From assembly GCA_020072655.1 (NCBI GenBank), contig JAIQGH010000007.1, forward strand, positions 1 to 64,000: DNA of 64,000 nt, given 5' to 3'. The notes under the pieces were generated by a model. The model made no database searches, was not told the DNA's origin, and worked only from the letters and a program-made list of their open reading frames with translations. The DNA comes from Terriglobia bacterium. GTDB taxonomy: Bacteria; Acidobacteriota; Terriglobia; UBA7540. Below, piece after piece: positions 1 to 64,000 of the stretch. The translations under genes were made by a program, and so were the position numbers. Position 1 is the stretch's first letter. Every line of letters starts with the position of its first letter.

Positions 1-2806
1 TGAACGTGAGATCCGTATCCTCGGCCAGGGTATCCGGGGAGAGCCCGCCACATTCCCGGACAACCTCGGCGCGCCACGCCCCTACCGCGCCGGGCACCAC
101 GGGGATGCAGTTGAGAAGGTGGAAGGCGCGCTTCTCGAGGTTCTGACTGGTGATGTATTCGAGGGCTTGCCAGCGCGTCAACCAACTGTTGCGGTTGCCG
201 ACTTTCACGTTGCCGGCCACCGCCGCCACCCGCGGATCCGCAAAATGGCGAACCAGCTTGGAAATCGCGTCGGGGGCAATGGAGGTATCGGCGTCAATCG
301 TGATGATGACTTCGCCGGTAGCCTGGGAAAGAGCCAAATCGAGCGCGGCGGGTTTGCCGCGATTCGGTTGACGATGCACTTGCACCCGCGGGTCGTCGTG
401 GAACGCCTCGCGAAGCCGTTGACTGGTCTGGTCGGCCGACCCGTCGTCCACGACGATGACTTCCTGCAAGGGATAGTCCGAGTTCAGGGCCGCGCGCACG
501 GTTTCCACAATGGTTTCTTCTTCGTTGTACGCCGGGATCAGGACGCTCACGCGCGCCCGGAACGGTGCGGCGCGAGGGGAGGTGGGACGGAATTTCTCCA
601 CGAGCGCCAGCACGCCGACGATCAACGCGCGGGCGCTCACCAGCCCGATGCCGATGACGAAGACAGTGGCAATCAACCAGCGGAGCCAATGATACAGGTT
701 GAAGATGAAGCCGTCGGCGCGCGCCAGCCACCTCTCTTCGCGGCTCAAGGGAGGCATCACTTGGGCCCGCGTCTGGCCCAGCAGCTCGGAGACCGAGACG
801 AGCTGGAAGCCCCTACTGCGCAACGCGTCGATGATCAGCGGAAGCGCTTCGACGGTACGGGAGCGATTCCCACCGCCATCGTGCATCAAAATGATGTTGC
901 CCTTTCTCGCCAGGGCCTGGTCCAGCACGCGCGAGACGATGGTCGCCGCCGGCGGGGGCGGGCTGCCGTCCAGTTCCCCCCAGTCGCGCGGGTCGATGCG
1001 CGCCCCCACGATGATGTAGCCCAGACTTTGCGCGAGGGGCAGCAGGGCGACTTCGTCGGCGGACTCGGGCTGGTGGTCCACGCCGTAAGGGGGGCGAAAC
1101 AGGAGCGTTTTGGTCCCCAGAAAGCTTTCCAGGAGCCGTTCGGTGAGTTTCAACTCGAGGGTGAGCTGCGTTGCCGAGGCTTCATCGAAATGCGAGTGGG
1201 TATAGGTGTGGTTCCCGATCTCGTTGCCTTCGGCGTAAGTGCGGCGCAAGACGTCCGGCGCATTGTTGGCGGCCAGGCCGGTAACAAAGAACGTGGCTGG
1301 GACACCCTTCGCCTTCAGGATGTCGAGAATGGCGGGAGTAAACCGTGGATCGGGCCCATCGTCAAAAGTGATGGCAATCTTGTTGCGGGCGTTTCCCAAC
1401 TGATCGATTCGGTAGGAAAGCGGAAAGTTGGTAACGCTCTCGTCCACGATTGTGTCGGAGGCGGGATCATAGCGAATCGTTCGCTCGCCCTTCTGCGGCG
1501 TAGCGGTGATCCTCCAGATGTCGCCGTCGCCCTCTAGAATCAAGTCGGGCCCGGGCGGAATTTGCTCGAGTTGTGCCCGCACGCTGTCGGTGGGACGCGT
1601 GGCATCCCAGATGGACCACAACGAGGGGTCCTCGGAACCCAGACGCCACAGGGCGGTGCCTCGAACCCCCAGATGTTCCGCGGCCCGGAGCTGGTTGTAG
1701 GCCGTGACGCCATCCAGCATCCACACTTGATGCGGGCGGTTTTTTTCATCTTCATAGGAGAAATGGGGATTCAGGGAATCGGCGTCAAACTCGATGGACC
1801 CCTCCGATTCCTGGGCGGTCACATTGGCCTGCTGGAAACTGATCGACAGCGCCGCGGGCGGCCGGCCGTGACGCGGCCCCTCCGTCCAATCGTAAGCGTA
1901 GTTGCCCACGGCGACGATCAGTTTCTCCCGGGGCACCAGGCGCAGGATCGCCTGCAGGTTCCGCACGAACCACTCCTGACTCGCGATCGGCCCGGCAGAT
2001 GAGGTGGTCCAGTGCTGATCGTAGTCCATCACGATGATCGCGTCGGCCTGCGTCGCGAAGAAAGCGAAGTCGTAAATGAAGTCGCCCGCCGGCAAGGTGA
2101 CCATCAGCTTCAGGTTTGCGGCATGGAGCGTAGCCGCGAGGTCCTTCGCGAATTGCCGGAAATCCGCCTGGCTCTTCTCCGGCACCTCTTCGAAATCCAC
2201 GACGATGCCCTGGGCATGCTGGCGGGCGGCGTAAGCGGCCAATTCGGAAATGAGGAGCGCGCGGGAGGCGGGGCTGGCCAGGAAGCCCGCCAGTTCCGGG
2301 ACGCGCCACTGGCTGCCGTCAAAATTGTTGACCAGCGGCATAATCGGCAGTTCGAGGTGGGAAGCCGTGAGCCAGGCATCGAGTTTGCGTTGATCTTCCG
2401 GGATCAGCCGCCCATCCGGCGAGATCGCGTGCAGGGCCTCGGGGATGAGCAGGTCGACTTGGTGGTGATGCTGTTCGAGCGCGGCCAAGCTGTTCGAGTC
2501 CCAACTGACGTAGAATGCCGCGCGCAAGGGATCGTAGCCCTCCGGCTCCTTGCCCAGGGCTGCGACCCGGCGGCCGCGCCCCGGGCGCTGTTTCAAGCGC
2601 TTCACGCGATGCCTCTCGCGCAAAGCGTGGAGCGCCGGGTGCGTTTCCGGCAGCAACAACTCCGGCAAGGCCGGGCTCTGCAGGATATTGAAAAAGAAGA
2701 TCAACAGCAGCAGGGTGAAGCAAACTCCGCCGATTTCCAGAATCCGCCGAGTCCAACGCCAGCGTTGCTGCCGCTCGTCGTAAAAAATCGGCTTGCGAAG
2801 ATCCAT
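1..2806 (-). CDS. Fused GH18-like / NodB polysaccharide deacetylase / GT2 glycosyltransferase (3'-partial)
   Basis: The gene begins at ATG 2806 and runs off the left edge, leaving about 935 codons. In order it has a basic N-terminus, a membrane segment (about residues 24-43), a GH18-like region with the acidic motif VVDFEEV (D204, E206), a NodB deacetylase domain with TFDDGPDP (D482-D483) and downstream His motif GNHTYTHSHF, a second membrane region (about 690-725), and a GT2 domain with IPAYNEEE and VVDDGSADQ (D787-D788). This order is known in large bacterial proteins that synthesise and modify beta-linked GlcNAc-type polysaccharides, with the catalytic domains on both sides of the membrane. 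The exact polymer is not readable. It is divergent from the gene at 2840, with only 33 bp between the starts. The C-terminal membrane part of the GT2 lies outside the window. Confidence 0.88.
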   Translation of the reverse strand, partial: MDLRKPIFYDERQQRWRWTRRILEIGGVCFTLLLLIFFFNILQSPALPELLLPETHPALHALRERHRVKRLKQRPGRGRRVAALGKEPEGYDPLRAAFYVSWDSNSLAALEQHHHQVDLLIPEALHAISPDGRLIPEDQRKLDAWLTASHLELPIMPLVNNFDGSQWRVPELAGFLASPASRALLISELAAYAARQHAQGIVVDFEEVPEKSQADFRQFAKDLAATLHAANLKLMVTLPAGDFIYDFAFFATQADAIIVMDYDQHWTTSSAGPIASQEWFVRNLQAILRLVPREKLIVAVGNYAYDWTEGPRHGRPPAALSISFQQANVTAQESEGSIEFDADSLNPHFSYEDEKNRPHQVWMLDGVTAYNQLRAAEHLGVRGTALWRLGSEDPSLWSIWDATRPTDSVRAQLEQIPPGPDLILEGDGDIWRITATPQKGERTIRYDPASDTIVDESVTNFPLSYRIDQLGNARNKIAITFDDGPDPRFTPAILDILKAKGVPATFFVTGLAANNAPDVLRRTYAEGNEIGNHTYTHSHFDEASATQLTLELKLTERLLESFLGTKTLLFRPPYGVDHQPESADEVALLPLAQSLGYIIVGARIDPRDWGELDGSPPPPAATIVSRVLDQALARKGNIILMHDGGGNRSRTVEALPLIIDALRSRGFQLVSVSELLGQTRAQVMPPLSREERWLARADGFIFNLYHWLRWLIATVFVIGIGLVSARALIVGVLALVEKFRPTSPRAAPFRARVSVLIPAYNEEETIVETVRAALNSDYPLQEVIVVDDGSADQTSQRLREAFHDDPRVQVHRQPNRGKPAALDLALSQATGEVIITIDADTSIAPDAISKLVRHFADPRVAAVAGNVKVGNRNSWLTRWQALEYITSQNLEKRAFHLLNCIPVVPGAVGAWRAEVVRECGGLSPDTLAEDTDLTF

Positions 2807-2839
2807 GGTTTTACTTAAACCTATCCCCCTCTCGAAAGC

Positions 2840-4258
2840 ATGTCAATGCACCTTCCTGCCAGCTTGCGAAAATACTCGTGGTTAGCCGCCGCCGGACTGG
2901 GCTTGGCCCTGCGCCTGTTTTTTGTTCTGCACTTCCCCTCTGAGGCGGGCGACACGCGGATGTACGAAGAACTGGCGCGCAACTGGCACGACCAGGGCGT
3001 CTATGGCCTCCTCCTCGAGGAACGGTTGACGCCCGTCGATACCCGAGTGCCGGGGTATCCGGCATTCCTTGTCGCAGTCTCCGCAGTCTTTGGCCAGTCC
3101 CGCCTGGCGGTGATGCTCTGCCAGGTTCTGCTCGATATGCTGACCTGCTTTCTGGCCGCGTCGCTGGCGGGCCGCCTGGCCTCGCCGGCTTCCCGGAAAC
3201 GCGTGGCCACCGCCGCCCTGTGGCTGGCGGCGCTTTGCCCATTCACTGCCAATTACACGGCAGTGGTGCTCACGGAAGTGCTGGCCACGTTTCTGACCAC
3301 ACTCGCCCTCTTGATCTTTGTAATTGCGTATGAGGGGCAGGACGTGTTCCGCGCCCGGATCGGAAAGCGTTCTTTCCGCCTCGGGCTATGGTTTGTCGGC
3401 GGCTTGGTAGTGGGGATGGGCACGCTGGTGCGCCCTGAAACGCCCTTGCTCGTCGTCGCTGTCACGCTTGCGCTGTGGGCGCGGTGGCGGAAGCCCGCCG
3501 ACTGGGCAAAGCTCTCGCGCGCCACCCTGTGGATGGCAGGGGGAGTGATCCTCGTGCTCCTGCCCTGGGGGGTGCGGAATTGGACTAGCCTGGGCCGCGT
3601 GCAATTTCTCGCGCCACGTTACGCGGAACAGCCCGGCGAATATGTGCCACGCGGCTTCTACGCGTGGACGAAGACGTGGTTGGTCCGCTTCCGGGACGTC
3701 TATCTGGTCGTGTGGAAAGCGGGGGAAGAACGCATCAACATGGAGGACTTGCCCCCCTCGGCGTTCGATTCCGGCCAGGAACGTGAGCGCGTGGAGGCCC
3801 TGCTTGGCAAGTACAACGAACACACGAGCCTGCCGCCGGCCTTGGACAGCGAATTCGCGCGCTTGGCCCGTGAGCGCACTGATCGTCACCCTTTGCGGAC
3901 CTATCTCTGGATTCCGTTGCTGCGCGCGGGGGTCATCTGGTTTACACCGCGCGTCGAGTTACTCCCCTACTCCGGGCATCTTTGGCCGCCCTCCCACGCG
4001 TGGGACGAGGATCCCGAAGACTTCCTTGTCACCTCTGGGCTCGGATTACTCAACCTCTTATATATCGCGATGGCAATTACGGGAGTTTGGAGAGATCGAG
4101 CCGGTCGCGGGATTGGGGTGTTGTTGTGCTTTCTCGTTTTGCGGACTGCGTTTCTTACTCAAATCGAGGCGCCCGAGCCGCGCTATACCCTAGTTTGCTA
4201 CCCGGCGATACTGGCACTGGCAAGCCTCGCATGGGACAGATTCTCTCGCGAATCGTGA
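2840..4258 (+). CDS. GT39/ArnT-like membrane glycosyltransferase
   Basis: This is a 472-residue polytopic membrane protein. The first membrane helix (about 13-32) is followed by the periplasmic motif AGDTRMYEELARNW, whose Asp fits the catalytic acidic residue of the PMT/ArnT (GT39/GT83, GT-C fold) superfamily. About ten further hydrophobic segments follow, with a soluble stretch around residues 265-345. Such enzymes transfer a sugar from a polyprenyl-phosphate donor to lipid, protein or glycan on the outer face of the inner membrane. The donor and acceptor are unknown. It shares a very short divergent intergenic region with the GH18-NodB-GT2 gene, so a joint role in envelope glycan assembly is plausible but inferred. 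The ATG start is the first in frame. Confidence 0.8.
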   Translation: MSMHLPASLRKYSWLAAAGLGLALRLFFVLHFPSEAGDTRMYEELARNWHDQGVYGLLLEERLTPVDTRVPGYPAFLVAVSAVFGQSRLAVMLCQVLLDMLTCFLAASLAGRLASPASRKRVATAALWLAALCPFTANYTAVVLTEVLATFLTTLALLIFVIAYEGQDVFRARIGKRSFRLGLWFVGGLVVGMGTLVRPETPLLVVAVTLALWARWRKPADWAKLSRATLWMAGGVILVLLPWGVRNWTSLGRVQFLAPRYAEQPGEYVPRGFYAWTKTWLVRFRDVYLVVWKAGEERINMEDLPPSAFDSGQERERVEALLGKYNEHTSLPPALDSEFARLARERTDRHPLRTYLWIPLLRAGVIWFTPRVELLPYSGHLWPPSHAWDEDPEDFLVTSGLGLLNLLYIAMAITGVWRDRAGRGIGVLLCFLVLRTAFLTQIEAPEPRYTLVCYPAILALASLAWDRFSRES

Positions 4259-4603
4259 CGAAAGGTGCTGGTCTTGACGCCGATCGGAGTCTGCGCTCGA
4301 CACCCTGAAGATCTGGCGGAGAGGCAAGGTCTGCACCGGACTGTGGCGGGGCAGGTTTCGATGCCGTTGGACAACTCCTCATACTGGCCGGTCTTCAGTC
4401 AACCCTACGCGTCACCCAGGACCTACCTGCCACAGGCCGGTCGGCTGCCGCGGCCAACGCCGATCACATCAGGCCGACGCTGTACCGTAGGGGCGAGATC
4501 GCGTCCACTCATCCCGAATCACATCGAATTAGTAGTACTGCAGCGATACAATCCACTAGGGAATCCGATAGGTAAAGTGCGTCTGCGGACGCGGGCGGCG
4601 TGA
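4259..4603. other. Non-coding stretch, nothing recognised
   Basis: About 345 bases lie between the glycosyltransferase and the damaged 5' end of the hydrolase gene. A 112-codon frame at 4265-4603 has no recognisable protein features and low-complexity arginine/proline-rich content, so I do not call it. No terminator, tRNA or clear promoter was seen. The stretch may hold remnants of the hydrolase's lost upstream region. Confidence 0.4.
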
Positions 4604-4732
4604 AAGGCGGCATGGGAGCAATGGCATGAAGCATCTGGGAAGACCCCGCCCTTCCGTGGGCCGCAGGGCGAGCCCGTTCCGGGCAGCATCGCGGAGATCA
4701 ACTATCTCCGGCTCGGCGGTCTCGATCAGTGG

Positions 4733-5620
4733 GTGATAATCCGTGGCGAGAGGCTCACCAATCCGCCGCTCATCCATCTGCACGGCGGGCCAGGTTTTGC
4801 GGAGACGCGCCTTTTTCGGCACTTCAATGCGCCGCTCGAGAAGAGCTTCACCGTCGTCTATTGGGGCCAGCGCGGCGCCGGCAAATCGTTCGACCGCAAG
4901 ATCCCCAAGTCCTCCATGACGACCGAGCAGTTCATCGCCGATCTGGATGAGCTGGTCGAAGCGGTATGCAAACCCGTCGGGAAGAACAAGGTCGCGATCT
5001 TCGGACACTCCTGGGGCTCTGCTCTCGGCGTGCTCTATGCCGCGCGCTTCCCAGAGAAGGTCGCGGCCTACGTCGGCAGCGGACAGATTGGCGACTGGCC
5101 GGCGGGCGAGTCGTCATCGTATGCCTTCGCGCTCGCCGAAGCGCAGCGTCGCAACAACCGCAAGGCCCTGAAGGAGCTGCGCGCCATCGGCCCGCCCCCT
5201 CACACCGTCAGCAGCTTGTGGACGGAGCGCACATGGCTCCAGCGCTTCGAGGGCCAGCTGGGGGGAAGAGCCCTGTGGAATGTGGGACGAATCCTTCTCG
5301 GCCGGCCGGAATCATCGGTCTTCGATCTGCCCAAGCTCCTGCGTGGCTTCCGGTTTTCTCTCGACGCCATGTGGGCGGAAGTGTCGACGCTGAAGCTCAT
5401 GAAGGCCGTGCCCGCGTTGCAGATGCCCGTCGTCTTATTTCTCGGGCGCCACGATCACTGGGTCCCCGCAGAAGTCAGCGTGGCCTATTTCGATGTGCTG
5501 ACCGCGGCGTCGAAGAGAATCGTGTGGTTCGAGGCATCCGGACACGAGCCGTTCGTCGATGAGCCCGCCAAGTTCAATGCAGCGATGGCGGAATTGGTGC
5601 GGCCAGTGATTGTTGTTTAA
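4733..5620 (+). CDS. Alpha/beta hydrolase, proline-iminopeptidase-like, 5' end damaged
   Basis: This is an alpha/beta-hydrolase fold protein (peptidase S33 / proline iminopeptidase-like). Visible parts are the oxyanion motif HGGPG, the nucleophile elbow GHSWGS, an acid-containing segment GRHDHW and the catalytic His in SGHEPF. The frame starts here at a GTG, but family-like sequence continues upstream in the same frame (SIAEINYLRLGG, from about 4682), including the expected first beta strand. No ATG, GTG or TTG lies between the in-frame stop at 4601 and 4733. Either the gene has lost its true 5' end (deletion or frameshift) or a start-proximal truncation is tolerated. The substrate is unknown. 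It has no operon partner. Confidence 0.65.
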   Translation: MIIRGERLTNPPLIHLHGGPGFAETRLFRHFNAPLEKSFTVVYWGQRGAGKSFDRKIPKSSMTTEQFIADLDELVEAVCKPVGKNKVAIFGHSWGSALGVLYAARFPEKVAAYVGSGQIGDWPAGESSSYAFALAEAQRRNNRKALKELRAIGPPPHTVSSLWTERTWLQRFEGQLGGRALWNVGRILLGRPESSVFDLPKLLRGFRFSLDAMWAEVSTLKLMKAVPALQMPVVLFLGRHDHWVPAEVSVAYFDVLTAASKRIVWFEASGHEPFVDEPAKFNAAMAELVRPVIVV

Positions 5621-6018
5621 GTCGTGACAAGCGTGAGGCTGGCTGGCGCCAGACAGGACAGAGAGGAACACAGCGAGAGATGATGATGCAGGTTCTTGCC
5701 TTTTGAGAGTCTCGAAAAATCAATAAGTTCCTCGTTTCCAGTACGCATGATTTGTTCGACTCCCCCCGCTTCCAAACTCACAAGCCTTGAACCACAGACA
5801 GATCACGGAGTAACTCCCCCCGCCCAAGCTCCCGTAGCGGAAGAACCGACACGAGCGGCGACACCACCTGAAAGGAGCTATGGCAACCTGCACTGGACTC
5901 AACAAGGAGCGCGGCGTATGCTCTCAGGCGAAGGATAAGCGCAATTCGAGAATCCCGGCTGAGATGTATCTGGGTCGGGATTTGAAATGGCACGGAAACC
6001 CGGCCAGGAGTTCGCACC
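5621..6018. other. Intergenic accessory stretch
   Basis: About 400 bases with no supported gene. The stretch holds a short tRNA/tmRNA-tail-like sequence at 5755-5773 (see separate entry) and low-complexity text resembling decayed repeats (around 5650-5680 and 5790). It ends in a plausible ribosome binding site (AGGAG, about 6004-6008) for the gene at 6019. Confidence 0.4.
5757..5769 (+). repeat. att-like short repeat, copy 1 (tRNA/tmRNA 3'-tail-like)
   Basis: CGACTCCCCCCGC is shared exactly with 6751-6763. The wider text (TTCGACTCCCCCCGCTTCCA) looks like the T-loop and acceptor end of a tRNA or tmRNA. The matching 5' half of an RNA is absent, so this is not a functional RNA gene. Confidence 0.4.
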
Positions 6019-6630
6019 ATGATTCGACGAGCTTGGCTCTTGCTCCTGCTTGTTGGGGTCTCGCCACTTCCGACCAAGGGTGGAGCGGATAAGGGAAAGG
6101 TTCTTTGCCCCCCGACGCTGGCGCGGGTCGAGAGCTACTGCGTGGACACGAGGAGATTGTCGGCTGATGAAGCTTACGTCGTAAAAGCGTTCTTGAAGAT
6201 GGAAGACAAGCCGAAGGGCATTCTGCAGAAACTGCGATGGAAGAGGATTGAAGATTGCGCCATATCCGAGGCGGACGTGACGATTAGGATTGAATTCCCT
6301 TTCCTGAACGCCACTGAATTGAGGGCCGGGGAGGTCCCGGACGTCGGCATTTCCCCGCGCGAGCCACGTGACCAGTCGGACGTTCGCATTTCCCCGCGCG
6401 AGCAAGGTGACTATTTCATGAAGGCGGTGCTTCAAGTACACGATAATTCCACCTCCAGGATGATATTTACGGTGGAGGCTCTTCCGCTCGATATCGATAG
6501 CGTTGAATCCGACCCGGTGATGAAGGGAACGAACCTCTACCAGCGGCGCCTTGACGCCCTGCGCCGTACTTTTGAGATGCTCATTCACGACCTCGGGCCT
6601 GTGCCGCCCACGACGAAGGAGGCCCGTTGA
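6019..6630 (+). CDS. Secreted protein of unknown function with a 13-residue internal duplication
   Basis: This 203-residue protein starts at ATG 6019 behind an AGGAG ribosome binding site. The N-terminus is a signal peptide (MIRRAWLLLLLVGVSPLP). I do not recognise the mature part. It has two Cys near the N-terminus (CPPTLARVESYC) and a mixed alpha/beta-looking body. Residues about 108-133 hold a near-perfect 13-residue tandem repeat (around ISPRE), encoded by a 39-bp DNA duplication at 6340-6417. The gene stands alone and is bracketed by two short tRNA-tail-like repeats about 1 kb apart, which hints at a small inserted cassette. Confidence 0.6.
   Translation: MIRRAWLLLLLVGVSPLPTKGGADKGKVLCPPTLARVESYCVDTRRLSADEAYVVKAFLKMEDKPKGILQKLRWKRIEDCAISEADVTIRIEFPFLNATELRAGEVPDVGISPREPRDQSDVRISPREQGDYFMKAVLQVHDNSTSRMIFTVEALPLDIDSVESDPVMKGTNLYQRRLDALRRTFEMLIHDLGPVPPTTKEAR
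6340..6417 (+). repeat. 39-bp imperfect tandem duplication inside the 6019 gene
   Basis: Two adjacent 39-bp units start at 6340 and 6379. They keep the reading frame and encode DVGISPRE and DVRISPRE segments. Confidence 0.75.
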
Positions 6631-6750
6631 GGAGACCTAGACCAGCAGTCAGGCGCATTGACCAGTCCCCCGGCAGCAAGTCAACAAGACTTTCAAGAAA
6701 GCAAAGCCTGACGAACTGGAGCATCTGTCCGCAGCAAGCGCGTGAGTTTG

Positions 6751-6763
6751 CGACTCCCCCCGC
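6751..6763 (+). repeat. att-like short repeat, copy 2 (tRNA/tmRNA 3'-tail-like)
   Basis: This is the same CGACTCCCCCCGC core as 5757-5769, here followed by CTCCACC as in the 3' end of many tmRNAs. The preceding bases do not form a convincing T-stem, so it is a scar rather than a gene. Confidence 0.4.
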
Positions 6764-6936
6764 CTCCACCTTGCTTGTCTAAAATCAATGACCTACGGGG
6801 ATTTCCCAACCTTTAGAACAGGCCACGAGCATTACTTTTCGTGAACATGCTGGTTCTAATTTCACGCAAGGCTAACCCCTCTGGCTTGGCGCTTCCGTGT
6901 TGTTCTTAAGGAACCGACTTGGCAGGCCGAATTTTG

Positions 6937-6952
6937 AGTTGCGATCGCAACT
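6937..6952. promoter_or_regulatory. Perfect 16-bp palindrome, possible operator
   Basis: AGTTGCGATCGCAACT is fully self-complementary and lies about 220 bp upstream of the sigma-54 activator gene. The binding protein is unknown. Confidence 0.4.
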
Positions 6953-7097
6953 GTCCTACCAGCAGCAAGTTGCAGCGAATCTAGCCACGCGGCGAACTGC
7001 CATCGCGATGGGAAAGTAGGCCAGAGCTGCCGTTAACTGACCAACGCGGCCCACGGCCTCTAGCGCGAGAATTGTGTCCAAATTGTCCGAAATGGCG

Positions 7098-7114
7098 TAC
7101 ACTTTCGGAGTGTA
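7098..7114. promoter_or_regulatory. Inverted repeat TACACT-N5-AGTGTA, possible operator
   Basis: This is a perfect 6-bp inverted repeat with a 5-bp spacer, 60 bp ahead of the TTG start at 7175. It is nested in an outer inverted pair AATTGT (7081-7086) / ACAATT (7122-7127). Autoregulation by the activator or control by another dimeric factor is possible. Confidence 0.4.
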
Positions 7115-7174
7115 AGGGCTTACAATTGGGATCAGGGCTACCTACTCACAACTTGCCACCTGGAGTGTGGGTTC

Positions 7175-9742
7175 TTGAACATCAACTCTCTCCAGAGAGT
7201 CATTCTCGCCGTGGCGCAATCAGAGGGCCTGGATTCGGTCCTGCAGAAGATCGTCAGAGGTCTCGCGGGAGAACGCGACGTTGCGTTGACACGCATCTGG
7301 CTGGTCGCTCCGGGCGACATCTGTGTGTCCTGCCCCCTGAAGAGTGTTTGCCTGGACCAGGCACGCTGCCTTCACCTAGTCGCCAGCGCCGGCAATCCCT
7401 TAATTGAGCCGGGCTTTGAGGATGGCACGCGGCCCGATTGGACCCGCATCAACGGACACTTCCGGCGAATTCCCCTGAACACCCCTTTCAACCTCGGACA
7501 TGTTGTGACGACAGGTGAGCCAGTTCATGTCCGGATTCAAGACGGGGGGGTGGAACGACTCTGGTCCTCCCGACCGGATTGGGTGAAGGCCCAGAAGATA
7601 CTGACTTTTGCCAACTACCCGCTCATCTTTAAGGGCGAAGCCCTCGGGGCGCTTGCCGTCTTCAGCCGGAGCGAGCTAAGTGAACGCGAGCTAGAACGGT
7701 TGCGTGCTTTTGCCGACCTGGCAGTCCTTGCCATATCGAACGCGCATGTCACAGAGCAATTCAGGGCTCCCCATGCCAGCGCCGCCGCGATGGCAGAGCG
7801 ATGGCGAGCCGTTTTCGAGAAATCAGCAATTGGCGTGGCCCTGACCGATGAGAAGGGCCGCTTTCTCGATGTGAATCGTGCTTACGAGAACGTGCTTGGC
7901 TACACAAAGGAGGAGCTACGAAATCTGTCGTTTTTCGATATTACCCCGGAGGAATTCCGCGAATCCAACCGCGGACTTGCCACGGAATTGTGGGCGGGCA
8001 GTCTCGAGCAGTATCAATTCGAAAAGCCTTATCTGCGCAAGGACGGGGAATTAGTCTGGGTTAGACTGCATGCCTCGCTGGTTCCGGGCGCGGGGAGCGT
8101 GCCGCGATTCGCTTTGGCGCTTTGTGAAGACATTACAGAGCGCAAACGGGCGGAAGAGTCGCTGCGGAAAAGCGAGGAACGGTGGCGCACGCTCCTCGAG
8201 ATCAATAACGCCATGATCACGAACCTCTCGCAGGAAGCGCTTCTGCGCTCGATTGTCGAGGCGTTACGTCGCTTCGTACCGTTCGACCGTGCAGCCCTGA
8301 CGCTGTACTTGCCGGAGAAAGACGTCTTTCGGTTTGTGGCGATCGAGGGCAGCGACGCCTCCGATTACTTCCGACCGGGCCTGGAAATCAGCCCGCAGGA
8401 AAGCAGTGTGGGGTGGGTATTTCATCACCAGCGGCCCATTCTCCGCCGGGACCTCGAAAAAGAGCAGCAGTATTCGAATGAGCGGCGCCTCGCTCGGGAG
8501 GGCATGCGATCACACTGCGTAGTTCCCTTGATTGTTCGAGGGAGAAGTATCGGCACTCTCAATGTCGCGAGCAACGCCCAAAACCAGTATTCTGAGGAAG
8601 CCTCGGATTTTCTGCAGGAAGTCGCCAACCAGGTCGCGCTGGCCGTGGAGAACATGAAGTCGTATGAAGAGATCGCGACACTAAAAGCGCGACTGCAAGA
8701 GGAGAACATCTATCTCCAGGAGGAGATCCGTACTGAGCATAACTTCGAGGAGATCGTGGGTAACAGCCCCGCCTTGCTGAAGGTGCTGCAAGCTGTTGAG
8801 CAGGTCGCTCCGACAGACTCCACCGTGCTTATCCATGGCGAGACAGGGACGGGTAAGGAGCTGATCGCGCGCGCAATCCACAACCGTAGCACCCGCAAGG
8901 ATCGTCCCCTGCTCAGAGTAGACTGCGGCGCCATCCCGGCGGGGTTGGTGGAAAGCGAACTGTTCGGCCACATGAAAGGCGCCTTCACGGGTGCGTATGA
9001 GCGCCGCACCGGGCGCTTCGAACTCGCCGACGGGGGTACGATCTTTCTTGACGAGATTGGAGAATTGCCCCCAGAAATTCAAGCAAAGCTGTTGCGGGTC
9101 TTACAGGAACACGAATTCGAGCGGGTGGGCAGCAGTCATTCCCAGAGAGTAGACGTCAGGGTAATCGCCGCCACCAACCGCAATCTGGAAGAGGCGGTGA
9201 AGGCGGGCGGGTTTCGCGCTGATCTATTCTACCGTCTGAATGTTTTCCCCCTGCAAGTGCCCCCCTTGCGGGACCGCCGCTCCGACATTCCTCAGCTTGT
9301 GACATTCTATCTGTCTCGTTCTGCGAAGAAGTTCAGCAAAAGGGTGGACACTATCTCCCGGGGCACGATGGACAGGTTAGTGAACTACCCATGGCCAGGG
9401 AACGTCCGGGAGCTGCAGAACGTTATAGAGCGCGCCGTGATCTTGTCGCCTGGCTCTGCTCTTCTTCTGGACCAAAACCTTGTGCCCGGACCCTCCTTGG
9501 GGCGAAGCGCGGAGAAATCTGAAACACCCGGTCAGGACCCCCTGCTGGCCGAGGCTGAATCCCCACGGCTCCCCACTTTGGAAGAGGCAGATCGCGCGCA
9601 TATCCTCGCTGCTCTTCAGCAGACCGGGGGCGTGATTGAAGGACCAAAGGGCGCAGCAACAATACTGAATCTTCATCCCAATACCCTCCGCCATCGGATG
9701 CAGAAGCTTGGCATCAGGCGCCCCCGCCACCGCCGCCGGTAG
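7175..9742 (+). CDS. Sigma-54-dependent transcriptional activator, GAF-PAS-GAF-AAA+-HTH
   Basis: This 855-residue bacterial enhancer-binding protein has an N-terminal GAF domain (about 1-190) carrying four Cys (C50, C53, C59, C65). A PAS domain follows (about 208-325), then a second GAF (about 340-495), a coiled-coil linker and the AAA+ sigma-54 interaction domain. The AAA+ domain shows Walker A GETGTGKE (from residue 555), the sigma-54 contact loop GAFTGA (from 602) and Walker B TIFLDEIGEL. A Fis-type helix-turn-helix closes the protein. It remodels RNA polymerase-sigma54 at -24/-12 promoters in response to a signal read by the GAF/PAS part. The TTG start at 7175 has a GGAG about 9 bp upstream. 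The motifs look intact. A candidate sigma-54 promoter lies just downstream at 9976. Confidence 0.92.
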   Translation: MNINSLQRVILAVAQSEGLDSVLQKIVRGLAGERDVALTRIWLVAPGDICVSCPLKSVCLDQARCLHLVASAGNPLIEPGFEDGTRPDWTRINGHFRRIPLNTPFNLGHVVTTGEPVHVRIQDGGVERLWSSRPDWVKAQKILTFANYPLIFKGEALGALAVFSRSELSERELERLRAFADLAVLAISNAHVTEQFRAPHASAAAMAERWRAVFEKSAIGVALTDEKGRFLDVNRAYENVLGYTKEELRNLSFFDITPEEFRESNRGLATELWAGSLEQYQFEKPYLRKDGELVWVRLHASLVPGAGSVPRFALALCEDITERKRAEESLRKSEERWRTLLEINNAMITNLSQEALLRSIVEALRRFVPFDRAALTLYLPEKDVFRFVAIEGSDASDYFRPGLEISPQESSVGWVFHHQRPILRRDLEKEQQYSNERRLAREGMRSHCVVPLIVRGRSIGTLNVASNAQNQYSEEASDFLQEVANQVALAVENMKSYEEIATLKARLQEENIYLQEEIRTEHNFEEIVGNSPALLKVLQAVEQVAPTDSTVLIHGETGTGKELIARAIHNRSTRKDRPLLRVDCGAIPAGLVESELFGHMKGAFTGAYERRTGRFELADGGTIFLDEIGELPPEIQAKLLRVLQEHEFERVGSSHSQRVDVRVIAATNRNLEEAVKAGGFRADLFYRLNVFPLQVPPLRDRRSDIPQLVTFYLSRSAKKFSKRVDTISRGTMDRLVNYPWPGNVRELQNVIERAVILSPGSALLLDQNLVPGPSLGRSAEKSETPGQDPLLAEAESPRLPTLEEADRAHILAALQQTGGVIEGPKGAATILNLHPNTLRHRMQKLGIRRPRHRRR

Positions 9743-9746
9743 TTCC

Positions 9747-9764
9747 CCCACCAAATACGGTGGG
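9747..9764. promoter_or_regulatory. CCCACC-N6-GGTGGG inverted repeat: activator site or weak terminator
   Basis: A perfect 6-bp inverted repeat lies just after the activator stop codon and about 210 bp upstream of the candidate sigma-54 promoter. It is followed by only three T residues. It could be a weak terminator or the upstream activating sequence of the enhancer-binding protein. Confidence 0.35.
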
Positions 9765-9975
9765 TTTCGAATCGACATATCGATCAGGTAAGAGGTCCAC
9801 CGCGCCGTCGTATTATCTCGAAACGTCCGGCAACTCCAGTTCTGGGGATGTGTGGTGCGAACCGTAGACATAATTCATTGATTCAAAGGGCCAAGCCCTT
9901 CAAGGCTTTTGCCAAATCCAAAGCCGCCGGAGGAACTTCACGGTCCATAGGTGAATCACAGCCGGACTCATACAC

Positions 9976-9991
9976 TGGCATCGAACCTGCT
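9976..9991 (+). promoter_or_regulatory. Candidate sigma-54 (-24/-12) promoter
   Basis: TGGCAT-N5-CTGCT matches TGGCAC-N5-TTGCW at most conserved positions. The invariant GG (9977-9978) and GC (9989-9990) have exactly the right spacing. It ends 33 bp before the STAS gene start and lies directly downstream of a sigma-54 activator gene. Confidence 0.5.
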
Positions 9992-10023
9992 CGATCGGGC
10001 CCTGGGGATTCAGGGCTGACACA

Positions 10024-10326
10024 GTGCTGAGGATAACAGTTGTTGACTCTTCGAACGTTGCTGTCAGGCTCCGCGTGGAAGGCCGATTGACAGGCCGAAG
10101 CGTCGAGGAGCTGCGACAATCCTGTGAACTGCATACTCCCCTTGAGGGTGCGCGGCTGACCCTTGACTTGGCGGATATATCGTTTGCTGATACAGATGGG
10201 ATCGAGCTGCTCAATGATCTCAAGAACCGCAACGTTGTCTTGCAGAACCTCGCGCCTTTCCTGGCTTTGCAGCTTCGCAACCCTAAACGCGACAAGCCGC
10301 CGATTCGGGACAGCGGAAGAGGCTAA
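10024..10326 (+). CDS. STAS-domain protein (anti-sigma-factor-antagonist-like)
   Basis: This 100-residue protein starts at a GTG. Its pattern of short beta strands and helices fits a STAS domain: RLRVEGRLTGRSVEEL, then TLDLADISFADTDGIELL, where the loop normally carrying the phosphorylated Ser/Thr reads ADTDG. STAS proteins act as switch partners of anti-sigma kinases or as small regulatory modules. The 25-residue tail after LALQLRN is charged and probably disordered. It sits 33 bp after a candidate sigma-54 promoter and 116 bp before a histidine kinase gene, so the two are probably co-transcribed. The start choice is uncertain because the ribosome binding site is weak. Confidence 0.65.
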   Translation: MLRITVVDSSNVAVRLRVEGRLTGRSVEELRQSCELHTPLEGARLTLDLADISFADTDGIELLNDLKNRNVVLQNLAPFLALQLRNPKRDKPPIRDSGRG

Positions 10327-10442
10327 GCATCTGGTTCAAACGCCGCTCCGCTCCTGCCGCCAGAAAAAGCTGAGGTAAGGGCGTTTTCCATTCCCTCGGC
10401 CCAACTCTGACTGAAATCGGAGAAGGCATATTGAGGTGACCT

Positions 10443-11396
10443 ATGGCAATCAATGGGGAGACACTACAAGGCGACTACGGCAGTACAGACGTTCAAACGA
10501 AGGGCCGAATTCACAGGGGTTTGGACGCGGAATTGGTCGCAGGCCCGCTAGCGAGCTTCATTTTCCACGACCTGCGTCATCCCCTGGCGGCCATTTTGGC
10601 TTACTCGGAATTCCTCGCAGAGGATGATCTGGACGGGCTGCAGCGGGCAGATTTACACCAGGAAATCCGCCTGGCTGTGAACCGGATGAACGATCTGATC
10701 TCGCTGCTCTCGGAGCTCTCCAAGGGTCCCGCAACGCGACGGTTGGAAGTTACCGACATCGTGGAAACCATCAAGCGCGCGATTCAGGCCGTAGCCGTAC
10801 GGCCGGAATTCCGGCGCATCGTGATCCGTTATGATCACGACGGTCTAGTCAAGGGTTGCTTCGATCCTAGCCGGCTGCAACAGGTGATCATAAACGTCGT
10901 TCTCAACGCCTGTGAAGCCGTCTCGCCTGATACGGGGAGGATCGACGTGAGGTCTTTGGGACGACAGGATCACGTCGAAATCAGTATCTGGGACAACGGG
11001 CCGGGCATCCCCGAGCCCGTCCACCATGCCGTTTTCCAACCCTACGTGAGCTATGGCAAGGAGGGAGGCACTGGACTGGGCCTGGCAATCGTTCAGAAGA
11101 TCCTCCACGACCAGGGTGGCGAAATCTATTTAGATGCTACGGGCGAAGAAGGCACGCTGTTCAGCCTTGTCTTTCCTTACGTCGGCCCCCGGCCCCCTGA
11201 GTCACTGACTATTAATCCTGCTCATCGTCCGATGCCGTGCCAGATGTGGCGCTCACTGTCGCGGTCAGCAGGGCGGGTCGCCTCAAGGTGGATGGGCACC
11301 TGCCTTGATGGAACCACGGAGGCCAATCTCGTCCCCGTGCCTAAGACTTCAGCTCCTTGCACGTCAGCGCTGACGGGTTTCAATCCCAATTCTTGA
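10443..11396 (+). CDS. Soluble sensor histidine kinase without a recognisable input domain
   Basis: This 317-residue protein has a HisKA H-box with the phospho-acceptor His in FHDLRHPL (H42), an N-box (NVVLNACEA), a G1 box (WDNGPGIP) and a G2 box (GGTGLGLAI), so the catalytic core looks intact. There is no membrane segment and only about 35 residues precede the H-box, so any signal must come from a partner. The last 70 residues after FSLVFPYVG are basic, low-complexity and of no known fold, and they run 17 bp into the convergent glycosyltransferase gene. No response regulator gene is adjacent. It lies downstream of the STAS gene in what looks like one sigma-54-dependent unit. Confidence 0.82.
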   Translation: MAINGETLQGDYGSTDVQTKGRIHRGLDAELVAGPLASFIFHDLRHPLAAILAYSEFLAEDDLDGLQRADLHQEIRLAVNRMNDLISLLSELSKGPATRRLEVTDIVETIKRAIQAVAVRPEFRRIVIRYDHDGLVKGCFDPSRLQQVIINVVLNACEAVSPDTGRIDVRSLGRQDHVEISIWDNGPGIPEPVHHAVFQPYVSYGKEGGTGLGLAIVQKILHDQGGEIYLDATGEEGTLFSLVFPYVGPRPPESLTINPAHRPMPCQMWRSLSRSAGRVASRWMGTCLDGTTEANLVPVPKTSAPCTSALTGFNPNS

Positions 11397-12951
11397 GACG
11401 TGGCCAGGCTTCGGCCAGCGAGTGGAAACTTTTTGGCCCGCGGCAAAGAAGGACCAACTTGGTCGCCCAAGGAGCGGCGTAAGGATTGTGCAAGTCGGCA
11501 ACGACGGCGACGTCCCTAAACCACTGCCGCGCCCCTTCCACAGTACCGCCCACGACGATCATGGTCCTGCCGGTATAGTTGCGCGGTCCCCAGAGCCAAT
11601 AATTCTGGTGCCCGCTGACGGCCTTCGGCAAGCCGTATTTCGGCCCCAGCAAGTCTATGGCGCCCGCCCCAGCGAAATTATCGGCATAAATAGCCGTGTC
11701 CGCGCGATCTTCTGGGGGCACGCTCGCGTAGGCTTTTGCTACGGCTTGCACCATTTCTCCCCAGCCAAAGCACCCCGAGTAGTAATGCGGCATCGGCTCC
11801 TGGAGCATGCTCTTCTCATCGGGCTGAATCTTGAACGGAAGTTTGGCTTGATAGCGCAGGAAGGCCTGGGGCGAAAGCACTGGAACAAACAACGGCAGGA
11901 ACGGGAGTGTTGCCAGCAGTATCACCGCTGCCGTGACAGGCTTGATCCAGCCCATGCGTCCGCGCGCCGAAAACCGTTCGAGGGCAGTGGCCCCGCCGGC
12001 AAAGAGCATTGGATAAACCGGTGAAGCGTAATAGTCCTTTCCATGGAGGGCGATGAAAAATGTCAGGACGGTGATAAACGCCAATCCCAGCACTCGGAAA
12101 GGCTTGCCATCCTTCCAAAAGAGAAAATACAGCGCGCCGAGCAGCCATACCGGGAACGTGACCGGCGTCATCATAAAGATCTGGGCGCGAATGTAGCCCC
12201 ATGGAGTGAAAGGCAAATTGCGGCCACTGGCGCGGATGTTGCGCATGAGTTCCAGGAAGGGGAAGTGATTCTGGATGCTCCAAATCAAATTGGGCAGGAA
12301 TATCAGGAATGCGATCAGGCCGCCGAGCCAGATCCATTTGCTGGCCAGCGCCTTCCGTTCTTTCGTCAGCAGCAGGCCGACCACAACGCCCAAGCCAAAG
12401 ACCGCCATGGAATACTTGTTCTCAAGGCCCACGCCCGCGAGCAGGCCGAACCACAGCCACAACTTCTGATTGCCCGTTTTGATAATACGGATCACCACAT
12501 ATGCGCAACCCATCCAGAACAGAGGCTCGAAGGCGTACATCGTCAGGATGTGATACCCAATGAGATAGACCCCGGCGCACGCCGTGGTGAGCGCAGCGAG
12601 TCCTTGCGCGAAACGTCCGCCGCCCAGCTCACGGGTGATCCGGCCCGTGAGCCACACGAGCGCGAACCCCGCCAGCGCAGGGAAGACGTGAATGGCAAAG
12701 ACCGAGGTTCCGAAGAGGTGCCGCGTCAGCCAGGCAAAAACAGCAATGAGAGGCGGCTGGTCCACGTAGCCCCAGGCAAGATGTTCACCGCAGGCCATGA
12801 AGTACATCTCGTCACCAAAGTAGCCGTAGCGATTCGCGGTCAGGAGATGAAGCGCCAGAACGGAGGCGGCGACGTACCAGACGATCGCAGGTCCGCCGGC
12901 GAACCAGGATTCCTCCTTGACCTGCTGATAGGAACTCGGAGCAGTAGACAT
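11380..12951 (-). CDS. GT39/ArnT-like membrane glycosyltransferase
   Basis: A polytopic membrane protein of about 523 residues. Near the N-terminus, the first helix is followed by GYFGDEMYFMACGEHLAWGYVD, which has the conserved acidic residue and the aromatic/His pattern of dolichyl-phosphate-mannose mannosyltransferase/ArnT-like enzymes. About ten more helices and a C-terminal periplasmic domain (from about residue 375) follow. I place the start at the ATG giving MSTAPSSYQQ; an upstream ATG at 12981 would add ten residues. It is the last of three minus-strand genes after a GH63 glucosidase and a debranching-type enzyme. The 3' end overlaps the convergent kinase gene by 17 bp. Donor and acceptor are unknown. 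Confidence 0.82.
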   Translation of the reverse strand: MSTAPSSYQQVKEESWFAGGPAIVWYVAASVLALHLLTANRYGYFGDEMYFMACGEHLAWGYVDQPPLIAVFAWLTRHLFGTSVFAIHVFPALAGFALVWLTGRITRELGGGRFAQGLAALTTACAGVYLIGYHILTMYAFEPLFWMGCAYVVIRIIKTGNQKLWLWFGLLAGVGLENKYSMAVFGLGVVVGLLLTKERKALASKWIWLGGLIAFLIFLPNLIWSIQNHFPFLELMRNIRASGRNLPFTPWGYIRAQIFMMTPVTFPVWLLGALYFLFWKDGKPFRVLGLAFITVLTFFIALHGKDYYASPVYPMLFAGGATALERFSARGRMGWIKPVTAAVILLATLPFLPLFVPVLSPQAFLRYQAKLPFKIQPDEKSMLQEPMPHYYSGCFGWGEMVQAVAKAYASVPPEDRADTAIYADNFAGAGAIDLLGPKYGLPKAVSGHQNYWLWGPRNYTGRTMIVVGGTVEGARQWFRDVAVVADLHNPYAAPWATKLVLLCRGPKSFHSLAEAWPRLKNWD

Positions 12952-12987
12952 GAAGGCCTCGTGCAAAGCTTGTCTTGGCAAACAACA

Positions 12988-15075
12988 CTAAAGGGCGGCG
13001 CTGCCCTGATGAGCTTTCGCCCAAGCGGCAACCTCCTGCCACGCGCTCAGAACCTCGGCGACGGTCCAGGCCTGCGCGATGCAACCCCGCGGCGCAAACG
13101 GGGCATCGCCGTCGAAGATCTCCGCCGCTGTGCCCAGGCCGTGGAGTTTCAGATGATGCTCCATGGGCGCAAGGAAGGAGAGCGCCGACGCCGCATCCTT
13201 GTATACCCGCAAGTGAGCACGTACGAATGGCCCGAGCAGCCAACCCCAGACAGTTCCCTGGTGATACGCGGCGTCGCGCGCGCGAGGCGGGCCGCCATAG
13301 TGGCCCTGGTAGTGAGGGTCGGCGGGCGAAAGGCTGCGCAGCCCGTGCGAGGTGAGCAGAACCCGCGAGCACGTGTCCACGACGGCTTTCTGTTGCTCGG
13401 GCGAAAGCGCGCTCGCCGGAAGCGCGACGGCAAAAATCTGGTTCGGACGCAGCGTGGCGTCGTTGCCCTCGGGGCCGTCGAGAACGTCATAGCAATAGCC
13501 GAGGTCGGGGTTCCAAAAACGTCTGAACCCCACCTGAGCCTTGGCCGCCAGCGACTCGAACTTTGCGGATGGTCGCCGTAAGACGCGCGAGAAATCGCGC
13601 ATCGTTGCTAATGCGTTGAGCCAGAGCGCGTTAACCTCGATCGGTTTCCCGATGCGTGGCGTCACGACCCAGTCGCCCACTTTCGCGTCCATCCAGGTGA
13701 GCTGCACGCCGGGCTCGCCCGCACAGAGAAGTCCGTCGGCTTGATCCACATGAATGTTGTAGCGGGTTCCCCGTTCGTGCCCGTCTACAATGTCCACGAG
13801 CGCCGGGTAGACCTCGCGGAGAAAATCCAGATCTCTGGTCGCGCCGAGGTACCGTCGGATCGCCTCGAAAAACCAGAGCGTGGCATCTACCGTGTTGTAT
13901 TCTGGGGCGTCGCCCTTTTCCTGGAAGCGGTTAGGAAGCATGCCGCGATCCACAAAGCGCGCAAACGTCCGCAGAATGTTGCGGGCAATTTTCGGCCGCC
14001 CCGTGGCGAGGGTCAGCCCTCCGAGCGCGATCATCGTGTCGCGCCCCCAGTCCTCAAACCAGTGGTAGCCTGCGATCACCGTCTTCCCATTCGGGTGATT
14101 GGGCGACTTGCGATCGACGATGAACTGGTCAGCCGCAAGAACGAGTTGGGGAATCCAGGCTGGCGCGTCTTCCGCGATGGCAGGATTAGCGTCCACCCAA
14201 GCTGCCACTAGTTCACGATCATATGCGGCCCGCTCCTCCCAGGCCCGCTCGCCATCAAGCTTGGAGGCGCTGTCTGTGCTCAGGACAATCGTGACGGATT
14301 CACCTGGGCCCAGCGTGGCCCGGAACGTCCCCGCGTGCAGGTGATCTTCTTTATCCTCTAGGCCGCGCGCTCGTTCCGCCGCCAATTCGAAATCCCGATA
14401 CCAGGTATGCTCCGGGGAGGCCCCGGCCTTGGCGCTGAGTAGGTAGAATGGCGTCGCGCCGGAGAATGGCAAGACCCGCAACCCGCGCCCGACGGGAGTA
14501 ATTTCCATCCGCCAATCGGCGCCAACCGTCGTAAGGTGATGATCGCGATAGTTGACCAGAGCTTTGAGCGTCAGTCGAAGCGGCAGACTGCCGCGCGCCA
14601 AACTGTACCGGATGCAAGTGGTGTTAGCGCCCTGCCGCATCCAGATTCGCTTCTCGACAAGCGCATCGGCACAGGCGTATGTCCAGACCGGGGTCGTGCC
14701 CTCCAGTCGAAAACGCTCGATATAGCGGAAGCCCTGCGGGTCAACCGCGCCGCTTGCCCAACGGTTCGTTGACAAGGAATAGGAGCGGCCATCGTACTCC
14801 GCCGTCTCCTCGAGCTTTGCGACGAGAAGCGTCCGGCCCAGCGGCGGCTTCAGCGCTGCGATGAGCAATCCGTGGTAGCGCCGCGTGAGCAGACCGGCCA
14901 CCGTGCCGGAGGCGTAGCCGCCGATGCCGTTGGTAATCAACCACTCACGCTGCTCAGCAGCCGCGAGATCGCCAGCGATCTCTCGCCCGAAATTCACGGG
15001 GGAGACGAGGCCCGGCGGTTTACTCGTCGGCGCGCTCGGCGGTTCGTGTCTCATCTCTCGTGAATCGACAACCAT
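12988..15075 (-). CDS. Glycogen-debranching-enzyme-like amylo-alpha-1,6-glucosidase (GH133 type)
   Basis: About 695 residues. The N-terminal half begins with EWLITNGIGGYASGTVAG and RRYHGLL, hallmarks of the archaeal/bacterial glycogen debranching enzyme N-terminal domain. The C-terminal half is an alpha/alpha six-barrel with YHWFEDWGRDTMIAL, GMLPNRF, NTVDATLWF and DGLLCAGEPGVQLTWMD, matching the GDE C-terminal catalytic domain. It hydrolyses alpha-1,6 branch stubs in glycogen-like glucans. It lies 23 bp downstream of the GH63 gene and 36 bp before the GT39-type gene, so the three probably form one operon. A TTG at 15078 precedes the ATG at 15075, and an internal ATG at 15054 is an alternative start. 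Confidence 0.87.
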   Translation of the reverse strand: MVVDSREMRHEPPSAPTSKPPGLVSPVNFGREIAGDLAAAEQREWLITNGIGGYASGTVAGLLTRRYHGLLIAALKPPLGRTLLVAKLEETAEYDGRSYSLSTNRWASGAVDPQGFRYIERFRLEGTTPVWTYACADALVEKRIWMRQGANTTCIRYSLARGSLPLRLTLKALVNYRDHHLTTVGADWRMEITPVGRGLRVLPFSGATPFYLLSAKAGASPEHTWYRDFELAAERARGLEDKEDHLHAGTFRATLGPGESVTIVLSTDSASKLDGERAWEERAAYDRELVAAWVDANPAIAEDAPAWIPQLVLAADQFIVDRKSPNHPNGKTVIAGYHWFEDWGRDTMIALGGLTLATGRPKIARNILRTFARFVDRGMLPNRFQEKGDAPEYNTVDATLWFFEAIRRYLGATRDLDFLREVYPALVDIVDGHERGTRYNIHVDQADGLLCAGEPGVQLTWMDAKVGDWVVTPRIGKPIEVNALWLNALATMRDFSRVLRRPSAKFESLAAKAQVGFRRFWNPDLGYCYDVLDGPEGNDATLRPNQIFAVALPASALSPEQQKAVVDTCSRVLLTSHGLRSLSPADPHYQGHYGGPPRARDAAYHQGTVWGWLLGPFVRAHLRVYKDAASALSFLAPMEHHLKLHGLGTAAEIFDGDAPFAPRGCIAQAWTVAEVLSAWQEVAAWAKAHQGSAAL

Positions 15076-15098
15076 CAATCTTCAATCGGCAATCCCGA

Positions 15099-17765
15099 TC
15101 ACTCCCCGCTCTGCTCAATCAATTTGGCCACCAGGCCGGTCCAGCCCGTCTGATGATTCGCACCGATGCCTGCGCCAGTGTCGCCGTGGAAGTATTCGTG
15201 AAAAAGGATCAGGTCGCGCCAGTGCGGGTCGTACTGGAATTTCGTGATGCCGCCGTAGACCGGGCGACGATGGTCTGGCCCTCGCAGGAAAACGCGCGTC
15301 AGCCGGCGAGACATCTCTCCGGCGATCTCCCACAGGGTCTTGGCGTTTCCCGATCCCGTCGGACACTCCACGCGGAGTTCGTCGCCGTAGTAATGGTGGA
15401 ACTTCTGAAGAGACTCGATGAGCAGAAAGTTGACGGGGAACCAGACCGGCCCGCGCCAGTTCGAATTGCCGCCGAAGAGGCCCGTCACAGACTCGGCCGG
15501 CTCGTAGGTCACGCAGTGTTGCGTGCCATTTACCTGAAACGTATAAGGCGAACGTCGATGGAAGGCGGAGAGCGCGCGGACGCCGTGGGGCGAGAGGAAT
15601 TCCGACTCATCGAGCATGTAACGAAGGATGCGCACCAGTTTCCGCGGACCGACGATGGAGAGCAGCCGGCGCACGCCGTGTTGGGATTGCCGGGTCATGT
15701 CGATGTGTTTCGGCACGTGCGGGACGTTTTCCAAAAACCACTCCATGCGCCGCTTGAAGCCAGGAAGCCTGTCGACGACCTCGGGCTCCAGCGTCTCCAC
15801 GGCAAAGAGCGGAATCAGTCCCACGATGGAGCGGACCTTCAGAGGGCAGAATTGCCCGCTGGGCAAGTGAAGCACATCATAATAGAAGCCGTCGTTCTCA
15901 TCCCAGAGGCTGATGCCCTCGCCGCTCAGGTTGTTCATCGCTTGCACGATATAAACGAAGTGCTCGAAGAATTTGCTGGCCACATCCTCGTAGGCCGGGT
16001 CCTCATGTGCCAGTTCCAGGGCAATGGCCAGCATGTTCAGGCAGTACATGCTCATCCAACTCGTGCCGTCCGATTGCTCGATGTGGCCGCCGGTGGGCAG
16101 TGGCTTTGAGCGATCGAAAATGCCGATATTGTCGAGCCCCAAAAACCCTCCCTGGAAGACGTTCATGCCTTCCGCGTCCTCGCGGTTGACCCACCAGGTG
16201 AAGTTCAGCAGCAGCTTGTGAAAGACCTTCTCCAGGAAGGCGCGGTCGGCTGTGCCGCGAAGGCGCTTTTCGATCTTGTAAACGCGCCAGGCCGCCCAGG
16301 CGTGCACAGGGGGATTCACGTCACCGAAAGCCCATTCGTAGGCCGGCAACTGGCCGTTCGGATGCATGTACCATTCGCGAAGAAGCAGGATGAGCTGCTC
16401 CTTGGCGAAGTCGGGGTCAACCTGGGCAAGCGGGATGCAGTGAAAGGCCAGGTCCCACGCGGCATACCAGGGATACTCCCATTTATCAGGCATGGAGATG
16501 ACGTCCGAATTGTAAAGGTGCTGCCACTGGTGGTTCCGCCCGCGCTTGCGCTCCGGAGGCGGGGGTGGGTAGGTAGGGTCTCCTTCCAGCCAGCGGCGCA
16601 CTTCGTAGTGATAGAACTGCTTTGACCAAAGTATTCCCGCGAAAGCTTGCCGCTGCACCTGGCGCGCGTCGCCCGACAGAGTGGGAGGGGCAAGCCGACG
16701 GTAAAACTCATCTGCCTCCGCGATGCGGTCGGTGAAGATCTTGTCGAAGCCAGGGCCGAGGGATTCCGGCTGTGGTCCGTGGTCGGTAAAGCGCAGCCGC
16801 ACCGTGGCGCTTCCGCCAGAGGCAATCTGCAAGCGATAATAGGCCGAAGCCTTGGTTCCTCTCCGCTCGGGATTGACCGCGCCGGTTTCGCCGTGCACGA
16901 CGAAGTCATTGATCCCATCCTTCACGTAAGGACTGCCGTTGTCCACTCCGTAGAGGCGTTTCAGGTTCGTCTCGTTTTCCGTGAAAAGCAGTTCTGGAGC
17001 CCCCTCACAGATGAGCCAGCGCCGGCCGTAGTACTCTTCTTTAGCCTCGATCACAGCGGCTCCCGTAGGGCCGGTCACCGCCGACAGGTTCGGCCGCTTG
17101 GCGTCGCGGTCCCACGACCAAGTATTTCGGAACCAAAGCGTCGGCAGCAGATGAAGCTCCGCCTCCTCAGGCCCCCGGTTGTGCACAGTGATGCGAATCA
17201 GGATGTCCTCGGGGGACGCCTTGGCATACTCCACAAAGACGTCGAAGTAGCGGTCCTCATTGAAGATCCCGGTGTCGAGCAGCTCAAACTCCGGCGCCTC
17301 TCGGCCGCGGCGACGGTTCTCCTCGACCAGTTGGCCGTAAGGAAACTCTCCTTGAGGATATTTGTACAGATACTTCATGTAGGAGTGGGTGGGTGTGGAA
17401 TCGAGATAGAAATAGTACTCCTTGACATCCTCGCCGTGGTTGCCTTGGTTGCCGGTCAGGCCGAAAAGACGTTCCTTCAGCACCGGGTCGCGCCCGTTCC
17501 AAAGGGCCAGAGCAAAACAGATGAGCTGGTGCCGGTCAGATATTCCGCCGATCCCGTCTTCCCCCCAGCGATAGGCTCGCGAGCGGGCGTGGTCGTGCGG
17601 GAAGTATTCCCAAGCCGTGCCGTCGGCGCTGTAATCCTCGCGAACGGTTCCCCACTCCCGTTCGCTGAGGTAGGGACCCCAACGTTTCCAGTGGGCCGTG
17701 CGCCGGCGCGATTCTTCGAACCGAATTTCCTCTTGCGTGACCGCTCGGTGTTGGGAATCTGCCAT
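15099..17765 (-). CDS. GH63-family glucosidase
   Basis: 888 residues starting at ATG 17765. The N-terminus ([26 protein letters not shown]) and internal motifs such as [37 protein letters not shown] and [11 protein letters not shown] match bacterial GH63 glucosidases, relatives of processing alpha-glucosidase I and mannosylglycerate hydrolase. The acidic residues in AAWDLAFH and in the C-terminal third are the expected catalytic region. These proteins act on alpha-glucosides in the cytoplasm. The exact substrate is not predictable. It heads the GH63 / debranching / GT39 run and is divergent from egtB across about 200 bp. Confidence 0.87.
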
Positions 17766-17962
17766 GTACCTTTGCCCCGCCTCCTTGTGATGGGCTCGCT
17801 TACCCCCACTGTCGTAGAGATGCTCACCGAGCGAGCCCCGACCCCGATCGCCTGCTTCTGAAATACCTTAACATTTTGCTCCCGCAAGGACGAATCCGGT
17901 GGCATAATTGAACCGCAGGGCGAAGGTCCGCATCAAATTCTAACGGGCTTGCGAGGGTGGCG

Positions 17963-19318
17963 ATGCAGGGTCATCTTTCCCCAAACAGGCGTGGCCGGGG
18001 GCTTGTTTCCCAACTGGCACGAGCTCGCGCGATGACCGACGAGCTCTTTGAAGTTGTGCGCCCGGCTGCACTCTACGAGAGGCCGATAGCTGAAAGGCAT
18101 CGGATCGCCTTCTACATCGGACATCTGGAAGCCTTCGATTGGAACCTGGTCGGAAAGTACGTTCTGGGGATCAACTCGTTCCACGAAGGTTTCGACCGCC
18201 TCTTTGCTTTTGGGATTGACCCCCTTGGCGGAGGGCTGCCCGCCGACCAGCCCTCTGATTGGCCGCGCATTGCGGAAATTCGCGAGTACAACGCGCGCGT
18301 GCGGAGTGCGCTCGATGCGGCGCTCGAGAAAGTCCTCTTCGACGACAGCCGTCAGCCTCTGTTACGGGATGGCTATGTGCTCAACGTGGCCCTCGAGCAC
18401 CGACTAATGCACGCCGAAACCCTCGCCTACATGTTCCATCAGCTCCCGCTCGATGAGAAGGTCCCAGGCCCGGCCGCGCCGACGCCGGAAGCGCCGGCGG
18501 TCGAACCTCGAATGGTCGAGATTCCCGCCGGTACCACAACATTGGGGCTCGCGCGCACGGAAAACGGTTACTTCGGCTGGGACAACGAGTATGACGCCCA
18601 CACCGCGGATGTCCCAGCGTTCGCTATCGGTGCCTACAAGGTTACCAACCGTCAGTGGCTGGAGTTTATGACCGCGGGTGGCTACGACGAAGCGCGATAT
18701 TGGTCCCCATCCGACTGGGAGTGGAAGAGGCAACACAATATCTCCCATCCTGTCTTCTGGCAGCGCCGAGGCGATCAATGGTTCTGCCGGACGATGTTCA
18801 GCGAAATCCCCTTGCCAGATGAATGGCCCGTCTATGTCAGCCATGCCGAAGCCAGCGCTTACGCACGCTGGGCAGGCAAAGCTCTGCCGACCGAAGCGCA
18901 GTGGCATCGGGCCGCATTCGGCACGCCAGGCCCCCATGAACTGAATCGGGGTGAAGGCCCGGAACGCCAGTACCCATGGGGTGACGAGCACCCTGGCCCG
19001 AGCCGCGGGAACTTCGATTTCTGCCACTGGGACCCGACTCCGGCCGGCGCTTTCCCCGCCGGAGCGAGCGCCTATGGCGTGATGGACCTGGTTGGAAACG
19101 GCTGGGAATGGACTTCAACGCCCTTCGCGCCCTTTCCCGGCTTCCGGGCATTCCCGTTTTATCCCGGTTACTCGGCGAATTTCTTCGACGGCAAGCATCA
19201 TGTGATGAAAGGCGGGTCGGCACGCACCGCGGCCACATTGCTGCGGCGCTCGTTCCGCAACTGGTTCCAAGGGCATTATCAGTACGTTTACGCGGGCTTC
19301 CGCTGCGTAGAAAACTGA
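17963..19318 (+). CDS. egtB: EgtB-type ergothioneine biosynthesis sulfoxide synthase
   Basis: About 451 residues. An N-terminal DinB-like four-helix domain carries the iron-binding motif HRLMHAE (HX3HXE). It is followed by a C-terminal formylglycine-generating-enzyme-like (FGE-sulfatase) domain with YKVTNRQWLEF, RWAGKALPTEAQW, GNGWEWTSTPF and the terminal RRSFRNWF...YAGFRC. EgtB uses O2 to join a sulfur donor to hercynine. The next gene is egtD, 22 bp downstream, as expected for this pathway. I prefer ATG 17963, with GAGG six bases upstream; a GTG at 17957 would add two residues. No egtC, egtA or egtE is nearby, as in the EgtB/EgtD-only arrangements of many non-actinobacteria. Confidence 0.9.
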   Translation: MQGHLSPNRRGRGLVSQLARARAMTDELFEVVRPAALYERPIAERHRIAFYIGHLEAFDWNLVGKYVLGINSFHEGFDRLFAFGIDPLGGGLPADQPSDWPRIAEIREYNARVRSALDAALEKVLFDDSRQPLLRDGYVLNVALEHRLMHAETLAYMFHQLPLDEKVPGPAAPTPEAPAVEPRMVEIPAGTTTLGLARTENGYFGWDNEYDAHTADVPAFAIGAYKVTNRQWLEFMTAGGYDEARYWSPSDWEWKRQHNISHPVFWQRRGDQWFCRTMFSEIPLPDEWPVYVSHAEASAYARWAGKALPTEAQWHRAAFGTPGPHELNRGEGPERQYPWGDEHPGPSRGNFDFCHWDPTPAGAFPAGASAYGVMDLVGNGWEWTSTPFAPFPGFRAFPFYPGYSANFFDGKHHVMKGGSARTAATLLRRSFRNWFQGHYQYVYAGFRCVEN

Positions 19319-19340
19319 AAGCTGCGATTTTGGAGGCGCC

Positions 19341-20309
19341 ATGCTTACGCATGAGGTCACCACCATCTCGACAACCGACTTCGCTGAAGACGTGCGAGTC
19401 GGCTTGGAGCGTGACGGCCAGAAGGAATTGTTGCCGAAGTACTTTTACGACGATGTCGGCTTCGCGCTCTTCGAAGTGATCAGCCAGCTTCCGGAATACG
19501 GACTGACGCGCGCGGACGAACGGCTCCTTTGCCGCTACGCCGCCGAGATGATCGACGGATTCCCGTCTCCCGTGGTCGTCGCTGAGCTGGGCAGCGGCAG
19601 TGGCAAGAAGACACGCTGGATTCTCGAAGCCCTGTGTCGCCGCCAGCCGACATCCTACTTTCCTATCGAAATTTCCGCCTCAGCACTAGCGCGCTGCCAA
19701 CAGGAACTCGCTGATCTCGAGTCGGTCAGGATTGAAGGATTGCCGCGAGAGTATCTGGACGGCCTGCTCGAGGTGGCGGCGCGGCGCAGACCCGATCAGC
19801 GTCTGCTCGTACTCTTCCTCGGCAGCACCATCGGAAACTTCGACCGCAGCGCGGGAGAGCGTTTCCTGAAAGAAATACGGGACATCTTGGAACCCGGAGA
19901 CGGGCTGCTGCTGGGAACAGACCTGGAAAAGCCCGTGGACCGGCTGCTCCTCGCCTACGATGATCCGCTGGGCGTCACGGCGGCATTCAACCTTAACCTG
20001 CTGGCGCGAATCAATCGCGAGCTCAACGCCAACTTCGACCTGACCCAGTTCGAGCACTTCGTCCGCTATAACTACCCCGAGCGGCGCGTCGAGATGCATT
20101 TGCGCTCCACGACGGATCAAAGAGTGCGGATTCCCGGCGCTGATCTGACGGTCCGCCTCAGAAAAGATGAGACCATCTGGACGGAGAGTTCGCACAAATT
20201 CACGACCCGAGAAGTGGCGGAGATTGCCCGGCGGACGGGATTTCACTGTACTGCACAGTGGGTCGATAAGGAGTGGCCGTTCGCGGAAAGTCTGCTGCTA
20301 GCAGGATGA
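19341..20309 (+). CDS. egtD: L-histidine N-alpha-methyltransferase EgtD
   Basis: This 322-residue SAM-dependent methyltransferase has the SAM-binding motif AELGSGSGKKTRWIL, the LFLGSTIGNF segment and the histidine-binding C-terminal region (ESSHKFT) typical of EgtD. It trimethylates histidine to hercynine, the substrate of EgtB. The ATG is preceded by GGAGG at about -8. The gene follows egtB in the same operon. The N-terminal part (LPKYFYDDVGFALFEVISQLPEYGLTRAD) is also characteristic of the family. Length and motifs are full. Confidence 0.93.
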   Translation: MLTHEVTTISTTDFAEDVRVGLERDGQKELLPKYFYDDVGFALFEVISQLPEYGLTRADERLLCRYAAEMIDGFPSPVVVAELGSGSGKKTRWILEALCRRQPTSYFPIEISASALARCQQELADLESVRIEGLPREYLDGLLEVAARRRPDQRLLVLFLGSTIGNFDRSAGERFLKEIRDILEPGDGLLLGTDLEKPVDRLLLAYDDPLGVTAAFNLNLLARINRELNANFDLTQFEHFVRYNYPERRVEMHLRSTTDQRVRIPGADLTVRLRKDETIWTESSHKFTTREVAEIARRTGFHCTAQWVDKEWPFAESLLLAG

Positions 20310-20377
20310 GGCCACAGGTCTCTAGGGTTCTGAATGCAATACCAGCCCGTTGGCCTCGGTGTCGGAAGTCCCGGCCC

Positions 20378-20566
20378 TCAGCTCAGCGGTCGTGAATGTG
20401 CCTTGCCGCACTCCGGGCAGGTGTAAATCTCTTCGATGAGTCCGCCCAGGGCCAAGTCCAGCCGAGCAGCCTCCTGCGCGTTCGTGGGCTCGACAAGCTT
20501 CTCAGCGTGCAGGTTCATCTCGACGCCACATTGGGAACAAATCATAGGATCGGATTTCGCCGGCAT
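20378..20566 (-). CDS. Small double-CXXC zinc-ribbon protein
   Basis: This 62-residue protein has two Cys pairs, ICSQCG near residue 9 and TCPECG near residue 49, separated by a helical stretch. That is the pattern of a small zinc ribbon. The function is unknown. It starts 17 bp after the FMN reductase stop on the same strand, so the two are likely co-transcribed. A GGAGG sequence is present just upstream of its ATG. Confidence 0.6.
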   Translation of the reverse strand: MPAKSDPMICSQCGVEMNLHAEKLVEPTNAQEAARLDLALGGLIEEIYTCPECGKAHSRPLS

Positions 20567-20583
20567 GCTTTCCTCCTTGGGGC

Positions 20584-21153
20584 CTACTCCAAGCTGATGT
20601 TCTCGCGGCCGTAGCGGAGAGTCCTCGCCATCCAGATCAACTCTTTCAGAAACTTGCCAATAGGCCGGCGGAAGGATTCGTCCTTGAGATTGCCGGCGTC
20701 GTCGAAAAAGTTCTGAACGTGGGAGAAGTTCACATCCCAGAAGATTGTAACCAAGCCCAGCTCCCGCATCACGGGTAGCAGGTTCTGGATCGCACGCGTG
20801 CCGCCGAAAGGGCCGGCTGAGACGGCGACAATCCCAACAGGCTTATGGATGTATTCCTTGAGACAACTATCGAGGATGTGCTTCAGCAGGCCGGGATAGC
20901 CATGATTGTACTCGGGCGTGACCAGAATAAGGGCGTCGGCACGATCCATCTTGTCCGCGAATCCCGTGTTGCGAATTGCCTCCCAGGATTCGCCGGTGCC
21001 GACGGGCAGCGTGGCGATATCGATCAGTTCTGTCTGTACGGCAGCTTGCTTGCCGGTTTCCTGAACCATCAGGCGCGCGGCATGTGCGCTCATCCGCCCC
21101 TGGCGTGCGGTTCCCAGAATGACCGGAATGAACAGTGGCCGATCAGCAGGCAT
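20584..21153 (-). CDS. NADPH-dependent FMN reductase (flavodoxin-fold)
   Basis: About 189 residues from an ATG with a strong GGGGGAG ribosome binding site; a longer frame from 21183 would add ten residues. It has the FMN-phosphate loop near VILGTARQGRMS and the family motif VTPEYNHGYPGLLKHILD, followed by VAVSAGPFGG. Members reduce FMN, quinones, azo dyes or metals with NAD(P)H. The substrate here is not known. It is divergent from the lipoprotein gene at 21315. Confidence 0.85.
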   Translation of the reverse strand: MPADRPLFIPVILGTARQGRMSAHAARLMVQETGKQAAVQTELIDIATLPVGTGESWEAIRNTGFADKMDRADALILVTPEYNHGYPGLLKHILDSCLKEYIHKPVGIVAVSAGPFGGTRAIQNLLPVMRELGLVTIFWDVNFSHVQNFFDDAGNLKDESFRRPIGKFLKELIWMARTLRYGRENISLE

Positions 21154-21314
21154 CGCTCCCCCTTTCCCCGAACCGGGGCTCACCCTGACAGCAACGCAAG
21201 CCTCCCCAACACGATCACGACAACAAGCCGTCGCACTTCAGCAGCGCGCGCTGGTCCAAGCTGCCCGGATCCACAATTCATGGTAACATCCGGCCAGCAC
21301 TGAGGAGAAGCCGC

Positions 21315-22076
21315 ATGAAAACGCATCTTCACAGGGTGACGCTAGCGGTTTCTTCCGCTCTCTTGGTCGCAGGTTGCAGCACGGGCGCCAGCGCGCAGTG
21401 GAGCAATTCCGTGGGCGGGGTCTGGAACAATCCGACTTCCTCGCTGGCTTCGACGATGGTCTATAACCGGCTTTTGCTGGATGCCGCGAAGAAGAAAACC
21501 GCACCAGAGGCGGAGGGAGCGCGGGCACCGCAGGCTCAGCAAAAATCCCCGTCCGTGCGCCGTTTGCGCGTCTCCACCACCTTTCGGCCGGTTGCTCCGA
21601 GCCTTATGGTGCAGGACCTGGCGCAGGGGATGGGGAAAACGCCGGCGGAGCGCGCCCAACTCGCGGAAGCATTCGGCCAATTCCTGGGGATCTTCGAGGA
21701 CCAAGCGCGTGCCGATAAGGAACTACACGACCTCGCGCGCGCGGCCGCTTTCTTCCTGGTAGCCAACTATGCCATCGCCTCTGGCCGCGAGCCAACCGAG
21801 AAACAAACCATAGCCGTCGAAGAGAAGTTCCGCGGCGGCCTTTCCGGCAGTCAGCAACTCGGTGCGATGTCGGACCGGGAAAAACAAAAGCTTTACGAAA
21901 CGCTCGTCATTTTCGGCTCGCTGCCCGTGGCAGGCCGCAACAGCGCCAAAGAGAAGAGAGACGCTGAGCAACAGAAAATGTTCCGCAGGCTGGCACGCGA
22001 GAACATCCAGACCTTGCTCGGTGTGCCCGTAGAGAAAATCCACCTGACCGACGAGGGACTCAGCATCGCCGACTAA
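21315..22076 (+). CDS. Putative lipoprotein of unknown function (DUF6683-like)
   Basis: This 253-residue protein has a signal peptide with a possible lipobox (LLVAGC), although cleavage at ASA-QW is also possible. The mature part contains a Trp/Asn-rich start, a Pro/Ala linker and a helical domain with FRPVAPSLMVQDLA, AAAFFLVANYAIASGREP and SDREKQKLYETLVIFGSL. This resembles the DUF6683 type of envelope-associated helical domain from memory, so I treat the family name as tentative. A GAGGAG ribosome binding site lies before the ATG. It is not in an obvious operon. Confidence 0.65.
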   Translation: MKTHLHRVTLAVSSALLVAGCSTGASAQWSNSVGGVWNNPTSSLASTMVYNRLLLDAAKKKTAPEAEGARAPQAQQKSPSVRRLRVSTTFRPVAPSLMVQDLAQGMGKTPAERAQLAEAFGQFLGIFEDQARADKELHDLARAAAFFLVANYAIASGREPTEKQTIAVEEKFRGGLSGSQQLGAMSDREKQKLYETLVIFGSLPVAGRNSAKEKRDAEQQKMFRRLARENIQTLLGVPVEKIHLTDEGLSIAD

Positions 22077-22231
22077 GTGCTCGTCCCGGATCGAGACAGC
22101 AAGCCCCTGTTTGACCCAAATAGCTTCAGCTTGTCTGCCGGCGGTGTCCCGGATTCAGTTGAGGTACAAATCGGGGGAATCGTTTGTCGGCCTGCCCTAA
22201 ACGATCGTGCTGGGCAAGGGCTGCGGCTGAC

Positions 22232-23008
22232 TCAAGGAGTCGCTGAACTGGAGGCGGGAAGGCGAATGACAATTCTGTTTCCTCCTCGCGCCGCGCTCTC
22301 GACCGCGAGAGAGCCGCCCAGGGCCGCGACGACGCGCCTGGCCGTCACCACCCCGAGGGCGGTCTCGCCGAAGCCGCCGGGAACGGCGTGCTCAGCGAAA
22401 AAGGTCTCAATGAAGTGTTCGGCATCCGGCAAGGAGAACGGCGCTCCCTCGCCGGTGACGGACCACTCAGCCCCTTCCTGCACAGCGCGCAGCTCCAACC
22501 GCACCGTCTTCCCTTCTGGGCTGTGAAAAATCGAATAATGAACGACCTTCAAGAGGACTTCGTACAAACGCTCGGGGTAGGTTCGCGCCAGCACGCCCGT
22601 CTCTATTCTGCTTTCGAGGCTGATGGCGCGGGCCTCCGCGATCGGCCGCAGATCTTCCAGCACACTTCCCGTCACCTGGTCGAGCATTACGGGAACCGGC
22701 TCGCCCGCGGGAGCATCGGCTTCCGCGAGTTCCCGCATGGCTTGGACGAGCCAGGCCAGGCGTTCGGCCGACTCCAGGGCTTTCTCGACCGCGGTCCGAT
22801 ACTCCGCCGCGCTCCTCGCCTTGAGGCGAGCGAGTTCGAGCGTTCCGCGCAGGGCGGTCAGCGGTTGGCTGAGCCGGTGCGCAACGACCGCCAGGAGCGA
22901 AGTCGGCTCACCGGCTCCCGCCTCGTGATTCCAGGAGAGCGTGTCGAGCGCCCCCGAAGGCGCGACACCAGGCGGCCCATCTGCTACCTGCCGCGGCTTT
23001 GTCTTCAC
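22232..23008 (-). CDS. Histidine-kinase-like protein with a degenerate ATP-binding domain
   Basis: 258 residues. The dimerisation helix keeps a phospho-acceptor-type His in VVAHRLSQPL (H44). The ATPase part is eroded. The N-box reads EVLLKVVHYSIFHSP and lacks the invariant Asn, the G1 box reads SVTGEGAPF with no DXGXG, and only a partial G2 (GGFGETALGV) remains. It overlaps the upstream response regulator by 4 bp (ATGA), a translationally coupled pair. It may work as a phosphatase, phosphotransfer partner or non-catalytic sensor. No membrane or PAS domain is present. It could be an ordinary divergent kinase that I cannot resolve by eye. Confidence 0.7.
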   Translation of the reverse strand: MKTKPRQVADGPPGVAPSGALDTLSWNHEAGAGEPTSLLAVVAHRLSQPLTALRGTLELARLKARSAAEYRTAVEKALESAERLAWLVQAMRELAEADAPAGEPVPVMLDQVTGSVLEDLRPIAEARAISLESRIETGVLARTYPERLYEVLLKVVHYSIFHSPEGKTVRLELRAVQEGAEWSVTGEGAPFSLPDAEHFIETFFAEHAVPGGFGETALGVVTARRVVAALGGSLAVESAARGGNRIVIRLPASSSATP

Positions 23009-23694
23009 GCTGCCTCCTCTTTTTGCACCTCGCTCAGCATGTAGCCGGCGCCGCGAATCGTGTGGATCAACTCTCGCTCAAAGCCCTTGTCCACTTTCTT
23101 CCGGAGGTAGTTGATGTAAACGTCCGCCACGTTGGTCAGCACGTCGGAAGCGTAGTGCCACACATCTCGGATGATCATCGCCCGCGTCACCGGCCGGCCC
23201 TGATTCGACACCAGATAGTCGAGCAATGCGAACTCACGCGAGGTCAAGTTGATTTCGCGCCCGTCGCGGGTAACGGTCCGCTCGATCCGATTGAGTTCCA
23301 AGTTGCCGACCCGCAGCGTGACCATCGGCGGGGGGTTATTGCGCCGCGTCAGGGCCCGGACCCTTGCGGCCAACTCCACGAAAGCAAAGGGTTTGGGAAG
23401 ATAATCGTCCGCCCCGAGGTCGAGACCCCTCACCCGATCCTCCACCTTCCTGCGCACTGTGAGGATCAGGACCGGGGTGGAATCCTTCCGCGCCCGGAGA
23501 GACCCAAGTACGGCGAACCCGTCCTGCCGCGGAAGATTGAGGTCCAGGATCACCAAGTCATAATGCTTGTCCTTCGCCATCCACTCGGCCTCTTCACCAT
23601 CTCGGGCAACCTCTACTGCATAGTCCTCAGCCTCCAAGCCCCGACGAACAGATTCCGCGACCGGTTCGTCGTCTTCGACCAGCAACACGCGCAT
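23005..23694 (-). CDS. OmpR/PhoB-type response regulator
   Basis: About 229 residues from ATG 23694 (MRVLLVEDDEP); upstream frame to 23763 is not supported. The receiver domain has the acidic pocket EDDE, the phospho-acceptor Asp in VILDLNLP (D51), a Thr in LILTVRRK and Lys in LPKPF. The C-terminal winged helix (EINLTSREFALLDYLVSNQG and the TIRGAGYML end) is a standard OmpR-type DNA-binding domain. It is followed with a 4-bp overlap by a degenerate kinase gene. The targets are unknown. The upstream cytochrome bd-like genes on the same strand, 236 bp away, are candidates. Confidence 0.9.
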   Translation of the reverse strand: MRVLLVEDDEPVAESVRRGLEAEDYAVEVARDGEEAEWMAKDKHYDLVILDLNLPRQDGFAVLGSLRARKDSTPVLILTVRRKVEDRVRGLDLGADDYLPKPFAFVELAARVRALTRRNNPPPMVTLRVGNLELNRIERTVTRDGREINLTSREFALLDYLVSNQGRPVTRAMIIRDVWHYASDVLTNVADVYINYLRKKVDKGFERELIHTIRGAGYMLSEVQKEEAA

Positions 23695-23929
23695 CTCCGT
23701 CACCTCTTCGGCCCGATATGGTCCATCGGAGCCGCAGCCCGCAGGCTCGACCCTCATGGGCACGCCCGGCCTCGGGTCCCATCATTAGTTACTTCTTATT
23801 TCGGCAGAAATCGTCCGATGGATTAGGGAGATTCGTCTTGGAGGAGGTAGGGGCTACGTCCACTCCGGTATCGCCAAGCGTTGCTCCGCCGGGCGGCGGA
23901 CACCTGGCCCGATGAATCGGGGCCCTACC

Positions 23930-25012
23930 TTATCGGGTCGATTCGCGAGCGGCGGGGCGAAAGAAATGGAAGAGCATCCAGCCGACGGTCAAGATGCCAG
24001 CCACAAGCAGCACGGCGAAGATGACGAAAACCGTCCACTGCCCTTCGACGGGGAGCGTCCGGGGATCGAAGTAGGGCCGGAGGTAGGCGATACGAACGAG
24101 GTGACGAATAACCGCCATCAGGCTGACGGTTCCTAGAATCGCGACGGACCCCACGGCGAGGCTTTTGCGCGCCGCGATCAAGGCGAGCAGCGCGAGCGCC
24201 ACCGCGACGATGAGGAGTGCCGTGCTCAGCCGGTCCCCTCCCAGGAAAGCCCCGCGCATTTCCGCGGGCAGGCTGAAGAGAAACCAGAGCCCCACCAGGA
24301 ATTGCAGGCCCGTTCCGGCCTGAAACCAGCGGAGGCCATAGCGACGCGCCCAGACGGCGAGTTCCGGCGCTTCCGCTTTCCAGGACCGCGCCAGCACGGC
24401 CAGGCCCAACCCTCCGATAGCCAGTGCGGCGAGGAAGAAGTGGGCGAGCCGTGTGAAAACCAGAGCCTCAGCAGGTCCGAGGTAATTCCCTGCCCTGCCC
24501 GTGAGGAAGCGCGCGTAGAACACCTGCGGCTGCTGCATCAGGCTCAGGTTCGCGACGAAGGTCCTCATGATGTAAATCACGATGAGCGCGGTCAAGGCAA
24601 TCACCCAAAATCCGCGTGGTCCCAACTCTTCCTGCTGCAAGGCGAACCAGTAGACGCCGTAATAGGCGAGCATGAGCAGCGCGACCACCGCCAGCCACGA
24701 CCAGGCCATCAACACCGACGAGGTATAGAAAAGCTGTCCGTAGAGAAGCTGCAGGAAGAGCAGGGGCGCCACGCCCAGGGTGATGGCAAAGGCCACCACG
24801 GGAGGCATGGCATGGGCCGCGCGCCGCGCCAGCTCGCGGTGTCGGGCTTCGTTGCGGCCCCGGTAGCTGGACACAGCCAGGATGACGGCGCCACCCACCA
24901 GCAGGTTCATGGGTATCAGGTGGAGAATAAAGGTAAAGACCATAAGAAGCTGGATGAGCCAGACCGGCGCGGGAAGCGGGATCGGGACAGGCGCGGGGAT
25001 GACCGGGTTCAT
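23930..25012 (-). CDS. Second membrane subunit of a cytochrome bd-like oxidase (CydA'-like)
   Basis: This 360-residue protein has about nine membrane helices and no soluble domain. Its first helix region (TFILHLIPMNLLVGG, H31 and N36) parallels the first helix of the upstream gene product (AILHVFVSHFAVGGG, H24 and H29). It therefore looks like a diverged CydA paralogue rather than a CydB. The 4-bp overlap with the upstream gene (25009-25012) supports a two-subunit complex. Two-CydA arrangements are known in diverse bd-superfamily enzymes. The replacement of H29 by Asn suggests that a heme ligand is missing in this subunit. Function is inferred from the partner. Confidence 0.7.
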   Translation of the reverse strand: MNPVIPAPVPIPLPAPVWLIQLLMVFTFILHLIPMNLLVGGAVILAVSSYRGRNEARHRELARRAAHAMPPVVAFAITLGVAPLLFLQLLYGQLFYTSSVLMAWSWLAVVALLMLAYYGVYWFALQQEELGPRGFWVIALTALIVIYIMRTFVANLSLMQQPQVFYARFLTGRAGNYLGPAEALVFTRLAHFFLAALAIGGLGLAVLARSWKAEAPELAVWARRYGLRWFQAGTGLQFLVGLWFLFSLPAEMRGAFLGGDRLSTALLIVAVALALLALIAARKSLAVGSVAILGTVSLMAVIRHLVRIAYLRPYFDPRTLPVEGQWTVFVIFAVLLVAGILTVGWMLFHFFRPAARESTR

Positions 25013-26364
25013 GGCTTGCTCGCTCCCGAGGAGGCGGCGGGCGCCACGGCCTGCACGCCGGAGTCTGCGGGCTCGCGCGTGGCGGGTTGGGGGTTCAGGC
25101 TGGCGAGCCAGTCGCGCAGCGCCTGGCGTTCCGCCTCGGTGCCCACGAAAGGCGGCATGAACCCCTTGAGTTCGTTCAGGTGGAGGAGCTGATACTCGAT
25201 CATCGGCTGGCTCCAGCCCTTCACCGCAAAACGCATGCTGTTATACCCGTCCACAGTGTGGCAACTGGCGCACTCGACGCGAAAAACGTCCTCGCCGCTC
25301 ACGAGCCGCTCGTCAGGATTCACTTCGTGGTCATGCACGAATTTCGCCGACTTCAGAATCCCCTCCTGGCGGACGCGGCTCATGTCCTCGACGCGTAAGG
25401 TATTCGCGTACATGTATCCATAGACGATGTATGGTTTCCGCACCGCCTCCCGCACCCACTCGGTGACGCCCGTCGTGGAGAGGGCCAGCACGGCGATCAG
25501 GAAGGCAAAGGTCAGGTTGAAATAACGCGGGTGCTGATACGGCCCAAAATAGGTGAAGGTCACCACCAGAACAGAGAAGAAGATCGAGAGCGCGGCGAAG
25601 ATCGTCACCGCCGGCGCGGCGCCCATGGAGATCTCGCGCGCCAGTGGCGGAAGCGTGGAAATGTACCACAGGCCCGCCAGCGGGATAATCAACGTCCCGA
25701 CCAGCACCCACTTGGCGGCGTACCGGACCACTTCGGTCCGCAGCGCAATGTCCCGCAGCGTCGAGGCGGTGACCAGCCCGTAGACGCCCGCCAGGGCCAC
25801 GGAAACGGCCGTGCGGACGATGCAGGACGGTAACATGCTGGGATTAAAGAACGCCGTCCAGAAGCTCGGCGACTCGATCCAGTGGCCTGGCGTCAGCATG
25901 AACGCCAGGATGCCGTTGATGACCAACAGGCTTAGCCACGCCCCGGCGAAATAGATCCAGCCGACGATGAGGTGCGTTTGGGGGTCGAGCCGGTTCCAAC
26001 CATAGTAATAGATGAAGGCGGCAGCGATCTCGACGAAAAAGAAAACCCACTCGATCGCCCAGCCCCAAACGAAAACATGGATCAGCGTGGCCGTCGCCTC
26101 AGGATTGACCAAGCCAATCGTCCACCAGATGCCGACCCCGCTCACCGCGCCGAACACCAGCACAACCAGCACGAAGAATTTGGAATGCGACTTGACGTAG
26201 TCGAGGAGGGCGGCGTCATTCTCGCGGTACGCTTTACGTTCGGTGAGAGGCAGGAACAGGCCGCCACCGACGGCGAAGTGGGAGACAAACACGTGTAGGA
26301 TCGCAATGATCCCGATGATGAGCCCGCCCCCAAGCATGGGCGGTTCCCAGACTGGATAGTTCAT
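25009..26364 (-). CDS. Cytochrome bd-like oxidase subunit I with a C-terminal cytochrome c domain
   Basis: This 451-residue protein resembles CydA in its N-terminal part. It has paired His in helix 1 (H24, H29) and the conserved-Glu helix WAIEWVFFFVEIAAAF followed by YGWNRLDPQTHLIVGW, the proton-channel/b595 region of bd oxidases. The canonical quinol-binding Q-loop motif GRQPW is absent. After about residue 345 a soluble segment carries a heme-c motif CASCH (about residues 365-369) with a likely Met ligand in FMPPF. A heme-c tail suggests electron delivery by a cytochrome rather than a quinol. The last 30 residues are Ala/Pro-rich. It is translationally coupled to the CydA'-like gene. Confidence 0.8.
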   Translation of the reverse strand: MNYPVWEPPMLGGGLIIGIIAILHVFVSHFAVGGGLFLPLTERKAYRENDAALLDYVKSHSKFFVLVVLVFGAVSGVGIWWTIGLVNPEATATLIHVFVWGWAIEWVFFFVEIAAAFIYYYGWNRLDPQTHLIVGWIYFAGAWLSLLVINGILAFMLTPGHWIESPSFWTAFFNPSMLPSCIVRTAVSVALAGVYGLVTASTLRDIALRTEVVRYAAKWVLVGTLIIPLAGLWYISTLPPLAREISMGAAPAVTIFAALSIFFSVLVVTFTYFGPYQHPRYFNLTFAFLIAVLALSTTGVTEWVREAVRKPYIVYGYMYANTLRVEDMSRVRQEGILKSAKFVHDHEVNPDERLVSGEDVFRVECASCHTVDGYNSMRFAVKGWSQPMIEYQLLHLNELKGFMPPFVGTEAERQALRDWLASLNPQPATREPADSGVQAVAPAASSGASKP

Positions 26365-26753
26365 TGGCGGTCCGTGGCGAGGGGGGTCCGCCCGCAGCAG
26401 CGTATGCTAATCTCCGCCGCCCGGGAATGCAACGGAAATAGTTGCCCAGCGAGCAACGGTATAACCCAATAGGCGATAATGGAATGTAACTACGGAAGTG
26501 AAATAATTACCAATTGGATTCCAGGCCCACCAGTATCAAGGTGCTTGGCCGCAGAACGAAGCGCGCTCAAGATTGGCCTCCGCGGTTGAGCGAGCCCGAC
26601 AGGGCAGGCGCGGGAGAGAAATGGGCCCTTGGGAGTCGCCTGGGTGTATACTTACGGGTACTGGGGAAGTCTCGAGCCGGAGCCGGGGCGAGGCCGAAAG
26701 TCCGCAGCGCAGGCGTCGCCAGAGGGACTGCGGCTTCAACTGGAAAAGGCGTT
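26365..26753. other. Intergenic region between the oxidase genes and the TPR cluster
   Basis: About 390 bases with no supported gene. AT-richer text at 26440-26515 could hold divergent promoters, but I see no clear -35/-10 pair. An open frame from 26514 joins the TPR gene. Its first 80 codons are Arg/Gly-rich and have no protein character, so I exclude them. Confidence 0.4.
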
Positions 26754-27434
26754 ATGCCAGGTCGAATAGCTGAGCGCGTGTTTGCACTCCTCGATTGGTG
26801 CTGGCCTCTTCCTCTCGGTGTATTGGTCGGAGCCTTGGTGTTCGCAATCTCAGCAGGCATTTGGCGAGCGTCAAACGCGCGGCGCCGGGCGTCGCAGACG
26901 GCATCCCCGGCACTGACGCAGTCTCGCATTAATTCTGCAGCGCTGCAGGAGAAGCTCCCGGCACCTTCACAATCCCAGGCGCCCGAGGTACCGAACTCGC
27001 CCGCGGCCGGAGACGCGGGCGCCTCCGCGAGCATCGGTGGAAATGCTCCTGTGGCTGGAACCCCTTTCCGTTCCGCGCCACCTGTCAGCCTATCCGCTTC
27101 CGGGCCGCAGAAAGGCGGCGCCCCGGGGTTGCCCCCTCCAGAGATGGCATCTGCCGCGAAAGTCCCCCCTACTCATCCTCAGGGTTCTAGTCCGCGAGCG
27201 GGCGCCGAGCCCAAGGCCGCTTCGGCATCCAGCCAGCTTACTCCCTCTCAAAAGGCCGAGCTGAGTGACAAGCTCACCCTGGGGCGATTCTTCATGGATC
27301 GGCAAGACTACAGCGCGGCCTTGGCTGAGTTTCAGGCCGCCCAGGCGATCGATCCCTCTGATCGCGAGGTGCAAACGGCAGTCCGGCAAGCTCGTGAAGC
27401 CGGGAGCCGTCCCGGATCCGCTCCTCCACCGTAA
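26754..27434 (+). CDS. Membrane-anchored protein with a C-terminal TPR
   Basis: 226 residues from ATG 26754. It has a short cytoplasmic N-terminus, one membrane helix (PLGVLVGALVFAISAGIW), a long Ala/Pro/Ser-rich linker (about 45-165) and one TPR-like unit (FFMDRQDYSAALAEFQAAQAIDP). The C-terminal unit closely resembles the one ending the pseudokinase encoded next (KRKNYRAAIESFQKALEIDP), so the two may have a common origin or pair with each other. I choose the internal ATG because the membrane helix then falls near the N-terminus. It is the first gene of a run of four TPR proteins. No enzymatic motif is present. Confidence 0.65.
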   Translation: MPGRIAERVFALLDWCWPLPLGVLVGALVFAISAGIWRASNARRRASQTASPALTQSRINSAALQEKLPAPSQSQAPEVPNSPAAGDAGASASIGGNAPVAGTPFRSAPPVSLSASGPQKGGAPGLPPPEMASAAKVPPTHPQGSSPRAGAEPKAASASSQLTPSQKAELSDKLTLGRFFMDRQDYSAALAEFQAAQAIDPSDREVQTAVRQAREAGSRPGSAPPP

Positions 27435-27741
27435 CTGACGCCGAGCTCGCTCGGGTTTCGTTCACGAGTTGCGCTATCGATGAGGGGCCCGCCCAAGACG
27501 ACAATCTGACCGAACAATACGCGAGGACATGCGACGGGGCATTGATGTGCCGCCGGTGATTGCATACGCGGCGGAATAGTGCTAAAAACTACTAAAACCT
27601 GAGATCCGCGACAAGCTCGCGATTCCAGGCCTCATGCGGCGTACTTCGGGAGAGTTCCGTAGCGCCGGGTTTTAGCCCGGCAGCGGCCTCCTTGTCCGAC
27701 CTCAAGGTCGGCGCTACGGCCGCCAGACCAAGGACCAGTGC
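27435..27741. other. Intergenic region with a dispersed palindromic element
   Basis: 307 bases with no gene. They contain the GTAGCGCC-bounded palindromic element at 27657-27719 (separate entry), which ends 22 bp before the pseudokinase start. Confidence 0.5.
27657..27719. repeat. Dispersed palindromic element, copy A (GTAGCGCC ends)
   Basis: The outer inverted repeat CCGTAGCGCC / GGCGCTACGG encloses two inner hairpins, GCCGGG..AGCCCGG and CCGACC..GGTCGG. It is the same family as copies at 35677, 51973, 53645 and 54359. The transcript would fold into a two-hairpin structure. Confidence 0.75.
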
Positions 27742-29523
27742 ATGAAGGTTTGTCCGACGTGCAAGCGCCTATATGGCTCGGCACTCGGGGTGTGTCCCGG
27801 CGACGGTGGGATACTTGCTGCCCTTCAGGAGTGGCGGCCGGGGGATTCGGTTTCACAGAACTTTAGGATCATCGAGAAGATTGGACACGGGAGTATCGGG
27901 GCGGTTTTCAAGGCCAAACTCCTGCCGCAAGGGGACCTGCGGGTGTTGAAGCCGCTCGCGGCGCACTTGGCCGATCATGAGTTTCTGATCGAATACCTTC
28001 GTCATAAGATCGAGGCGGCAAGCACCCTCCGGCACCTCAACATGGTTCAGATCGAGTCTCTCGAGTGGGCGGCTGACGGACGCCCGTTCATCGTCATGGA
28101 GCACGCCCCTGGCCTCTCTCTCCGCGAGCTCCTCATCCGGGGAGGATCCATGCCAGCCCGGGATGTGGTGGACATCGCGGGACAAATTTGCGCGGTCCTT
28201 GACTGTGCTCACCGGCTCGGGGTCATTCATCGAAACCTCAAACCAGAGAACGTCATCATCAGCGAGGAAGACGGGTCCCCCCGTGTCAAGGTGATGGAAT
28301 TGGGGATGGCGGACTTTCGCGAGGCCGCCGCCGTGCAAGGCAAGTATGTGGGGGATGTTCTGACGACGGAGCATGGCCCGGTGGTCGGGACGCGCGAATA
28401 CATGTCTCCAGAACAGGCGACGGGAACCCCCGCGAGCGCGCTGGACGGGCGCTCCGACCTGTATTCCCTGGGGGCGATGATGTTCGAGGCACTGACGGGC
28501 GAGTTGCCCATCGACCCGAACAACCCAGCGAGTGTTCTCGAACAAAGAGAGACAACCGCCGGGAAGAAACCGCTGTGCAGCACGATCCTCAGGGCATTGC
28601 ACAAGGACCCTGATTGCAGGTACCAATCGGCCACCGAGATGGCCGCGGATCTGCGCGGGCTTTCGCCTTCCTCGTTTCAGACAACCTGGAAGGAGGCAGG
28701 ACTCGGCGCGCGAACCGGGAGTGTCACGCTTCCGCTGTCCTCCCGAGACGCCCAACCGTCGACTTTGGACGTCCGCGCGCGAGCGGCGACGAGCTTCGAC
28801 TGGCAGCCACCGGAGCGCACCATCCCCAGGATGCCTGACCGCAGGGACCACACCCGAGAGAGACCGCAGCCGAGTGCCGCCGCTGCCTCGACGGATCGGG
28901 AAATCGAGGAGATCCGAAAAACGCTCACGCGGACGGGCTGGCCGGCCTTGCGCCAGCGTGGGCAACGTCATCTGCTCCGCACAGGTCTGCTCACACTTGG
29001 TTTCGCAATGGTTGCGTTGACAGCCGCGTGGCTGGCGTATCGCTGGCCCGGGACGTTATCCAGGCCGGAAGGACAGGCCGTTAGTCGCCAGGGCACCCTG
29101 GCATCCTCGCACGCGACCGTCCGTGAACCCTCGATGGATCTGAGATCGCCCGACGTTAACCCACCACCTCCTGGAGCGGTTCCCCCAAGCTGGAAAGAAC
29201 CCGCGGCGGGCCAAAGTTATGCCCCTTCTCAGCCCACGAAGTCGAAAGCCAAGAGGGCTGAGCCTCCCATCGAGACTCCGCCCTCAGTTACCCCAGAGGC
29301 CGAGGTGAAGGCAAAGGTCGCCGCTGGGTGGTTGCACGCCAAGCGCAAGAACTACCGTGCGGCGATCGAAAGCTTCCAAAAGGCGCTGGAGATCGATCCT
29401 GCCAATGTCGAGGCTCAGGCCGGCTTGCGCTTGGCGCACTATGCCGACCAAAACCCGGGCATAGATGTATTTCCAGCGGACCAGCCGGCGCCAGCCGAAA
29501 GCGAGGTGAAGAGGGCGCCATGA
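27742..29523 (+). CDS. Predicted Ser/Thr pseudokinase with zinc-ribbon-like start, membrane helix and TPR tail
   Basis: 593 residues. The first 20 hold CPTCKRLY...CPGDGG, a possible zinc knuckle. An eukaryote-like kinase fold follows (about 42-315) with glycine loop IGHGSIGAVF, beta-3 Lys in RVLKPL (K70), activation-segment motif EYMSPEQATG and DLYSLGAMMFEALTG. The catalytic loop reads HRNLKPEN, so the catalytic Asp is Asn165. The metal-binding DFG is ELG (E186-L187-G188). Both changes are expected to abolish or strongly reduce phosphotransfer, so this is a predicted pseudokinase. A membrane helix (about 415-437), a Pro-rich linker and one TPR follow. Its stop overlaps the start of the next TPR gene (ATGA), indicating coupled expression. 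Confidence 0.85.
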   Translation: MKVCPTCKRLYGSALGVCPGDGGILAALQEWRPGDSVSQNFRIIEKIGHGSIGAVFKAKLLPQGDLRVLKPLAAHLADHEFLIEYLRHKIEAASTLRHLNMVQIESLEWAADGRPFIVMEHAPGLSLRELLIRGGSMPARDVVDIAGQICAVLDCAHRLGVIHRNLKPENVIISEEDGSPRVKVMELGMADFREAAAVQGKYVGDVLTTEHGPVVGTREYMSPEQATGTPASALDGRSDLYSLGAMMFEALTGELPIDPNNPASVLEQRETTAGKKPLCSTILRALHKDPDCRYQSATEMAADLRGLSPSSFQTTWKEAGLGARTGSVTLPLSSRDAQPSTLDVRARAATSFDWQPPERTIPRMPDRRDHTRERPQPSAAAASTDREIEEIRKTLTRTGWPALRQRGQRHLLRTGLLTLGFAMVALTAAWLAYRWPGTLSRPEGQAVSRQGTLASSHATVREPSMDLRSPDVNPPPPGAVPPSWKEPAAGQSYAPSQPTKSKAKRAEPPIETPPSVTPEAEVKAKVAAGWLHAKRKNYRAAIESFQKALEIDPANVEAQAGLRLAHYADQNPGIDVFPADQPAPAESEVKRAP

Positions 29524-30917
29524 AATGTCGGCCGGGGATCGGCTTCATTCTTGCTCTCGTTGTTTTGGCCTGCGCTCCTTACCTGGCGTTCTCACAGCAG
29601 ACGGCCAAGCCTCTGGCGGAGCAAGAGTTGATTTTCCTTCTTGGGAAGAACGTTAGCAGCCGCGCCTTGGCGGACATGGTCAAATCTTACGGCGTGACCT
29701 TTGAGCTAGATCCGCAGGTCCTCGATCGCCTGAAGAAGGCGGGCGCCGGAGACGTGCTCCTGGAGGCTGTCCGGCGAACCGCCAAGCCACCCAGCTCGGC
29801 GGTCGAAGCAGCCAAGCCCGTCGCGGTAATACCGACACCGGAAGCTGTTCCGCCCCTCGCGCAGCAGCACCTGGAAGCGGGCCTGCGCAAGCTGAAAGAG
29901 AACGATTACGGCGGTGCCCTGCACGAGTTCGCCGACGCGGACAAAGTGCGGCCAGATTGGGGACCGGTCCTTTATCATCGGGGTTTAGCCTTGGCAGCGC
30001 TTGGGCATTACGCGGAAGCGGCCGCGGAATGGAAGAAGTACCTTTCGTCCGCCCCCTCCGGCACCGACGAGGAGCCGATCCAACAAAAGATCGCGGCGTG
30101 GGAAAACGAAGTGGTGAGGATCGAAAAGACCCGCGCACTCCTCGTCGCCGGCGACCAGCAAGTGCAGCGTCGAGACCCGAGGGCCGCTGCCCAGTCCTTC
30201 CGCGAAGCGCTTGCGCTGGACGATTCCGTCGGCCCGTTGCTTGCGCTGGCAAGGCTGGAACTGCTCGCCGGCGACTACAAGTTGTTGGCGGAAACGGCGC
30301 AGAAAACCCTGGCGCTCGACCCGCAGTCGGCCCTGGCCAAACTCTATCTGGCCGATGCGGAACTTCGCCAAGGAGAAATCGAAAAGTGCCTGACGGCTCT
30401 CCAGCAAGGGCTGACTTTCAATCCCTACCTCGCCTACGGCCGGGCCCTCATGGGCCAGGCACTGGAGCACAAGACGCCGCCATCGGGGGGTCAGCAGAAG
30501 CCGGCGCGCGAGGGAGGGGCGAATGCGGCGTCGGCCGAGGAGCGCAATCGCCTCGGATGGGTCCTTTGGAATGGGGGGCACTTTCAGGAGGCCTTGGACG
30601 AATTGGACAAGGCGGCGTTGCTGGACCCTGAGGAAGGCCGTTGGCAGTGTGACCTGGCCTATGCGCGCATCGCCCAACGCGATACGGCGGGAGCCCTGGC
30701 GGCCGCCCGCGAGGCCGTCCGCTTGAATCCTGCGAGTCCGTGCGGGCATCACACCCTCGCCCTGGCGATGGAGAGGAGCGGGCAGCACGACCAAGCCTCG
30801 CTCGAGTATCAACAAGCTTTGAAGCTCATCTCCATCCCCAACGCCGAAAGTCTTCTCCGGCCCCCGATGCACGCCATGGAGGCCGATGTCAGTCATCGCG
30901 CCACCGAGAAGCATTAA
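29520..30917 (+). CDS. Secreted TPR protein
   Basis: 465 residues from the ATG overlapping the pseudokinase stop. The longer frame from 29328 lies inside the kinase gene and is rejected. It has a signal peptide (FILALVVLACAPYLAFSQ, possibly a lipobox at LAC). A short N-terminal domain (FLLGKNVSSRALADMVKSYG ... GDVLLEAVR) of unknown role comes next, followed by at least eight TPR-like helical pairs. A charged insert of about 30 residues (around 318-345) splits the TPR array. TPR arrays bind protein partners. The location is presumably periplasmic or outer-membrane. Coupling to the pseudokinase suggests a shared complex or signalling role. Confidence 0.75.
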   Translation: MKCRPGIGFILALVVLACAPYLAFSQQTAKPLAEQELIFLLGKNVSSRALADMVKSYGVTFELDPQVLDRLKKAGAGDVLLEAVRRTAKPPSSAVEAAKPVAVIPTPEAVPPLAQQHLEAGLRKLKENDYGGALHEFADADKVRPDWGPVLYHRGLALAALGHYAEAAAEWKKYLSSAPSGTDEEPIQQKIAAWENEVVRIEKTRALLVAGDQQVQRRDPRAAAQSFREALALDDSVGPLLALARLELLAGDYKLLAETAQKTLALDPQSALAKLYLADAELRQGEIEKCLTALQQGLTFNPYLAYGRALMGQALEHKTPPSGGQQKPAREGGANAASAEERNRLGWVLWNGGHFQEALDELDKAALLDPEEGRWQCDLAYARIAQRDTAGALAAAREAVRLNPASPCGHHTLALAMERSGQHDQASLEYQQALKLISIPNAESLLRPPMHAMEADVSHRATEKH

Positions 30918-30941
30918 GGTCGGAGGCGCGGTAAGGACGGC

Positions 30942-30959
30942 CCGGCGGGGCGTCTCTAC
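30942..30959 (+). repeat. Half copy of the GTAGAGACGCCCC palindrome
   Basis: CCGGCGGGGCGTCTCTAC equals one arm plus the centre of the perfect palindrome at 50414-50442. The other arm has diverged here. Confidence 0.6.
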
Positions 30960-31015
30960 ACGGAGCGGCCGAAGGCCTGATAGTCGGGAAGTCCCGGAAG
31001 GAGATTGAAGACGGG

Positions 31016-32095
31016 ATGATCCTATATCGCAGCGTAACGAAACCCGGACTCTGCCTGACGATTCTACTCACTGCCGTTGCGGCAACCGCCGCGGACAAGG
31101 TCCAAGAATTGTTCAGCCGGGCCAACGCCCTGGCAGAGCAGCAGTCCTGGGACGCTGCCGTGGCTCAGTACAAGGAAGTGGTGCGGCTTTCGCCGAATTT
31201 CCCCGGAGCTCACTACAACCTGGGCTTGGCGCTTCAGATGAAGGGAGACCTGGAAGGAGCCATCGACGAGTACCGGCAGGCGATCCGTTTGAAGCCGGAC
31301 TTCACCGAGGCTCGCAACAACCTTGGGCTCGCGCTGCTGCGGAGTGGTCAGGCGGATGTGGCGATCGAGGAGTATCGGGACCTGATCCGTCGGCAGCCAG
31401 ACTTCGCGGAAGCGTACTACAATCTTGCCAACGCCTGGATGGCGAAAGGGCAGATGGACTCCGCGGTTGCCACCTACCGCGAAGCGCTGCGCCTGCGCCC
31501 GGACATCGCCCAGGAACACAACAACCTCGCCAATGCGCTGCGGGCCCAGGGCAAAGTGGAAGAGGCCATCGCCGAGTATCGCGAAGCCATGCGACTGAGC
31601 AAGCCGCGGGCAGACCTCTACTTCAACCTCGCCAACGCCCTGAGTGATACGGGGAAGGCCAACGAAGCTATCGAACAGTACGGACTCGCCTTGATGCTGG
31701 CGCCGAATGATCCCCAAATCCAAAACAACCTGGGCGTAACCTACGCCGCCCAGGGTAACGTGGAAAAGGCCGCCGAGGCGTATCGGCAGGCCCTCAGGCT
31801 TGAACCGGGTTTTGCGCGGGCACATTACAATCTGGCGCTCCTGCTCGAAAAGCAGGGCGACCTGATTTCGGCGATCAGCGAATACAACGCCGCCATCCAA
31901 TCGAGACCCGACTACGCTGCTGCGCATTGCAGCCTGGGCGAGGTCCTCGAAAGGACCGGCCGGCAGCAAGACGCTCTCGCGCATTTTCGGACCGCCTGGG
32001 AATTCGATCCTCAGAATTTCCCATGCCTGGCGGAGTACGAAAGGCTCCTGAAAGCCTCAAAGCCATCAAACCCAACGCCCGCCCCCGCCCATTAG
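31016..32095 (+). CDS. Secreted TPR-array protein
   Basis: 359 residues with a signal peptide (LCLTILLTAVAATAA). About nine consecutive canonical TPR units cover almost the whole mature protein (for example AHYNLGLALQMKGDLEGAI, EARNNLGLALLRSGQADVAI and IQNNLGVTYAAQGNVEKAA). Such superhelical arrays are protein-binding scaffolds. It is the fourth TPR protein in a row, after the TM-TPR, pseudokinase-TPR and secreted TPR genes, and probably belongs to the same functional group. It lies about 100 bp downstream of the preceding gene, with a half palindromic repeat between them. Confidence 0.82.
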   Translation: MILYRSVTKPGLCLTILLTAVAATAADKVQELFSRANALAEQQSWDAAVAQYKEVVRLSPNFPGAHYNLGLALQMKGDLEGAIDEYRQAIRLKPDFTEARNNLGLALLRSGQADVAIEEYRDLIRRQPDFAEAYYNLANAWMAKGQMDSAVATYREALRLRPDIAQEHNNLANALRAQGKVEEAIAEYREAMRLSKPRADLYFNLANALSDTGKANEAIEQYGLALMLAPNDPQIQNNLGVTYAAQGNVEKAAEAYRQALRLEPGFARAHYNLALLLEKQGDLISAISEYNAAIQSRPDYAAAHCSLGEVLERTGRQQDALAHFRTAWEFDPQNFPCLAEYERLLKASKPSNPTPAPAH

Positions 32096-32352
32096 CTGGA
32101 CGAGGAAAAACCGGCCCTGAAAGCTGCGGCGGCGCGATGCAATCCCTCCAGCGGTTCTCTTGAAAACGTGGGGCCGCCCCCATGGAGTACATCTGGGCGC
32201 TCCAGCAAGGTTTTCTGCGCGCCTTGACCGCGCGTGGAGGGTGGGGCATAATCCGTCGGCCGTTATGCCCTGTGACGGGGATCTACCCGGTCTCGATCCT
32301 GTGACCCCTTACATCACTCGCGATCCTTGATTGGAATTCCTAGGAGGACGAA

Positions 32353-33537
32353 ATGAATATGCGCGGAAGTCTTCTTGCTCTTCTCGGATTTGCATTCGCT
32401 GGGGTTTTGATAATTCCGCGACTGGCCGCGCAATCTTCCGCGCCGCAAGCCTACTCGCTGACCCAAGTCACCTACATGACAGAAGTCAGCATGTTCAGCG
32501 GCCAGGCATCGAACCTCAAAGTCTATCGCAGCGGCTCTAGAGAGCTCGTCGAACTGACGATTCCCCCGTATGCAGGCGAACCCAAGGGCGTTCATCAGCG
32601 TTACTTGTTCGACTTCCAAGCCCATAAAGCTTACATACAAGACTTCACCCACAACGCGTGTTCCTGGAAGAACTACATCTCTGCCCGCGCGCCCGTCTAC
32701 TACGACCCGGTCACCGGTGGAGACATGACGCCGGCCCAACTCGCCGAGGGAAAGCAGCACGCGGTGGGGACAGAGGCCGTCAACGGGATCCCGGCCTGGA
32801 TCACGGAGTCTGTTACACAAGACGGCAAGATCAGGATGTGGCTCGCGCAGAAGGGGGATTTCCCTGTCAAAATGACGCTCCAAGCCAAAGACGGAACGCT
32901 TAGCACGTTGTTGGAAGTCAAGCAGGTGGATTTCAGCCCGCCGGCCGCTGCGCTTTTTGTTCCGCCCGCCAACTGCAGCACCCAAGCCCAGGGCGATTGG
33001 AGCGACACGCAAATGAACGCCCACGCCGAGGCTGACATCACGGCGCAGGGGTCCGCGTCGGCCAACCTGGCGACGGGCGAGACCCACGCACAAGTCACGG
33101 CCACGATGCAGCAAGTTTCGCCCCCGGCCGCCTCTCAAAGCAGCCGCGCGCCTCAAGGTGCGGGAGCTAGTCGCATGGGAGCGACTTCCCCGCAGGCTAC
33201 GAGTCGTGTGACCGGTGTCCGCTTGCACCTTGTCCCTGACCATTTCGAGGGCCCGTGTCCAGGTCAGGTGCAACTGGTGGCGGAAATCACTTCCGATGGG
33301 CCGGGAACGGTGTGGTACAAATTCCTGGCCGGGGCGGTGAGCCGCTCGCCCGAGGGAACAGTGAGCTTCGACGCTGCGGGCACGCAGACCGTCACGATTG
33401 ATGGGGCGTTCCGCATGACGCCGCGCGTTCCGACGGCCTCGGTCATCGCCATCATGGAAGACGAGGCGGGCAAACACGGGCCGCTGACCGTAAGCTCCGG
33501 CCACGTGAACTACAACATCACCTGCACGGGACAGTAG
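32353..33537 (+). CDS. Secreted protein of unknown function with an Ig-like C-terminal part
   Basis: 394 residues with a strong AGGAGG ribosome binding site and a signal peptide (LLALLGFAFAGVLIIPRLAAQ). The N-terminal 220 residues are beta-rich (VYRSGSRELVELTIPP, AWITESVTQDGKIRMWLAQKGDFPVKMTLQ) and loosely recall LolA-like or DUF4412-type lipid-binding barrels. That is an impression only. A Gln/Ala/Ser linker precedes a C-terminal beta-sandwich-like domain (residues about 285-394, with paired Cys in EGPCPGQ and ITCTGQ). I do not recognise a named family. A GAGGGGCACC..GGTGCTCTC hairpin follows the stop without a clear T-tract. Confidence 0.65.
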   Translation: MNMRGSLLALLGFAFAGVLIIPRLAAQSSAPQAYSLTQVTYMTEVSMFSGQASNLKVYRSGSRELVELTIPPYAGEPKGVHQRYLFDFQAHKAYIQDFTHNACSWKNYISARAPVYYDPVTGGDMTPAQLAEGKQHAVGTEAVNGIPAWITESVTQDGKIRMWLAQKGDFPVKMTLQAKDGTLSTLLEVKQVDFSPPAAALFVPPANCSTQAQGDWSDTQMNAHAEADITAQGSASANLATGETHAQVTATMQQVSPPAASQSSRAPQGAGASRMGATSPQATSRVTGVRLHLVPDHFEGPCPGQVQLVAEITSDGPGTVWYKFLAGAVSRSPEGTVSFDAAGTQTVTIDGAFRMTPRVPTASVIAIMEDEAGKHGPLTVSSGHVNYNITCTGQ

Positions 33538-33578
33538 AGGGGCACCCTTCCGGTGCTCTCGCAGCAGACGCTTAAGAC

Positions 33579-33601
33579 GGGAGGGCCATAAAGGTCCTCC
33601 C
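33579..33601. repeat. Hairpin GGGAGGGCC-N5-GGTCCTCCC
   Basis: A 9-bp stem with one G-T pair and loop ATAAA lies between the 32353 and 33628 genes. No T-tract follows, so it is more likely a small palindromic repeat than a terminator. Confidence 0.45.
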
Positions 33602-33627
33602 CTACGTGCAATAAAGGAGCATTCACC

Positions 33628-34632
33628 GTGACAACGCTGATGGCAATCCTGATGGCCGCTCTGGTGACCGGAACCCAACAACATCCCTACTTGGGTGCTT
33701 TTCTAATGATCGTGTTCGGCGTAGTGAGTTTCCTTGTCGGTTTCAAGCAATATCGCGGGTACCGGATTCTGGCCGACGCGCCGAAGGCTCGCGTTCGCAG
33801 CATGCCGATGGGACTGGTACACCTGCAGGGCAAGGCGACGGGCGAACCCTTGATCAGCCCCCTGACGGGGGCGCGTTGTTTCATCTTCACGGCGGACATT
33901 GAAGAAAAAGTGAAGACGAGAACCAAGAGCGGCGGAACGACATGGGAATGGCAAACCGTTGCCGGCGACGACGACCTTAAGGAGTTCCACCTGGACGACG
34001 GTACGGGCCGCGTGCTGGTGAATCCTGGTGGGGCGGAGGAGGGGATCAATTTGCAGCGCACATTCTATTGCGAAATCGGGAAGGACGGCCATTTCCAATC
34101 GGTTCGTCCTACCCCGGGAATGCCGGCGCCAACCGAGCAGGCCGTGTGGGCCTGGATTCACGGAGCCCACCGTCGCAAGCTCGTGGAGAAGAAGTTTGAG
34201 CTTGAAGCGGAAAGTATCAAGGGGATAGATCCCGTAAAGGCGAAGGAGTCCATGATTAAGGTTCTGAACGCCATGCACCAGATCCAGTCATTGGGCACCG
34301 CGCCACGGATGGAGTCGTTGGGCGCCGCTCTCGAAGGCACCTCCGCTTCCGGACTCAGGGGAGGCCCGTATCACGTGACCGAGGAATGCCTCCTCGCCGA
34401 TAGTGACTGCTTCATCCTGGGCACGTGCGCTGAAAACCCCGACGCCAAAAGCGACGAGGATCGCAACATTATTCGCAAAGGAGAGAATGAAAAGACCTTT
34501 CTGATTTCCACGCAAGGCGAGGTGAAGGCCGGAAGGAGCCTGCGCCTTCAGGCCTTCGGATTGGTTCTCCTCGGCGCAGCCTTGATTATTGGAGCCGCCG
34601 CCCTGGCGCTCAACGCGGCGGGACTGCTCTAA
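33628..34632 (+). CDS. GIDE-domain membrane protein
   Basis: 334 residues starting at GTG behind AAAGGAG. One membrane helix lies near the N-terminus (LGAFLMIVFGVVSFLVGF) and one at the very C-terminus (FGLVLLGAALIIGAAALAL). Between them is a GIDE-type domain: VHLQGKATGEPLISPLTGARC, TWEWQTVAGDDD, FHLDDGTGRVLVNP and YHVTEECLLADSDCFILGTC. This matches the prokaryotic relatives of the intermembrane domain of the mitochondrial E3 ligase MULAN. There is no RING domain, so ubiquitin ligase activity is not implied. The bacterial role is poorly known. An insertion at about 155-250 is not part of the usual core. Confidence 0.75.
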   Translation: MTTLMAILMAALVTGTQQHPYLGAFLMIVFGVVSFLVGFKQYRGYRILADAPKARVRSMPMGLVHLQGKATGEPLISPLTGARCFIFTADIEEKVKTRTKSGGTTWEWQTVAGDDDLKEFHLDDGTGRVLVNPGGAEEGINLQRTFYCEIGKDGHFQSVRPTPGMPAPTEQAVWAWIHGAHRRKLVEKKFELEAESIKGIDPVKAKESMIKVLNAMHQIQSLGTAPRMESLGAALEGTSASGLRGGPYHVTEECLLADSDCFILGTCAENPDAKSDEDRNIIRKGENEKTFLISTQGEVKAGRSLRLQAFGLVLLGAALIIGAAALALNAAGLL

Positions 34633-34808
34633 CCTTTCGAAGGGCCAACGCTCTCGCCCGGTCCCCCCAGCCTGGCTCTCGGATTCAATTGTCCATGACG
34701 ATACTCATTGCCAAAGGCCAATGGGCCGATATATAAGGGAGGGCGCAGTTCTTTTTTTCCTGCGGGCGGCAAATCGCCGAGGAAGAAACTGGGGCTACGG
34801 GCACGGGT

Positions 34809-35615
34809 ATGGCTAAAACCCAAGGGCAGTCGGAAAGCGTCATCGCCAGAGTCAGCCAGGAGCTAGCGGCGCTCGAGAGGCGTGATTGGCAATTGTGGCT
34901 GATTGTCGCGGGCACCGGCATCGTCGCGGGTGCGGCGTTTCTGGCGTTGCTCTACCCGGCCGCAATCCTTCACCAGGGCACCGTCCATCTGGAGCTGATC
35001 GTGTCGCGCGAGGCCTTTGTGGGCCTGGCGGCGCTGATGATCCTCTTTAACACCTACATGATCACCCGCCGGCTGGAACTGCGCCGGATGCGCGAGGAGG
35101 TCATCTCAACCTCCATCCAAAACGAGCTGGTTCGGCTGCAATCGTTCACCGATCCGCTGACGGAGGTTTATAACCGCCGCTCCCTCGACGACATGGCTGC
35201 CCGCTTCATGGCCCGGGCACGACGCCTCGGCAAGCCGCTCACCTTCCTGGTGGCGGATGCCGACAACTTCAAGGAGGTCAACACCCGCTTCGGGCACCTG
35301 ACCGGAGATTTCGTCATCGCGGAGATAGCCGCCATGCTCCAGGGCGCGGTCCGCGGCTCCGACGCTGTGGTGCGTTTCGGAGGCGATGAGTTTCTGGTAA
35401 TCCTCTCGGACGCCGCGCTGGCGGGGGCCACGGTGGCCGCGCAGCGCCTGGAGAAAACGGTCGAGGAGTGGAACAAGGCGGGCCATCTGGCGGGATTCCA
35501 GCTTTCGCTCAGCATCGGCCTGGCAGAGTGGTCAACGGGACAAACCCTCGACCAGGTTCTCACCGAAGCCGACAGGCAGATGTACGCTGCCAAGGAAGTC
35601 CACCCCCAGGGCTGA
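34809..35615 (+). CDS. Membrane-bound diguanylate cyclase (GGDEF)
   Basis: 268 residues. Two membrane helices (about 28-50 and 60-80) with a short periplasmic loop are followed by a coiled segment and a GGDEF domain. The active-site motif RFGGDEF is intact, as are DPLTEVYNRRSLDD and ADADNFKEVNTRFGH. It should make cyclic di-GMP from two GTP. I see no RxxD inhibitory site immediately before the GGDEF motif. The sensory part is minimal. It starts at ATG 34809 after a 175-bp leader with an unusual run of T and GC-rich hairpins. Cyclic di-GMP and type IV pili (genes at 57.7-63.3 kb) are often linked, but a link here is inference. Confidence 0.9.
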   Translation: MAKTQGQSESVIARVSQELAALERRDWQLWLIVAGTGIVAGAAFLALLYPAAILHQGTVHLELIVSREAFVGLAALMILFNTYMITRRLELRRMREEVISTSIQNELVRLQSFTDPLTEVYNRRSLDDMAARFMARARRLGKPLTFLVADADNFKEVNTRFGHLTGDFVIAEIAAMLQGAVRGSDAVVRFGGDEFLVILSDAALAGATVAAQRLEKTVEEWNKAGHLAGFQLSLSIGLAEWSTGQTLDQVLTEADRQMYAAKEVHPQG

Positions 35616-35676
35616 AAGTAGGGCAAATCCCTCTCGTCCCCTTCGGCATGACAGGGTTGGGCCATCGGCTTGTTCG

Positions 35677-35747
35677 GTAGCGCCGGGCGGAACTCGTCCC
35701 GACGACGTCGGGAGCCCGGCATCTCCCCGAAATGCCCCGATGAACTA
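35677..35747. repeat. Dispersed palindromic element, copy B (degenerate)
   Basis: It starts GTAGCGCCGGGC and has inner inverted repeats CCCGACGACGTCGGG and CCCCGAAATGCCCCG. The right outer arm has decayed. It lies between the GGDEF and amidase genes. Confidence 0.55.
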
Positions 35748-35782
35748 CATGGGGGGCGTTACTCCCGGCGGGTTGGTAATCG

Positions 35783-35810
35783 TTGCAGAGCGAATTCCCG
35801 GTACTATAGA
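35783..35810 (+). promoter_or_regulatory. Putative sigma-70 promoter TTGCAG-N16-TATAGA
   Basis: The -35 lies at 35783-35788 and the -10 at 35805-35810. Transcription would begin near 35817, just after the first ATG of the downstream frame (35815). That favours the later GTG (35869) as the amidase start. Confidence 0.45.
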
Positions 35811-35868
35811 ATGAATGGTCCTGAACTCGTGTCGGGCGCGTAGTGCCCGCCCGGCGAGCAATCAAAAC

Positions 35869-37392
35869 GTGTCGCCTTCCCCAACCATCCTCCACCCGCG
35901 CCGGCGCCTGCTTCTTCCCGCTGGCGCGATCCTGGCAGGAATGCTGATCCTGCTTTGGCCAGCGCATACCTTGCGCAGCGATAATTTCATCGTCTACATG
36001 CCTTCGTCGCACGCGGTTATCCAGTTGAATTTGGTCGGTGATGTCAAGTACCTGCCCCTGGTCCCCGTCCTGAACGCGGTGGGGAAAGTCGGCGCCATCC
36101 ACGAGAAGCGCGATAGCTTCCGGGTCTGGTTCGGTGAGACTCAGATCGAACTCCGTCGCGACGAGCGGCAAGTGCGCGTGGGGGATTCCCGCCTGCTACT
36201 GGCTCAGCCGGTACGGAATCCCGGCGGACAATGGCTGGTCCCTCTCGAGTTCTTGACCCGGGCGCTTCCCCAACTCACCCGCCAGCCGATCGTCTATCAA
36301 GTCGGCACGAACCGGATTTTTGTCGGCGACGTCGGGCCTGTTACCTTCAGCGTGCGGTTGGACCCCACCGCGAACGGGGCGCGGCTGACCATCCAGTTCA
36401 GCGAGAAGGTCGACCTTCACACCGCGGCAAGCAATGGGAAATGGTACCTCTACCCTGAACCTCGCCCCGTCCAACCTTTGGAGCCGGAGTACCATTTCGA
36501 GAACCCTTATGTGAGCGACCTGCAGTTTGACGATCAGGACGGAATCCCCAAACTGATCCTGACGCCGGCCGCGGGGGCCCTGAACTTCTACCCCACTCTC
36601 ACCGATGGTGGGCGGGTCCTCCTGGCGGACGTCGTCAAACCACCGCCTCTCGCACCTTCGCAAGTCCCGGGTGGCGAGCAGCAGCCTGCCACCACGGCCG
36701 GGGCCATGCCCGGCACAACGCCGGGGGCGCCACCGGGGCCGGAAGCTCCTCCGGGCGCGACGGGGCCTCCCCTTCCCGTCATTGTCCTCGACGCCGCTCA
36801 CGGCGGCGCGGAAGCAGGGGCACGCGGTCGAGACGGGGTCCTTGAGAAAGACCTCGTCGCTCAGCTCGTGGCGCGTGTCCGCGTGGGGCTGTTAGCGACC
36901 CGCAAATATCGTGTTCTCCTCACCCGGGCAGGGGATGTTGATCCCACGTTTGAGCAACGCGAGGTCGCGGCCAATGTGGCGCGCGCAGCAGTGTTCCTCT
37001 CCTTTCACGCGGGCAACCTCGGCGTCACCACACCGCGGGTGGTGGTTTTCAGTTACCGACCCTCCGCGGAGCCTGGCGCCGAGGCGGGCGGCAAGGAAAC
37101 GGCATTGCTCGTTCCCTGGACGGAAATTTACCGCCTGCATCAGGATCGCAGCCAGGCGCTCGCCGCGGCGCTGCAGCAGAAGTTTGCGCTCATCGCCGGG
37201 GTGACGGCTGACAAACCGGCCACGGCCCCCATCCGCGCGCTGCGCAGCATTGACGCGCCTTCGGTCGCCATCGAGGTCGGGAGCCTTTCGCCCGACGAGG
37301 ACTCGGGCGCGTTAACCGATGCGAACTTTCAAGGGCAAATCTCCAGCGCCGTCGTCGCCGGCATCGAGGCATTTCGAGGAGGGGTTTCTTAA
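35869..37392 (+). CDS. N-acetylmuramoyl-L-alanine amidase (Amidase_3) with N-terminal AMIN-like domain
   Basis: 507 residues from GTG 35869 (525 if ATG 35815 is used). A basic signal/anchor segment (RRRLLLPAGAILAGMLILLW) is followed by a copper-amine-oxidase-N/AMIN-like beta region and a Pro/Gly-rich linker (about 270-320). The Amidase_3 zinc domain follows, with ligands in LDAAHGG (His), GVLEKDLV (Glu) and LSFHAGN (His) and the catalytic Glu in SVAIEVGSL. It cleaves the amide bond between MurNAc and the peptide stem in the periplasm. The first motif is DAAHGG rather than the usual DPGHGG, but the ligand is kept. The next gene, 4 bp downstream, encodes a GerMN protein. Confidence 0.85.
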   Translation: MSPSPTILHPRRRLLLPAGAILAGMLILLWPAHTLRSDNFIVYMPSSHAVIQLNLVGDVKYLPLVPVLNAVGKVGAIHEKRDSFRVWFGETQIELRRDERQVRVGDSRLLLAQPVRNPGGQWLVPLEFLTRALPQLTRQPIVYQVGTNRIFVGDVGPVTFSVRLDPTANGARLTIQFSEKVDLHTAASNGKWYLYPEPRPVQPLEPEYHFENPYVSDLQFDDQDGIPKLILTPAAGALNFYPTLTDGGRVLLADVVKPPPLAPSQVPGGEQQPATTAGAMPGTTPGAPPGPEAPPGATGPPLPVIVLDAAHGGAEAGARGRDGVLEKDLVAQLVARVRVGLLATRKYRVLLTRAGDVDPTFEQREVAANVARAAVFLSFHAGNLGVTTPRVVVFSYRPSAEPGAEAGGKETALLVPWTEIYRLHQDRSQALAAALQQKFALIAGVTADKPATAPIRALRSIDAPSVAIEVGSLSPDEDSGALTDANFQGQISSAVVAGIEAFRGGVS

Positions 37393-37395
37393 CCC

Positions 37396-37995
37396 ATGAC
37401 GCGCCGAGCCAAGATTCTGACGCTGATTCTTCTGGGGATCCTCGCGGCGGGGGGAATCTATCTGCGCGTGCTGGCCCGCCGAGTGAGCGTGCGGCCGCCT
37501 GACCACGGAGAAGAGATGGCACGGACGCGGCTGAGCGAGGAGATCCTGCAATCAGCCGCCGGGCCCAGCCAGACCGCTACCCTCTATTTCCCAAATTATG
37601 AGCAGGGGACGCTCATCACGGAGACGCGTACGTTAACGTGGGCGGAGTCCGACACGGACCGCATCCGTCAGGTGCTTCTCGCCCACATCGAAGGCCCCCG
37701 CCAGGGCGCGAGCTCCGCCTTGCCCGCGAGTGCCGCGATTCGCGCCGTCTTTCTAACCGCCGATGGCACGGCGTACCTTGATCTCTCGGCGCAGACTCTT
37801 GCCGATTTCAAACCGGGGATTGCCAGCGAGTGCCTGGCCGTTTATGCCATTGTGGACTCACTCGCTGCCAACATTCCTGCTGTGAAAAGGGTTAAAATTC
37901 TCGTGGAGGGCAGGGAAGTAGACACGCTCGATGGGCACGCAGACCTGAGCGGTTTCTACGTCCCGGATTTGCGGCCGCTTTCACGGGCCTCTTGA
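37396..37995 (+). CDS. GerMN-domain membrane-anchored protein
   Basis: 199 residues. An N-terminal membrane anchor (ILTLILLGILAAGGIYLRVL) is followed by a GerMN-type domain: TATLYFPNYEQGTLITETRTL, IRQVLLAHIEGP, AVFLTADGTAYLDLS and ECLAVYAIVDSLAANIP. GerM proteins affect peptidoglycan remodelling in spore formers, and related domains occur widely in non-sporulating bacteria next to cell-wall amidases. The gene follows the amidase with a 3-bp gap and precedes rph. The combination amidase-GerMN-rph-rdgB resembles conserved neighbourhoods elsewhere, as far as I recall. Confidence 0.8.
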   Translation: MTRRAKILTLILLGILAAGGIYLRVLARRVSVRPPDHGEEMARTRLSEEILQSAAGPSQTATLYFPNYEQGTLITETRTLTWAESDTDRIRQVLLAHIEGPRQGASSALPASAAIRAVFLTADGTAYLDLSAQTLADFKPGIASECLAVYAIVDSLAANIPAVKRVKILVEGREVDTLDGHADLSGFYVPDLRPLSRAS

Positions 37996-38009
37996 GGCCG
38001 GGAGGTTTC

Positions 38010-38607
38010 ATGGCGTCAACCCCTCGTCCCCTTTCCGGGTTACTCTATTCCGGCGGCAAACTGCTTCGCGCGGGGGGCCGCTCCGCGCAGGAGCTCCGCC
38101 CGGTGGAGATTCTCCCGCACTACATTTCGAGTGCCGAGGGTTCCGCGCTCATCCGCCTGGGAGAGACACAAGTCATCTGCACGGCCTCGGTCGAAGACGG
38201 CGTGCCGCCCTTTCTGAAAGGAACGGGGAAAGGCTGCCGACGGCGGCACGCGGACGGCTTCCATCACCGGCGCGCTGGTGGCTTTGGGGCTGGCCCTCGA
38301 AGGGCTGGTCGAGAGCAAAACCGTCCCGCGCCTGGCGCTCAAGGATTACATCGCGGCCATTAGCGTCGGCATTGTGGGAGGAGAGATCCTCCTCGACCTT
38401 GACTACGCAGAAGACTCGAATGCCGAGGTGGATATGAACGTCGTCATGACCGGCGCGGGGAACATGGTTGAGGTCCAGGCCACCGCCGAAGGCCGCGCGT
38501 TCAGCCGCGATGAACTTGATCAGCTGATCGGCTTGGCCCGGCCAGCAATCGAAAAGTTGCTGGCACTGCAGAAGTCGGTCTTGAATGTAGAACTACCCCC
38601 AAAGTAG
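38010..38607 (+). pseudogene. rph: RNase PH gene with an internal out-of-frame deletion
   Basis: The first part (ATG 38010, GGGAGG ribosome binding site) reads as RNase PH up to PPFLKGTGKG at about 38234. Read in the +1 frame, the sequence from 38236 resumes as ADGGTRTASITGALVALGLAL and continues to a normal C-terminus at 38607. The roughly 60 residues normally between these points are missing. They include the WVTAEYSMLP region and the Arg-rich segment around the phosphate-binding Arg and QRLIGRSLRA. The joint also changes frame. The remaining frames encode 123- and about 123-residue fragments that cannot make the 3'-exoribonuclease. This is either a true deletion or an assembly error. Confidence 0.88.
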
Positions 38608-38634
38608 GGTCGTCAAGCAAGCGCAGGCTCTAAC

Positions 38635-39282
38635 TTGTCACTCGTCAATCGTCACTCGCCACTGGTCCTCCACCTCGCTTCCGCCAACCTTGGCAAACTT
38701 CGCGAATTCCAGCAGGCGGCGCGGCCGCTCGAGATCGAAGTCAGGGCGTTGCCTGGGTTCTCAGAGATTGCCCCGTGCGTCGAAGACGCTGCCACCTTCG
38801 AGGAGAACGCACGTAAGAAGGCCCTCTACTACAGTCGCTTCACACCGGAACTGGTTCTGGCAGACGACTCCGGCCTCTCGGTAGACGCTCTCGGCGGGGC
38901 GCCAGGGGTTCTCTCGGCGCGTTTCGCAGGGCCAGATTCGACCGATGAGGCCAATAACCGGAAACTCCTCGAGGAGTTGCGGCGCGTCGCGGGCGGCCCC
39001 GTGATGGCGGGCTCGGAACCCCCGCAGTCGTCTCGCGACGCGCACTATATATGCGTGATCGTGCTCGCCCGGCAAGGCCGAATCCTGACGACCGTCAAAG
39101 GACGCGTGGATGGCCGGATCATCGACAACCCGCGCGGGTCCAACGGATTCGGCTACGCTCCTCACTTCTATTACCCACCCTTCGGAAAGACGTTCGCAGA
39201 AGTCACCGCCGATGAGAAGTTTGCCGTCTCTCATCGTGGCGAAGCTTTCCGCAAGCTCCTGGAATTCCTCCGGGAGCGCTAG
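38635..39282 (+). CDS. rdgB: dITP/XTP pyrophosphatase (HAM1/RdgB)
   Basis: 215 residues. The substrate-binding motif LASANLGKLREF, the catalytic ADDSGLSVDALGGAPGV and the C-terminal GSNGFGYAPHF and SHRGEAFRKL are all present. It removes non-canonical purine nucleoside triphosphates (dITP, XTP). The start is uncertain. TTG 38635 lies in a short repetitive stretch (GTCACTCGTCAATCGTCACT) and no ATG precedes the first strand. It normally follows rph, as it does here, although rph is broken. Confidence 0.88.
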   Translation: MSLVNRHSPLVLHLASANLGKLREFQQAARPLEIEVRALPGFSEIAPCVEDAATFEENARKKALYYSRFTPELVLADDSGLSVDALGGAPGVLSARFAGPDSTDEANNRKLLEELRRVAGGPVMAGSEPPQSSRDAHYICVIVLARQGRILTTVKGRVDGRIIDNPRGSNGFGYAPHFYYPPFGKTFAEVTADEKFAVSHRGEAFRKLLEFLRER

Positions 39283-39401
39283 CGTCTTCGCCGGACTCGC
39301 CCTCCCTCGGCCCCAAACCGTGAAGTTTCTTCGGCCTTCCTTGCCAAAAATCCTGACTCCTTTCCAGCACGCTGATAGTATCCACCTGATTCTATTTCGA
39401 T

Positions 39402-39407
39402 TATAAT
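39402..39407 (+). promoter_or_regulatory. Strong -10 hexamer TATAAT upstream of the OmpA lipoprotein gene
   Basis: A perfect TATAAT lies 68 bp before the ATG at 39475. I see no convincing -35 at 16-18 bp spacing, so this is a weak promoter call. Confidence 0.35.
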
Positions 39408-39474
39408 GATTGCGGTTTGGTCAGAGAAATGCTGCCCGCTTTAGTTGATCGAATAGGAGGGGAGGTCCAAAAGT

Positions 39475-40212
39475 ATGCATCGCCCGAGAGTTGCTTTCAT
39501 CGCAGTAGGAGTTGCACTCGCCCTGACCCTGTTGGCCACCGCGTGCGCCACCAAGAAGTACGTCCAGGATTCGGTTGGACCGCTCGAGACGCGGCTGGGC
39601 AAGGCGGAGGAAGGTATCAACGCCAATTCCACCCGCATCACGGACGTCGATCAGAGAGCCCAAACCGGCATTACCGACGCCAAGACCCAGGCGGTATCTG
39701 CCGAGAAAGACGCCACCGCGGCTGGCCAGAGTGCTCAGACCGCCCAAACGCTCGCCCAGAGTAGTATGACCGAGGCGCAGCGCGTACGAGAAGAACTGAA
39801 GAACTCCGATAACTTCCAAGAGATAAAGACGCAAACCGTCCTGTTCGACTTCAATCACAGTGACCTGACCGAGGAGGCCAAAAAGCAGCTCGATGAGATT
39901 GCCTCCCTAGTGTCCTCCAAGAAGCGTTTTGTCATCGAGGTCCAGGGCTTCACCGACGGGACGGGCCCTGCCGACTACAACCTGCAACTAAGCAAGCGCC
40001 GCGCCGATTCGGTCGTCCGCTACTTGACCTTGGAGCAAAAGGTTCCACTCGCGCGCGTGTTTGAAATCGGTTACGGGGAAGAAGCTCCCACGTCTCCCAA
40101 CAATACGCGCGAGGGCCGCGAGCAAAACCGGCGCGTCCAATTACGCGTACTCGCCGCTAGCGAGACGCCCACCGGCACGCAAGCGCAGACAACAACTCCT
40201 GCCACCCATTAA
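39475..40212 (+). CDS. OmpA/Pal-family peptidoglycan-associated lipoprotein
   Basis: 245 residues with a GGGAGG ribosome binding site and a lipoprotein signal (LALTLLATAC). A helical, Ala/Gln-rich coiled-coil spacer (about 30-115) is followed by an OmpA C-terminal domain: VLFDFNHSDLTEEAKKQLDEI, VQGFTDGTGPADYNLQLSKRRA and NRRVQLRVL. The domain binds the diaminopimelate of peptidoglycan and tethers the outer membrane. It is likely a monocistronic unit, with a TATAAT box upstream and a strong terminator at 40252-40299. Confidence 0.88.
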   Translation: MHRPRVAFIAVGVALALTLLATACATKKYVQDSVGPLETRLGKAEEGINANSTRITDVDQRAQTGITDAKTQAVSAEKDATAAGQSAQTAQTLAQSSMTEAQRVREELKNSDNFQEIKTQTVLFDFNHSDLTEEAKKQLDEIASLVSSKKRFVIEVQGFTDGTGPADYNLQLSKRRADSVVRYLTLEQKVPLARVFEIGYGEEAPTSPNNTREGREQNRRVQLRVLAASETPTGTQAQTTTPATH

Positions 40213-40251
40213 GCGGCGGCACGGCTGGTTTGGCAAAGGACAAGACAGCTA

Positions 40252-40299
40252 GGGGCCGCAATCGCTGAATAGAGTTGGTGATTGCGGCCCCCTTTTTTT
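40252..40299 (+). terminator. Rho-independent terminator after the OmpA lipoprotein gene
   Basis: GGGGCCGCAATC (40252-40263) pairs with GATTGCGGCCCC (from 40280) across a 16-base loop and is followed by seven T. It is the cleanest intrinsic terminator on the plus strand of the window. Confidence 0.9.
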
Positions 40300-40457
40300 G
40301 TGCCCGCGAGCCCCAAGACCGGCAGTACCCTCGTTTCCCTCCTTTTCCGTGCTATATTGGTTTCGAGTCCAGGGCACGAATAGCTTATTCACAGTGCGGG
40401 TGTTGGCCTGATCTCCGCCGCTTTCCGGGCCGATGACCAGTTAAGGAGGATAAGGAT

Positions 40458-41180
40458 TTGGTTGAACAGAAATCCCAACGGCCGAGCGCGGATGACCGCC
40501 GGCAGTACGTGAACTTCTGCTTTTACAAAGTCGACCCCGCCTGGCGACGCCTCCCCGAGGAAGATCGCAAACGCGGGAAGTGCCAGTTCATTGACGCGGT
40601 CAAGTCCTACGAGCAGGACATCATCGTCATTCCGTATTCACTCGTGGGCGTCCGCGGCGACTGTGACTTCATGCTTTGGCGCATCGGCTACGACCTGCTG
40701 AAGTTCCAGGAAATGGCTGCTCGACTGTCCTCAACAGATTTGGGCAAATACCTGACGATCCCCTACTCCTATCTCTCCATGACGAAGCGCTCGGTCTATG
40801 TGGACAAGCACGTCCACGCGGACCAGGAAGGCCGGCGCCTCAAGCTGACACCGGGGAAATTCCGCTATCTGTTCGTCTACCCCTTCGTCAAGCAGAAGGC
40901 TTGGTATCGCCTCACCCAGCACGCGCGCCAGGGGATGATGAACGAACACATCGAGATCGGCCACAAATATCCCACCGTGCGGCTGAATACGACCTATTCG
41001 TTCGGCTTGGACGATCAGGAATTCGTCGTTGCCTTCGAGAGCGACAAGCCGGAGCATTTCGTGGATCTGGTGATGGAGCTTCGCCACAGCGAGGCCACGA
41101 GTTATACCTTGCGCGATACGCCCACGTTTACCTGTGTCCATCGGGAGTTGTCTGAGGCCCTTGACCTCCTCGGCGGCTAG
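40458..41180 (+). CDS. hemQ: Coproheme decarboxylase HemQ (chlorite-dismutase family)
   Basis: 240 residues from a TTG with an AAGGAGGA ribosome binding site at ideal distance. The sequence matches the Cld/HemQ family: QYVNFCFYKVDPAWRRLP, YLSMTKRSVY, then the heme-proximal region with EHIEIGHKYPTV and FGLDDQEFVVAFESD, and VMELRHSEATSY. It decarboxylates coproheme to protoheme in the coproporphyrin-dependent heme pathway. True chlorite dismutases keep a distal Arg, which I cannot place by eye, so HemQ is favoured on overall style. No other heme gene is in the window. Confidence 0.82.
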   Translation: MVEQKSQRPSADDRRQYVNFCFYKVDPAWRRLPEEDRKRGKCQFIDAVKSYEQDIIVIPYSLVGVRGDCDFMLWRIGYDLLKFQEMAARLSSTDLGKYLTIPYSYLSMTKRSVYVDKHVHADQEGRRLKLTPGKFRYLFVYPFVKQKAWYRLTQHARQGMMNEHIEIGHKYPTVRLNTTYSFGLDDQEFVVAFESDKPEHFVDLVMELRHSEATSYTLRDTPTFTCVHRELSEALDLLGG

Positions 41181-41193
41181 GATAGACTCCATC

Positions 41194-41279
41194 ATGAATA
41201 GTGAATGGTGAATGGAGGCTCGGGAATTGAGAATTCGCTGTTCACTATCCAGTAACCGATGTTCACTATTTACTACTCC
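41194..41279. repeat. AT-rich inverted/direct short repeats between hemQ and nth
   Basis: GAATAGTGAATGG-type units on one side and GTTCACTAT..GTTCACTATT units on the other form an interrupted inverted repeat. It resembles simple-sequence intergenic repeats. No gene is present. Confidence 0.5.
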
Positions 41280-41287
41280 CATCGTCC

Positions 41288-41980
41288 ATGGCCAAAAAAA
41301 CCAGATCCGCTAAACGTCCTGCCGCCAAGCAGAAGGTCAAGTACACATCCCCTGAGCGGTTGAGCAAGATTTTCGCGGCGCTCGATCAGCTCTTTCCCCA
41401 AGCGCAGTGCGCTCTTCGACACGACAATGCGCTTCAGCTTCTCATCGCGACGATCCTCTCGGCGCAATGCACCGACGAGCGCGTGAATATGGTCACGCCG
41501 GAGCTGTTCCGGAAGTATCCGACCGTCCAGGACTTTGCCGCGCTCAAACGGGAGGTGCTGGAGCGCGAGATTCGCTCCACGGGCTTCTTCCGCAATAAAG
41601 CCAAGAATATTATTGCGGCGTCGAAGAAGATCGTCGAGGACTTCGGCGGACAGGTCCCTCGCACCATGGAGGAAATGCTCACGCTTCCCGGCGTGGCGCG
41701 TAAGACCGCCAATGTGGTGCTGGGCACGGCGTTCGGAATTCCCACCGGCGTGGTCGTGGATACACACGTATTCAGGATTGCCGGCCGGCTGAAGCTCTCC
41801 AAGGAGAAGACGCCCGAAAAGGTCGAGCAGGATCTCATCAAGCTCGTCCCCCAGGAACGCTGGATCGCCTTCGGCCATCAGATGATCTGGTTTGGAAGGA
41901 AGATCTGCCAGGCCCGCAAACCGCTCTGCGCCGACTGCCCCGTTGAATCCATCTGTGATTCCGCCGACAAGACGGTGTGA
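41288..41980 (+). CDS. nth: Endonuclease III
   Basis: 230 residues. The helix-hairpin-helix LPGVARKTANVVL carries the catalytic Lys, and VVDTHVFRIAGRL carries the catalytic Asp. The C-terminal C-X6-C-X2-C-X5-C motif (CQARKPLCADCPVESIC) binds the 4Fe-4S cluster. It removes oxidised pyrimidines and cleaves abasic sites in base excision repair. The 20-residue Lys-rich N-terminus is an extension on the usual core. It is convergent with ispH 45 bp away. Confidence 0.95.
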   Translation: MAKKTRSAKRPAAKQKVKYTSPERLSKIFAALDQLFPQAQCALRHDNALQLLIATILSAQCTDERVNMVTPELFRKYPTVQDFAALKREVLEREIRSTGFFRNKAKNIIAASKKIVEDFGGQVPRTMEEMLTLPGVARKTANVVLGTAFGIPTGVVVDTHVFRIAGRLKLSKEKTPEKVEQDLIKLVPQERWIAFGHQMIWFGRKICQARKPLCADCPVESICDSADKTV

Positions 41981-42025
41981 CGCGTCGCGCCGGGCACTAG
42001 AGACTTTGAAAACGGGGCGATGACG

Positions 42026-42982
42026 CTACAGCGACCCGCGGCGGTTCATTTCCTGGGCGAGCTCAGGCGGGGGCACGAAAATCACACGCTCTTCGATGGC
42101 TTCGACCTCTTCGACCTGCTCAACGCCCAGGCGACGGAAATAGTCCAACACTTCCTGAACGAGATGTTCCGGAGCCGACGCGCCGGCCGTGATGGCGACG
42201 CACTCGACACCGTCGAGCCAGGCCGGATCGATCTTCGACGCATCCTCAATCAAGTGAGCGCGCGCGCCCCACATCTCCGCCACTTCTCGCAGCCGCTGCG
42301 AATTCGAACTGTTTGCGGAGCCGATCACCAGGACCAGCCCGGCCTGCCGGGCCATGAGCTTGACAGCTTCCTGGCGGTTTTGCGTGGCATAGCAGATGTC
42401 GTCGCTGGGCGGCGTGACGAGCTTGGGGAAGCGCTTCTTGAGGACTTCCATAATCTCCCTGGTGTCGTCCACGCCGAGGGTGGTCTGGGTTGTCACCGCC
42501 ACGCGCTCGGGGTCAGGCACCTGCACCCTTTCCGCCTCTTCCACGCTGCCGACCAGGTGGATCTGGTCCGGCACCTCGCCCATCGTCCCGACGATCTCGT
42601 CGTGGCCGGCGTGCCCCACCAGGATAATCGAGCGCCCTTCGTTCGCGTAGCGAATCGCCTCCAAATGCACCTTGGTCACCAGCGGACAGGTAGCATCAAT
42701 CACCCTGAGGCGTTTCTCGGTGGCGTCCCTCCTCACCAGCGGGGCCACGCCGTGGGCGCTGAAGATCACCACGGCACCCTCGGGAACCTCACTCAGTTCA
42801 TCCACAAAAATCGCGCCCTTTGCCGCCAGCGATTCAATCACGTGCTTGTTGTGGACGATCTCCTTGCGGACGTAAATCGGCGGGCCGTAGAGGTCCAGGG
42901 CCATGTCGACCACGCCGATGGCGCGCTCGACGCCGGCACAAAACCCCCGCGGCTTTGCCAACAGTATTTTCTTGGGTGTCAT
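42026..42982 (-). CDS. ispH: 4-hydroxy-3-methylbut-2-enyl diphosphate reductase (LytB/IspH)
   Basis: 318 residues. Cluster-binding Cys lie in PRGFCAGVERAI (C15), DATCPLV and DDICYATQNRQ. The catalytic Glu segment VTTQTTL and the substrate-binding IGSANSSNSQRL and TAGASAPEHLV are present. It makes IPP and DMAPP in the last step of the methylerythritol-phosphate isoprenoid pathway. It is the last gene of the minus-strand series and follows the enoyl-ACP-reductase-like gene after about 140 bp. Confidence 0.95.
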   Translation of the reverse strand: MTPKKILLAKPRGFCAGVERAIGVVDMALDLYGPPIYVRKEIVHNKHVIESLAAKGAIFVDELSEVPEGAVVIFSAHGVAPLVRRDATEKRLRVIDATCPLVTKVHLEAIRYANEGRSIILVGHAGHDEIVGTMGEVPDQIHLVGSVEEAERVQVPDPERVAVTTQTTLGVDDTREIMEVLKKRFPKLVTPPSDDICYATQNRQEAVKLMARQAGLVLVIGSANSSNSQRLREVAEMWGARAHLIEDASKIDPAWLDGVECVAITAGASAPEHLVQEVLDYFRRLGVEQVEEVEAIEERVIFVPPPELAQEMNRRGSL

Positions 42983-43067
42983 TCCTGCGCCCGCTTCAGC
43001 CCCATCCGCAGAATACCTTTAACCCCCTAATTGATGCTAACAGACCCGAGCTGGAGGGTCAAAGGCG

Positions 43068-43108
43068 GTGGCCCGAGGGTCCGCCGATCTGAGGGTCGGT
43101 GTCGACTG
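43068..43108. repeat. Degenerate palindromic element between ispH and the SDR gene
   Basis: Two decayed hairpins, GGCGG..CCGCC and CCGATC..GGTCGG, resemble the inner parts of the GTAGCGCC element family. The outer arms are missing. Confidence 0.35.
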
Positions 43109-43121
43109 CGCGGCTCTGATT

Positions 43122-43931
43122 CTAAGTAACGATATCTTCGCCGCCGTCCACGCGGATGACGTTGCCGGTGATCCAGTGCGTCTTGTCGCTCGCGAGCGCG
43201 GCGATAGCTTCGGCGACGTCTTGAGGAGTGGTTAGGTGGCCGCTGGGATTGCGCAGCTTGGCGAACTCGGCCAGCTTCTCAATTCCCGGAATCTTGGACG
43301 AACCCGGCGTGAGGGTGACGCCCGCCTGGATGGCATTGGCGGTGATGCCGTGAGGCATCAGCTCAAAGGCGAGCTGGCGGATGTGCGACTCGAGGACGGC
43401 CTTGGCGGCGGAGACGGCCCCGTAATTGGGAATCACGCTGTGTCCACCGGCGCTGGTCATAGCGAAGATGCGGCTGCCCTGGCACAGCATCTTCCGGCGC
43501 ATCAGCTCTTGAACCCAGTAGACGAGGTTGCTTCCCATGACGTCAACGGTCATTTCCATCTGCGCCTGGCTCAGCTCCTCGTCCTGATTGTCGGCGAGAT
43601 ACGGCTTGAGCGACCCGAAAGCGATCGAGTGCAGGAAGACCTTGATGAAGTGCTCACCGCCCAGTTCCTTCCAGTGCTCTTCGATTTGGGTCAAGACCTC
43701 GGCGCGCTTGATGGCGTCCGCGGCGTTGGTGTTAAAGAAGAGCACGTCACGCCCCGCCGACTTGATCGCCTCGATGACTTCGTTGACGTGGTCCATGCTC
43801 GACCGCCGGTCAAAGTGCACACCCAGGATGTTGAGTCCCTCGCGGGCGAGTTCCTTCGCCGTGGCCTCGCCAAAGCCACTGGACGAGCCGACAATCAAAG
43901 CCCAGCGCACCGGCGCGTCAGTTTCGCTCAT
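43122..43931 (-). CDS. Enoyl-ACP-reductase-like short-chain dehydrogenase (FabI/FabL type)
   Basis: About 269 residues from ATG 43931; a longer frame to 43964 would add eleven residues. It has the Rossmann motif GSSSGFGEATAKEL and FLHSIAFGSL in place of the usual NNAG. The catalytic Tyr and Lys are spaced Y-x6-K (NYGAVSAAKAVLES) instead of the Y-x3-K of ordinary SDRs. The Y-x6-K spacing and HSIAF loop are marks of enoyl-ACP reductases, so this probably performs the last reduction in fatty-acid elongation, using NAD(P)H. FabL-like enzymes are the closest match in my judgement. It lies between ispH and tsaE. Confidence 0.75.
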   Translation of the reverse strand: MSETDAPVRWALIVGSSSGFGEATAKELAREGLNILGVHFDRRSSMDHVNEVIEAIKSAGRDVLFFNTNAADAIKRAEVLTQIEEHWKELGGEHFIKVFLHSIAFGSLKPYLADNQDEELSQAQMEMTVDVMGSNLVYWVQELMRRKMLCQGSRIFAMTSAGGHSVIPNYGAVSAAKAVLESHIRQLAFELMPHGITANAIQAGVTLTPGSSKIPGIEKLAEFAKLRNPSGHLTTPQDVAEAIAALASDKTHWITGNVIRVDGGEDIVT

Positions 43932-44044
43932 AGCGTGAGTCCTCACCTGTTCTGGGAATGTCATGGTTTGTTCTGAACGCGCTGCCGCAGGAAGCCGCGA
44001 CCCCGACGGCCCGCGGGGCTGAGCTGCCGAGCACCCCGTCCCGC

Positions 44045-44494
44045 TTAGGAGCCCGAGCGTTCCACGGTGATTCGACGCTCTTCACTCGATATATACTCCA
44101 ATTGAATGATAACACGCGGGGCAACGGAATTATCCCAGAGTTTCTCGCCCCATTCGACGATAACGATCGCCTCCGCGGACCAAAGTTCTTCCAGCCCCAG
44201 CGTGGCCAATTCGCGCGAACTCTCGATCCGGTAAAGGTCAACGTGGAAGACCTTCCGCTCTCCGCCGTACTCGTGCACGAGCGTAAAGGACGGGCTTGTG
44301 ACCTCCTCCTCCCGCGCCGCGCCCAGCCCGGCAACGATGCCCTTCGCGAGCGTCGTCTTGCCGCTTCCCAGCTCACCCTTTAAAAGCACGAGGCAAGGCG
44401 GGCGGAGGCCTTTCGCCAGTTCCCGCCCAAGCGCTATCGTCTCCTCGGGTGAGTGGGTGACGACCGGGGCGGTTTTGTTCGGTTCTTTAACCAT
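44045..44494 (-). CDS. tsaE: tRNA threonylcarbamoyladenosine biosynthesis ATPase TsaE
   Basis: 149 residues with Walker A (GELGSGKTTLAKG), SPSFTLVHEY, HVDLYRIESS and IVEWGEKL, all typical of TsaE (YjeE). It hydrolyses ATP in the TsaB-TsaD-TsaE complex that makes t6A37 on ANN-decoding tRNAs. It follows nnr as in enterobacteria (yjeF-tsaE), but a 331-bp element with terminal inverted repeats separates the two genes. The element ends at the first base of the tsaE ATG. Confidence 0.93.
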   Translation of the reverse strand: MVKEPNKTAPVVTHSPEETIALGRELAKGLRPPCLVLLKGELGSGKTTLAKGIVAGLGAAREEEVTSPSFTLVHEYGGERKVFHVDLYRIESSRELATLGLEELWSAEAIVIVEWGEKLWDNSVAPRVIIQLEYISSEERRITVERSGS

Positions 44495-44824
44495 TAACAG
44501 GCTGCGGAAAAAACCCGAGAACTGTCATCTCCGATGGCTGGAGTCCGATGGTCCGATGCCTTTCATCGGACCCGAAATCGGACCTGAGGACTCCCGACGC
44601 CTTCAATCGGGACGACGAAGGATCCCTGCATTTACTCGATTCTCTAAACGCTGGGAGCCTTCGCGGAGTTTACCCTGAGCGGAATGCGGAGATCCTTCGC
44701 GGAGTTTACCCTGACCCGAATACTGAGATCCTTCGCTTCGCTCAGGATGACAAGCGAAGGGCTCAGGATGACAGGCGAAGGGCTCAGGATGGCATTCCCC
44801 CAGGCTCTTTCAGCAACCTGTTAA
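44494..44824. mobile_element. 331-bp MITE-like element with terminal inverted repeats
   Basis: The ends are TTAACAGGCTGCGGAAA (44494 onward) and TTTCAGCAACCTGTTAA (to 44824), imperfect inverted repeats of about 17 bp. There is no coding capacity. The interior has tandem/direct units (CCTTCGCGGAGTTTACCCTGA twice; CGAAGGGCTCAGGATG twice) and nested short inverted repeats. It sits exactly between nnr and tsaE. Its right end supplies the nnr TAA stop, and its left end abuts the tsaE ATG. The AACAGG..GCTGAAA end type is one I associate with non-autonomous elements in soil bacteria. Confidence 0.7.
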
Positions 44825-46383
44825 AGCGAGCGGAAGGCGCGCGGCAGATAATCCAGCAAATCCCCCGCGATGAGCGAGGCCTCGCCAATTTCCTGCGCCC
44901 CAAGATCTCCTGCCAGGCCGTGCAGGAAAACCGCCGCCGCGACGACCTGGCTCGCCGGACGTTTGGGGTACTGCGCCAGCAGGCCGGCGATCAGGCCCGT
45001 CAGCACGTCCCCGGTGCCACCTGTCGCCATGCCGGGGTTGCCGGTCGGATTCACATAGAGGTTTCCGTCAGGCGCCGCGGTCAGCGTGCGCGAGCCCTTC
45101 AGCACCAGCGTCACCTGATGATTCCGCGCGAAGTCCCGCGCCACCTCAACTCGGCGCGCCAGGATTTCCGCCGTCTTCATGCCGGTCAACCGCGCCATCT
45201 CGCCTGGATGGGGCGTCAGGACTCGCACCCGGCCCTCCGCGCGCAGGCTTTCAATGCACCCCGCGAAGGCATTCAGCCCGTCCGCATCGAGCACGACCGG
45301 AACCGAATAACGATTGACGACCGCGCGCACAAACTCGGCGGTCTCGCGAGCCGTGCCGATGCCGGGGCCGACAGCGAGCACGTCTTTGCCTTCCACCAAC
45401 TGATCGAGCCGCCCATAGTCGAAAGCGCGGAGCGAGATGCTGCCCACATCAGTTTCAGGCAGTGGCTCGGTCATGAATTCCATGCCGAGCGACGCAATGA
45501 TGGGCAAGGCGCTCTTTGCTGTTGCCACCGTGGCCAGGCCTGCGCCCGCTCGCAGCGCGGCCAGGGCCGCCATCGCTGCCGCGCCGGTCTTCCCTATTGA
45601 GCCCGCCAGAATCAAAACGTGCCCGAAGTTTCCCTTGTGGGCGTCAATCTTCCGTCGCGCCGCAAGCCAACCCAATTCCTCGCGACTCGTGAGGTCCAGA
45701 AGCAGCTCTGGGTCGTTTTCCAGAGCCTCGGAGGGCGTACCAATATCTTTGACTCTCCATTCGCCGGCCAACTCACACGCCGGAGGAAAGACATGCGCCA
45801 ACTTGGGCGCGGTGAACGTCACCGAAGCCTGCGCGCGCACGCATTCGCCGATCAGCTCGCCGGAGTCGGCGGAAATCCCGGAAGGCAGGTCCACCGCCAC
45901 CACTCGCGCCCGAGGGAACTTCGCGTTGATGTCCCGAACGACCTCGGCAAGAAACCCTCCGAGCGGTTTGGTGAGCCCCGTGCCGAAGAGCGCGTCAACC
46001 AGCAACGTAGCACCCTGAATGTCAGGCAGACGGTCGGCCCACGCGCTCGGGTTGGCGACGACCTCCGGCGCCCCGGACGCCGCCAGGCGCTCCCAATTGA
46101 CGCGAGCGTCGCCTTTCAGACCTTCCGGGTCGGCCAGCAGCAGAACCGCGGGGTGCAAGCCGCGGTCCCGCAGCAGCCGCGCCACGACCATGCCGTCACC
46201 GCCGTTGTTGCCCTTGCCACAGAGAATGACGATCCGGTGCTCCCAGAGCGGCGCAAAGCGCTCTTCCAGGAACTCGACGAATCCCCGCCCGGCATTTTCC
46301 ATGAGCGTAAGGCTGGGAACACCGTAGCGCTCCGTGGTCAGGCGGTCGATGCGCTGCATCTCGGCGGCAGTCAGAATTTTCAT
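44821..46383 (-). CDS. nnr: Bifunctional NAD(P)H-hydrate repair enzyme (epimerase/dehydratase)
   Basis: 520 residues. The N-terminal NnrE epimerase domain (1 to about 215) has MENAGRGFVEFL, LCGKGNNGGDGMVVAR and VDLPSGISADSGE. The C-terminal NnrD ADP-dependent dehydratase domain (about 235-520) has HKGNFGHVLILAGS, VLTPHPGEMARLTG and GTGDVLTGLIAGLLAQ. It repairs damaged NADHX and NADPHX. The stop codon TAA lies in the terminal inverted repeat of the adjacent MITE-like element, so the native C-terminus may have been slightly altered. The K+ channel gene is 3 bp upstream. Confidence 0.95.
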   Translation of the reverse strand: MKILTAAEMQRIDRLTTERYGVPSLTLMENAGRGFVEFLEERFAPLWEHRIVILCGKGNNGGDGMVVARLLRDRGLHPAVLLLADPEGLKGDARVNWERLAASGAPEVVANPSAWADRLPDIQGATLLVDALFGTGLTKPLGGFLAEVVRDINAKFPRARVVAVDLPSGISADSGELIGECVRAQASVTFTAPKLAHVFPPACELAGEWRVKDIGTPSEALENDPELLLDLTSREELGWLAARRKIDAHKGNFGHVLILAGSIGKTGAAAMAALAALRAGAGLATVATAKSALPIIASLGMEFMTEPLPETDVGSISLRAFDYGRLDQLVEGKDVLAVGPGIGTARETAEFVRAVVNRYSVPVVLDADGLNAFAGCIESLRAEGRVRVLTPHPGEMARLTGMKTAEILARRVEVARDFARNHQVTLVLKGSRTLTAAPDGNLYVNPTGNPGMATGGTGDVLTGLIAGLLAQYPKRPASQVVAAAVFLHGLAGDLGAQEIGEASLIAGDLLDYLPRAFRSL

Positions 46384-46386
46384 CGG

Positions 46387-47478
46387 CTATACGCCCGCCA
46401 GAACTTCCAATTCCTTGAGCTTTCCTGAGTCGCCCACAACGATGAGGAAATCTCCCGGCCAGATCGTTTGTTCGGGCCCGGGATTAAAGGCGATGCTCCC
46501 GTCTTTCCGCCGGATCGCGAGCACGATGACGCCCAGGCCGCGCCGCAGATCCGTGTCCACGACGTTGGCCCCGGCCAGCCGCGAGTTGCCTCCTACACGC
46601 ACTTCCTCAATCTGCAAGTCGAGGTCGCCGCCGCTGAGCGAGGAAAGCGCCACGTCCAGAAAGCGTTGGACGTTGGGGCGGGTCAGCATGCGAGCCATCC
46701 GCTGTCCGGCGTACGTGTAAGGCGAGAGCACGGCGGTGGCCCCGGCCCGCATCAGTGTGGATTCGGCAGCTTCCTCGCTGGCGCGCGCGATAATCGGCAG
46801 ATGGGGCGCCATGCCGCGCGCCGTCAGCACAATGTAAACGTTCTGCGCGTCCGACGTCACGGCGCTCGCCAGTCCTTTCGCATATTCGATCCGTGCCTGC
46901 CGCAGGACGGCCTCGCTCGTGGCATCGCCCATGATGCAGAGAAGGTTCCGCTCTTGCGCCCACCGCGCCTTCTCGGGTTCCTGCTCAATGATCACCAAGG
47001 GAATGTGCCGCGCGGCGATCTCCGTCGCCACGCGTCGGCCCACCCTTCCGACTCCGCAGATGATGATGTGATCCTTGAGCTGAGCGATTTCCTTTTCCAT
47101 GCGCCGACGGCCAAAAACTGACCCGAGTTCGGATTCTATCACCGCCTGAGTCAGCGTCGCCACGGCGAACCCCACGACACCCAGGCCCAGGAAAATCAGG
47201 CCGACGTTGAGGATGCGCCCGGAGTGCGAAAGCTGATTCTCCGGCTCCGCGCCAATCGTGGAGAGGGTCATCAAGGTGGCGTAAAGCGACTGGAACCAGG
47301 GCCAGCCTTCGATAACGTGAAAGCCGGCAGTTCCACAGCCGATGAGGAAAGCAATCAGGGCCAGCGCAATGACCGGGCGGCGAAGGGCTTTCGACCAGAG
47401 ACTTGCATTGTGCGTTCCGCGCGGTGACATCATGCCCAGGGCTGCGGTCACTGCGGGCGGCTCCTTCACAGCATCCAC
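46387..47478 (-). CDS. Two-helix potassium channel with RCK (TrkA-N/TrkA-C) domain, unusual filter
   Basis: 363 residues. TM1 (about 34-54), a pore loop and TM2 (about 90-110) are followed by an RCK N-domain with the nucleotide-binding motif IICGVGRVGRRVATE and a TrkA-C domain. The pore segment reads TLMTLSTIGAEPENQL. Where K+ channels have T-V-G-Y/F-G, this protein has T-I-G-A-E, so the second filter Gly is replaced. It may still conduct cations or may be non-selective. Its start overlaps the 3' end of the upstream SDR gene by 13 bp. Alternative starts at residues 16-17 are possible. Confidence 0.8.
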   Translation of the reverse strand: MDAVKEPPAVTAALGMMSPRGTHNASLWSKALRRPVIALALIAFLIGCGTAGFHVIEGWPWFQSLYATLMTLSTIGAEPENQLSHSGRILNVGLIFLGLGVVGFAVATLTQAVIESELGSVFGRRRMEKEIAQLKDHIIICGVGRVGRRVATEIAARHIPLVIIEQEPEKARWAQERNLLCIMGDATSEAVLRQARIEYAKGLASAVTSDAQNVYIVLTARGMAPHLPIIARASEEAAESTLMRAGATAVLSPYTYAGQRMARMLTRPNVQRFLDVALSSLSGGDLDLQIEEVRVGGNSRLAGANVVDTDLRRGLGVIVLAIRRKDGSIAFNPGPEQTIWPGDFLIVVGDSGKLKELEVLAGV

Positions 47479-48209
47479 CCTCCGCTGACGTTCAACACCT
47501 GGCCAGTAAGAAACGCGGCTGCGGGCGAGGCAAAGAACTTCACCGCCTCGGCGACATCCTGCGCCGTGGGAGGACGCCCCACCGGGAAGCGCGCGTCGGA
47601 GAGGCGCTCGGCTTCTTCCCGGGAGAGCTCTTTGTCGTCGATGATGGGCGGATTGACAACGTTCACCGTGATCCCATAGCGCGCCTCTTCAAGCGCCAGC
47701 GAGCGGCTGAACGCCACCAAGCCCGCTTTGGCCGCCGAGTAAGCGGAGATCTTCGCCTGGCCAAACGCGCGCTCGGCGCCCACGGACCCGAGATTGATGA
47801 TCCGTCCCCAGCGCTGCCGGCGCATCGTGGGCAGGGCGAATTTGCAGGCATAAAACGCGCTGTAAAGATTGGAAGCGAGGATGGCGTGCCATTCTTCCAC
47901 AGTCGATTCGACGACCGGCTTCCATTCGAAGTCTCCGACGTTGTTCACCAGGATGTCGAGCCGGCCAAAGCGGCGGATCACACTCTCGATGAGCTCTTTG
48001 AGACGCGCCGGGTCAGTCACGTCGGTTTCCGCCATCCAGCCTTCCGTGCGCGCGGCGCGCAGCGCGTCCACAACCCGTTGCGCGCCCAGTTTGTTGGTGC
48101 GATAGCTGATGGCTACGCGCGCCCCCGCACGGCCGAGCGTCAGCGCGATCTCCTTCCCGATACCCCGCGCGGCGCCTGTAACCAGCGCTACTCGATTCTG
48201 CAAGATCAC
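47466..48209 (-). CDS. FabG-like short-chain dehydrogenase/reductase
   Basis: 247 residues. The nucleotide motif TGAARGIGKEIAL, the NNVG segment, the catalytic Ser in NLGSVGAE and Tyr/Lys in AYSAAKAG (Y-x3-K) are present. The C-terminus (FLTGQVLNVSGGWML) is typical of FabG-like 3-oxoacyl reductases. The Rossmann loop with Arg (SYRTNKL) suggests NADPH. The substrate is unknown. It heads a minus-strand run: SDR, K+ channel, nnr, tsaE. Confidence 0.85.
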   Translation of the reverse strand: MILQNRVALVTGAARGIGKEIALTLGRAGARVAISYRTNKLGAQRVVDALRAARTEGWMAETDVTDPARLKELIESVIRRFGRLDILVNNVGDFEWKPVVESTVEEWHAILASNLYSAFYACKFALPTMRRQRWGRIINLGSVGAERAFGQAKISAYSAAKAGLVAFSRSLALEEARYGITVNVVNPPIIDDKELSREEAERLSDARFPVGRPPTAQDVAEAVKFFASPAAAFLTGQVLNVSGGWML

Positions 48210-48267
48210 GCTTAACTCCTTGAAAATAAGACGCTTGGAGACAGTTTAAGCCCTTCTGCGGAATTGT

Positions 48268-50313
48268 TCAAGGCAATGTTTTCTCGGAGGCTACCGCCTT
48301 CGCCACGAGCAGTGTCATGTCGTCCTGAAGTTCCGGGCTGCCCGTCCAATCATTCACGCTGCGATAGATTTCCTGCACCAGCGCATCGGGCGAGCCAGGC
48401 AGGGCGCGCCGCGCCGCGTCGAGAAGACGCGCCTCACCAAATTCTTCGCCGAAAATGTTCTCCGGCTCCGTCAGACCATCCGTGAAACCCAGGAAGACGT
48501 CGCCGGGCTCGAGCACCACGACGGCCTGCTCGTATGTCGCCGGCGAGAACAAACCGACGACTGTGCCGCCGCGATCCAAGCGCAAGACTTGCCCGCCGCG
48601 GAAGAGGACCGGCGGCAGATGTCCGGCATTCGTGTAGGTCAGGCTGCGCGTCGCCGCATCGTAAAGGGCGTAGAAAAACGTCGCGTACTTTTCGGCCGAA
48701 GTGCTCTCGAAGAGCTGTCGGTTAAGACGGTCAACGACTTCTGCCGTCGAGATCGGCACGGCGGCGCTGAGCCCCGCGCGGGAAAAGCCGTCATAGAATT
48801 GCGCGCGCAACGAAGACTGGATCGCCGCCATCAACAAGGCCGCGGAAATCCCCTTCCCGGAAATATCCGCAATGACCAGCCCCACGTGGGTCTTGTCGAT
48901 CTCCAGGAAATCAAAATAGTCGCCGCTCACCATGCGGGCCGGCCGGCACATCCCGTAAAGCTCCAGGCCTGGGACTTGAGGGATTTTCTGGGGGAAGAGT
49001 TGCCGCTGGACTTCGCGCGCGATCTCGAGCTCGCTTTCCAGCCGCGACTTCTCTTGGGACTCGCGCAGCAGCCGCTCGACCGAAGCGGTCATGCTGTCGA
49101 ACGCCTCACCCAGCGCCGTGAGCTGGTCGCGCGCGGGGATGCCGATGCGATAGGAGAAATCCCCTGTCCTTACTCGCTCCGTCGCGTCATAGAGGTTATC
49201 CACGGTCGAAGTAATGGATCGTGTCAGCCGCACCCCGATGACCAGCGAGACCAGCTCGATCACCAGGAAGACCAGCGCGACGATGATGAACAGCGTGACG
49301 TAGACCCGTGAGAACCGCCCCAGGGTCGAAAGAAGCTGCCGATTGAGGGTACCCGCCCGCGAGGTGACCACCACCAGGACGGGCTCCGCGAGGCGGTGCT
49401 CAGCCGCGCCGCCCCAGACGATCGGATCGAGCGACGAAGCGCCCACGATCGTCGTGTCCACAGGATTCGTGGGCGGCGGCAGCTCCACGGACCTGGAGCT
49501 CAGTGAATCCTGTTGCGAGAATTCGCCCAGAGCTCGCTGGCCCGCGGGCGGCGCCGACCGCGCCTCATGCCTGCCGCTGACGGAGGGAGGAATCAGAATC
49601 CGCACCGGCCCAATTCCCTCTCCGACCAAATCCAACAATTCGGGAGTCAGGGGCTGCGAAACGATGACCGTCAATTCACCGGCAGGCGTAGGGCCGCGAT
49701 CGACCGAACGCAGCGCGATTTGGTCCCTGTCCACGACGAAACCGGCAAACTCTTCCTGAGTAAGCCAGGGGGGGAGGTCCACTGGTGGGCTGACCTTTGT
49801 GCCGTCCAGCCGAAAGGCGCGCACGCGAGGCCCGAGGCGCAGGGTGATTTCCAGGCCGGGATAACTTTTCGTGTGTCTTCCGAGTTCTTTCTCGAAGAAG
49901 TTCTCGATTTCGTCGAGTAGCGCGTCAGGCGATTTCGCCTGGCTAAGGTGCATCTCGTGCCCCACGACGCGGCTGATCTGCTCGAGCTGGCCGGCGTGAT
50001 CGCGCAATTTCAGCGCCACCAGGAAGGCCGCGAACTGACCCATGTTCAGGAAGTCTTTGATGAGGACCAGGACAATGATTAAGACGACGGGAACGACGGC
50101 AATGAACACGTAAGTGACGATCAGCCGGCGCCGCAGCCGCCAAAGCACGCGAGCGCGAACGAAGCCGATCAAGCGCCCGACGTAGTAGCCGCCCGCGATG
50201 AGCACCGCGACCCAAAACAGGACCCACATCGCAGTGCGGACACCGCCGGCCAGTCGCTCGACGACCCAAAGAGCCAGGCCATAGGCCAGCACCCAGAAGG
50301 CGAACCGCGCCAT
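48268..50313 (-). CDS. RsbU/SpoIIE-type PP2C phosphatase with membrane sensor and HAMP
   Basis: About 681 residues from ATG 50313 (MARFAFW). The longer frame to 50541 crosses a palindromic repeat and is rejected. It has three N-terminal helices, a long extracytoplasmic region (about 100-320), a further helix (LFIIVALVFLVIELVSLVIGV), a HAMP domain, a coiled coil and a PP2C-type SpoIIE domain. The metal ligands lie in SGDYFDF, IADISGKGISAALLMA and LQDDMTLLV, and the domain looks intact. It should dephosphorylate a STAS-type antagonist in a partner-switching pathway. The nearest STAS gene is far away (10.0 kb), and no cognate kinase is adjacent. Confidence 0.88.
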   Translation of the reverse strand: MARFAFWVLAYGLALWVVERLAGGVRTAMWVLFWVAVLIAGGYYVGRLIGFVRARVLWRLRRRLIVTYVFIAVVPVVLIIVLVLIKDFLNMGQFAAFLVALKLRDHAGQLEQISRVVGHEMHLSQAKSPDALLDEIENFFEKELGRHTKSYPGLEITLRLGPRVRAFRLDGTKVSPPVDLPPWLTQEEFAGFVVDRDQIALRSVDRGPTPAGELTVIVSQPLTPELLDLVGEGIGPVRILIPPSVSGRHEARSAPPAGQRALGEFSQQDSLSSRSVELPPPTNPVDTTIVGASSLDPIVWGGAAEHRLAEPVLVVVTSRAGTLNRQLLSTLGRFSRVYVTLFIIVALVFLVIELVSLVIGVRLTRSITSTVDNLYDATERVRTGDFSYRIGIPARDQLTALGEAFDSMTASVERLLRESQEKSRLESELEIAREVQRQLFPQKIPQVPGLELYGMCRPARMVSGDYFDFLEIDKTHVGLVIADISGKGISAALLMAAIQSSLRAQFYDGFSRAGLSAAVPISTAEVVDRLNRQLFESTSAEKYATFFYALYDAATRSLTYTNAGHLPPVLFRGGQVLRLDRGGTVVGLFSPATYEQAVVVLEPGDVFLGFTDGLTEPENIFGEEFGEARLLDAARRALPGSPDALVQEIYRSVNDWTGSPELQDDMTLLVAKAVASEKTLP

Positions 50314-50413
50314 CCGATGACGGCGGTACTCATTAAGCAGGGTTTGCCACACCACAACGAGAGAGCATATCAGCGCAAAAGAATCTGCGCCAGACGTTGG
50401 TTTGCAGCAGGAT

Positions 50414-50442
50414 GTAGAGACGCCCCGGCGGGGCGTCTCTAC
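50414..50442. repeat. Perfect 29-bp palindrome GTAGAGACGCCCC-N3-GGGGCGTCTCTAC
   Basis: The two arms are 13 bp and identical. The outer TAG on the minus strand is the stop codon of the APC transporter gene ending at 50439. A half copy lies at 30942-30959. Confidence 0.85.
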
Positions 50443-51899
50443 TGAGCTTCCCGCTGGGCAGCCCGCAGGAGACTGTGGTGCCGGCTGTAGAAGAAATAGA
50501 TCACCAGTCCGATAACCATCCAGACGAAGAGCCGGAGCCAAGTGTCAGCGGGCAGGCCCAGCATCTGGGCCAGACACACGATCATCCCCAGCGGGCCCAC
50601 CAGCCAAACCATAGGGGTGCGGAAGGGGCGCCTGACGTCGGGACGCATGCGCCGCATGGCCATGACGGAGCCGCTCACAATAACAAACGCCAGCAGCGTC
50701 CCGATGCTGACCAGCTCCCCGACCACACGCAAAGGCATGAGCCCTCCCGCGAGCGCGACGCAGACTCCAGTTAGGGCGGTACTCTTATAAGGGGTGCGAA
50801 AGCGCGGGTGAACCTCCCCAAAGGCTTTGGGCAGCAATCGGTCGTGCGCCATAGTGTAGAAGACCCGCGTCTGCCCGAGAAGCATGACCAGAATCACGGC
50901 CGTCGTCCCCAGCATAGCGCCAATCTTGACGATGGGCGAAAGCCAGGGGCGTGAGGGAGTGGAATCGATGGCCACCGCCAGAGGGTCTGGCACATTCAGG
51001 GTGGTAAAGTGCACGATCCCCGTCATCACGAGCACCACGGCGATGTACAGCACCGTACAGATCCCGAGCGATCCCAGAATCCCGATGGGCATGTCCCGCT
51101 CAGGATTGCGGGCTTCCTGGGCCGCAGTGGAAACGGCGTCGAAACCAATGTAGGCAAAGAAAATGATGCCCGCCCCGCGCAAAATCCCGGTAAAACCAAA
51201 TTCCCCGAAGGTGCCTTGATTGGCGGGCAGAAAAGGGTGCCAGTTGGCCCGGTTGACGTACAGCGCGCCCACGAGAATGAACAAAAGGACCACTCCCACT
51301 TTGACCATGACGATGAAACTGTTGAAGCTCGCCGATTCCCGAATCCCCACAATCAGCAAGGCGGTGATGAGGGCGATGATAAAGGCGGCGGGGAGGTTGA
51401 AATACGAGTGGATCATGGTGCCGTCGGCCAATTTCACCATTTCCCAAGGACTCTTGGTTAGTTCCGCCGGAAAGGGCAGGTGCAGCGTCTTTTCAAGGAA
51501 AGAAACGAAGTACCCCGACCAGCCGATGGAAACCGTCGTGGCCCCCACGGCATATTCCAGGATCAGGTCCCAGCCAATAATCCAAGCCAGGAACTCCCCA
51601 ACGCTGGCATAGGCGTAAGTGTAAGCACTCCCCGCCACGGGAATCATGGAGGCAAATTCCGCGTAGCAGAGTCCCGCAAAAGCGCAGCCCACACCGGAGA
51701 GGATGACGGACAGCACCAACGCCGGACCAGTGTGCTGCGCAGCAACGCCGCTCAGCACGAAGATGCCGGCGCCCACGATGGCGCCGATGCCCAAGGAGAT
51801 CAGGGCGAGCGGTCCCAGGGCACGGCGGAGGCTGTGTTCCGTTTCCGCGGCGTCGTGCCGCAGTTGCTCGATACTCTTCTTCGCCCACAGATGCCCCAT
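50439..51899 (-). CDS. CAT-type APC amino-acid permease
   Basis: About 486 residues from ATG 51899, which has a perfect GGGGGAGG ribosome binding site. It has roughly twelve helices, with the APC signature GIGAIVGAGIFVLSG and FAGLCYAEFASMIPVAGSAYTYAY, IIGWDLILEYAVGA and FFAYIGFDAVSTAAQEARNPERDMP. The pattern matches the cationic amino-acid transporter (CAT/YfnA) group. Amino-acid specificity is not readable. The same frame continues upstream without a stop into a second APC transporter. The strong ribosome binding site here argues that this protein is made separately. The stop codon lies inside a palindromic element. Confidence 0.87.
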   Translation of the reverse strand: MGHLWAKKSIEQLRHDAAETEHSLRRALGPLALISLGIGAIVGAGIFVLSGVAAQHTGPALVLSVILSGVGCAFAGLCYAEFASMIPVAGSAYTYAYASVGEFLAWIIGWDLILEYAVGATTVSIGWSGYFVSFLEKTLHLPFPAELTKSPWEMVKLADGTMIHSYFNLPAAFIIALITALLIVGIRESASFNSFIVMVKVGVVLLFILVGALYVNRANWHPFLPANQGTFGEFGFTGILRGAGIIFFAYIGFDAVSTAAQEARNPERDMPIGILGSLGICTVLYIAVVLVMTGIVHFTTLNVPDPLAVAIDSTPSRPWLSPIVKIGAMLGTTAVILVMLLGQTRVFYTMAHDRLLPKAFGEVHPRFRTPYKSTALTGVCVALAGGLMPLRVVGELVSIGTLLAFVIVSGSVMAMRRMRPDVRRPFRTPMVWLVGPLGMIVCLAQMLGLPADTWLRLFVWMVIGLVIYFFYSRHHSLLRAAQREAQ

Positions 51900-51972
51900 G
51901 CCTCCCCCTTTTGCTCGGGACTCGGGATTCGGGACTCGGGGAGAACTCTCCTCAAATCCCTGATCGCGTCCT

Positions 51973-52109
51973 GTGGCGCCGGGCGGAGCCTGCCCCGATG
52001 AAATCGGGGACCGGCGTTTGGTTCCTTTGTAGGGAAGGGCTTTGCCCTCCCGCGGGTCCGATCCGGATCGGACCCCTACCCGCCCCGATGAAGTGCATCG
52101 GGGCGCCAC
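51973..52109. repeat. Dispersed palindromic element, copy C (GTGGCGCC ends), inside the APC-APC joint
   Basis: Outer arms GTGGCGCC / GGCGCCAC enclose several nested hairpins (CCCCGATGAAATCGGGG, GGGAAGGGCTTTGCCCTCCC, GGTCCGATCCGGATCGGACC and CCCCGATGAAGTGCATCGGGG). It lies between two APC transporter domains and has no in-frame stop in the transporters' frame. Confidence 0.7.
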
Positions 52110-53624
52110 AGAAGCGCCCGTCAACCCATTAGGCTCACATCCGCATCCGCCCGCCAATCCCTTGCTGCGGCGCTGCCACAAGTAAAATGCCGGGACTCCC
52201 AAGGCGACAATGCCCAACCCGGCGATACTGCGCTGGGTCTTGTGGGTTAGCAGCGCCCATTCCACGAAAAGCGCGAAGGCGATGTACAGGGCTGGCAGGA
52301 CCGGGTAGCCCCAAGCCCGGTAGGGACGCTCCGCCTCCGGCCGCGTGCGCCGCAGACGGAAGACGCCCGCGATGGTGAGAATGTAGAACAAAACGACGGC
52401 AAAAATCACGTAATCCAGCAACTCGCTATACGTGCCCGACATGGTCAGGAGCGCCGCCCAGACGGCTTGGACCATCAGCGAAACCGCCGGAGCATGGTGT
52501 CTGTTCACACTCCCGACCTTCGCAAAAAACAAATGGTCTTTGGCCATGGCGTAATAGACGCGCGCGCCAGCCAGGATCAGCCCGTTCAGGCAGCCGAACG
52601 TCGAGACCATGATGGCCGCCGCCATCACCCAGGCTCCCGGGTTACCGAGGATAACCTGCATCGCCGCGGTGCCGACGCGGTCCTCGGCGGCGTATTGGAT
52701 TCCGCGTTCCAGCGGGCTCGCCCCGTGAGGAGAACCATAGAACGGCAGCACCCTCAGGTAAACCCAGTTGCAGGCGAAATAGAGCGCGCAAACGCTCACC
52801 GTCCCCAAGAACAGAGCCAAGGGGAGATTGCGCTTGGCGTTGACCACTTCGGCGCCGGTGAAGGTCACGTTGTTCCAGGAATCAGAGGAAAAAAGTGGTC
52901 CCACCAGCGCCACCGAGACGACGGTCAGTGCGGCCCACCCCCAATGGCCTTCCGAACTCGCGGAAGGCGGCGGGGCGGGCAGGGTATGACTACTCCCCAT
53001 CCACCACAGGCCGAGCGCCACCAAGCCCAGGAGCGTTCCGACCTTGAGAGTGGTGAAAATGTTCTGCACCCACGCCCCGGTCCGTAATCCGAAAATGTTC
53101 ACGATGCTCAGGAAGAAGATCACGACAATGCCAATCAATTGCTGCGAGGAGAGCGTCAAGGGAACCAGGTGGCCAGCGACGTTGAGCTGGCCGAAATTCA
53201 AGAGCAAGTTCTGCGCGGAGACCCAGGGAACGAAGACTCCCAGGAATTTGCCGAAAGCCACCGCCACCGCGGCGAGCGTGCCCGTCTGGATGACGAGAAA
53301 GAACGTCCAGCCGTAGAGGAAACCGAAAAGCGGGCTAAAAGCCTCTCGCAGGTAAACATACTGGCCGCCGGCGCGCGGCATCATCGCCGCCAGCTCTCCG
53401 TAAGTGACCGCCGCCACCACCGTCATCAGGCCACTGACAATCCAGGTCAGCAGGAAAAGCGTCGGCGAACCAACCTCGCGAGCCCCCTCGGCGGCCACAA
53501 TGAAAATCCCCGAGCCGATCATCGACCCCATCACGATCGTGGTCGCATCGAACAGGCGAAGCCCTTTGACGAGTTCGCCAGATGCCGCGCCGACCGAGGA
53601 ATTCGCAGTTGCGGATGTATCCAT
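52110..53624 (-). CDS. LAT-like APC amino-acid transporter; frame reads through into the next transporter
   Basis: Transporter sequence begins near ATG 53624 (MDTSATANSS) or the upstream start at 53639. It has IVMGSMIGSGIFIVAAEGA, VAAVTYGELAAMMPRAGGQYVYL and SDSWNNVTFTGAEVVNAKRNLP and about twelve helices, fitting the L-type (LAT) branch of the APC superfamily. Recognisable sequence ends at about LWQRRSKG (near 52140). No stop follows. The frame runs through a repeat-derived, Gly/Ser/Arg-rich linker into the CAT-type transporter, giving a 1066-codon frame down to 50439. Either the native stop was lost when the repeat inserted or a double transporter is made. The given 3' limit is the repeat boundary, not a stop codon. 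Confidence 0.78.
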
Positions 53625-53644
53625 ATTCGGACGGAGCAATCGAC

Positions 53645-53703
53645 GTAGCGCCGGGCTTGAGCCCGGCAGTTGGCGCGCATGCCGGCCTGAAGGCCGGCTC
53701 TAC
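53645..53703. repeat. Dispersed palindromic element, copy D
   Basis: It begins GTAGCGCCGGGCTTGAGCCCGGC and ends GCCGGCCTGAAGGCCGGCTCTAC. The outer TAG on the minus strand is the thiE stop codon (53700-53702). It lies between thiE and the APC transporter start. Confidence 0.8.
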
Positions 53704-54341
53704 AAGCCCGCCGGGGTCTCGCCCAAAATGCGAAGAAACGCCTTCGCTCGCGCGCCAAGGTCGGCCGCCGCCAGAAGGCCGGAAATGACTGCCACCGAAT
53801 CGGCGCCGGCCTCGAGGACCGCGGGCGCCGTCTCCAGGGTTATTCCTCCGATGGCCACCAGCGGCTTGTGGGTTGCTTTGCGCGCTGCCTTCAGCCCTTC
53901 CAACCCCACGACCGCATCCGGCTTTTCTTTGCTGAGCGTGGCGAATATCGGACCATAGGCAACGTAATCGGCCGAGGACCGGTCCGCCTCGGCAAGCTGC
54001 TCGAGGGAATGAGTCGAGAACCCAACAATCCCTTCCGGACCTACGACTCGGCGGGCGAGCTCCACCGGGAGGTCCTCCTGGCCCACGTGCACGCCGTGCG
54101 CTTCTGCGCTCCGGGCCACGTCGGCGCGATCGTTGACAATAAAAACCCCCTCGGCGCGGCGCACGCGCTCCGCCAGGATTCGGCTGCGGTCGAAGAGAAT
54201 CCGGGCAGAAGCCCTCTTGTCGCGATACTGAATGAGACGAACACCCGCGGCGAGCAGGATTTCGCAAACTTCCGCGGGGGATCTGCCTCCCGCCTGAGAG
54301 GGATCAAGAATCGCATAGAAGCGTGGCAGCGAGAAGCCCAT
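53700..54341 (-). CDS. thiE: Thiamine-phosphate synthase
   Basis: 213 residues forming a TIM barrel. The diphosphate-binding QYRDKRASAR, the IVNDRADVA segment, GVHVGQEDLP, the YVAYGPIFAT loop and the phosphate-binding VAIGGITLETA with SVAVISGLL are present. It joins the pyrimidine and thiazole precursors to make thiamine phosphate. It lies alone between two palindromic repeats (copies D and E). Its stop codon is the outer TAG of copy D. Confidence 0.94.
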   Translation of the reverse strand: MGFSLPRFYAILDPSQAGGRSPAEVCEILLAAGVRLIQYRDKRASARILFDRSRILAERVRRAEGVFIVNDRADVARSAEAHGVHVGQEDLPVELARRVVGPEGIVGFSTHSLEQLAEADRSSADYVAYGPIFATLSKEKPDAVVGLEGLKAARKATHKPLVAIGGITLETAPAVLEAGADSVAVISGLLAAADLGARAKAFLRILGETPAGL

Positions 54342-54358
54342 AGGAAGGCGAGCACAGA

Positions 54359-54406
54359 GTAGCGCCGGGCTTTAGCCCGGCATGCCGCCCTAAAGGGCGG
54401 CGCTAC
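54359..54406. repeat. Dispersed palindromic element, copy E
   Basis: GTAGCGCCGGGCTTTAGCCCGGC and GCCGCCCTAAAGGGCGGCGCTAC make two back-to-back hairpins with matching outer arms. It ends one base before the accC stop codon (TGA at 54408-54410). Confidence 0.82.
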
Positions 54407-54407
54407 T

Positions 54408-55760
54408 TCAAATAACGCCGGCGCCGTTGGGAGTAAAACGCGAAATGAAACCGGTGTCAAATTTCCCGGCGCGGAAATCCGGGTCCGCCATGATCTTTTC
54501 ATGGATGGGAATCGAAGTGGAGATTCCTCCCACGATAAACATTTCGAGCGCGCGGGCCATGCGGCTGATCGCTTCCGCGCGGTCTTTCCCATGGACTACC
54601 AGCTTGGCGATCAGCGAGTCGTAGAAAGGCGGAATCACCGATTCGGCATACGCCGCGGTGTCCACGCGGACACCTGTTCCCCCCGGGACATGGAAATCCG
54701 TCACCTTTCCCGCCGAGGGGGCAAACGTCTCAGGATTCTCCGCGCAGATGCGGCACTCGATGGCGTGCCCGCGCAGGCCGACCGTGTCATTTTGAATCGG
54801 CAGGGTCTCGCCCGCCGCGATCTGAATCTGCAGCTTGACGAGGTCGAGCCCCGTCACCATCTCCGTCACCGGATGTTCAACCTGGATGCGCGTGTTCATC
54901 TCCAGGAAATAGAGGTTTCGGTTCTCGTCCATCAGGAATTCCACGGTGCCGGCGTTCGTGTAGCCCACCTTTTCGAGAGCACGCACGACCTGGCGCCCCA
55001 AGCTGTTCCGCGTTTCCACATCGAGCTGCGTGGAGGGAGACTCTTCCAAGAGTTTCTGGTGGCGGCGCTGGATCGTACACTCGCGCTCGCCCAGATGGAC
55101 GACTTTGCCGTGCTGGTCGCCCAGAACCTGGAACTCGATATGGCGGGGGGAAAGGATGTACTTCTCGATGTAGACCTCCGGGCTGCCAAAGGACGAGGCG
55201 GCCTCGTTCTGCGCTGTCCGCACGGCGCCGGCCAGTTCGTCTTCTGACTTCACCACGCGCATGCCGCGGCCGCCACCGCCCGCTGCCGCCTTGATTATTA
55301 CGGGATACCCGATGCCGGCTGCGACTTGGGGCGCCGCCGCCTCCGACGAGACGATTCCGGAGCCCGGCAGCACCGGCAGGCCAAGCTCCGCCATGGTTTT
55401 GCGTGCCCGATCCTTGTCGCCCATCAGGCGGATGACGTCGGGTGTGGGGCCGATGAAGGTGAGGTTTGAGGTCTCGCACACTTCGGCAAAGTGCGCGCTC
55501 TCAGCCAGAAAGCCGTAACCTGGGTGGATCGCGTCCGCCCCGGTAATCTCCGCCGCGGAGATGATGCTGGCCACATTGAGGTAACTGTCCGAGCTGCGCG
55601 GTGGGCCGATGCAAACGGCTTCGTCAGCAAAGCGAACGTGCAAGGAATAGCGGTCGGCCTCCGAGTAGACGGCCACCGTTGAGATTCCCAGTTCCTTGCA
55701 GGCGCAGATTACCCGCAGTGCGATCTCGCCGCGGTTGGCGATAAGGATTTTCTTGAACAT
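54408..55760 (-). CDS. accC: Acetyl-CoA carboxylase biotin carboxylase subunit
   Basis: 450 residues, full length. It has [14 protein letters not shown] at the start, the ATP-grasp glycine loop [14 protein letters not shown], the [12 protein letters not shown] segment, the catalytic [16 protein letters not shown] and [11 protein letters not shown]. It carboxylates biotin on BCCP using ATP and bicarbonate, the first half of malonyl-CoA synthesis. accB lies 43 bp upstream. The carboxyltransferase genes are not in the window. Confidence 0.96.
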
Positions 55761-55803
55761 GCGCAGTGCCGCAGGCCGGGCGCGGCTTCGGAGGCTCGCT
55801 GAT

Positions 55804-56448
<645 letters not shown>

Positions 56449-56507
56449 GTGATCAGCTCCGCCTGGACGGCCCCGTGGCCGTCCTGTTGAGAATGATGAG
56501 ACGGCGC

Positions 56508-57614
56508 CTAGGGAACAATCCAGTCGTCTTTCGGCGACTCCGTGAGCATCTCCGGGCCGTCGGGCGCGACAAGCACGGTATCTTCGATGCGAATGCCTCC
56601 GAGGCGCTGCACATAGACTCCCGGTTCCACCGTGACGACACAACCCGCTTCCAGTTGCTGGCGTTCACCGCGCCCCAAACGCGGCCGTTCGTGGGTCTCG
56701 AGCCCCACGCCGTGGCCCGTGCTATGCGTGAAATACTTTCCGACGCCGTAACGGTTCAGGACGCGCCTGGCGGTCTGGTCAATCTCTCCTGCCAGGACGC
56801 CTGCTCGCAGCGCCCCAATAGCTTGTGCCTGGGCATCCTTTACTGCGGAATAAAGGCGGCGCAGGTGCGGACTGGGCCTGCCCAGATACAGAGTTCGCGT
56901 CATGTCCGCAGCGTATCCGCGTAGTATAGCACCAAGGTCCAGGATTACCAAATCACGTTTCTTCAACAGGTTGGAGGTGGGTCGGGCGTGCGCCCAAGCG
57001 CTCCGCGCTCCGGAGGCGACGATGGTCTCAAACGCCGCTCCTTCCGCGCCTCGCCGCCGCATGCAGTACTCGATTTCTGCCGCCAGGTCCATTTCCCGCG
57101 TGCCCGGCCGCACGAGAGGTCGGACATCAGCGAGGGCTGCCGAAGTAATCTTCGCCGCGCGTCGTATCAACTCAACCTCTCCCGCGTCCTTGACGGAGCG
57201 AAGTTCTTCAATGAGCCGGGCACATGGCTTGAAGGAAACTTTTTGGCAAGCGCTTCTCAGGCCCTTCAGGGCGGCCCAGGTCAGGTGAGACTCCTCGCAC
57301 CCTGCCCTGACGGCGCGCTTCTTTTCCAACCACGCCCCCGCGGCTTTGAGCAAGCCCTGGCGGACCTCGACGACCTTCAACCCGATCGCTTCCTTCCTGG
57401 CTTGGAGTGTGTACCGCGGGTCAACCCAGAGCAGTTCCTCGCCCCGTCCACCTAGGATCGCCACCCCGGCGCTCCCTCGGAAGCCCGTCAGATAGAAAAT
57501 GCTGACGGGATTCGAGACAACAAGAAACGGAAGCCGCTTTTCCTGTAGCCGTCCGCGAAGGCGCGCGCGTCGCGCCGAGAACGCCGATGAATCGCTGGGT
57601 CCGTCTGCCGACAT
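56508..57614 (-). CDS. pepP: Xaa-Pro aminopeptidase (M24 family)
   Basis: About 368 residues. An N-terminal creatinase-like domain ([15 protein letters not shown]) is followed by the pita-bread catalytic domain with metal ligands in LDLGAIL (Asp), ADMTRTLY (Asp), [10 protein letters not shown] (His), VEPGVYV (Glu) and IRIEDTV (Glu). It removes N-terminal residues linked to proline. I use ATG 57614; a TTG two codons upstream is possible. The ATG directly follows the T-tract of the pilus-operon terminator, and no ribosome binding site lies at the usual distance, so expression of pepP-accB-accC may be tied to read-through or a hidden promoter. Confidence 0.88.
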
Positions 57615-57646
57615 AAACAAAAGGGAGGAGACGCCCGTCTCCTCCC
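57615..57646 (-). terminator. Rho-independent terminator after pilQ
   Basis: On the minus strand GGGAGGAGAC pairs with GTCTCCTCCC across a 4-base loop and is followed by TTTTGTTT. It lies 31 bp after the pilQ stop and abuts the pepP start codon. Confidence 0.88.
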
Positions 57647-57677
57647 TGGGAAGCCGCCGATGCCCGAAGCCCGGGTG

Positions 57678-60146
57678 TTATCCGGGCAGAACCTTGGGCG
57701 ATATGAAGAACAGCAACTCCTGGTCGTTGTCACTGACGTTGCTGTTTTTGAACAGGTGGCCAATGATCGGGATGCTGCCGAGCAGCGGGACGTAGCTCTC
57801 TGTCTTGGTGCGAGAGGTCACCGTGACGCCGCCAAACACCACGGTGCCGCCGTCGGGCACCAGGACCTGCGTCGTGGCTTGCTGCGTGTCGATGCTGGGG
57901 CCAGCGGTCAATAACAGCGCGCCCACCGAGGCGTTCGTGACGTTGATGTCCAGGAAGATGTTGCCATCCTCGGTCACCTGCGGGGTCACCTTCATGGTCA
58001 ACGCCGCGTTGACGTACTGAACGCTGATGGTGTTGTTGATCGTGGTCTGGACAGGGACCTGGGTTCCTTGCATCACCGTCCCGGGCACGTTGTTCTGCGT
58101 GACGATCGTGGGCCGGGAAAGGGTCTTTGCCTGCCCGCGATCTTCCTCCGCCGCGATTGCCGCGTTGATGATGTATCGCGCCCCGGCATTGGAAATGGCG
58201 ATGGCCCCGAATCCGGTCGTGGTGGTCGAGGTAACCTTAATGTCCGGAGCGCTCGGGATCGACACCTCAGGCGTGACGGCAGCGCCTGTTCCTGTCTGCC
58301 CACCAATCAGCGTTCTGCCTGCCCGGTTCACATACGCCCCCGTTAGTGCGGACTGCAGGGTGCGCGAGAACGTCGCCTTTGCCAGAACGATGCGCGCTTC
58401 GATTTGGACCTGTTTCGCCTTCTTGTCGAGACGCACGATGATTGACTCGACGATGGGGATCTGCGTCTGGATGTCAGAGATGATGAGCGTGTTCGTGCGC
58501 TCGTCCACAAGGATGTTGCCTCGCTTGCTGAGCGCGCCACCACCTGCCCAGGACTTGATCATGGTGGCAATCGTCGAGGCCTTGGCATAATTGACGGGAC
58601 GGAAGACAGTCACCAGCGGCTGAGCCTCTTCGCGCGCCTCGGCCAGCTTCCTCGCCGCCTCCTGCTCGGCCGTCAGGGTTTCGACGCGCGCGATACGCAG
58701 GACATTGCCTTCCAGCGTTTTGCCGAGCCGGTTGTTCTTGAGAACGATGTCCAGCGCCTGGTCCCAAGGTACAGCATCCAGAACCAGGGTGACGCTGCCG
58801 CTGACATTGGGATCGATAATGATATTCAGCCCGCTGATTTCGTGAATCAGCCGGAAGAAGTCTTTCAGGTCAACGTCCTTCAAATTCAGCGAGATCGGCT
58901 CGCCGGTATACTTGGGTTGTTCCTGAGCAGATCCTGCGGCCTGCCCCAGGGCTGGCATGGCCGTAGCCGCCATGGTCATCGCGGCTCGCGCCGCCTGGAT
59001 AGCCTCCGGCGACTCAGCAGGAGGCTCCGGTTTAGGGGCCGCCGCAACCTCAGGTGATTCCGTCAGGGCCGGCAAAACGCTCCGCAAGTCCAGGCTAGAA
59101 CGAACTGGCATCTGGGCAATAGGCGGTGCAGGGGTCGTGGCAGCGGACGCGGGCTCCGGTTGTACCTTGGGCTCGGCACTGGGCAAGGGTGGCGGTGGAA
59201 CGGCTGCAGGGACAGGCCCTGTCACCTTCTCAGCGATGAGCTCCTTTGCCCGGGCGGGAGGCGCCACAGGGGTAGCTACCGCAGGTGCGGTCGTTGGTGG
59301 CGTGGTCTTCCGCGGCCGTAACTCAATGCGCACCCCACTCGCCTGGGCATGCACGTCGAAGGCGGGCTCCCCGGCAAGGTCGGCTACGACGCGGACGACC
59401 GCAGGATCAGCCTCCCGAAACTGTCCCACACGCACTCCCCGAAGATAGGAGCCGCGAATGGGAATCGCGCGCCTGGGAATGCCATTCCGGGCCTCCTGGA
59501 GATCCACAACGAGGCGTGCGGGGCCGCTCAGGCGAAACACGTGATAGCGCGCGGCGCTCGTGGTCGCGATATCCACATAGGTCGCCCCGGAGGCATCCGT
59601 CGTGACTTCGACGCCGGAGACTCTAACCGGCTTGGCCGTCGAGGGTAAGGCAGGCTTGGCCACCGGCTCAGCCTTGGGAAGGGCCGGAGCGGCGGGCGCG
59701 CTCGCAACGATCTGCGGCGTGCTCGTGGGCTCAGCAGCCTCGCCGGAAACCAAGAGCAGTCCCGCAGGGTCACGATGAAGCGCGACGGTCTCCGGGTGCT
59801 TCAGGTTGACCTGCACACGGACAACCGGTTTCCCCTTGGCATCGGAATACTGCAGGACGTGGTACCCGGCGAACAGGTCTCCGGTGAGCTTGGCGTCCCG
59901 CGTCACGCCGGCCGCTCGGACTCCCGCAAGGTCAATCAGGAGCACATCCGGCGTCGTGCGCACGGCGCTGAACGCATAGTCGCCCTCAATCCGCAGCAAG
60001 AGCTGGTGGGAAGAGGCCGGACCTGTCAGGCCAATGGCCTTCAAGCTCGCCTGGGGCAAGGCCGCTGGGTCGCGGCTCTGGGCCAAAGAGACCACCCCCA
60101 AGATCAAGCACATGACCGTGAGTGAAAGGATAACTTTGCGTCTCAT
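57678..60146 (-). CDS. pilQ: Type IV pilus secretin PilQ
   Basis: 822 residues. A signal peptide (ILSLTVMCLILGVVSLAQS) is followed by two AMIN peptidoglycan-binding domains (about 30-115 and 170-265), a Pro/Ala-rich linker (about 270-400), an STN-like domain (SLNLKDVDLKDFFRLIHEIS), a secretin N-domain (VFRPVNYAKAST) and the secretin core (about 590-820) with VPVQTTINNTI and VPLLGSIPIIGHLFKN. It forms the outer-membrane pore for the pilus. It is the last gene of the pilM-N-O-P-Q operon, with a strong terminator after it. Confidence 0.95.
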   Translation of the reverse strand: MRRKVILSLTVMCLILGVVSLAQSRDPAALPQASLKAIGLTGPASSHQLLLRIEGDYAFSAVRTTPDVLLIDLAGVRAAGVTRDAKLTGDLFAGYHVLQYSDAKGKPVVRVQVNLKHPETVALHRDPAGLLLVSGEAAEPTSTPQIVASAPAAPALPKAEPVAKPALPSTAKPVRVSGVEVTTDASGATYVDIATTSAARYHVFRLSGPARLVVDLQEARNGIPRRAIPIRGSYLRGVRVGQFREADPAVVRVVADLAGEPAFDVHAQASGVRIELRPRKTTPPTTAPAVATPVAPPARAKELIAEKVTGPVPAAVPPPPLPSAEPKVQPEPASAATTPAPPIAQMPVRSSLDLRSVLPALTESPEVAAAPKPEPPAESPEAIQAARAAMTMAATAMPALGQAAGSAQEQPKYTGEPISLNLKDVDLKDFFRLIHEISGLNIIIDPNVSGSVTLVLDAVPWDQALDIVLKNNRLGKTLEGNVLRIARVETLTAEQEAARKLAEAREEAQPLVTVFRPVNYAKASTIATMIKSWAGGGALSKRGNILVDERTNTLIISDIQTQIPIVESIIVRLDKKAKQVQIEARIVLAKATFSRTLQSALTGAYVNRAGRTLIGGQTGTGAAVTPEVSIPSAPDIKVTSTTTTGFGAIAISNAGARYIINAAIAAEEDRGQAKTLSRPTIVTQNNVPGTVMQGTQVPVQTTINNTISVQYVNAALTMKVTPQVTEDGNIFLDINVTNASVGALLLTAGPSIDTQQATTQVLVPDGGTVVFGGVTVTSRTKTESYVPLLGSIPIIGHLFKNSNVSDNDQELLFFISPKVLPG

Positions 60147-60148
60147 CT

Positions 60149-60775
60149 TTATGCTCCAGGGGCCTGGCCCAGTCGCTTGACCACTTCCCGGGTCTCGACT
60201 CTGCCGTTTTGGTCCAGCGTGTTTTCCCGGAATATGACCGAGTCAGGTGTGATCTTGCTGACGACACCGTTGTAAACCACATCGTTTTCCCGCAGGAAGT
60301 AGGCGCGGTTAGTGTTATTGTCGACGACGGCGATCATCGTGTTCGTGGTATCGAGCCGGACGATGCCTTGCACCCGCAACCGACTGATCACCAGCCCGCG
60401 TGTGCCCGGTGGAAGAGGGCCGAGGATCTGTTCCATCCCGGCCTGTCCAGGAACCGGGGGAGGGGGCAGCTTGAAGGGATCCCGCTTGCCCGTGACCTCA
60501 GCGGCAGGCCCCTTTTCAGGTCCCGAGGGCTTGGCCGCGGCCTGCTTGGCCACCGCTTTCGAAGAAGCTTGCTTCTGTGCGGGCGCCATCTTCTTCGCCG
60601 AAGAGGAGGGAGCGCTAGTTTTGGCACCCGCCTGCAACGCTGGACCGTTGTCCACGGGTAGAGCTCTCGCGCGTCCGACCCAGGTCGAGCCCACTAGGCT
60701 CAGGACGAGCGCACTCCCCCCAACCATCTTGACCGCCGTGCGGTTAAGCCCGTCTTTGACCATGTTCATGTCCAT
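60149..60775 (-). CDS. pilP: Type IV pilus inner-membrane lipoprotein-like PilP
   Basis: 208 residues. It has an N-terminal hydrophobic segment, a Lys/Ala/Ser-rich linker (about 45-95) and the PilP domain with RDPFKLPPPP, GLVISRLRVQGIV and NRAYFLRENDVVYNGVV. There is no clear lipobox. The first segment (VGGSALVLSLVGSTWVGRARA) looks like a signal peptide or anchor. PilP links the PilN-PilO inner-membrane pair to PilQ. It is 2 bp upstream of pilQ. Confidence 0.9.
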   Translation of the reverse strand: MDMNMVKDGLNRTAVKMVGGSALVLSLVGSTWVGRARALPVDNGPALQAGAKTSAPSSSAKKMAPAQKQASSKAVAKQAAAKPSGPEKGPAAEVTGKRDPFKLPPPPVPGQAGMEQILGPLPPGTRGLVISRLRVQGIVRLDTTNTMIAVVDNNTNRAYFLRENDVVYNGVVSKITPDSVIFRENTLDQNGRVETREVVKRLGQAPGA

Positions 60776-60781
60776 CCTGCT

Positions 60782-61396
60782 CTATTTCTTTTTTGCCACT
60801 GCCTTTGCCGGAGGAGCCTGCGGGCGATTGAAGAAGGTTGTGATCACACAGTTGGCCCCCACCGTCTCGCTGGGAAGGATCACAAAGCTTCCCTGGCCTC
60901 CTCCCGCGGGAGGTCCCAGAGCCAGGTTCGTGACGCTCACAATTCGATCCTGCCGGGAGAGCCGCTCGAAGAAGTTCCGCAGGGCGTAATAGGTCCCGTC
61001 GAGGCGAACGTTGAACGGGAGTTCGACGTAATAGTCCCGGGCAACGGGAGGCTGGGCTACAAAGTTGCGCAGGTGAATCGCTGCCGAGGTGGAAGTGTCA
61101 TACACGGTCTTCACGAACTGGTCCGTGGCCGCCTCGTCGGGGACAATGGATCGCAGGGTTTCCAGTTGCTTGGAGAGCTGCGCGATGCGGTTCAGGAGTT
61201 CCGTGCGCTCCCGTTCGACGGCCTGGTTCCTCTGGTTCTCCTCTTTCAACTGTTTGACTTCCACACTGAGCTTGTCAATTTGGGAGGAGAGGGGCAGGAC
61301 GTAAAGATAGAAGACCACGGCCGCCAAGACCACGGCGACCGCGGCGAGAATGATCCCTTGGACGGCAGCGGGTAGATCATTAAAGCTCTTGGCCAT
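60782..61396 (-). CDS. pilO: Type IV pilus assembly protein PilO
   Basis: 204 residues. One N-terminal membrane helix (GIILAAVAVVLAAVVFYLYVL), a coiled coil (QIDKLSVEVKQLKEENQRNQ) and a ferredoxin-like C-terminal domain with the PilO pattern IVPDEAATDQFVKTVYD, YYVELPFNVRLDGTYYALRN and FFERLSRQDRIVSV. It forms heterodimers with PilN in the periplasm as part of the alignment complex. It is 6 bp upstream of pilP. Confidence 0.93.
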   Translation of the reverse strand: MAKSFNDLPAAVQGIILAAVAVVLAAVVFYLYVLPLSSQIDKLSVEVKQLKEENQRNQAVERERTELLNRIAQLSKQLETLRSIVPDEAATDQFVKTVYDTSTSAAIHLRNFVAQPPVARDYYVELPFNVRLDGTYYALRNFFERLSRQDRIVSVTNLALGPPAGGGQGSFVILPSETVGANCVITTFFNRPQAPPAKAVAKKK

Positions 61397-61420
61397 CGTC
61401 GCTCCCCCTCAGAAACCTGC

Positions 61421-62038
61421 CTACTTGCGCGCCTGCCCAGCTTGTGCCCCAGTCGCCGGCGCGGCCGCGGGCGTTGCCGAGGGCAGCTTGTAGACGCAGT
61501 CCAAATTGAACTTGAAACTCAACCGGCTGTGCTGATCGTCCTGGTAGTACTGCCGCAGTTGCACCTCGTCGAAACTTCCGGTCCTCTTCAGGTCGGCAAT
61601 GAAATTGGCGATGGATTCCACCGAATTTGATTGCCCGCGGATCGCCACCCGCGCTCCATCCGGCGTGACGGTCAGCAAATAAAGGTCATTGCTGCGGTTG
61701 ACGACGTCACCCAGCCGGTCCATGTAATCCACGGGGCCGACTTTGGCGTTCTGCAGCTGTTGGATCGTATCCTGCCGCCTCTGCAACTGATCCAACTGTT
61801 GCCGGTAGCGATCGTTCTCCGCCCGGATCTGCGCCAGACGGTCCCGCTCCCGCAACTGCTCGGCCTTCTGCTTGTTCAAGGTGTCGATCTCGCTGCTCCA
61901 GTATTTGTAGAAGAAACCCACAATGCCGAAGGCGACCACCGCACTGACAATGAAGACCAGCGCGTGGCGTCCGGCTGTGGGGGGCGGACCCGCCACTTTG
62001 ACTGGTTTGGCGACTCCCAGTAAATTGATCTTGATCAT
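61421..62038 (-). CDS. pilN: Type IV pilus assembly protein PilN
   Basis: 205 residues. The conserved start MIKINLLGVA binds PilM. It is followed by one membrane helix (VFIVSAVVAFGIVGFFYKYW), a long coiled coil and a small periplasmic domain (YLLTVTPDGARVAIRGQSNS). The ATG overlaps the pilM stop by 4 bp. It connects cytoplasmic PilM to periplasmic PilO/PilP. Confidence 0.93.
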   Translation of the reverse strand: MIKINLLGVAKPVKVAGPPPTAGRHALVFIVSAVVAFGIVGFFYKYWSSEIDTLNKQKAEQLRERDRLAQIRAENDRYRQQLDQLQRRQDTIQQLQNAKVGPVDYMDRLGDVVNRSNDLYLLTVTPDGARVAIRGQSNSVESIANFIADLKRTGSFDEVQLRQYYQDDQHSRLSFKFNLDCVYKLPSATPAAAPATGAQAGQARK

Positions 62039-63093
62039 GGCGTGTCAAAGCTCCTGAGCGCCAGCCCAACCGCAACCGTCATGCGCGGCGCGATATCGGC
62101 GATATAGCTGGTGTCGAATTTCGCGGGGTTGACTTCGATCCTCTCGAAGGGATTCACGATTTCGACCGGGATATTGAACTCTTCCTTGAGCAGATCGACG
62201 AGCCCCTCGATCTTGGCCGTGCCCCCCGCCACATAAATCTGCTGGATGTTCTCGGCGGTGGTCGTCTGACGGAAAAAGTCAAAAGTCTTCTGCACTTCCA
62301 AGAGAAGGATTTCGGAAACGGAGCGAATATGCGCAGCCTTCACGTCCGGCTGGACGTTGGCCACTTGCTTGCCTTGTTTGAGCGCTTCCGCGTCCTCGAA
62401 ACTCAGATCGAGCTCTTTCTGCAAGGTGTCCGTGTACTGGTTCCCGCCCACTGAAACATCGCGCGTAAAAAGCGGCACCCCGCCCCGCACGATGTTGATA
62501 TTCATGATGCTCGCCCCGATGTTCAGCAGAGCAATCATGCGGTCCGGGGCCGGCGCGTAGCTGACCTCGAAGGAGTTCTGCATCGCGAAGGCGTCGATGT
62601 CCACCACCGTCGGAACCTTGCCCGCCTGGCTGAGGACGTTGGTGTGGTTCAGAATCTTGTCCCGTTTCACCGCCACCAGCATCACGTCGAAGCCCGGAGC
62701 TCCGGTGGCCGGGCCCAGCACCTGATAGCTGAGGTTGACATCCGCCATGTCGAAGGGGATGTACTGCTGGGCCTCGTAAGGAATCGCGTTCGCCACTTCC
62801 CCCTCGCTCGGGGCGTTCACGCTGATGCGCTTCACGATCACCGAATGCCCCGAAACCGCCGTGGCCACATTCTTCGTTTTGATTTTGTGCTCCGCGAAGA
62901 TTTTCTCGATGGCGTTGGCCACGGAGAACGAGTCCATGATCGCCCCATCCACCACCGTGTCCTGCCCGAGAGCCTCCATGCCCAGGTTGATCAGCTCGTA
63001 CTCCTCGCCCTTCTTCTTGAGCTCCACCGCCTTGACCGAGCTTGAGCCGACATCCAGCCCCACGCTTCTTTTGGTTTTCCCCAGTCCAAACAT
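62035..63093 (-). CDS. pilM: Type IV pilus assembly ATPase-like protein PilM
   Basis: 352 residues with an actin/FtsA-like fold: VGLDVGSSSVKAVELKK, AIPYEAQQYIPFDMADV, MIALLNIGASIMNINIV and QIYVAGGTAKIEGLVDLL. It binds nucleotide and the PilN N-terminus at the cytoplasmic face. It follows the small HTH gene by 12 bp and has a GGGAGAG ribosome binding site. Confidence 0.95.
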   Translation of the reverse strand: MFGLGKTKRSVGLDVGSSSVKAVELKKKGEEYELINLGMEALGQDTVVDGAIMDSFSVANAIEKIFAEHKIKTKNVATAVSGHSVIVKRISVNAPSEGEVANAIPYEAQQYIPFDMADVNLSYQVLGPATGAPGFDVMLVAVKRDKILNHTNVLSQAGKVPTVVDIDAFAMQNSFEVSYAPAPDRMIALLNIGASIMNINIVRGGVPLFTRDVSVGGNQYTDTLQKELDLSFEDAEALKQGKQVANVQPDVKAAHIRSVSEILLLEVQKTFDFFRQTTTAENIQQIYVAGGTAKIEGLVDLLKEEFNIPVEIVNPFERIEVNPAKFDTSYIADIAPRMTVAVGLALRSFDTP

Positions 63094-63105
63094 GTGCGCT
63101 CTCCC

Positions 63106-63324
63106 TTACCGGGCGCCGCGGGGTTTCCCCTTGGCGCGCTCCTCGCGTTGCGTGCTCTGCTTTTCCATCCAGCGGTCCAAGACGGTCTTCTTGAACTTCC
63201 AGCGGTTCCCCAGTTTGAAGGCCGGAATCCGCTCTTCGTACACGTACTTGTAGAGTGTCTCGCGCGAGACCCCCAAGTACTCCGATGCCTCGCGAATGCC
63301 CATAACCTCTCGAGTTTCCACCAT
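63106..63324 (-). CDS. Excisionase-like helix-turn-helix protein at the head of the pil operon
   Basis: 72 residues. The whole protein is a MerR/excisionase-type winged HTH: GIREASEYLGVSRETLYKYV, then RIPAFKLGNRWKFKKTVLDRWM, with a basic tail. Such proteins bind DNA in phage excision but also serve as small housekeeping regulators. The position directly before pilM, behind its own sigma-70 promoter, suggests it autoregulates or controls pilMNOPQ. It is not evidence of a mobile element here, since no integrase is present. Confidence 0.85.
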   Translation of the reverse strand: MVETREVMGIREASEYLGVSRETLYKYVYEERIPAFKLGNRWKFKKTVLDRWMEKQSTQREERAKGKPRGAR

Positions 63325-63674
63325 AACTGCCAGCCTCTGCTGCGAAGGGCTCGCTTGAGTTCCTAATCTTAGGTTCTGTGCGTCGAACAGTTGAGAACCC
63401 CGGGAAACGGGGTCTTTGGTTGCGCTTATACGCCTATTTCCGAGAGAATGTCAAGTCTTTTTTTGTGGATTTTAGGGGTTTCATAGGAAGAGATGGCGGT
63501 ATTGGGGGCAGATTGGTCGAAGAAATACAAGATTTTGGGGTGGCTAATGCAAAACATACCAGATTTTGTAGAAATCGGCCTGGGGAACACCAAAATCTAC
63601 GCCGCAGCGTCGGTCACGCCGGTTGTCACGCTGCCGACCATCCACCAAGCCTCCGCTGGTCCACGTCCAATCGC
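63325..63674. other. Non-coding region with the pil operon promoter
   Basis: About 350 bases. The part next to the HTH gene is the operon leader (with a hairpin ACCCCG/CGGGGT at 63397-63413) and the promoter at 63425-63454. The remainder (63455-63674) is AT-richer and holds no gene I can support. Confidence 0.5.
63425..63454 (-). promoter_or_regulatory. Sigma-70 promoter TTGACA-N18-TATAAG for the HTH-pilMNOPQ operon
   Basis: On the minus strand a perfect -35 TTGACA (63449-63454) and a near-perfect -10 TATAAG (63425-63430) are 18 bp apart. The start site would be near 63418, about 95 bp before the HTH gene. It is the best sigma-70 match found in the window. Confidence 0.75.
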
Positions 63675-63878
63675 CTATTCCTGCTCCAGCTTCCCAATGG
63701 GAATTGGCGCCCGGTATTCCCAGTCCGCTGTGGCACTGGTCTTGTAGCGGAAGAGCCGGCAGGCAGTACAGAGCTGTGCCACAACGTAAGGGGTAGCTTG
63801 ATTCTGCCATTGATGGTGGCACGTGCCTGCGAGCGGTTTGGTTTTGGGTCCTTGAGTCCCTTGCGGTCCCGTCGACAT
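63675..63878 (-). CDS. Small Cys-containing protein of unknown function
   Basis: 67 residues. The ATG (63878) has a good AGGAGA ribosome binding site at 8 bp. The sequence has one Cys in TCHHQWQ and a CXXC-like pair in LCTACRLF, so it might bind metal. I do not recognise it. It lies between the DUF1080-type gene end and the pil operon promoter, all on the minus strand. Confidence 0.5.
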   Translation of the reverse strand: MSTGPQGTQGPKTKPLAGTCHHQWQNQATPYVVAQLCTACRLFRYKTSATADWEYRAPIPIGKLEQE

Positions 63879-63921
63879 GTTTCTCCTAAATGAGCATTGC
63901 CAGTCATCCAGCTTCTCGTTC

Positions 63922-64000
63922 TTACAGCTCGCGAATCCAGATGTTCCGGTAACGCACCGGATGGTCGTGGTCCTGAAGCCTGAGGGGCAGCTTCTCCGGG
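63922..64000 (-). CDS. C-terminus of a DUF1080 (3-keto-disaccharide hydrolase-like) protein, partial
   Basis: Only the last 25 codons are in the window. The end PLRLQDHDHPVRYRNIWIREL matches the conserved C-terminal strand of DUF1080 proteins (typically LQDHGNPVRFRNIW), which have a concanavalin/laminin-G-like fold and include 3-keto-glucoside hydrolases. The rest lies to the right of the window. Confidence 0.75.
   Translation of the reverse strand, partial: PEKLPLRLQDHDHPVRYRNIWIREL

Follow-up and report, generated by a model that had tools for sequence, protein, structure and literature searches.

A candidate membrane pseudokinase and its presumed TPR partners in a conserved gene block of Acidobacteria

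What role could a receptor-type bacterial kinase have once the aspartates of its catalytic center are replaced? The question is raised by a block of four genes in the draft genome of a Terriglobia bacterium (4.36 Mb, 209 contigs). We analyzed it in a window of 64,000 nucleotides, i.e., the whole stretch of DNA studied here, which belongs to contig G000:C153. The sequence-only reading of this window had singled out four consecutive plus-strand genes encoding TPR proteins, and all four open reading frames are present (Table 1).

Layout of the block

The products are, in order, a TM-TPR protein, a protein with a Zn-ribbon, a kinase domain, a transmembrane (TM) helix and a TPR, and two predicted exported TPR proteins. 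Membrane helices had been proposed for the first two and secretion for the others. The single helices of gene 1 and of the kinase (about aa 414-432, hydropathy) and the signal peptide-like start of gene 3, which precedes several TPRs (hydropathy, Pfam), agree with this proposal, while gene 4 has a weaker signal-like start, below the TM threshold. The stop codon of the kinase overlaps the start codon of gene 3 (ATGA at 29520-29523), as had been noticed, and this overlap is kept in all three genomes where we found the block. The gap of 307 bp between gene 1 and the kinase holds a palindromic repeat with 27 sites in the genome at two mismatches or fewer, and its presence in the block is probably incidental. 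Outside the block, a membrane protein resembling GIDE (E3 ubiquitin ligase-like) is encoded at window positions 33628-34632; it is borderline by the Pfam cut-off, and the genomes of the family hold many relatives of it.

The TPR arrays sit in genes 3 and 4, and gene 1 and the kinase end in only one TPR unit each; that of the kinase (about aa 519-568) scores just below the curated Pfam cut-off. Gene 1 gave no match in a Pfam search of its product. Its start position is supported by an orthologue in another genome (G016, see below), which aligns over the full length with 36% identity (tblastn). The two single-unit tails had been described as alike, and their local alignment has a score of 83 (38% identity across 55 residues), against 41 and 35 for the gene 1 tail and the TPRs of genes 3 and 4. 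Since the resemblance is specific to the kinase tail, gene 1 may be a copy of the TM-linker-TPR end of the kinase, minus the kinase domain.

Table 1. Features of the block, in window coordinates.
Feature	Position	Strand	Description
Gene 1 (226 aa)	26754..27434	+	TM helix aa 19-37, Pro/Ala-rich linker, one TPR-like tail (hydropathy, tail alignment)
Palindromic repeat element CCGACCTCAAGGTCGGCGCTAC	27696..27717	+	In the gap between gene 1 and gene 2
Gene 2, putative pseudokinase (593 aa)	27742..29523	+	Zn-ribbon-like N-terminus, kinase domain, linker, TM, one TPR tail
Gene 3 (465 aa)	29520..30917	+	Signal peptide, unnamed four-helix domain aa ~31-86, TPR array
Gene 4 (359 aa)	31016..32095	+	Signal-like N-terminus, about nine TPRs (Pfam, hydropathy)

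Catalytic residues and their conservation

The product of gene 2 has a Hanks-type (eukaryotic-like) Ser/Thr kinase fold. Its PknB-like kinase domain (about aa 37-305) matches the Pfam family Pkinase (PF00069, 4e-30), and the bilobal fold is predicted confidently (pLDDT 91), with Z of 27-29 to PknA/PknB. The domain follows a Cys-rich, Zn-ribbon-like N-terminus (CPTC...CPGDG). The motif residues reported by the sequence-only reading were all recovered: the HRD Asp is replaced by N165 (HRNLKPEN) and the DFG Asp by E186 (MELG, E186-G188), with K70 in beta-3, the glycine loop GHGSIG and SPE intact. Lys167 and Asn170 are intact as well. To these changes we add the replacement of the alphaC Glu by Lys89, seen both in the family alignment and in the alignment to Mtb PknB. 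The 48 related canonical kinases that we compared all keep the three residues replaced here. Hence, among the beta-3 Lys, HRD Asp and DFG Asp that define a catalytically competent Ser/Thr kinase, only the first is present. The activation segment has a normal length, with about 36 residues from ELG to SPE. A pattern scan of the window genome found one HRN site, that of the block kinase, against 26 HRD sites. In the class, the HRN pattern, which takes in CGN Arg codons only, gave 37 sites in 36 genomes, one of them that of the window; 30 of the 36 others were read, and none of these showed a kinase.

The block is carried by three related genera of soil and groundwater Acidobacteria. Its closest carriers, G016 and G031, are MAGs of the same family as the window genome, and all three genomes are draft assemblies. 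One might thus have suspected a sequencing or assembly error, or a recent inactivation in a single strain. G016 (groundwater MAG JACQNR01) belongs to another genus and has the same four genes, with identities to the window of 51-52% for gene 3, 66% for gene 4 and about 60-62% for the kinase (62% in the kinase domain). The motifs of its kinase, which is split over two contigs overlapping by 128 identical bases, are HQN and EFG. As an independent genome, from a different genus, shows both substitutions, they are not errors, and we rejected this explanation, to which we give practically no weight. The alphaC Glu is kept in G016 and thus lost in the window kinase only. The loss of the catalytic and the metal-binding Asp is conserved in two genera, and with G016 the kinase falls under the bioinformatic definition of a pseudokinase, i.e., loss of catalytic residues conserved in orthologues. 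The outcome that would have spoken against a conserved pseudokinase block, namely homologues that all have HRD and DFG or a neighborhood that is not conserved, is not what we observed.

The expectation that Asn and Glu would be kept across the clade with the same neighbors was borne out by the window and G016, but not by G031 (gp13 MAG QHZM01, a third genus), which therefore stays outside this definition. In G031, the kinase is followed by gene 3 (39% identity) and gene 4 (40%), as in the window, and its HRD and DFG are intact. The comparison covers the kinase and genes 3 and 4, as the contig ends where gene 1 would lie. A tree of 52 kinases places the window and G016 kinases as sisters (100/100) and that of G031 as the next sister (100/97). 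The branches of G031 and of the degenerate pair are long and adjoin in this tree, but the gene order that they share supports the grouping independently. The intact motifs of G031 suggest that the kinase-TPR module is older than the degeneration, which took place within one of its sub-clades, and that the module does not require the loss of catalysis. We had regarded the G031 kinase (L045, G031:C275) as plainly active, a view that we softened: its activity is not certain, since the catalytic-loop Lys and the GT-motif Thr are changed (K167R, T217V) and both are otherwise invariant in the 48 relatives. Arg at the former position occurs in some tyrosine kinases.

Is the degenerate kinase still under selection? 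Between the window and G016, dN is about 0.28 and dS about 1.8 in the kinase domain, and 0.27 and 2.0 in gene 4, with dS near saturation, so that the ratio is only indicative. The linker and tail of the kinase evolve faster (dN 0.67). The kinase domain is under purifying selection by this measure, and as dN is well below dS, the degenerate kinase appears to be maintained. These values bear on the idea that the gene is decaying after having lost its role. The long stem branch to the degenerate pair (1.47) and a congener devoid of the block, G019, would fit such decay. However, both reading frames are uninterrupted (593 and 627 codons), the two replacements are shared between genera whose kinases are 60-62% identical, dN remains well below dS, and the coupling of start and stop codons is kept. 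We thus disfavor decay and regard it as very unlikely. In G019, synteny on the left side runs to about window position 26451, beyond which other genes follow; this means that the block was either gained in the window lineage or lost in G019. Beyond its three carriers, we did not find the block among 399 genomes of the class nor in 396 genomes of the phylum, and a scan of contigs returned the same two relatives and one spurious match only. Within the reach of the contigs, each of the three genomes has different genes next to the block.

Another alternative is that catalysis persists, either as weak phosphotransfer with Glu186 binding the metal or as another ATP-dependent reaction, as in SelO and SidJ. 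Lys70, the glycine loop, Lys167, Asn170 and SPE are intact, the Glu of the altered DFG motif still provides a carboxylate, and pseudokinases with new chemistry exist (PMC12599244). Against this, the catalytic base and the metal-binding Asp are invariant in 48 relatives and changed in both genera. We consider residual catalysis to be quite unlikely.

Relation to other kinases and pseudokinases

The closest relatives in domain order are canonical Zn-ribbon Ser/Thr kinases of Acidobacteria (G000:C162, G017, G018, G012), in which HRD and DFG are intact, unlike in the window kinase. They are often directly followed by an exported protein whose N-terminal part is also found in gene 3, an exported domain of roughly 55 aa and four predicted helices (aa 31-86, window 29610-29777, '...MVKSYGVTFELDPQVLDRLKKAGAGDVLLEAVR'). 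No Pfam family or model covers this domain. It recurs in 12 further proteins of the window genome (G000:C111, C162, C90, C183, C46 and others), where it stands, among others, before PEGA-PDZ and, in triplicate, before WD40 propellers. In G003, G004, G005, G012, G017 and G018, a gene with this domain lies directly 3' of a Zn-ribbon kinase that ends in a TPR tail, and in the window genome one lies 3' of the canonical paralogue at C162. The block shows every feature of this arrangement: a CxxC...CPxDG N-terminus, kinase, TM helix, TPR tail, and next an exported protein with the 55-aa domain. The partners encoded downstream of the canonical kinases differ from the TPR protein of the block (PEGA-PDZ at C162). 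The recurrence of the domain behind canonical kinases suggests that the block derives from a common acidobacterial module of kinase and exported partner, of which it appears to be a specialized version that lost the catalytic Asp residues in one lineage. We found nothing on point in the literature on acidobacterial Zn-ribbon or TPR kinases. Two other Zn-ribbon kinases deserve mention. In the canonical paralogue at G000:C162 (L125, about 6474-6531), the N-lobe appears to be split over two frames, either through an indel of the assembly or because the frameshift is real. The other, L038 (G010:C90:5486-6256), is a second degenerate kinase in the same family; it lies outside the clade of the block kinase and has HGD, VGFG and a degraded glycine loop.

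Among characterized systems, the PASTA-type receptor kinases PknB and PknA are the best matches in fold and sequence, and their plan of a kinase inside, a single TM helix and a sensor region outside is also that predicted for the block kinase. The latter has no PASTA repeats, one TPR outside in their place, and neither the HRD nor the DFG Asp. PknG resembles it in having a metal-binding N-terminal region, a kinase and TPRs, in an operon with envelope-sensing partners (PMC8546545); it differs in being active, in having a rubredoxin domain in most actinobacteria, and in that its kinase and the TPR domain fused to it share one side of the membrane.

Membrane pseudokinases that act as scaffolds are documented in bacteria, namely YukC/EssB and MviN (PMC12599244, PMC9600267). 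YukC/EssB of the T7SSb, a scaffold (PMC9600267, PMC12599244), has a cytoplasmic pseudokinase, one TM helix and a helical extracellular part, a topology like the one predicted here. In contrast with its degraded glycine loop and attenuated activation loop, GHGSIG and the activation loop are not degraded in the block kinase, which has no Pfam match to the YukC domain. The actinobacterial ActPs2 and ActPs3/MviN are likewise TM-associated. ActPs2 shares the Asn in place of the HRD Asp, but has Arg for the beta-3 Lys and mostly a deletion of DFG (PMC12599244), whereas the block kinases keep the Lys and have E-L/F-G at the DFG position. In ActPs3/MviN, all three motifs are degraded and the activation loop has a deletion (PMC12599244), whereas K70 is retained here and the segment of normal length ends in SPE. 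By their published definitions, the window kinase belongs to none of the three. A 2025 review of bacterial pseudokinases describes seven families and makes no mention of Acidobacteria, of TPR-linked members or of HRN (PMC12599244).

A possible scaffold or switch across the envelope

How might such a protein work? We see about an even chance that the block goes back to a module of acidobacterial receptor-type Ser/Thr kinases and now encodes a membrane scaffold or switch that acts without catalysis and is coupled to periplasmic TPR proteins. The Zn-ribbon and the pseudokinase domain would be cytoplasmic, with one helix crossing the inner membrane and a proline-rich linker placing the single TPR of the kinase in the periplasm. 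There, it would meet the matching TPR of gene 1 and the exported TPR proteins translated along with the kinase. Binding on that side would change the conformation or the dimerization of the pseudokinase, which would then recruit or release a cytoplasmic partner without phosphotransfer of its own. Such a trans-envelope assembly, already put forward by the sequence-only reading, is consistent with the predicted topology and the conserved translational coupling. Counting against a scaffold, the degenerate state is known from two genomes, both draft, and the retained beta-3 Lys, glycine loop and catalytic-loop Asn seem to exceed the needs of a pure scaffold. The intact HRD and DFG of G031 beside the same neighbors and the 307 bp that set gene 1 apart weigh in the same direction.

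These retained residues bring in the pseudokinases of eukaryotes. HER3 has lost the HRD Asp (to Asn) and the alphaC Glu, keeps Lys72 and Asn171, binds ATP tightly, retains weak activity and activates its partners; JAK2 JH2 also has Asn for the HRD Asp and binds ATP (PMC4718504). As Lys70 and Asn170 are kept and the HRN and alphaC changes are those of HER3, the window kinase possibly binds nucleotides. As an allosteric pseudokinase comparable to HER3 and JAK2 JH2, it could then form a PknB-like dimer with an active paralogue in the same cell and thereby control that kinase. The genome has candidates, with about 26 HRD-type kinase sites that include the canonical Zn-ribbon kinase-TM-TPR paralogue at C162. 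Yet, HER3 and JH2, relatives of eukaryotic tyrosine kinases whose resemblance to the block kinase is convergent, keep the DFG Asp that is Glu here; the loss of the alphaC Glu is confined to the window and absent in G016; and no partner kinase lies nearby, the window contig having a single kinase match. We hold this alternative to be possible, if somewhat unlikely. Bolder still, and unlikely, is a bacterial counterpart of HER3: a receptor-like TM pseudokinase that would bind ATP without phosphotransfer and relay periplasmic TPR signals to active paralogues, its HRN and alphaC changes having evolved independently in one family of Acidobacteria.

Under the preferred reading of a scaffold or switch, what would be new is a conserved variant of bacterial membrane pseudokinase with TPR partners, together with a mechanism that we propose for it. 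Bacterial pseudokinases are largely uncharacterized. The block further draws attention to an exported domain, common but unnamed, that is coupled to kinases of Acidobacteria. Finally, the same operon occurs with an intact-motif kinase in G031 and with a degenerate kinase in the window and in G016. This natural pair lends itself to the question of which function is left to a bacterial receptor kinase once catalysis is gone.
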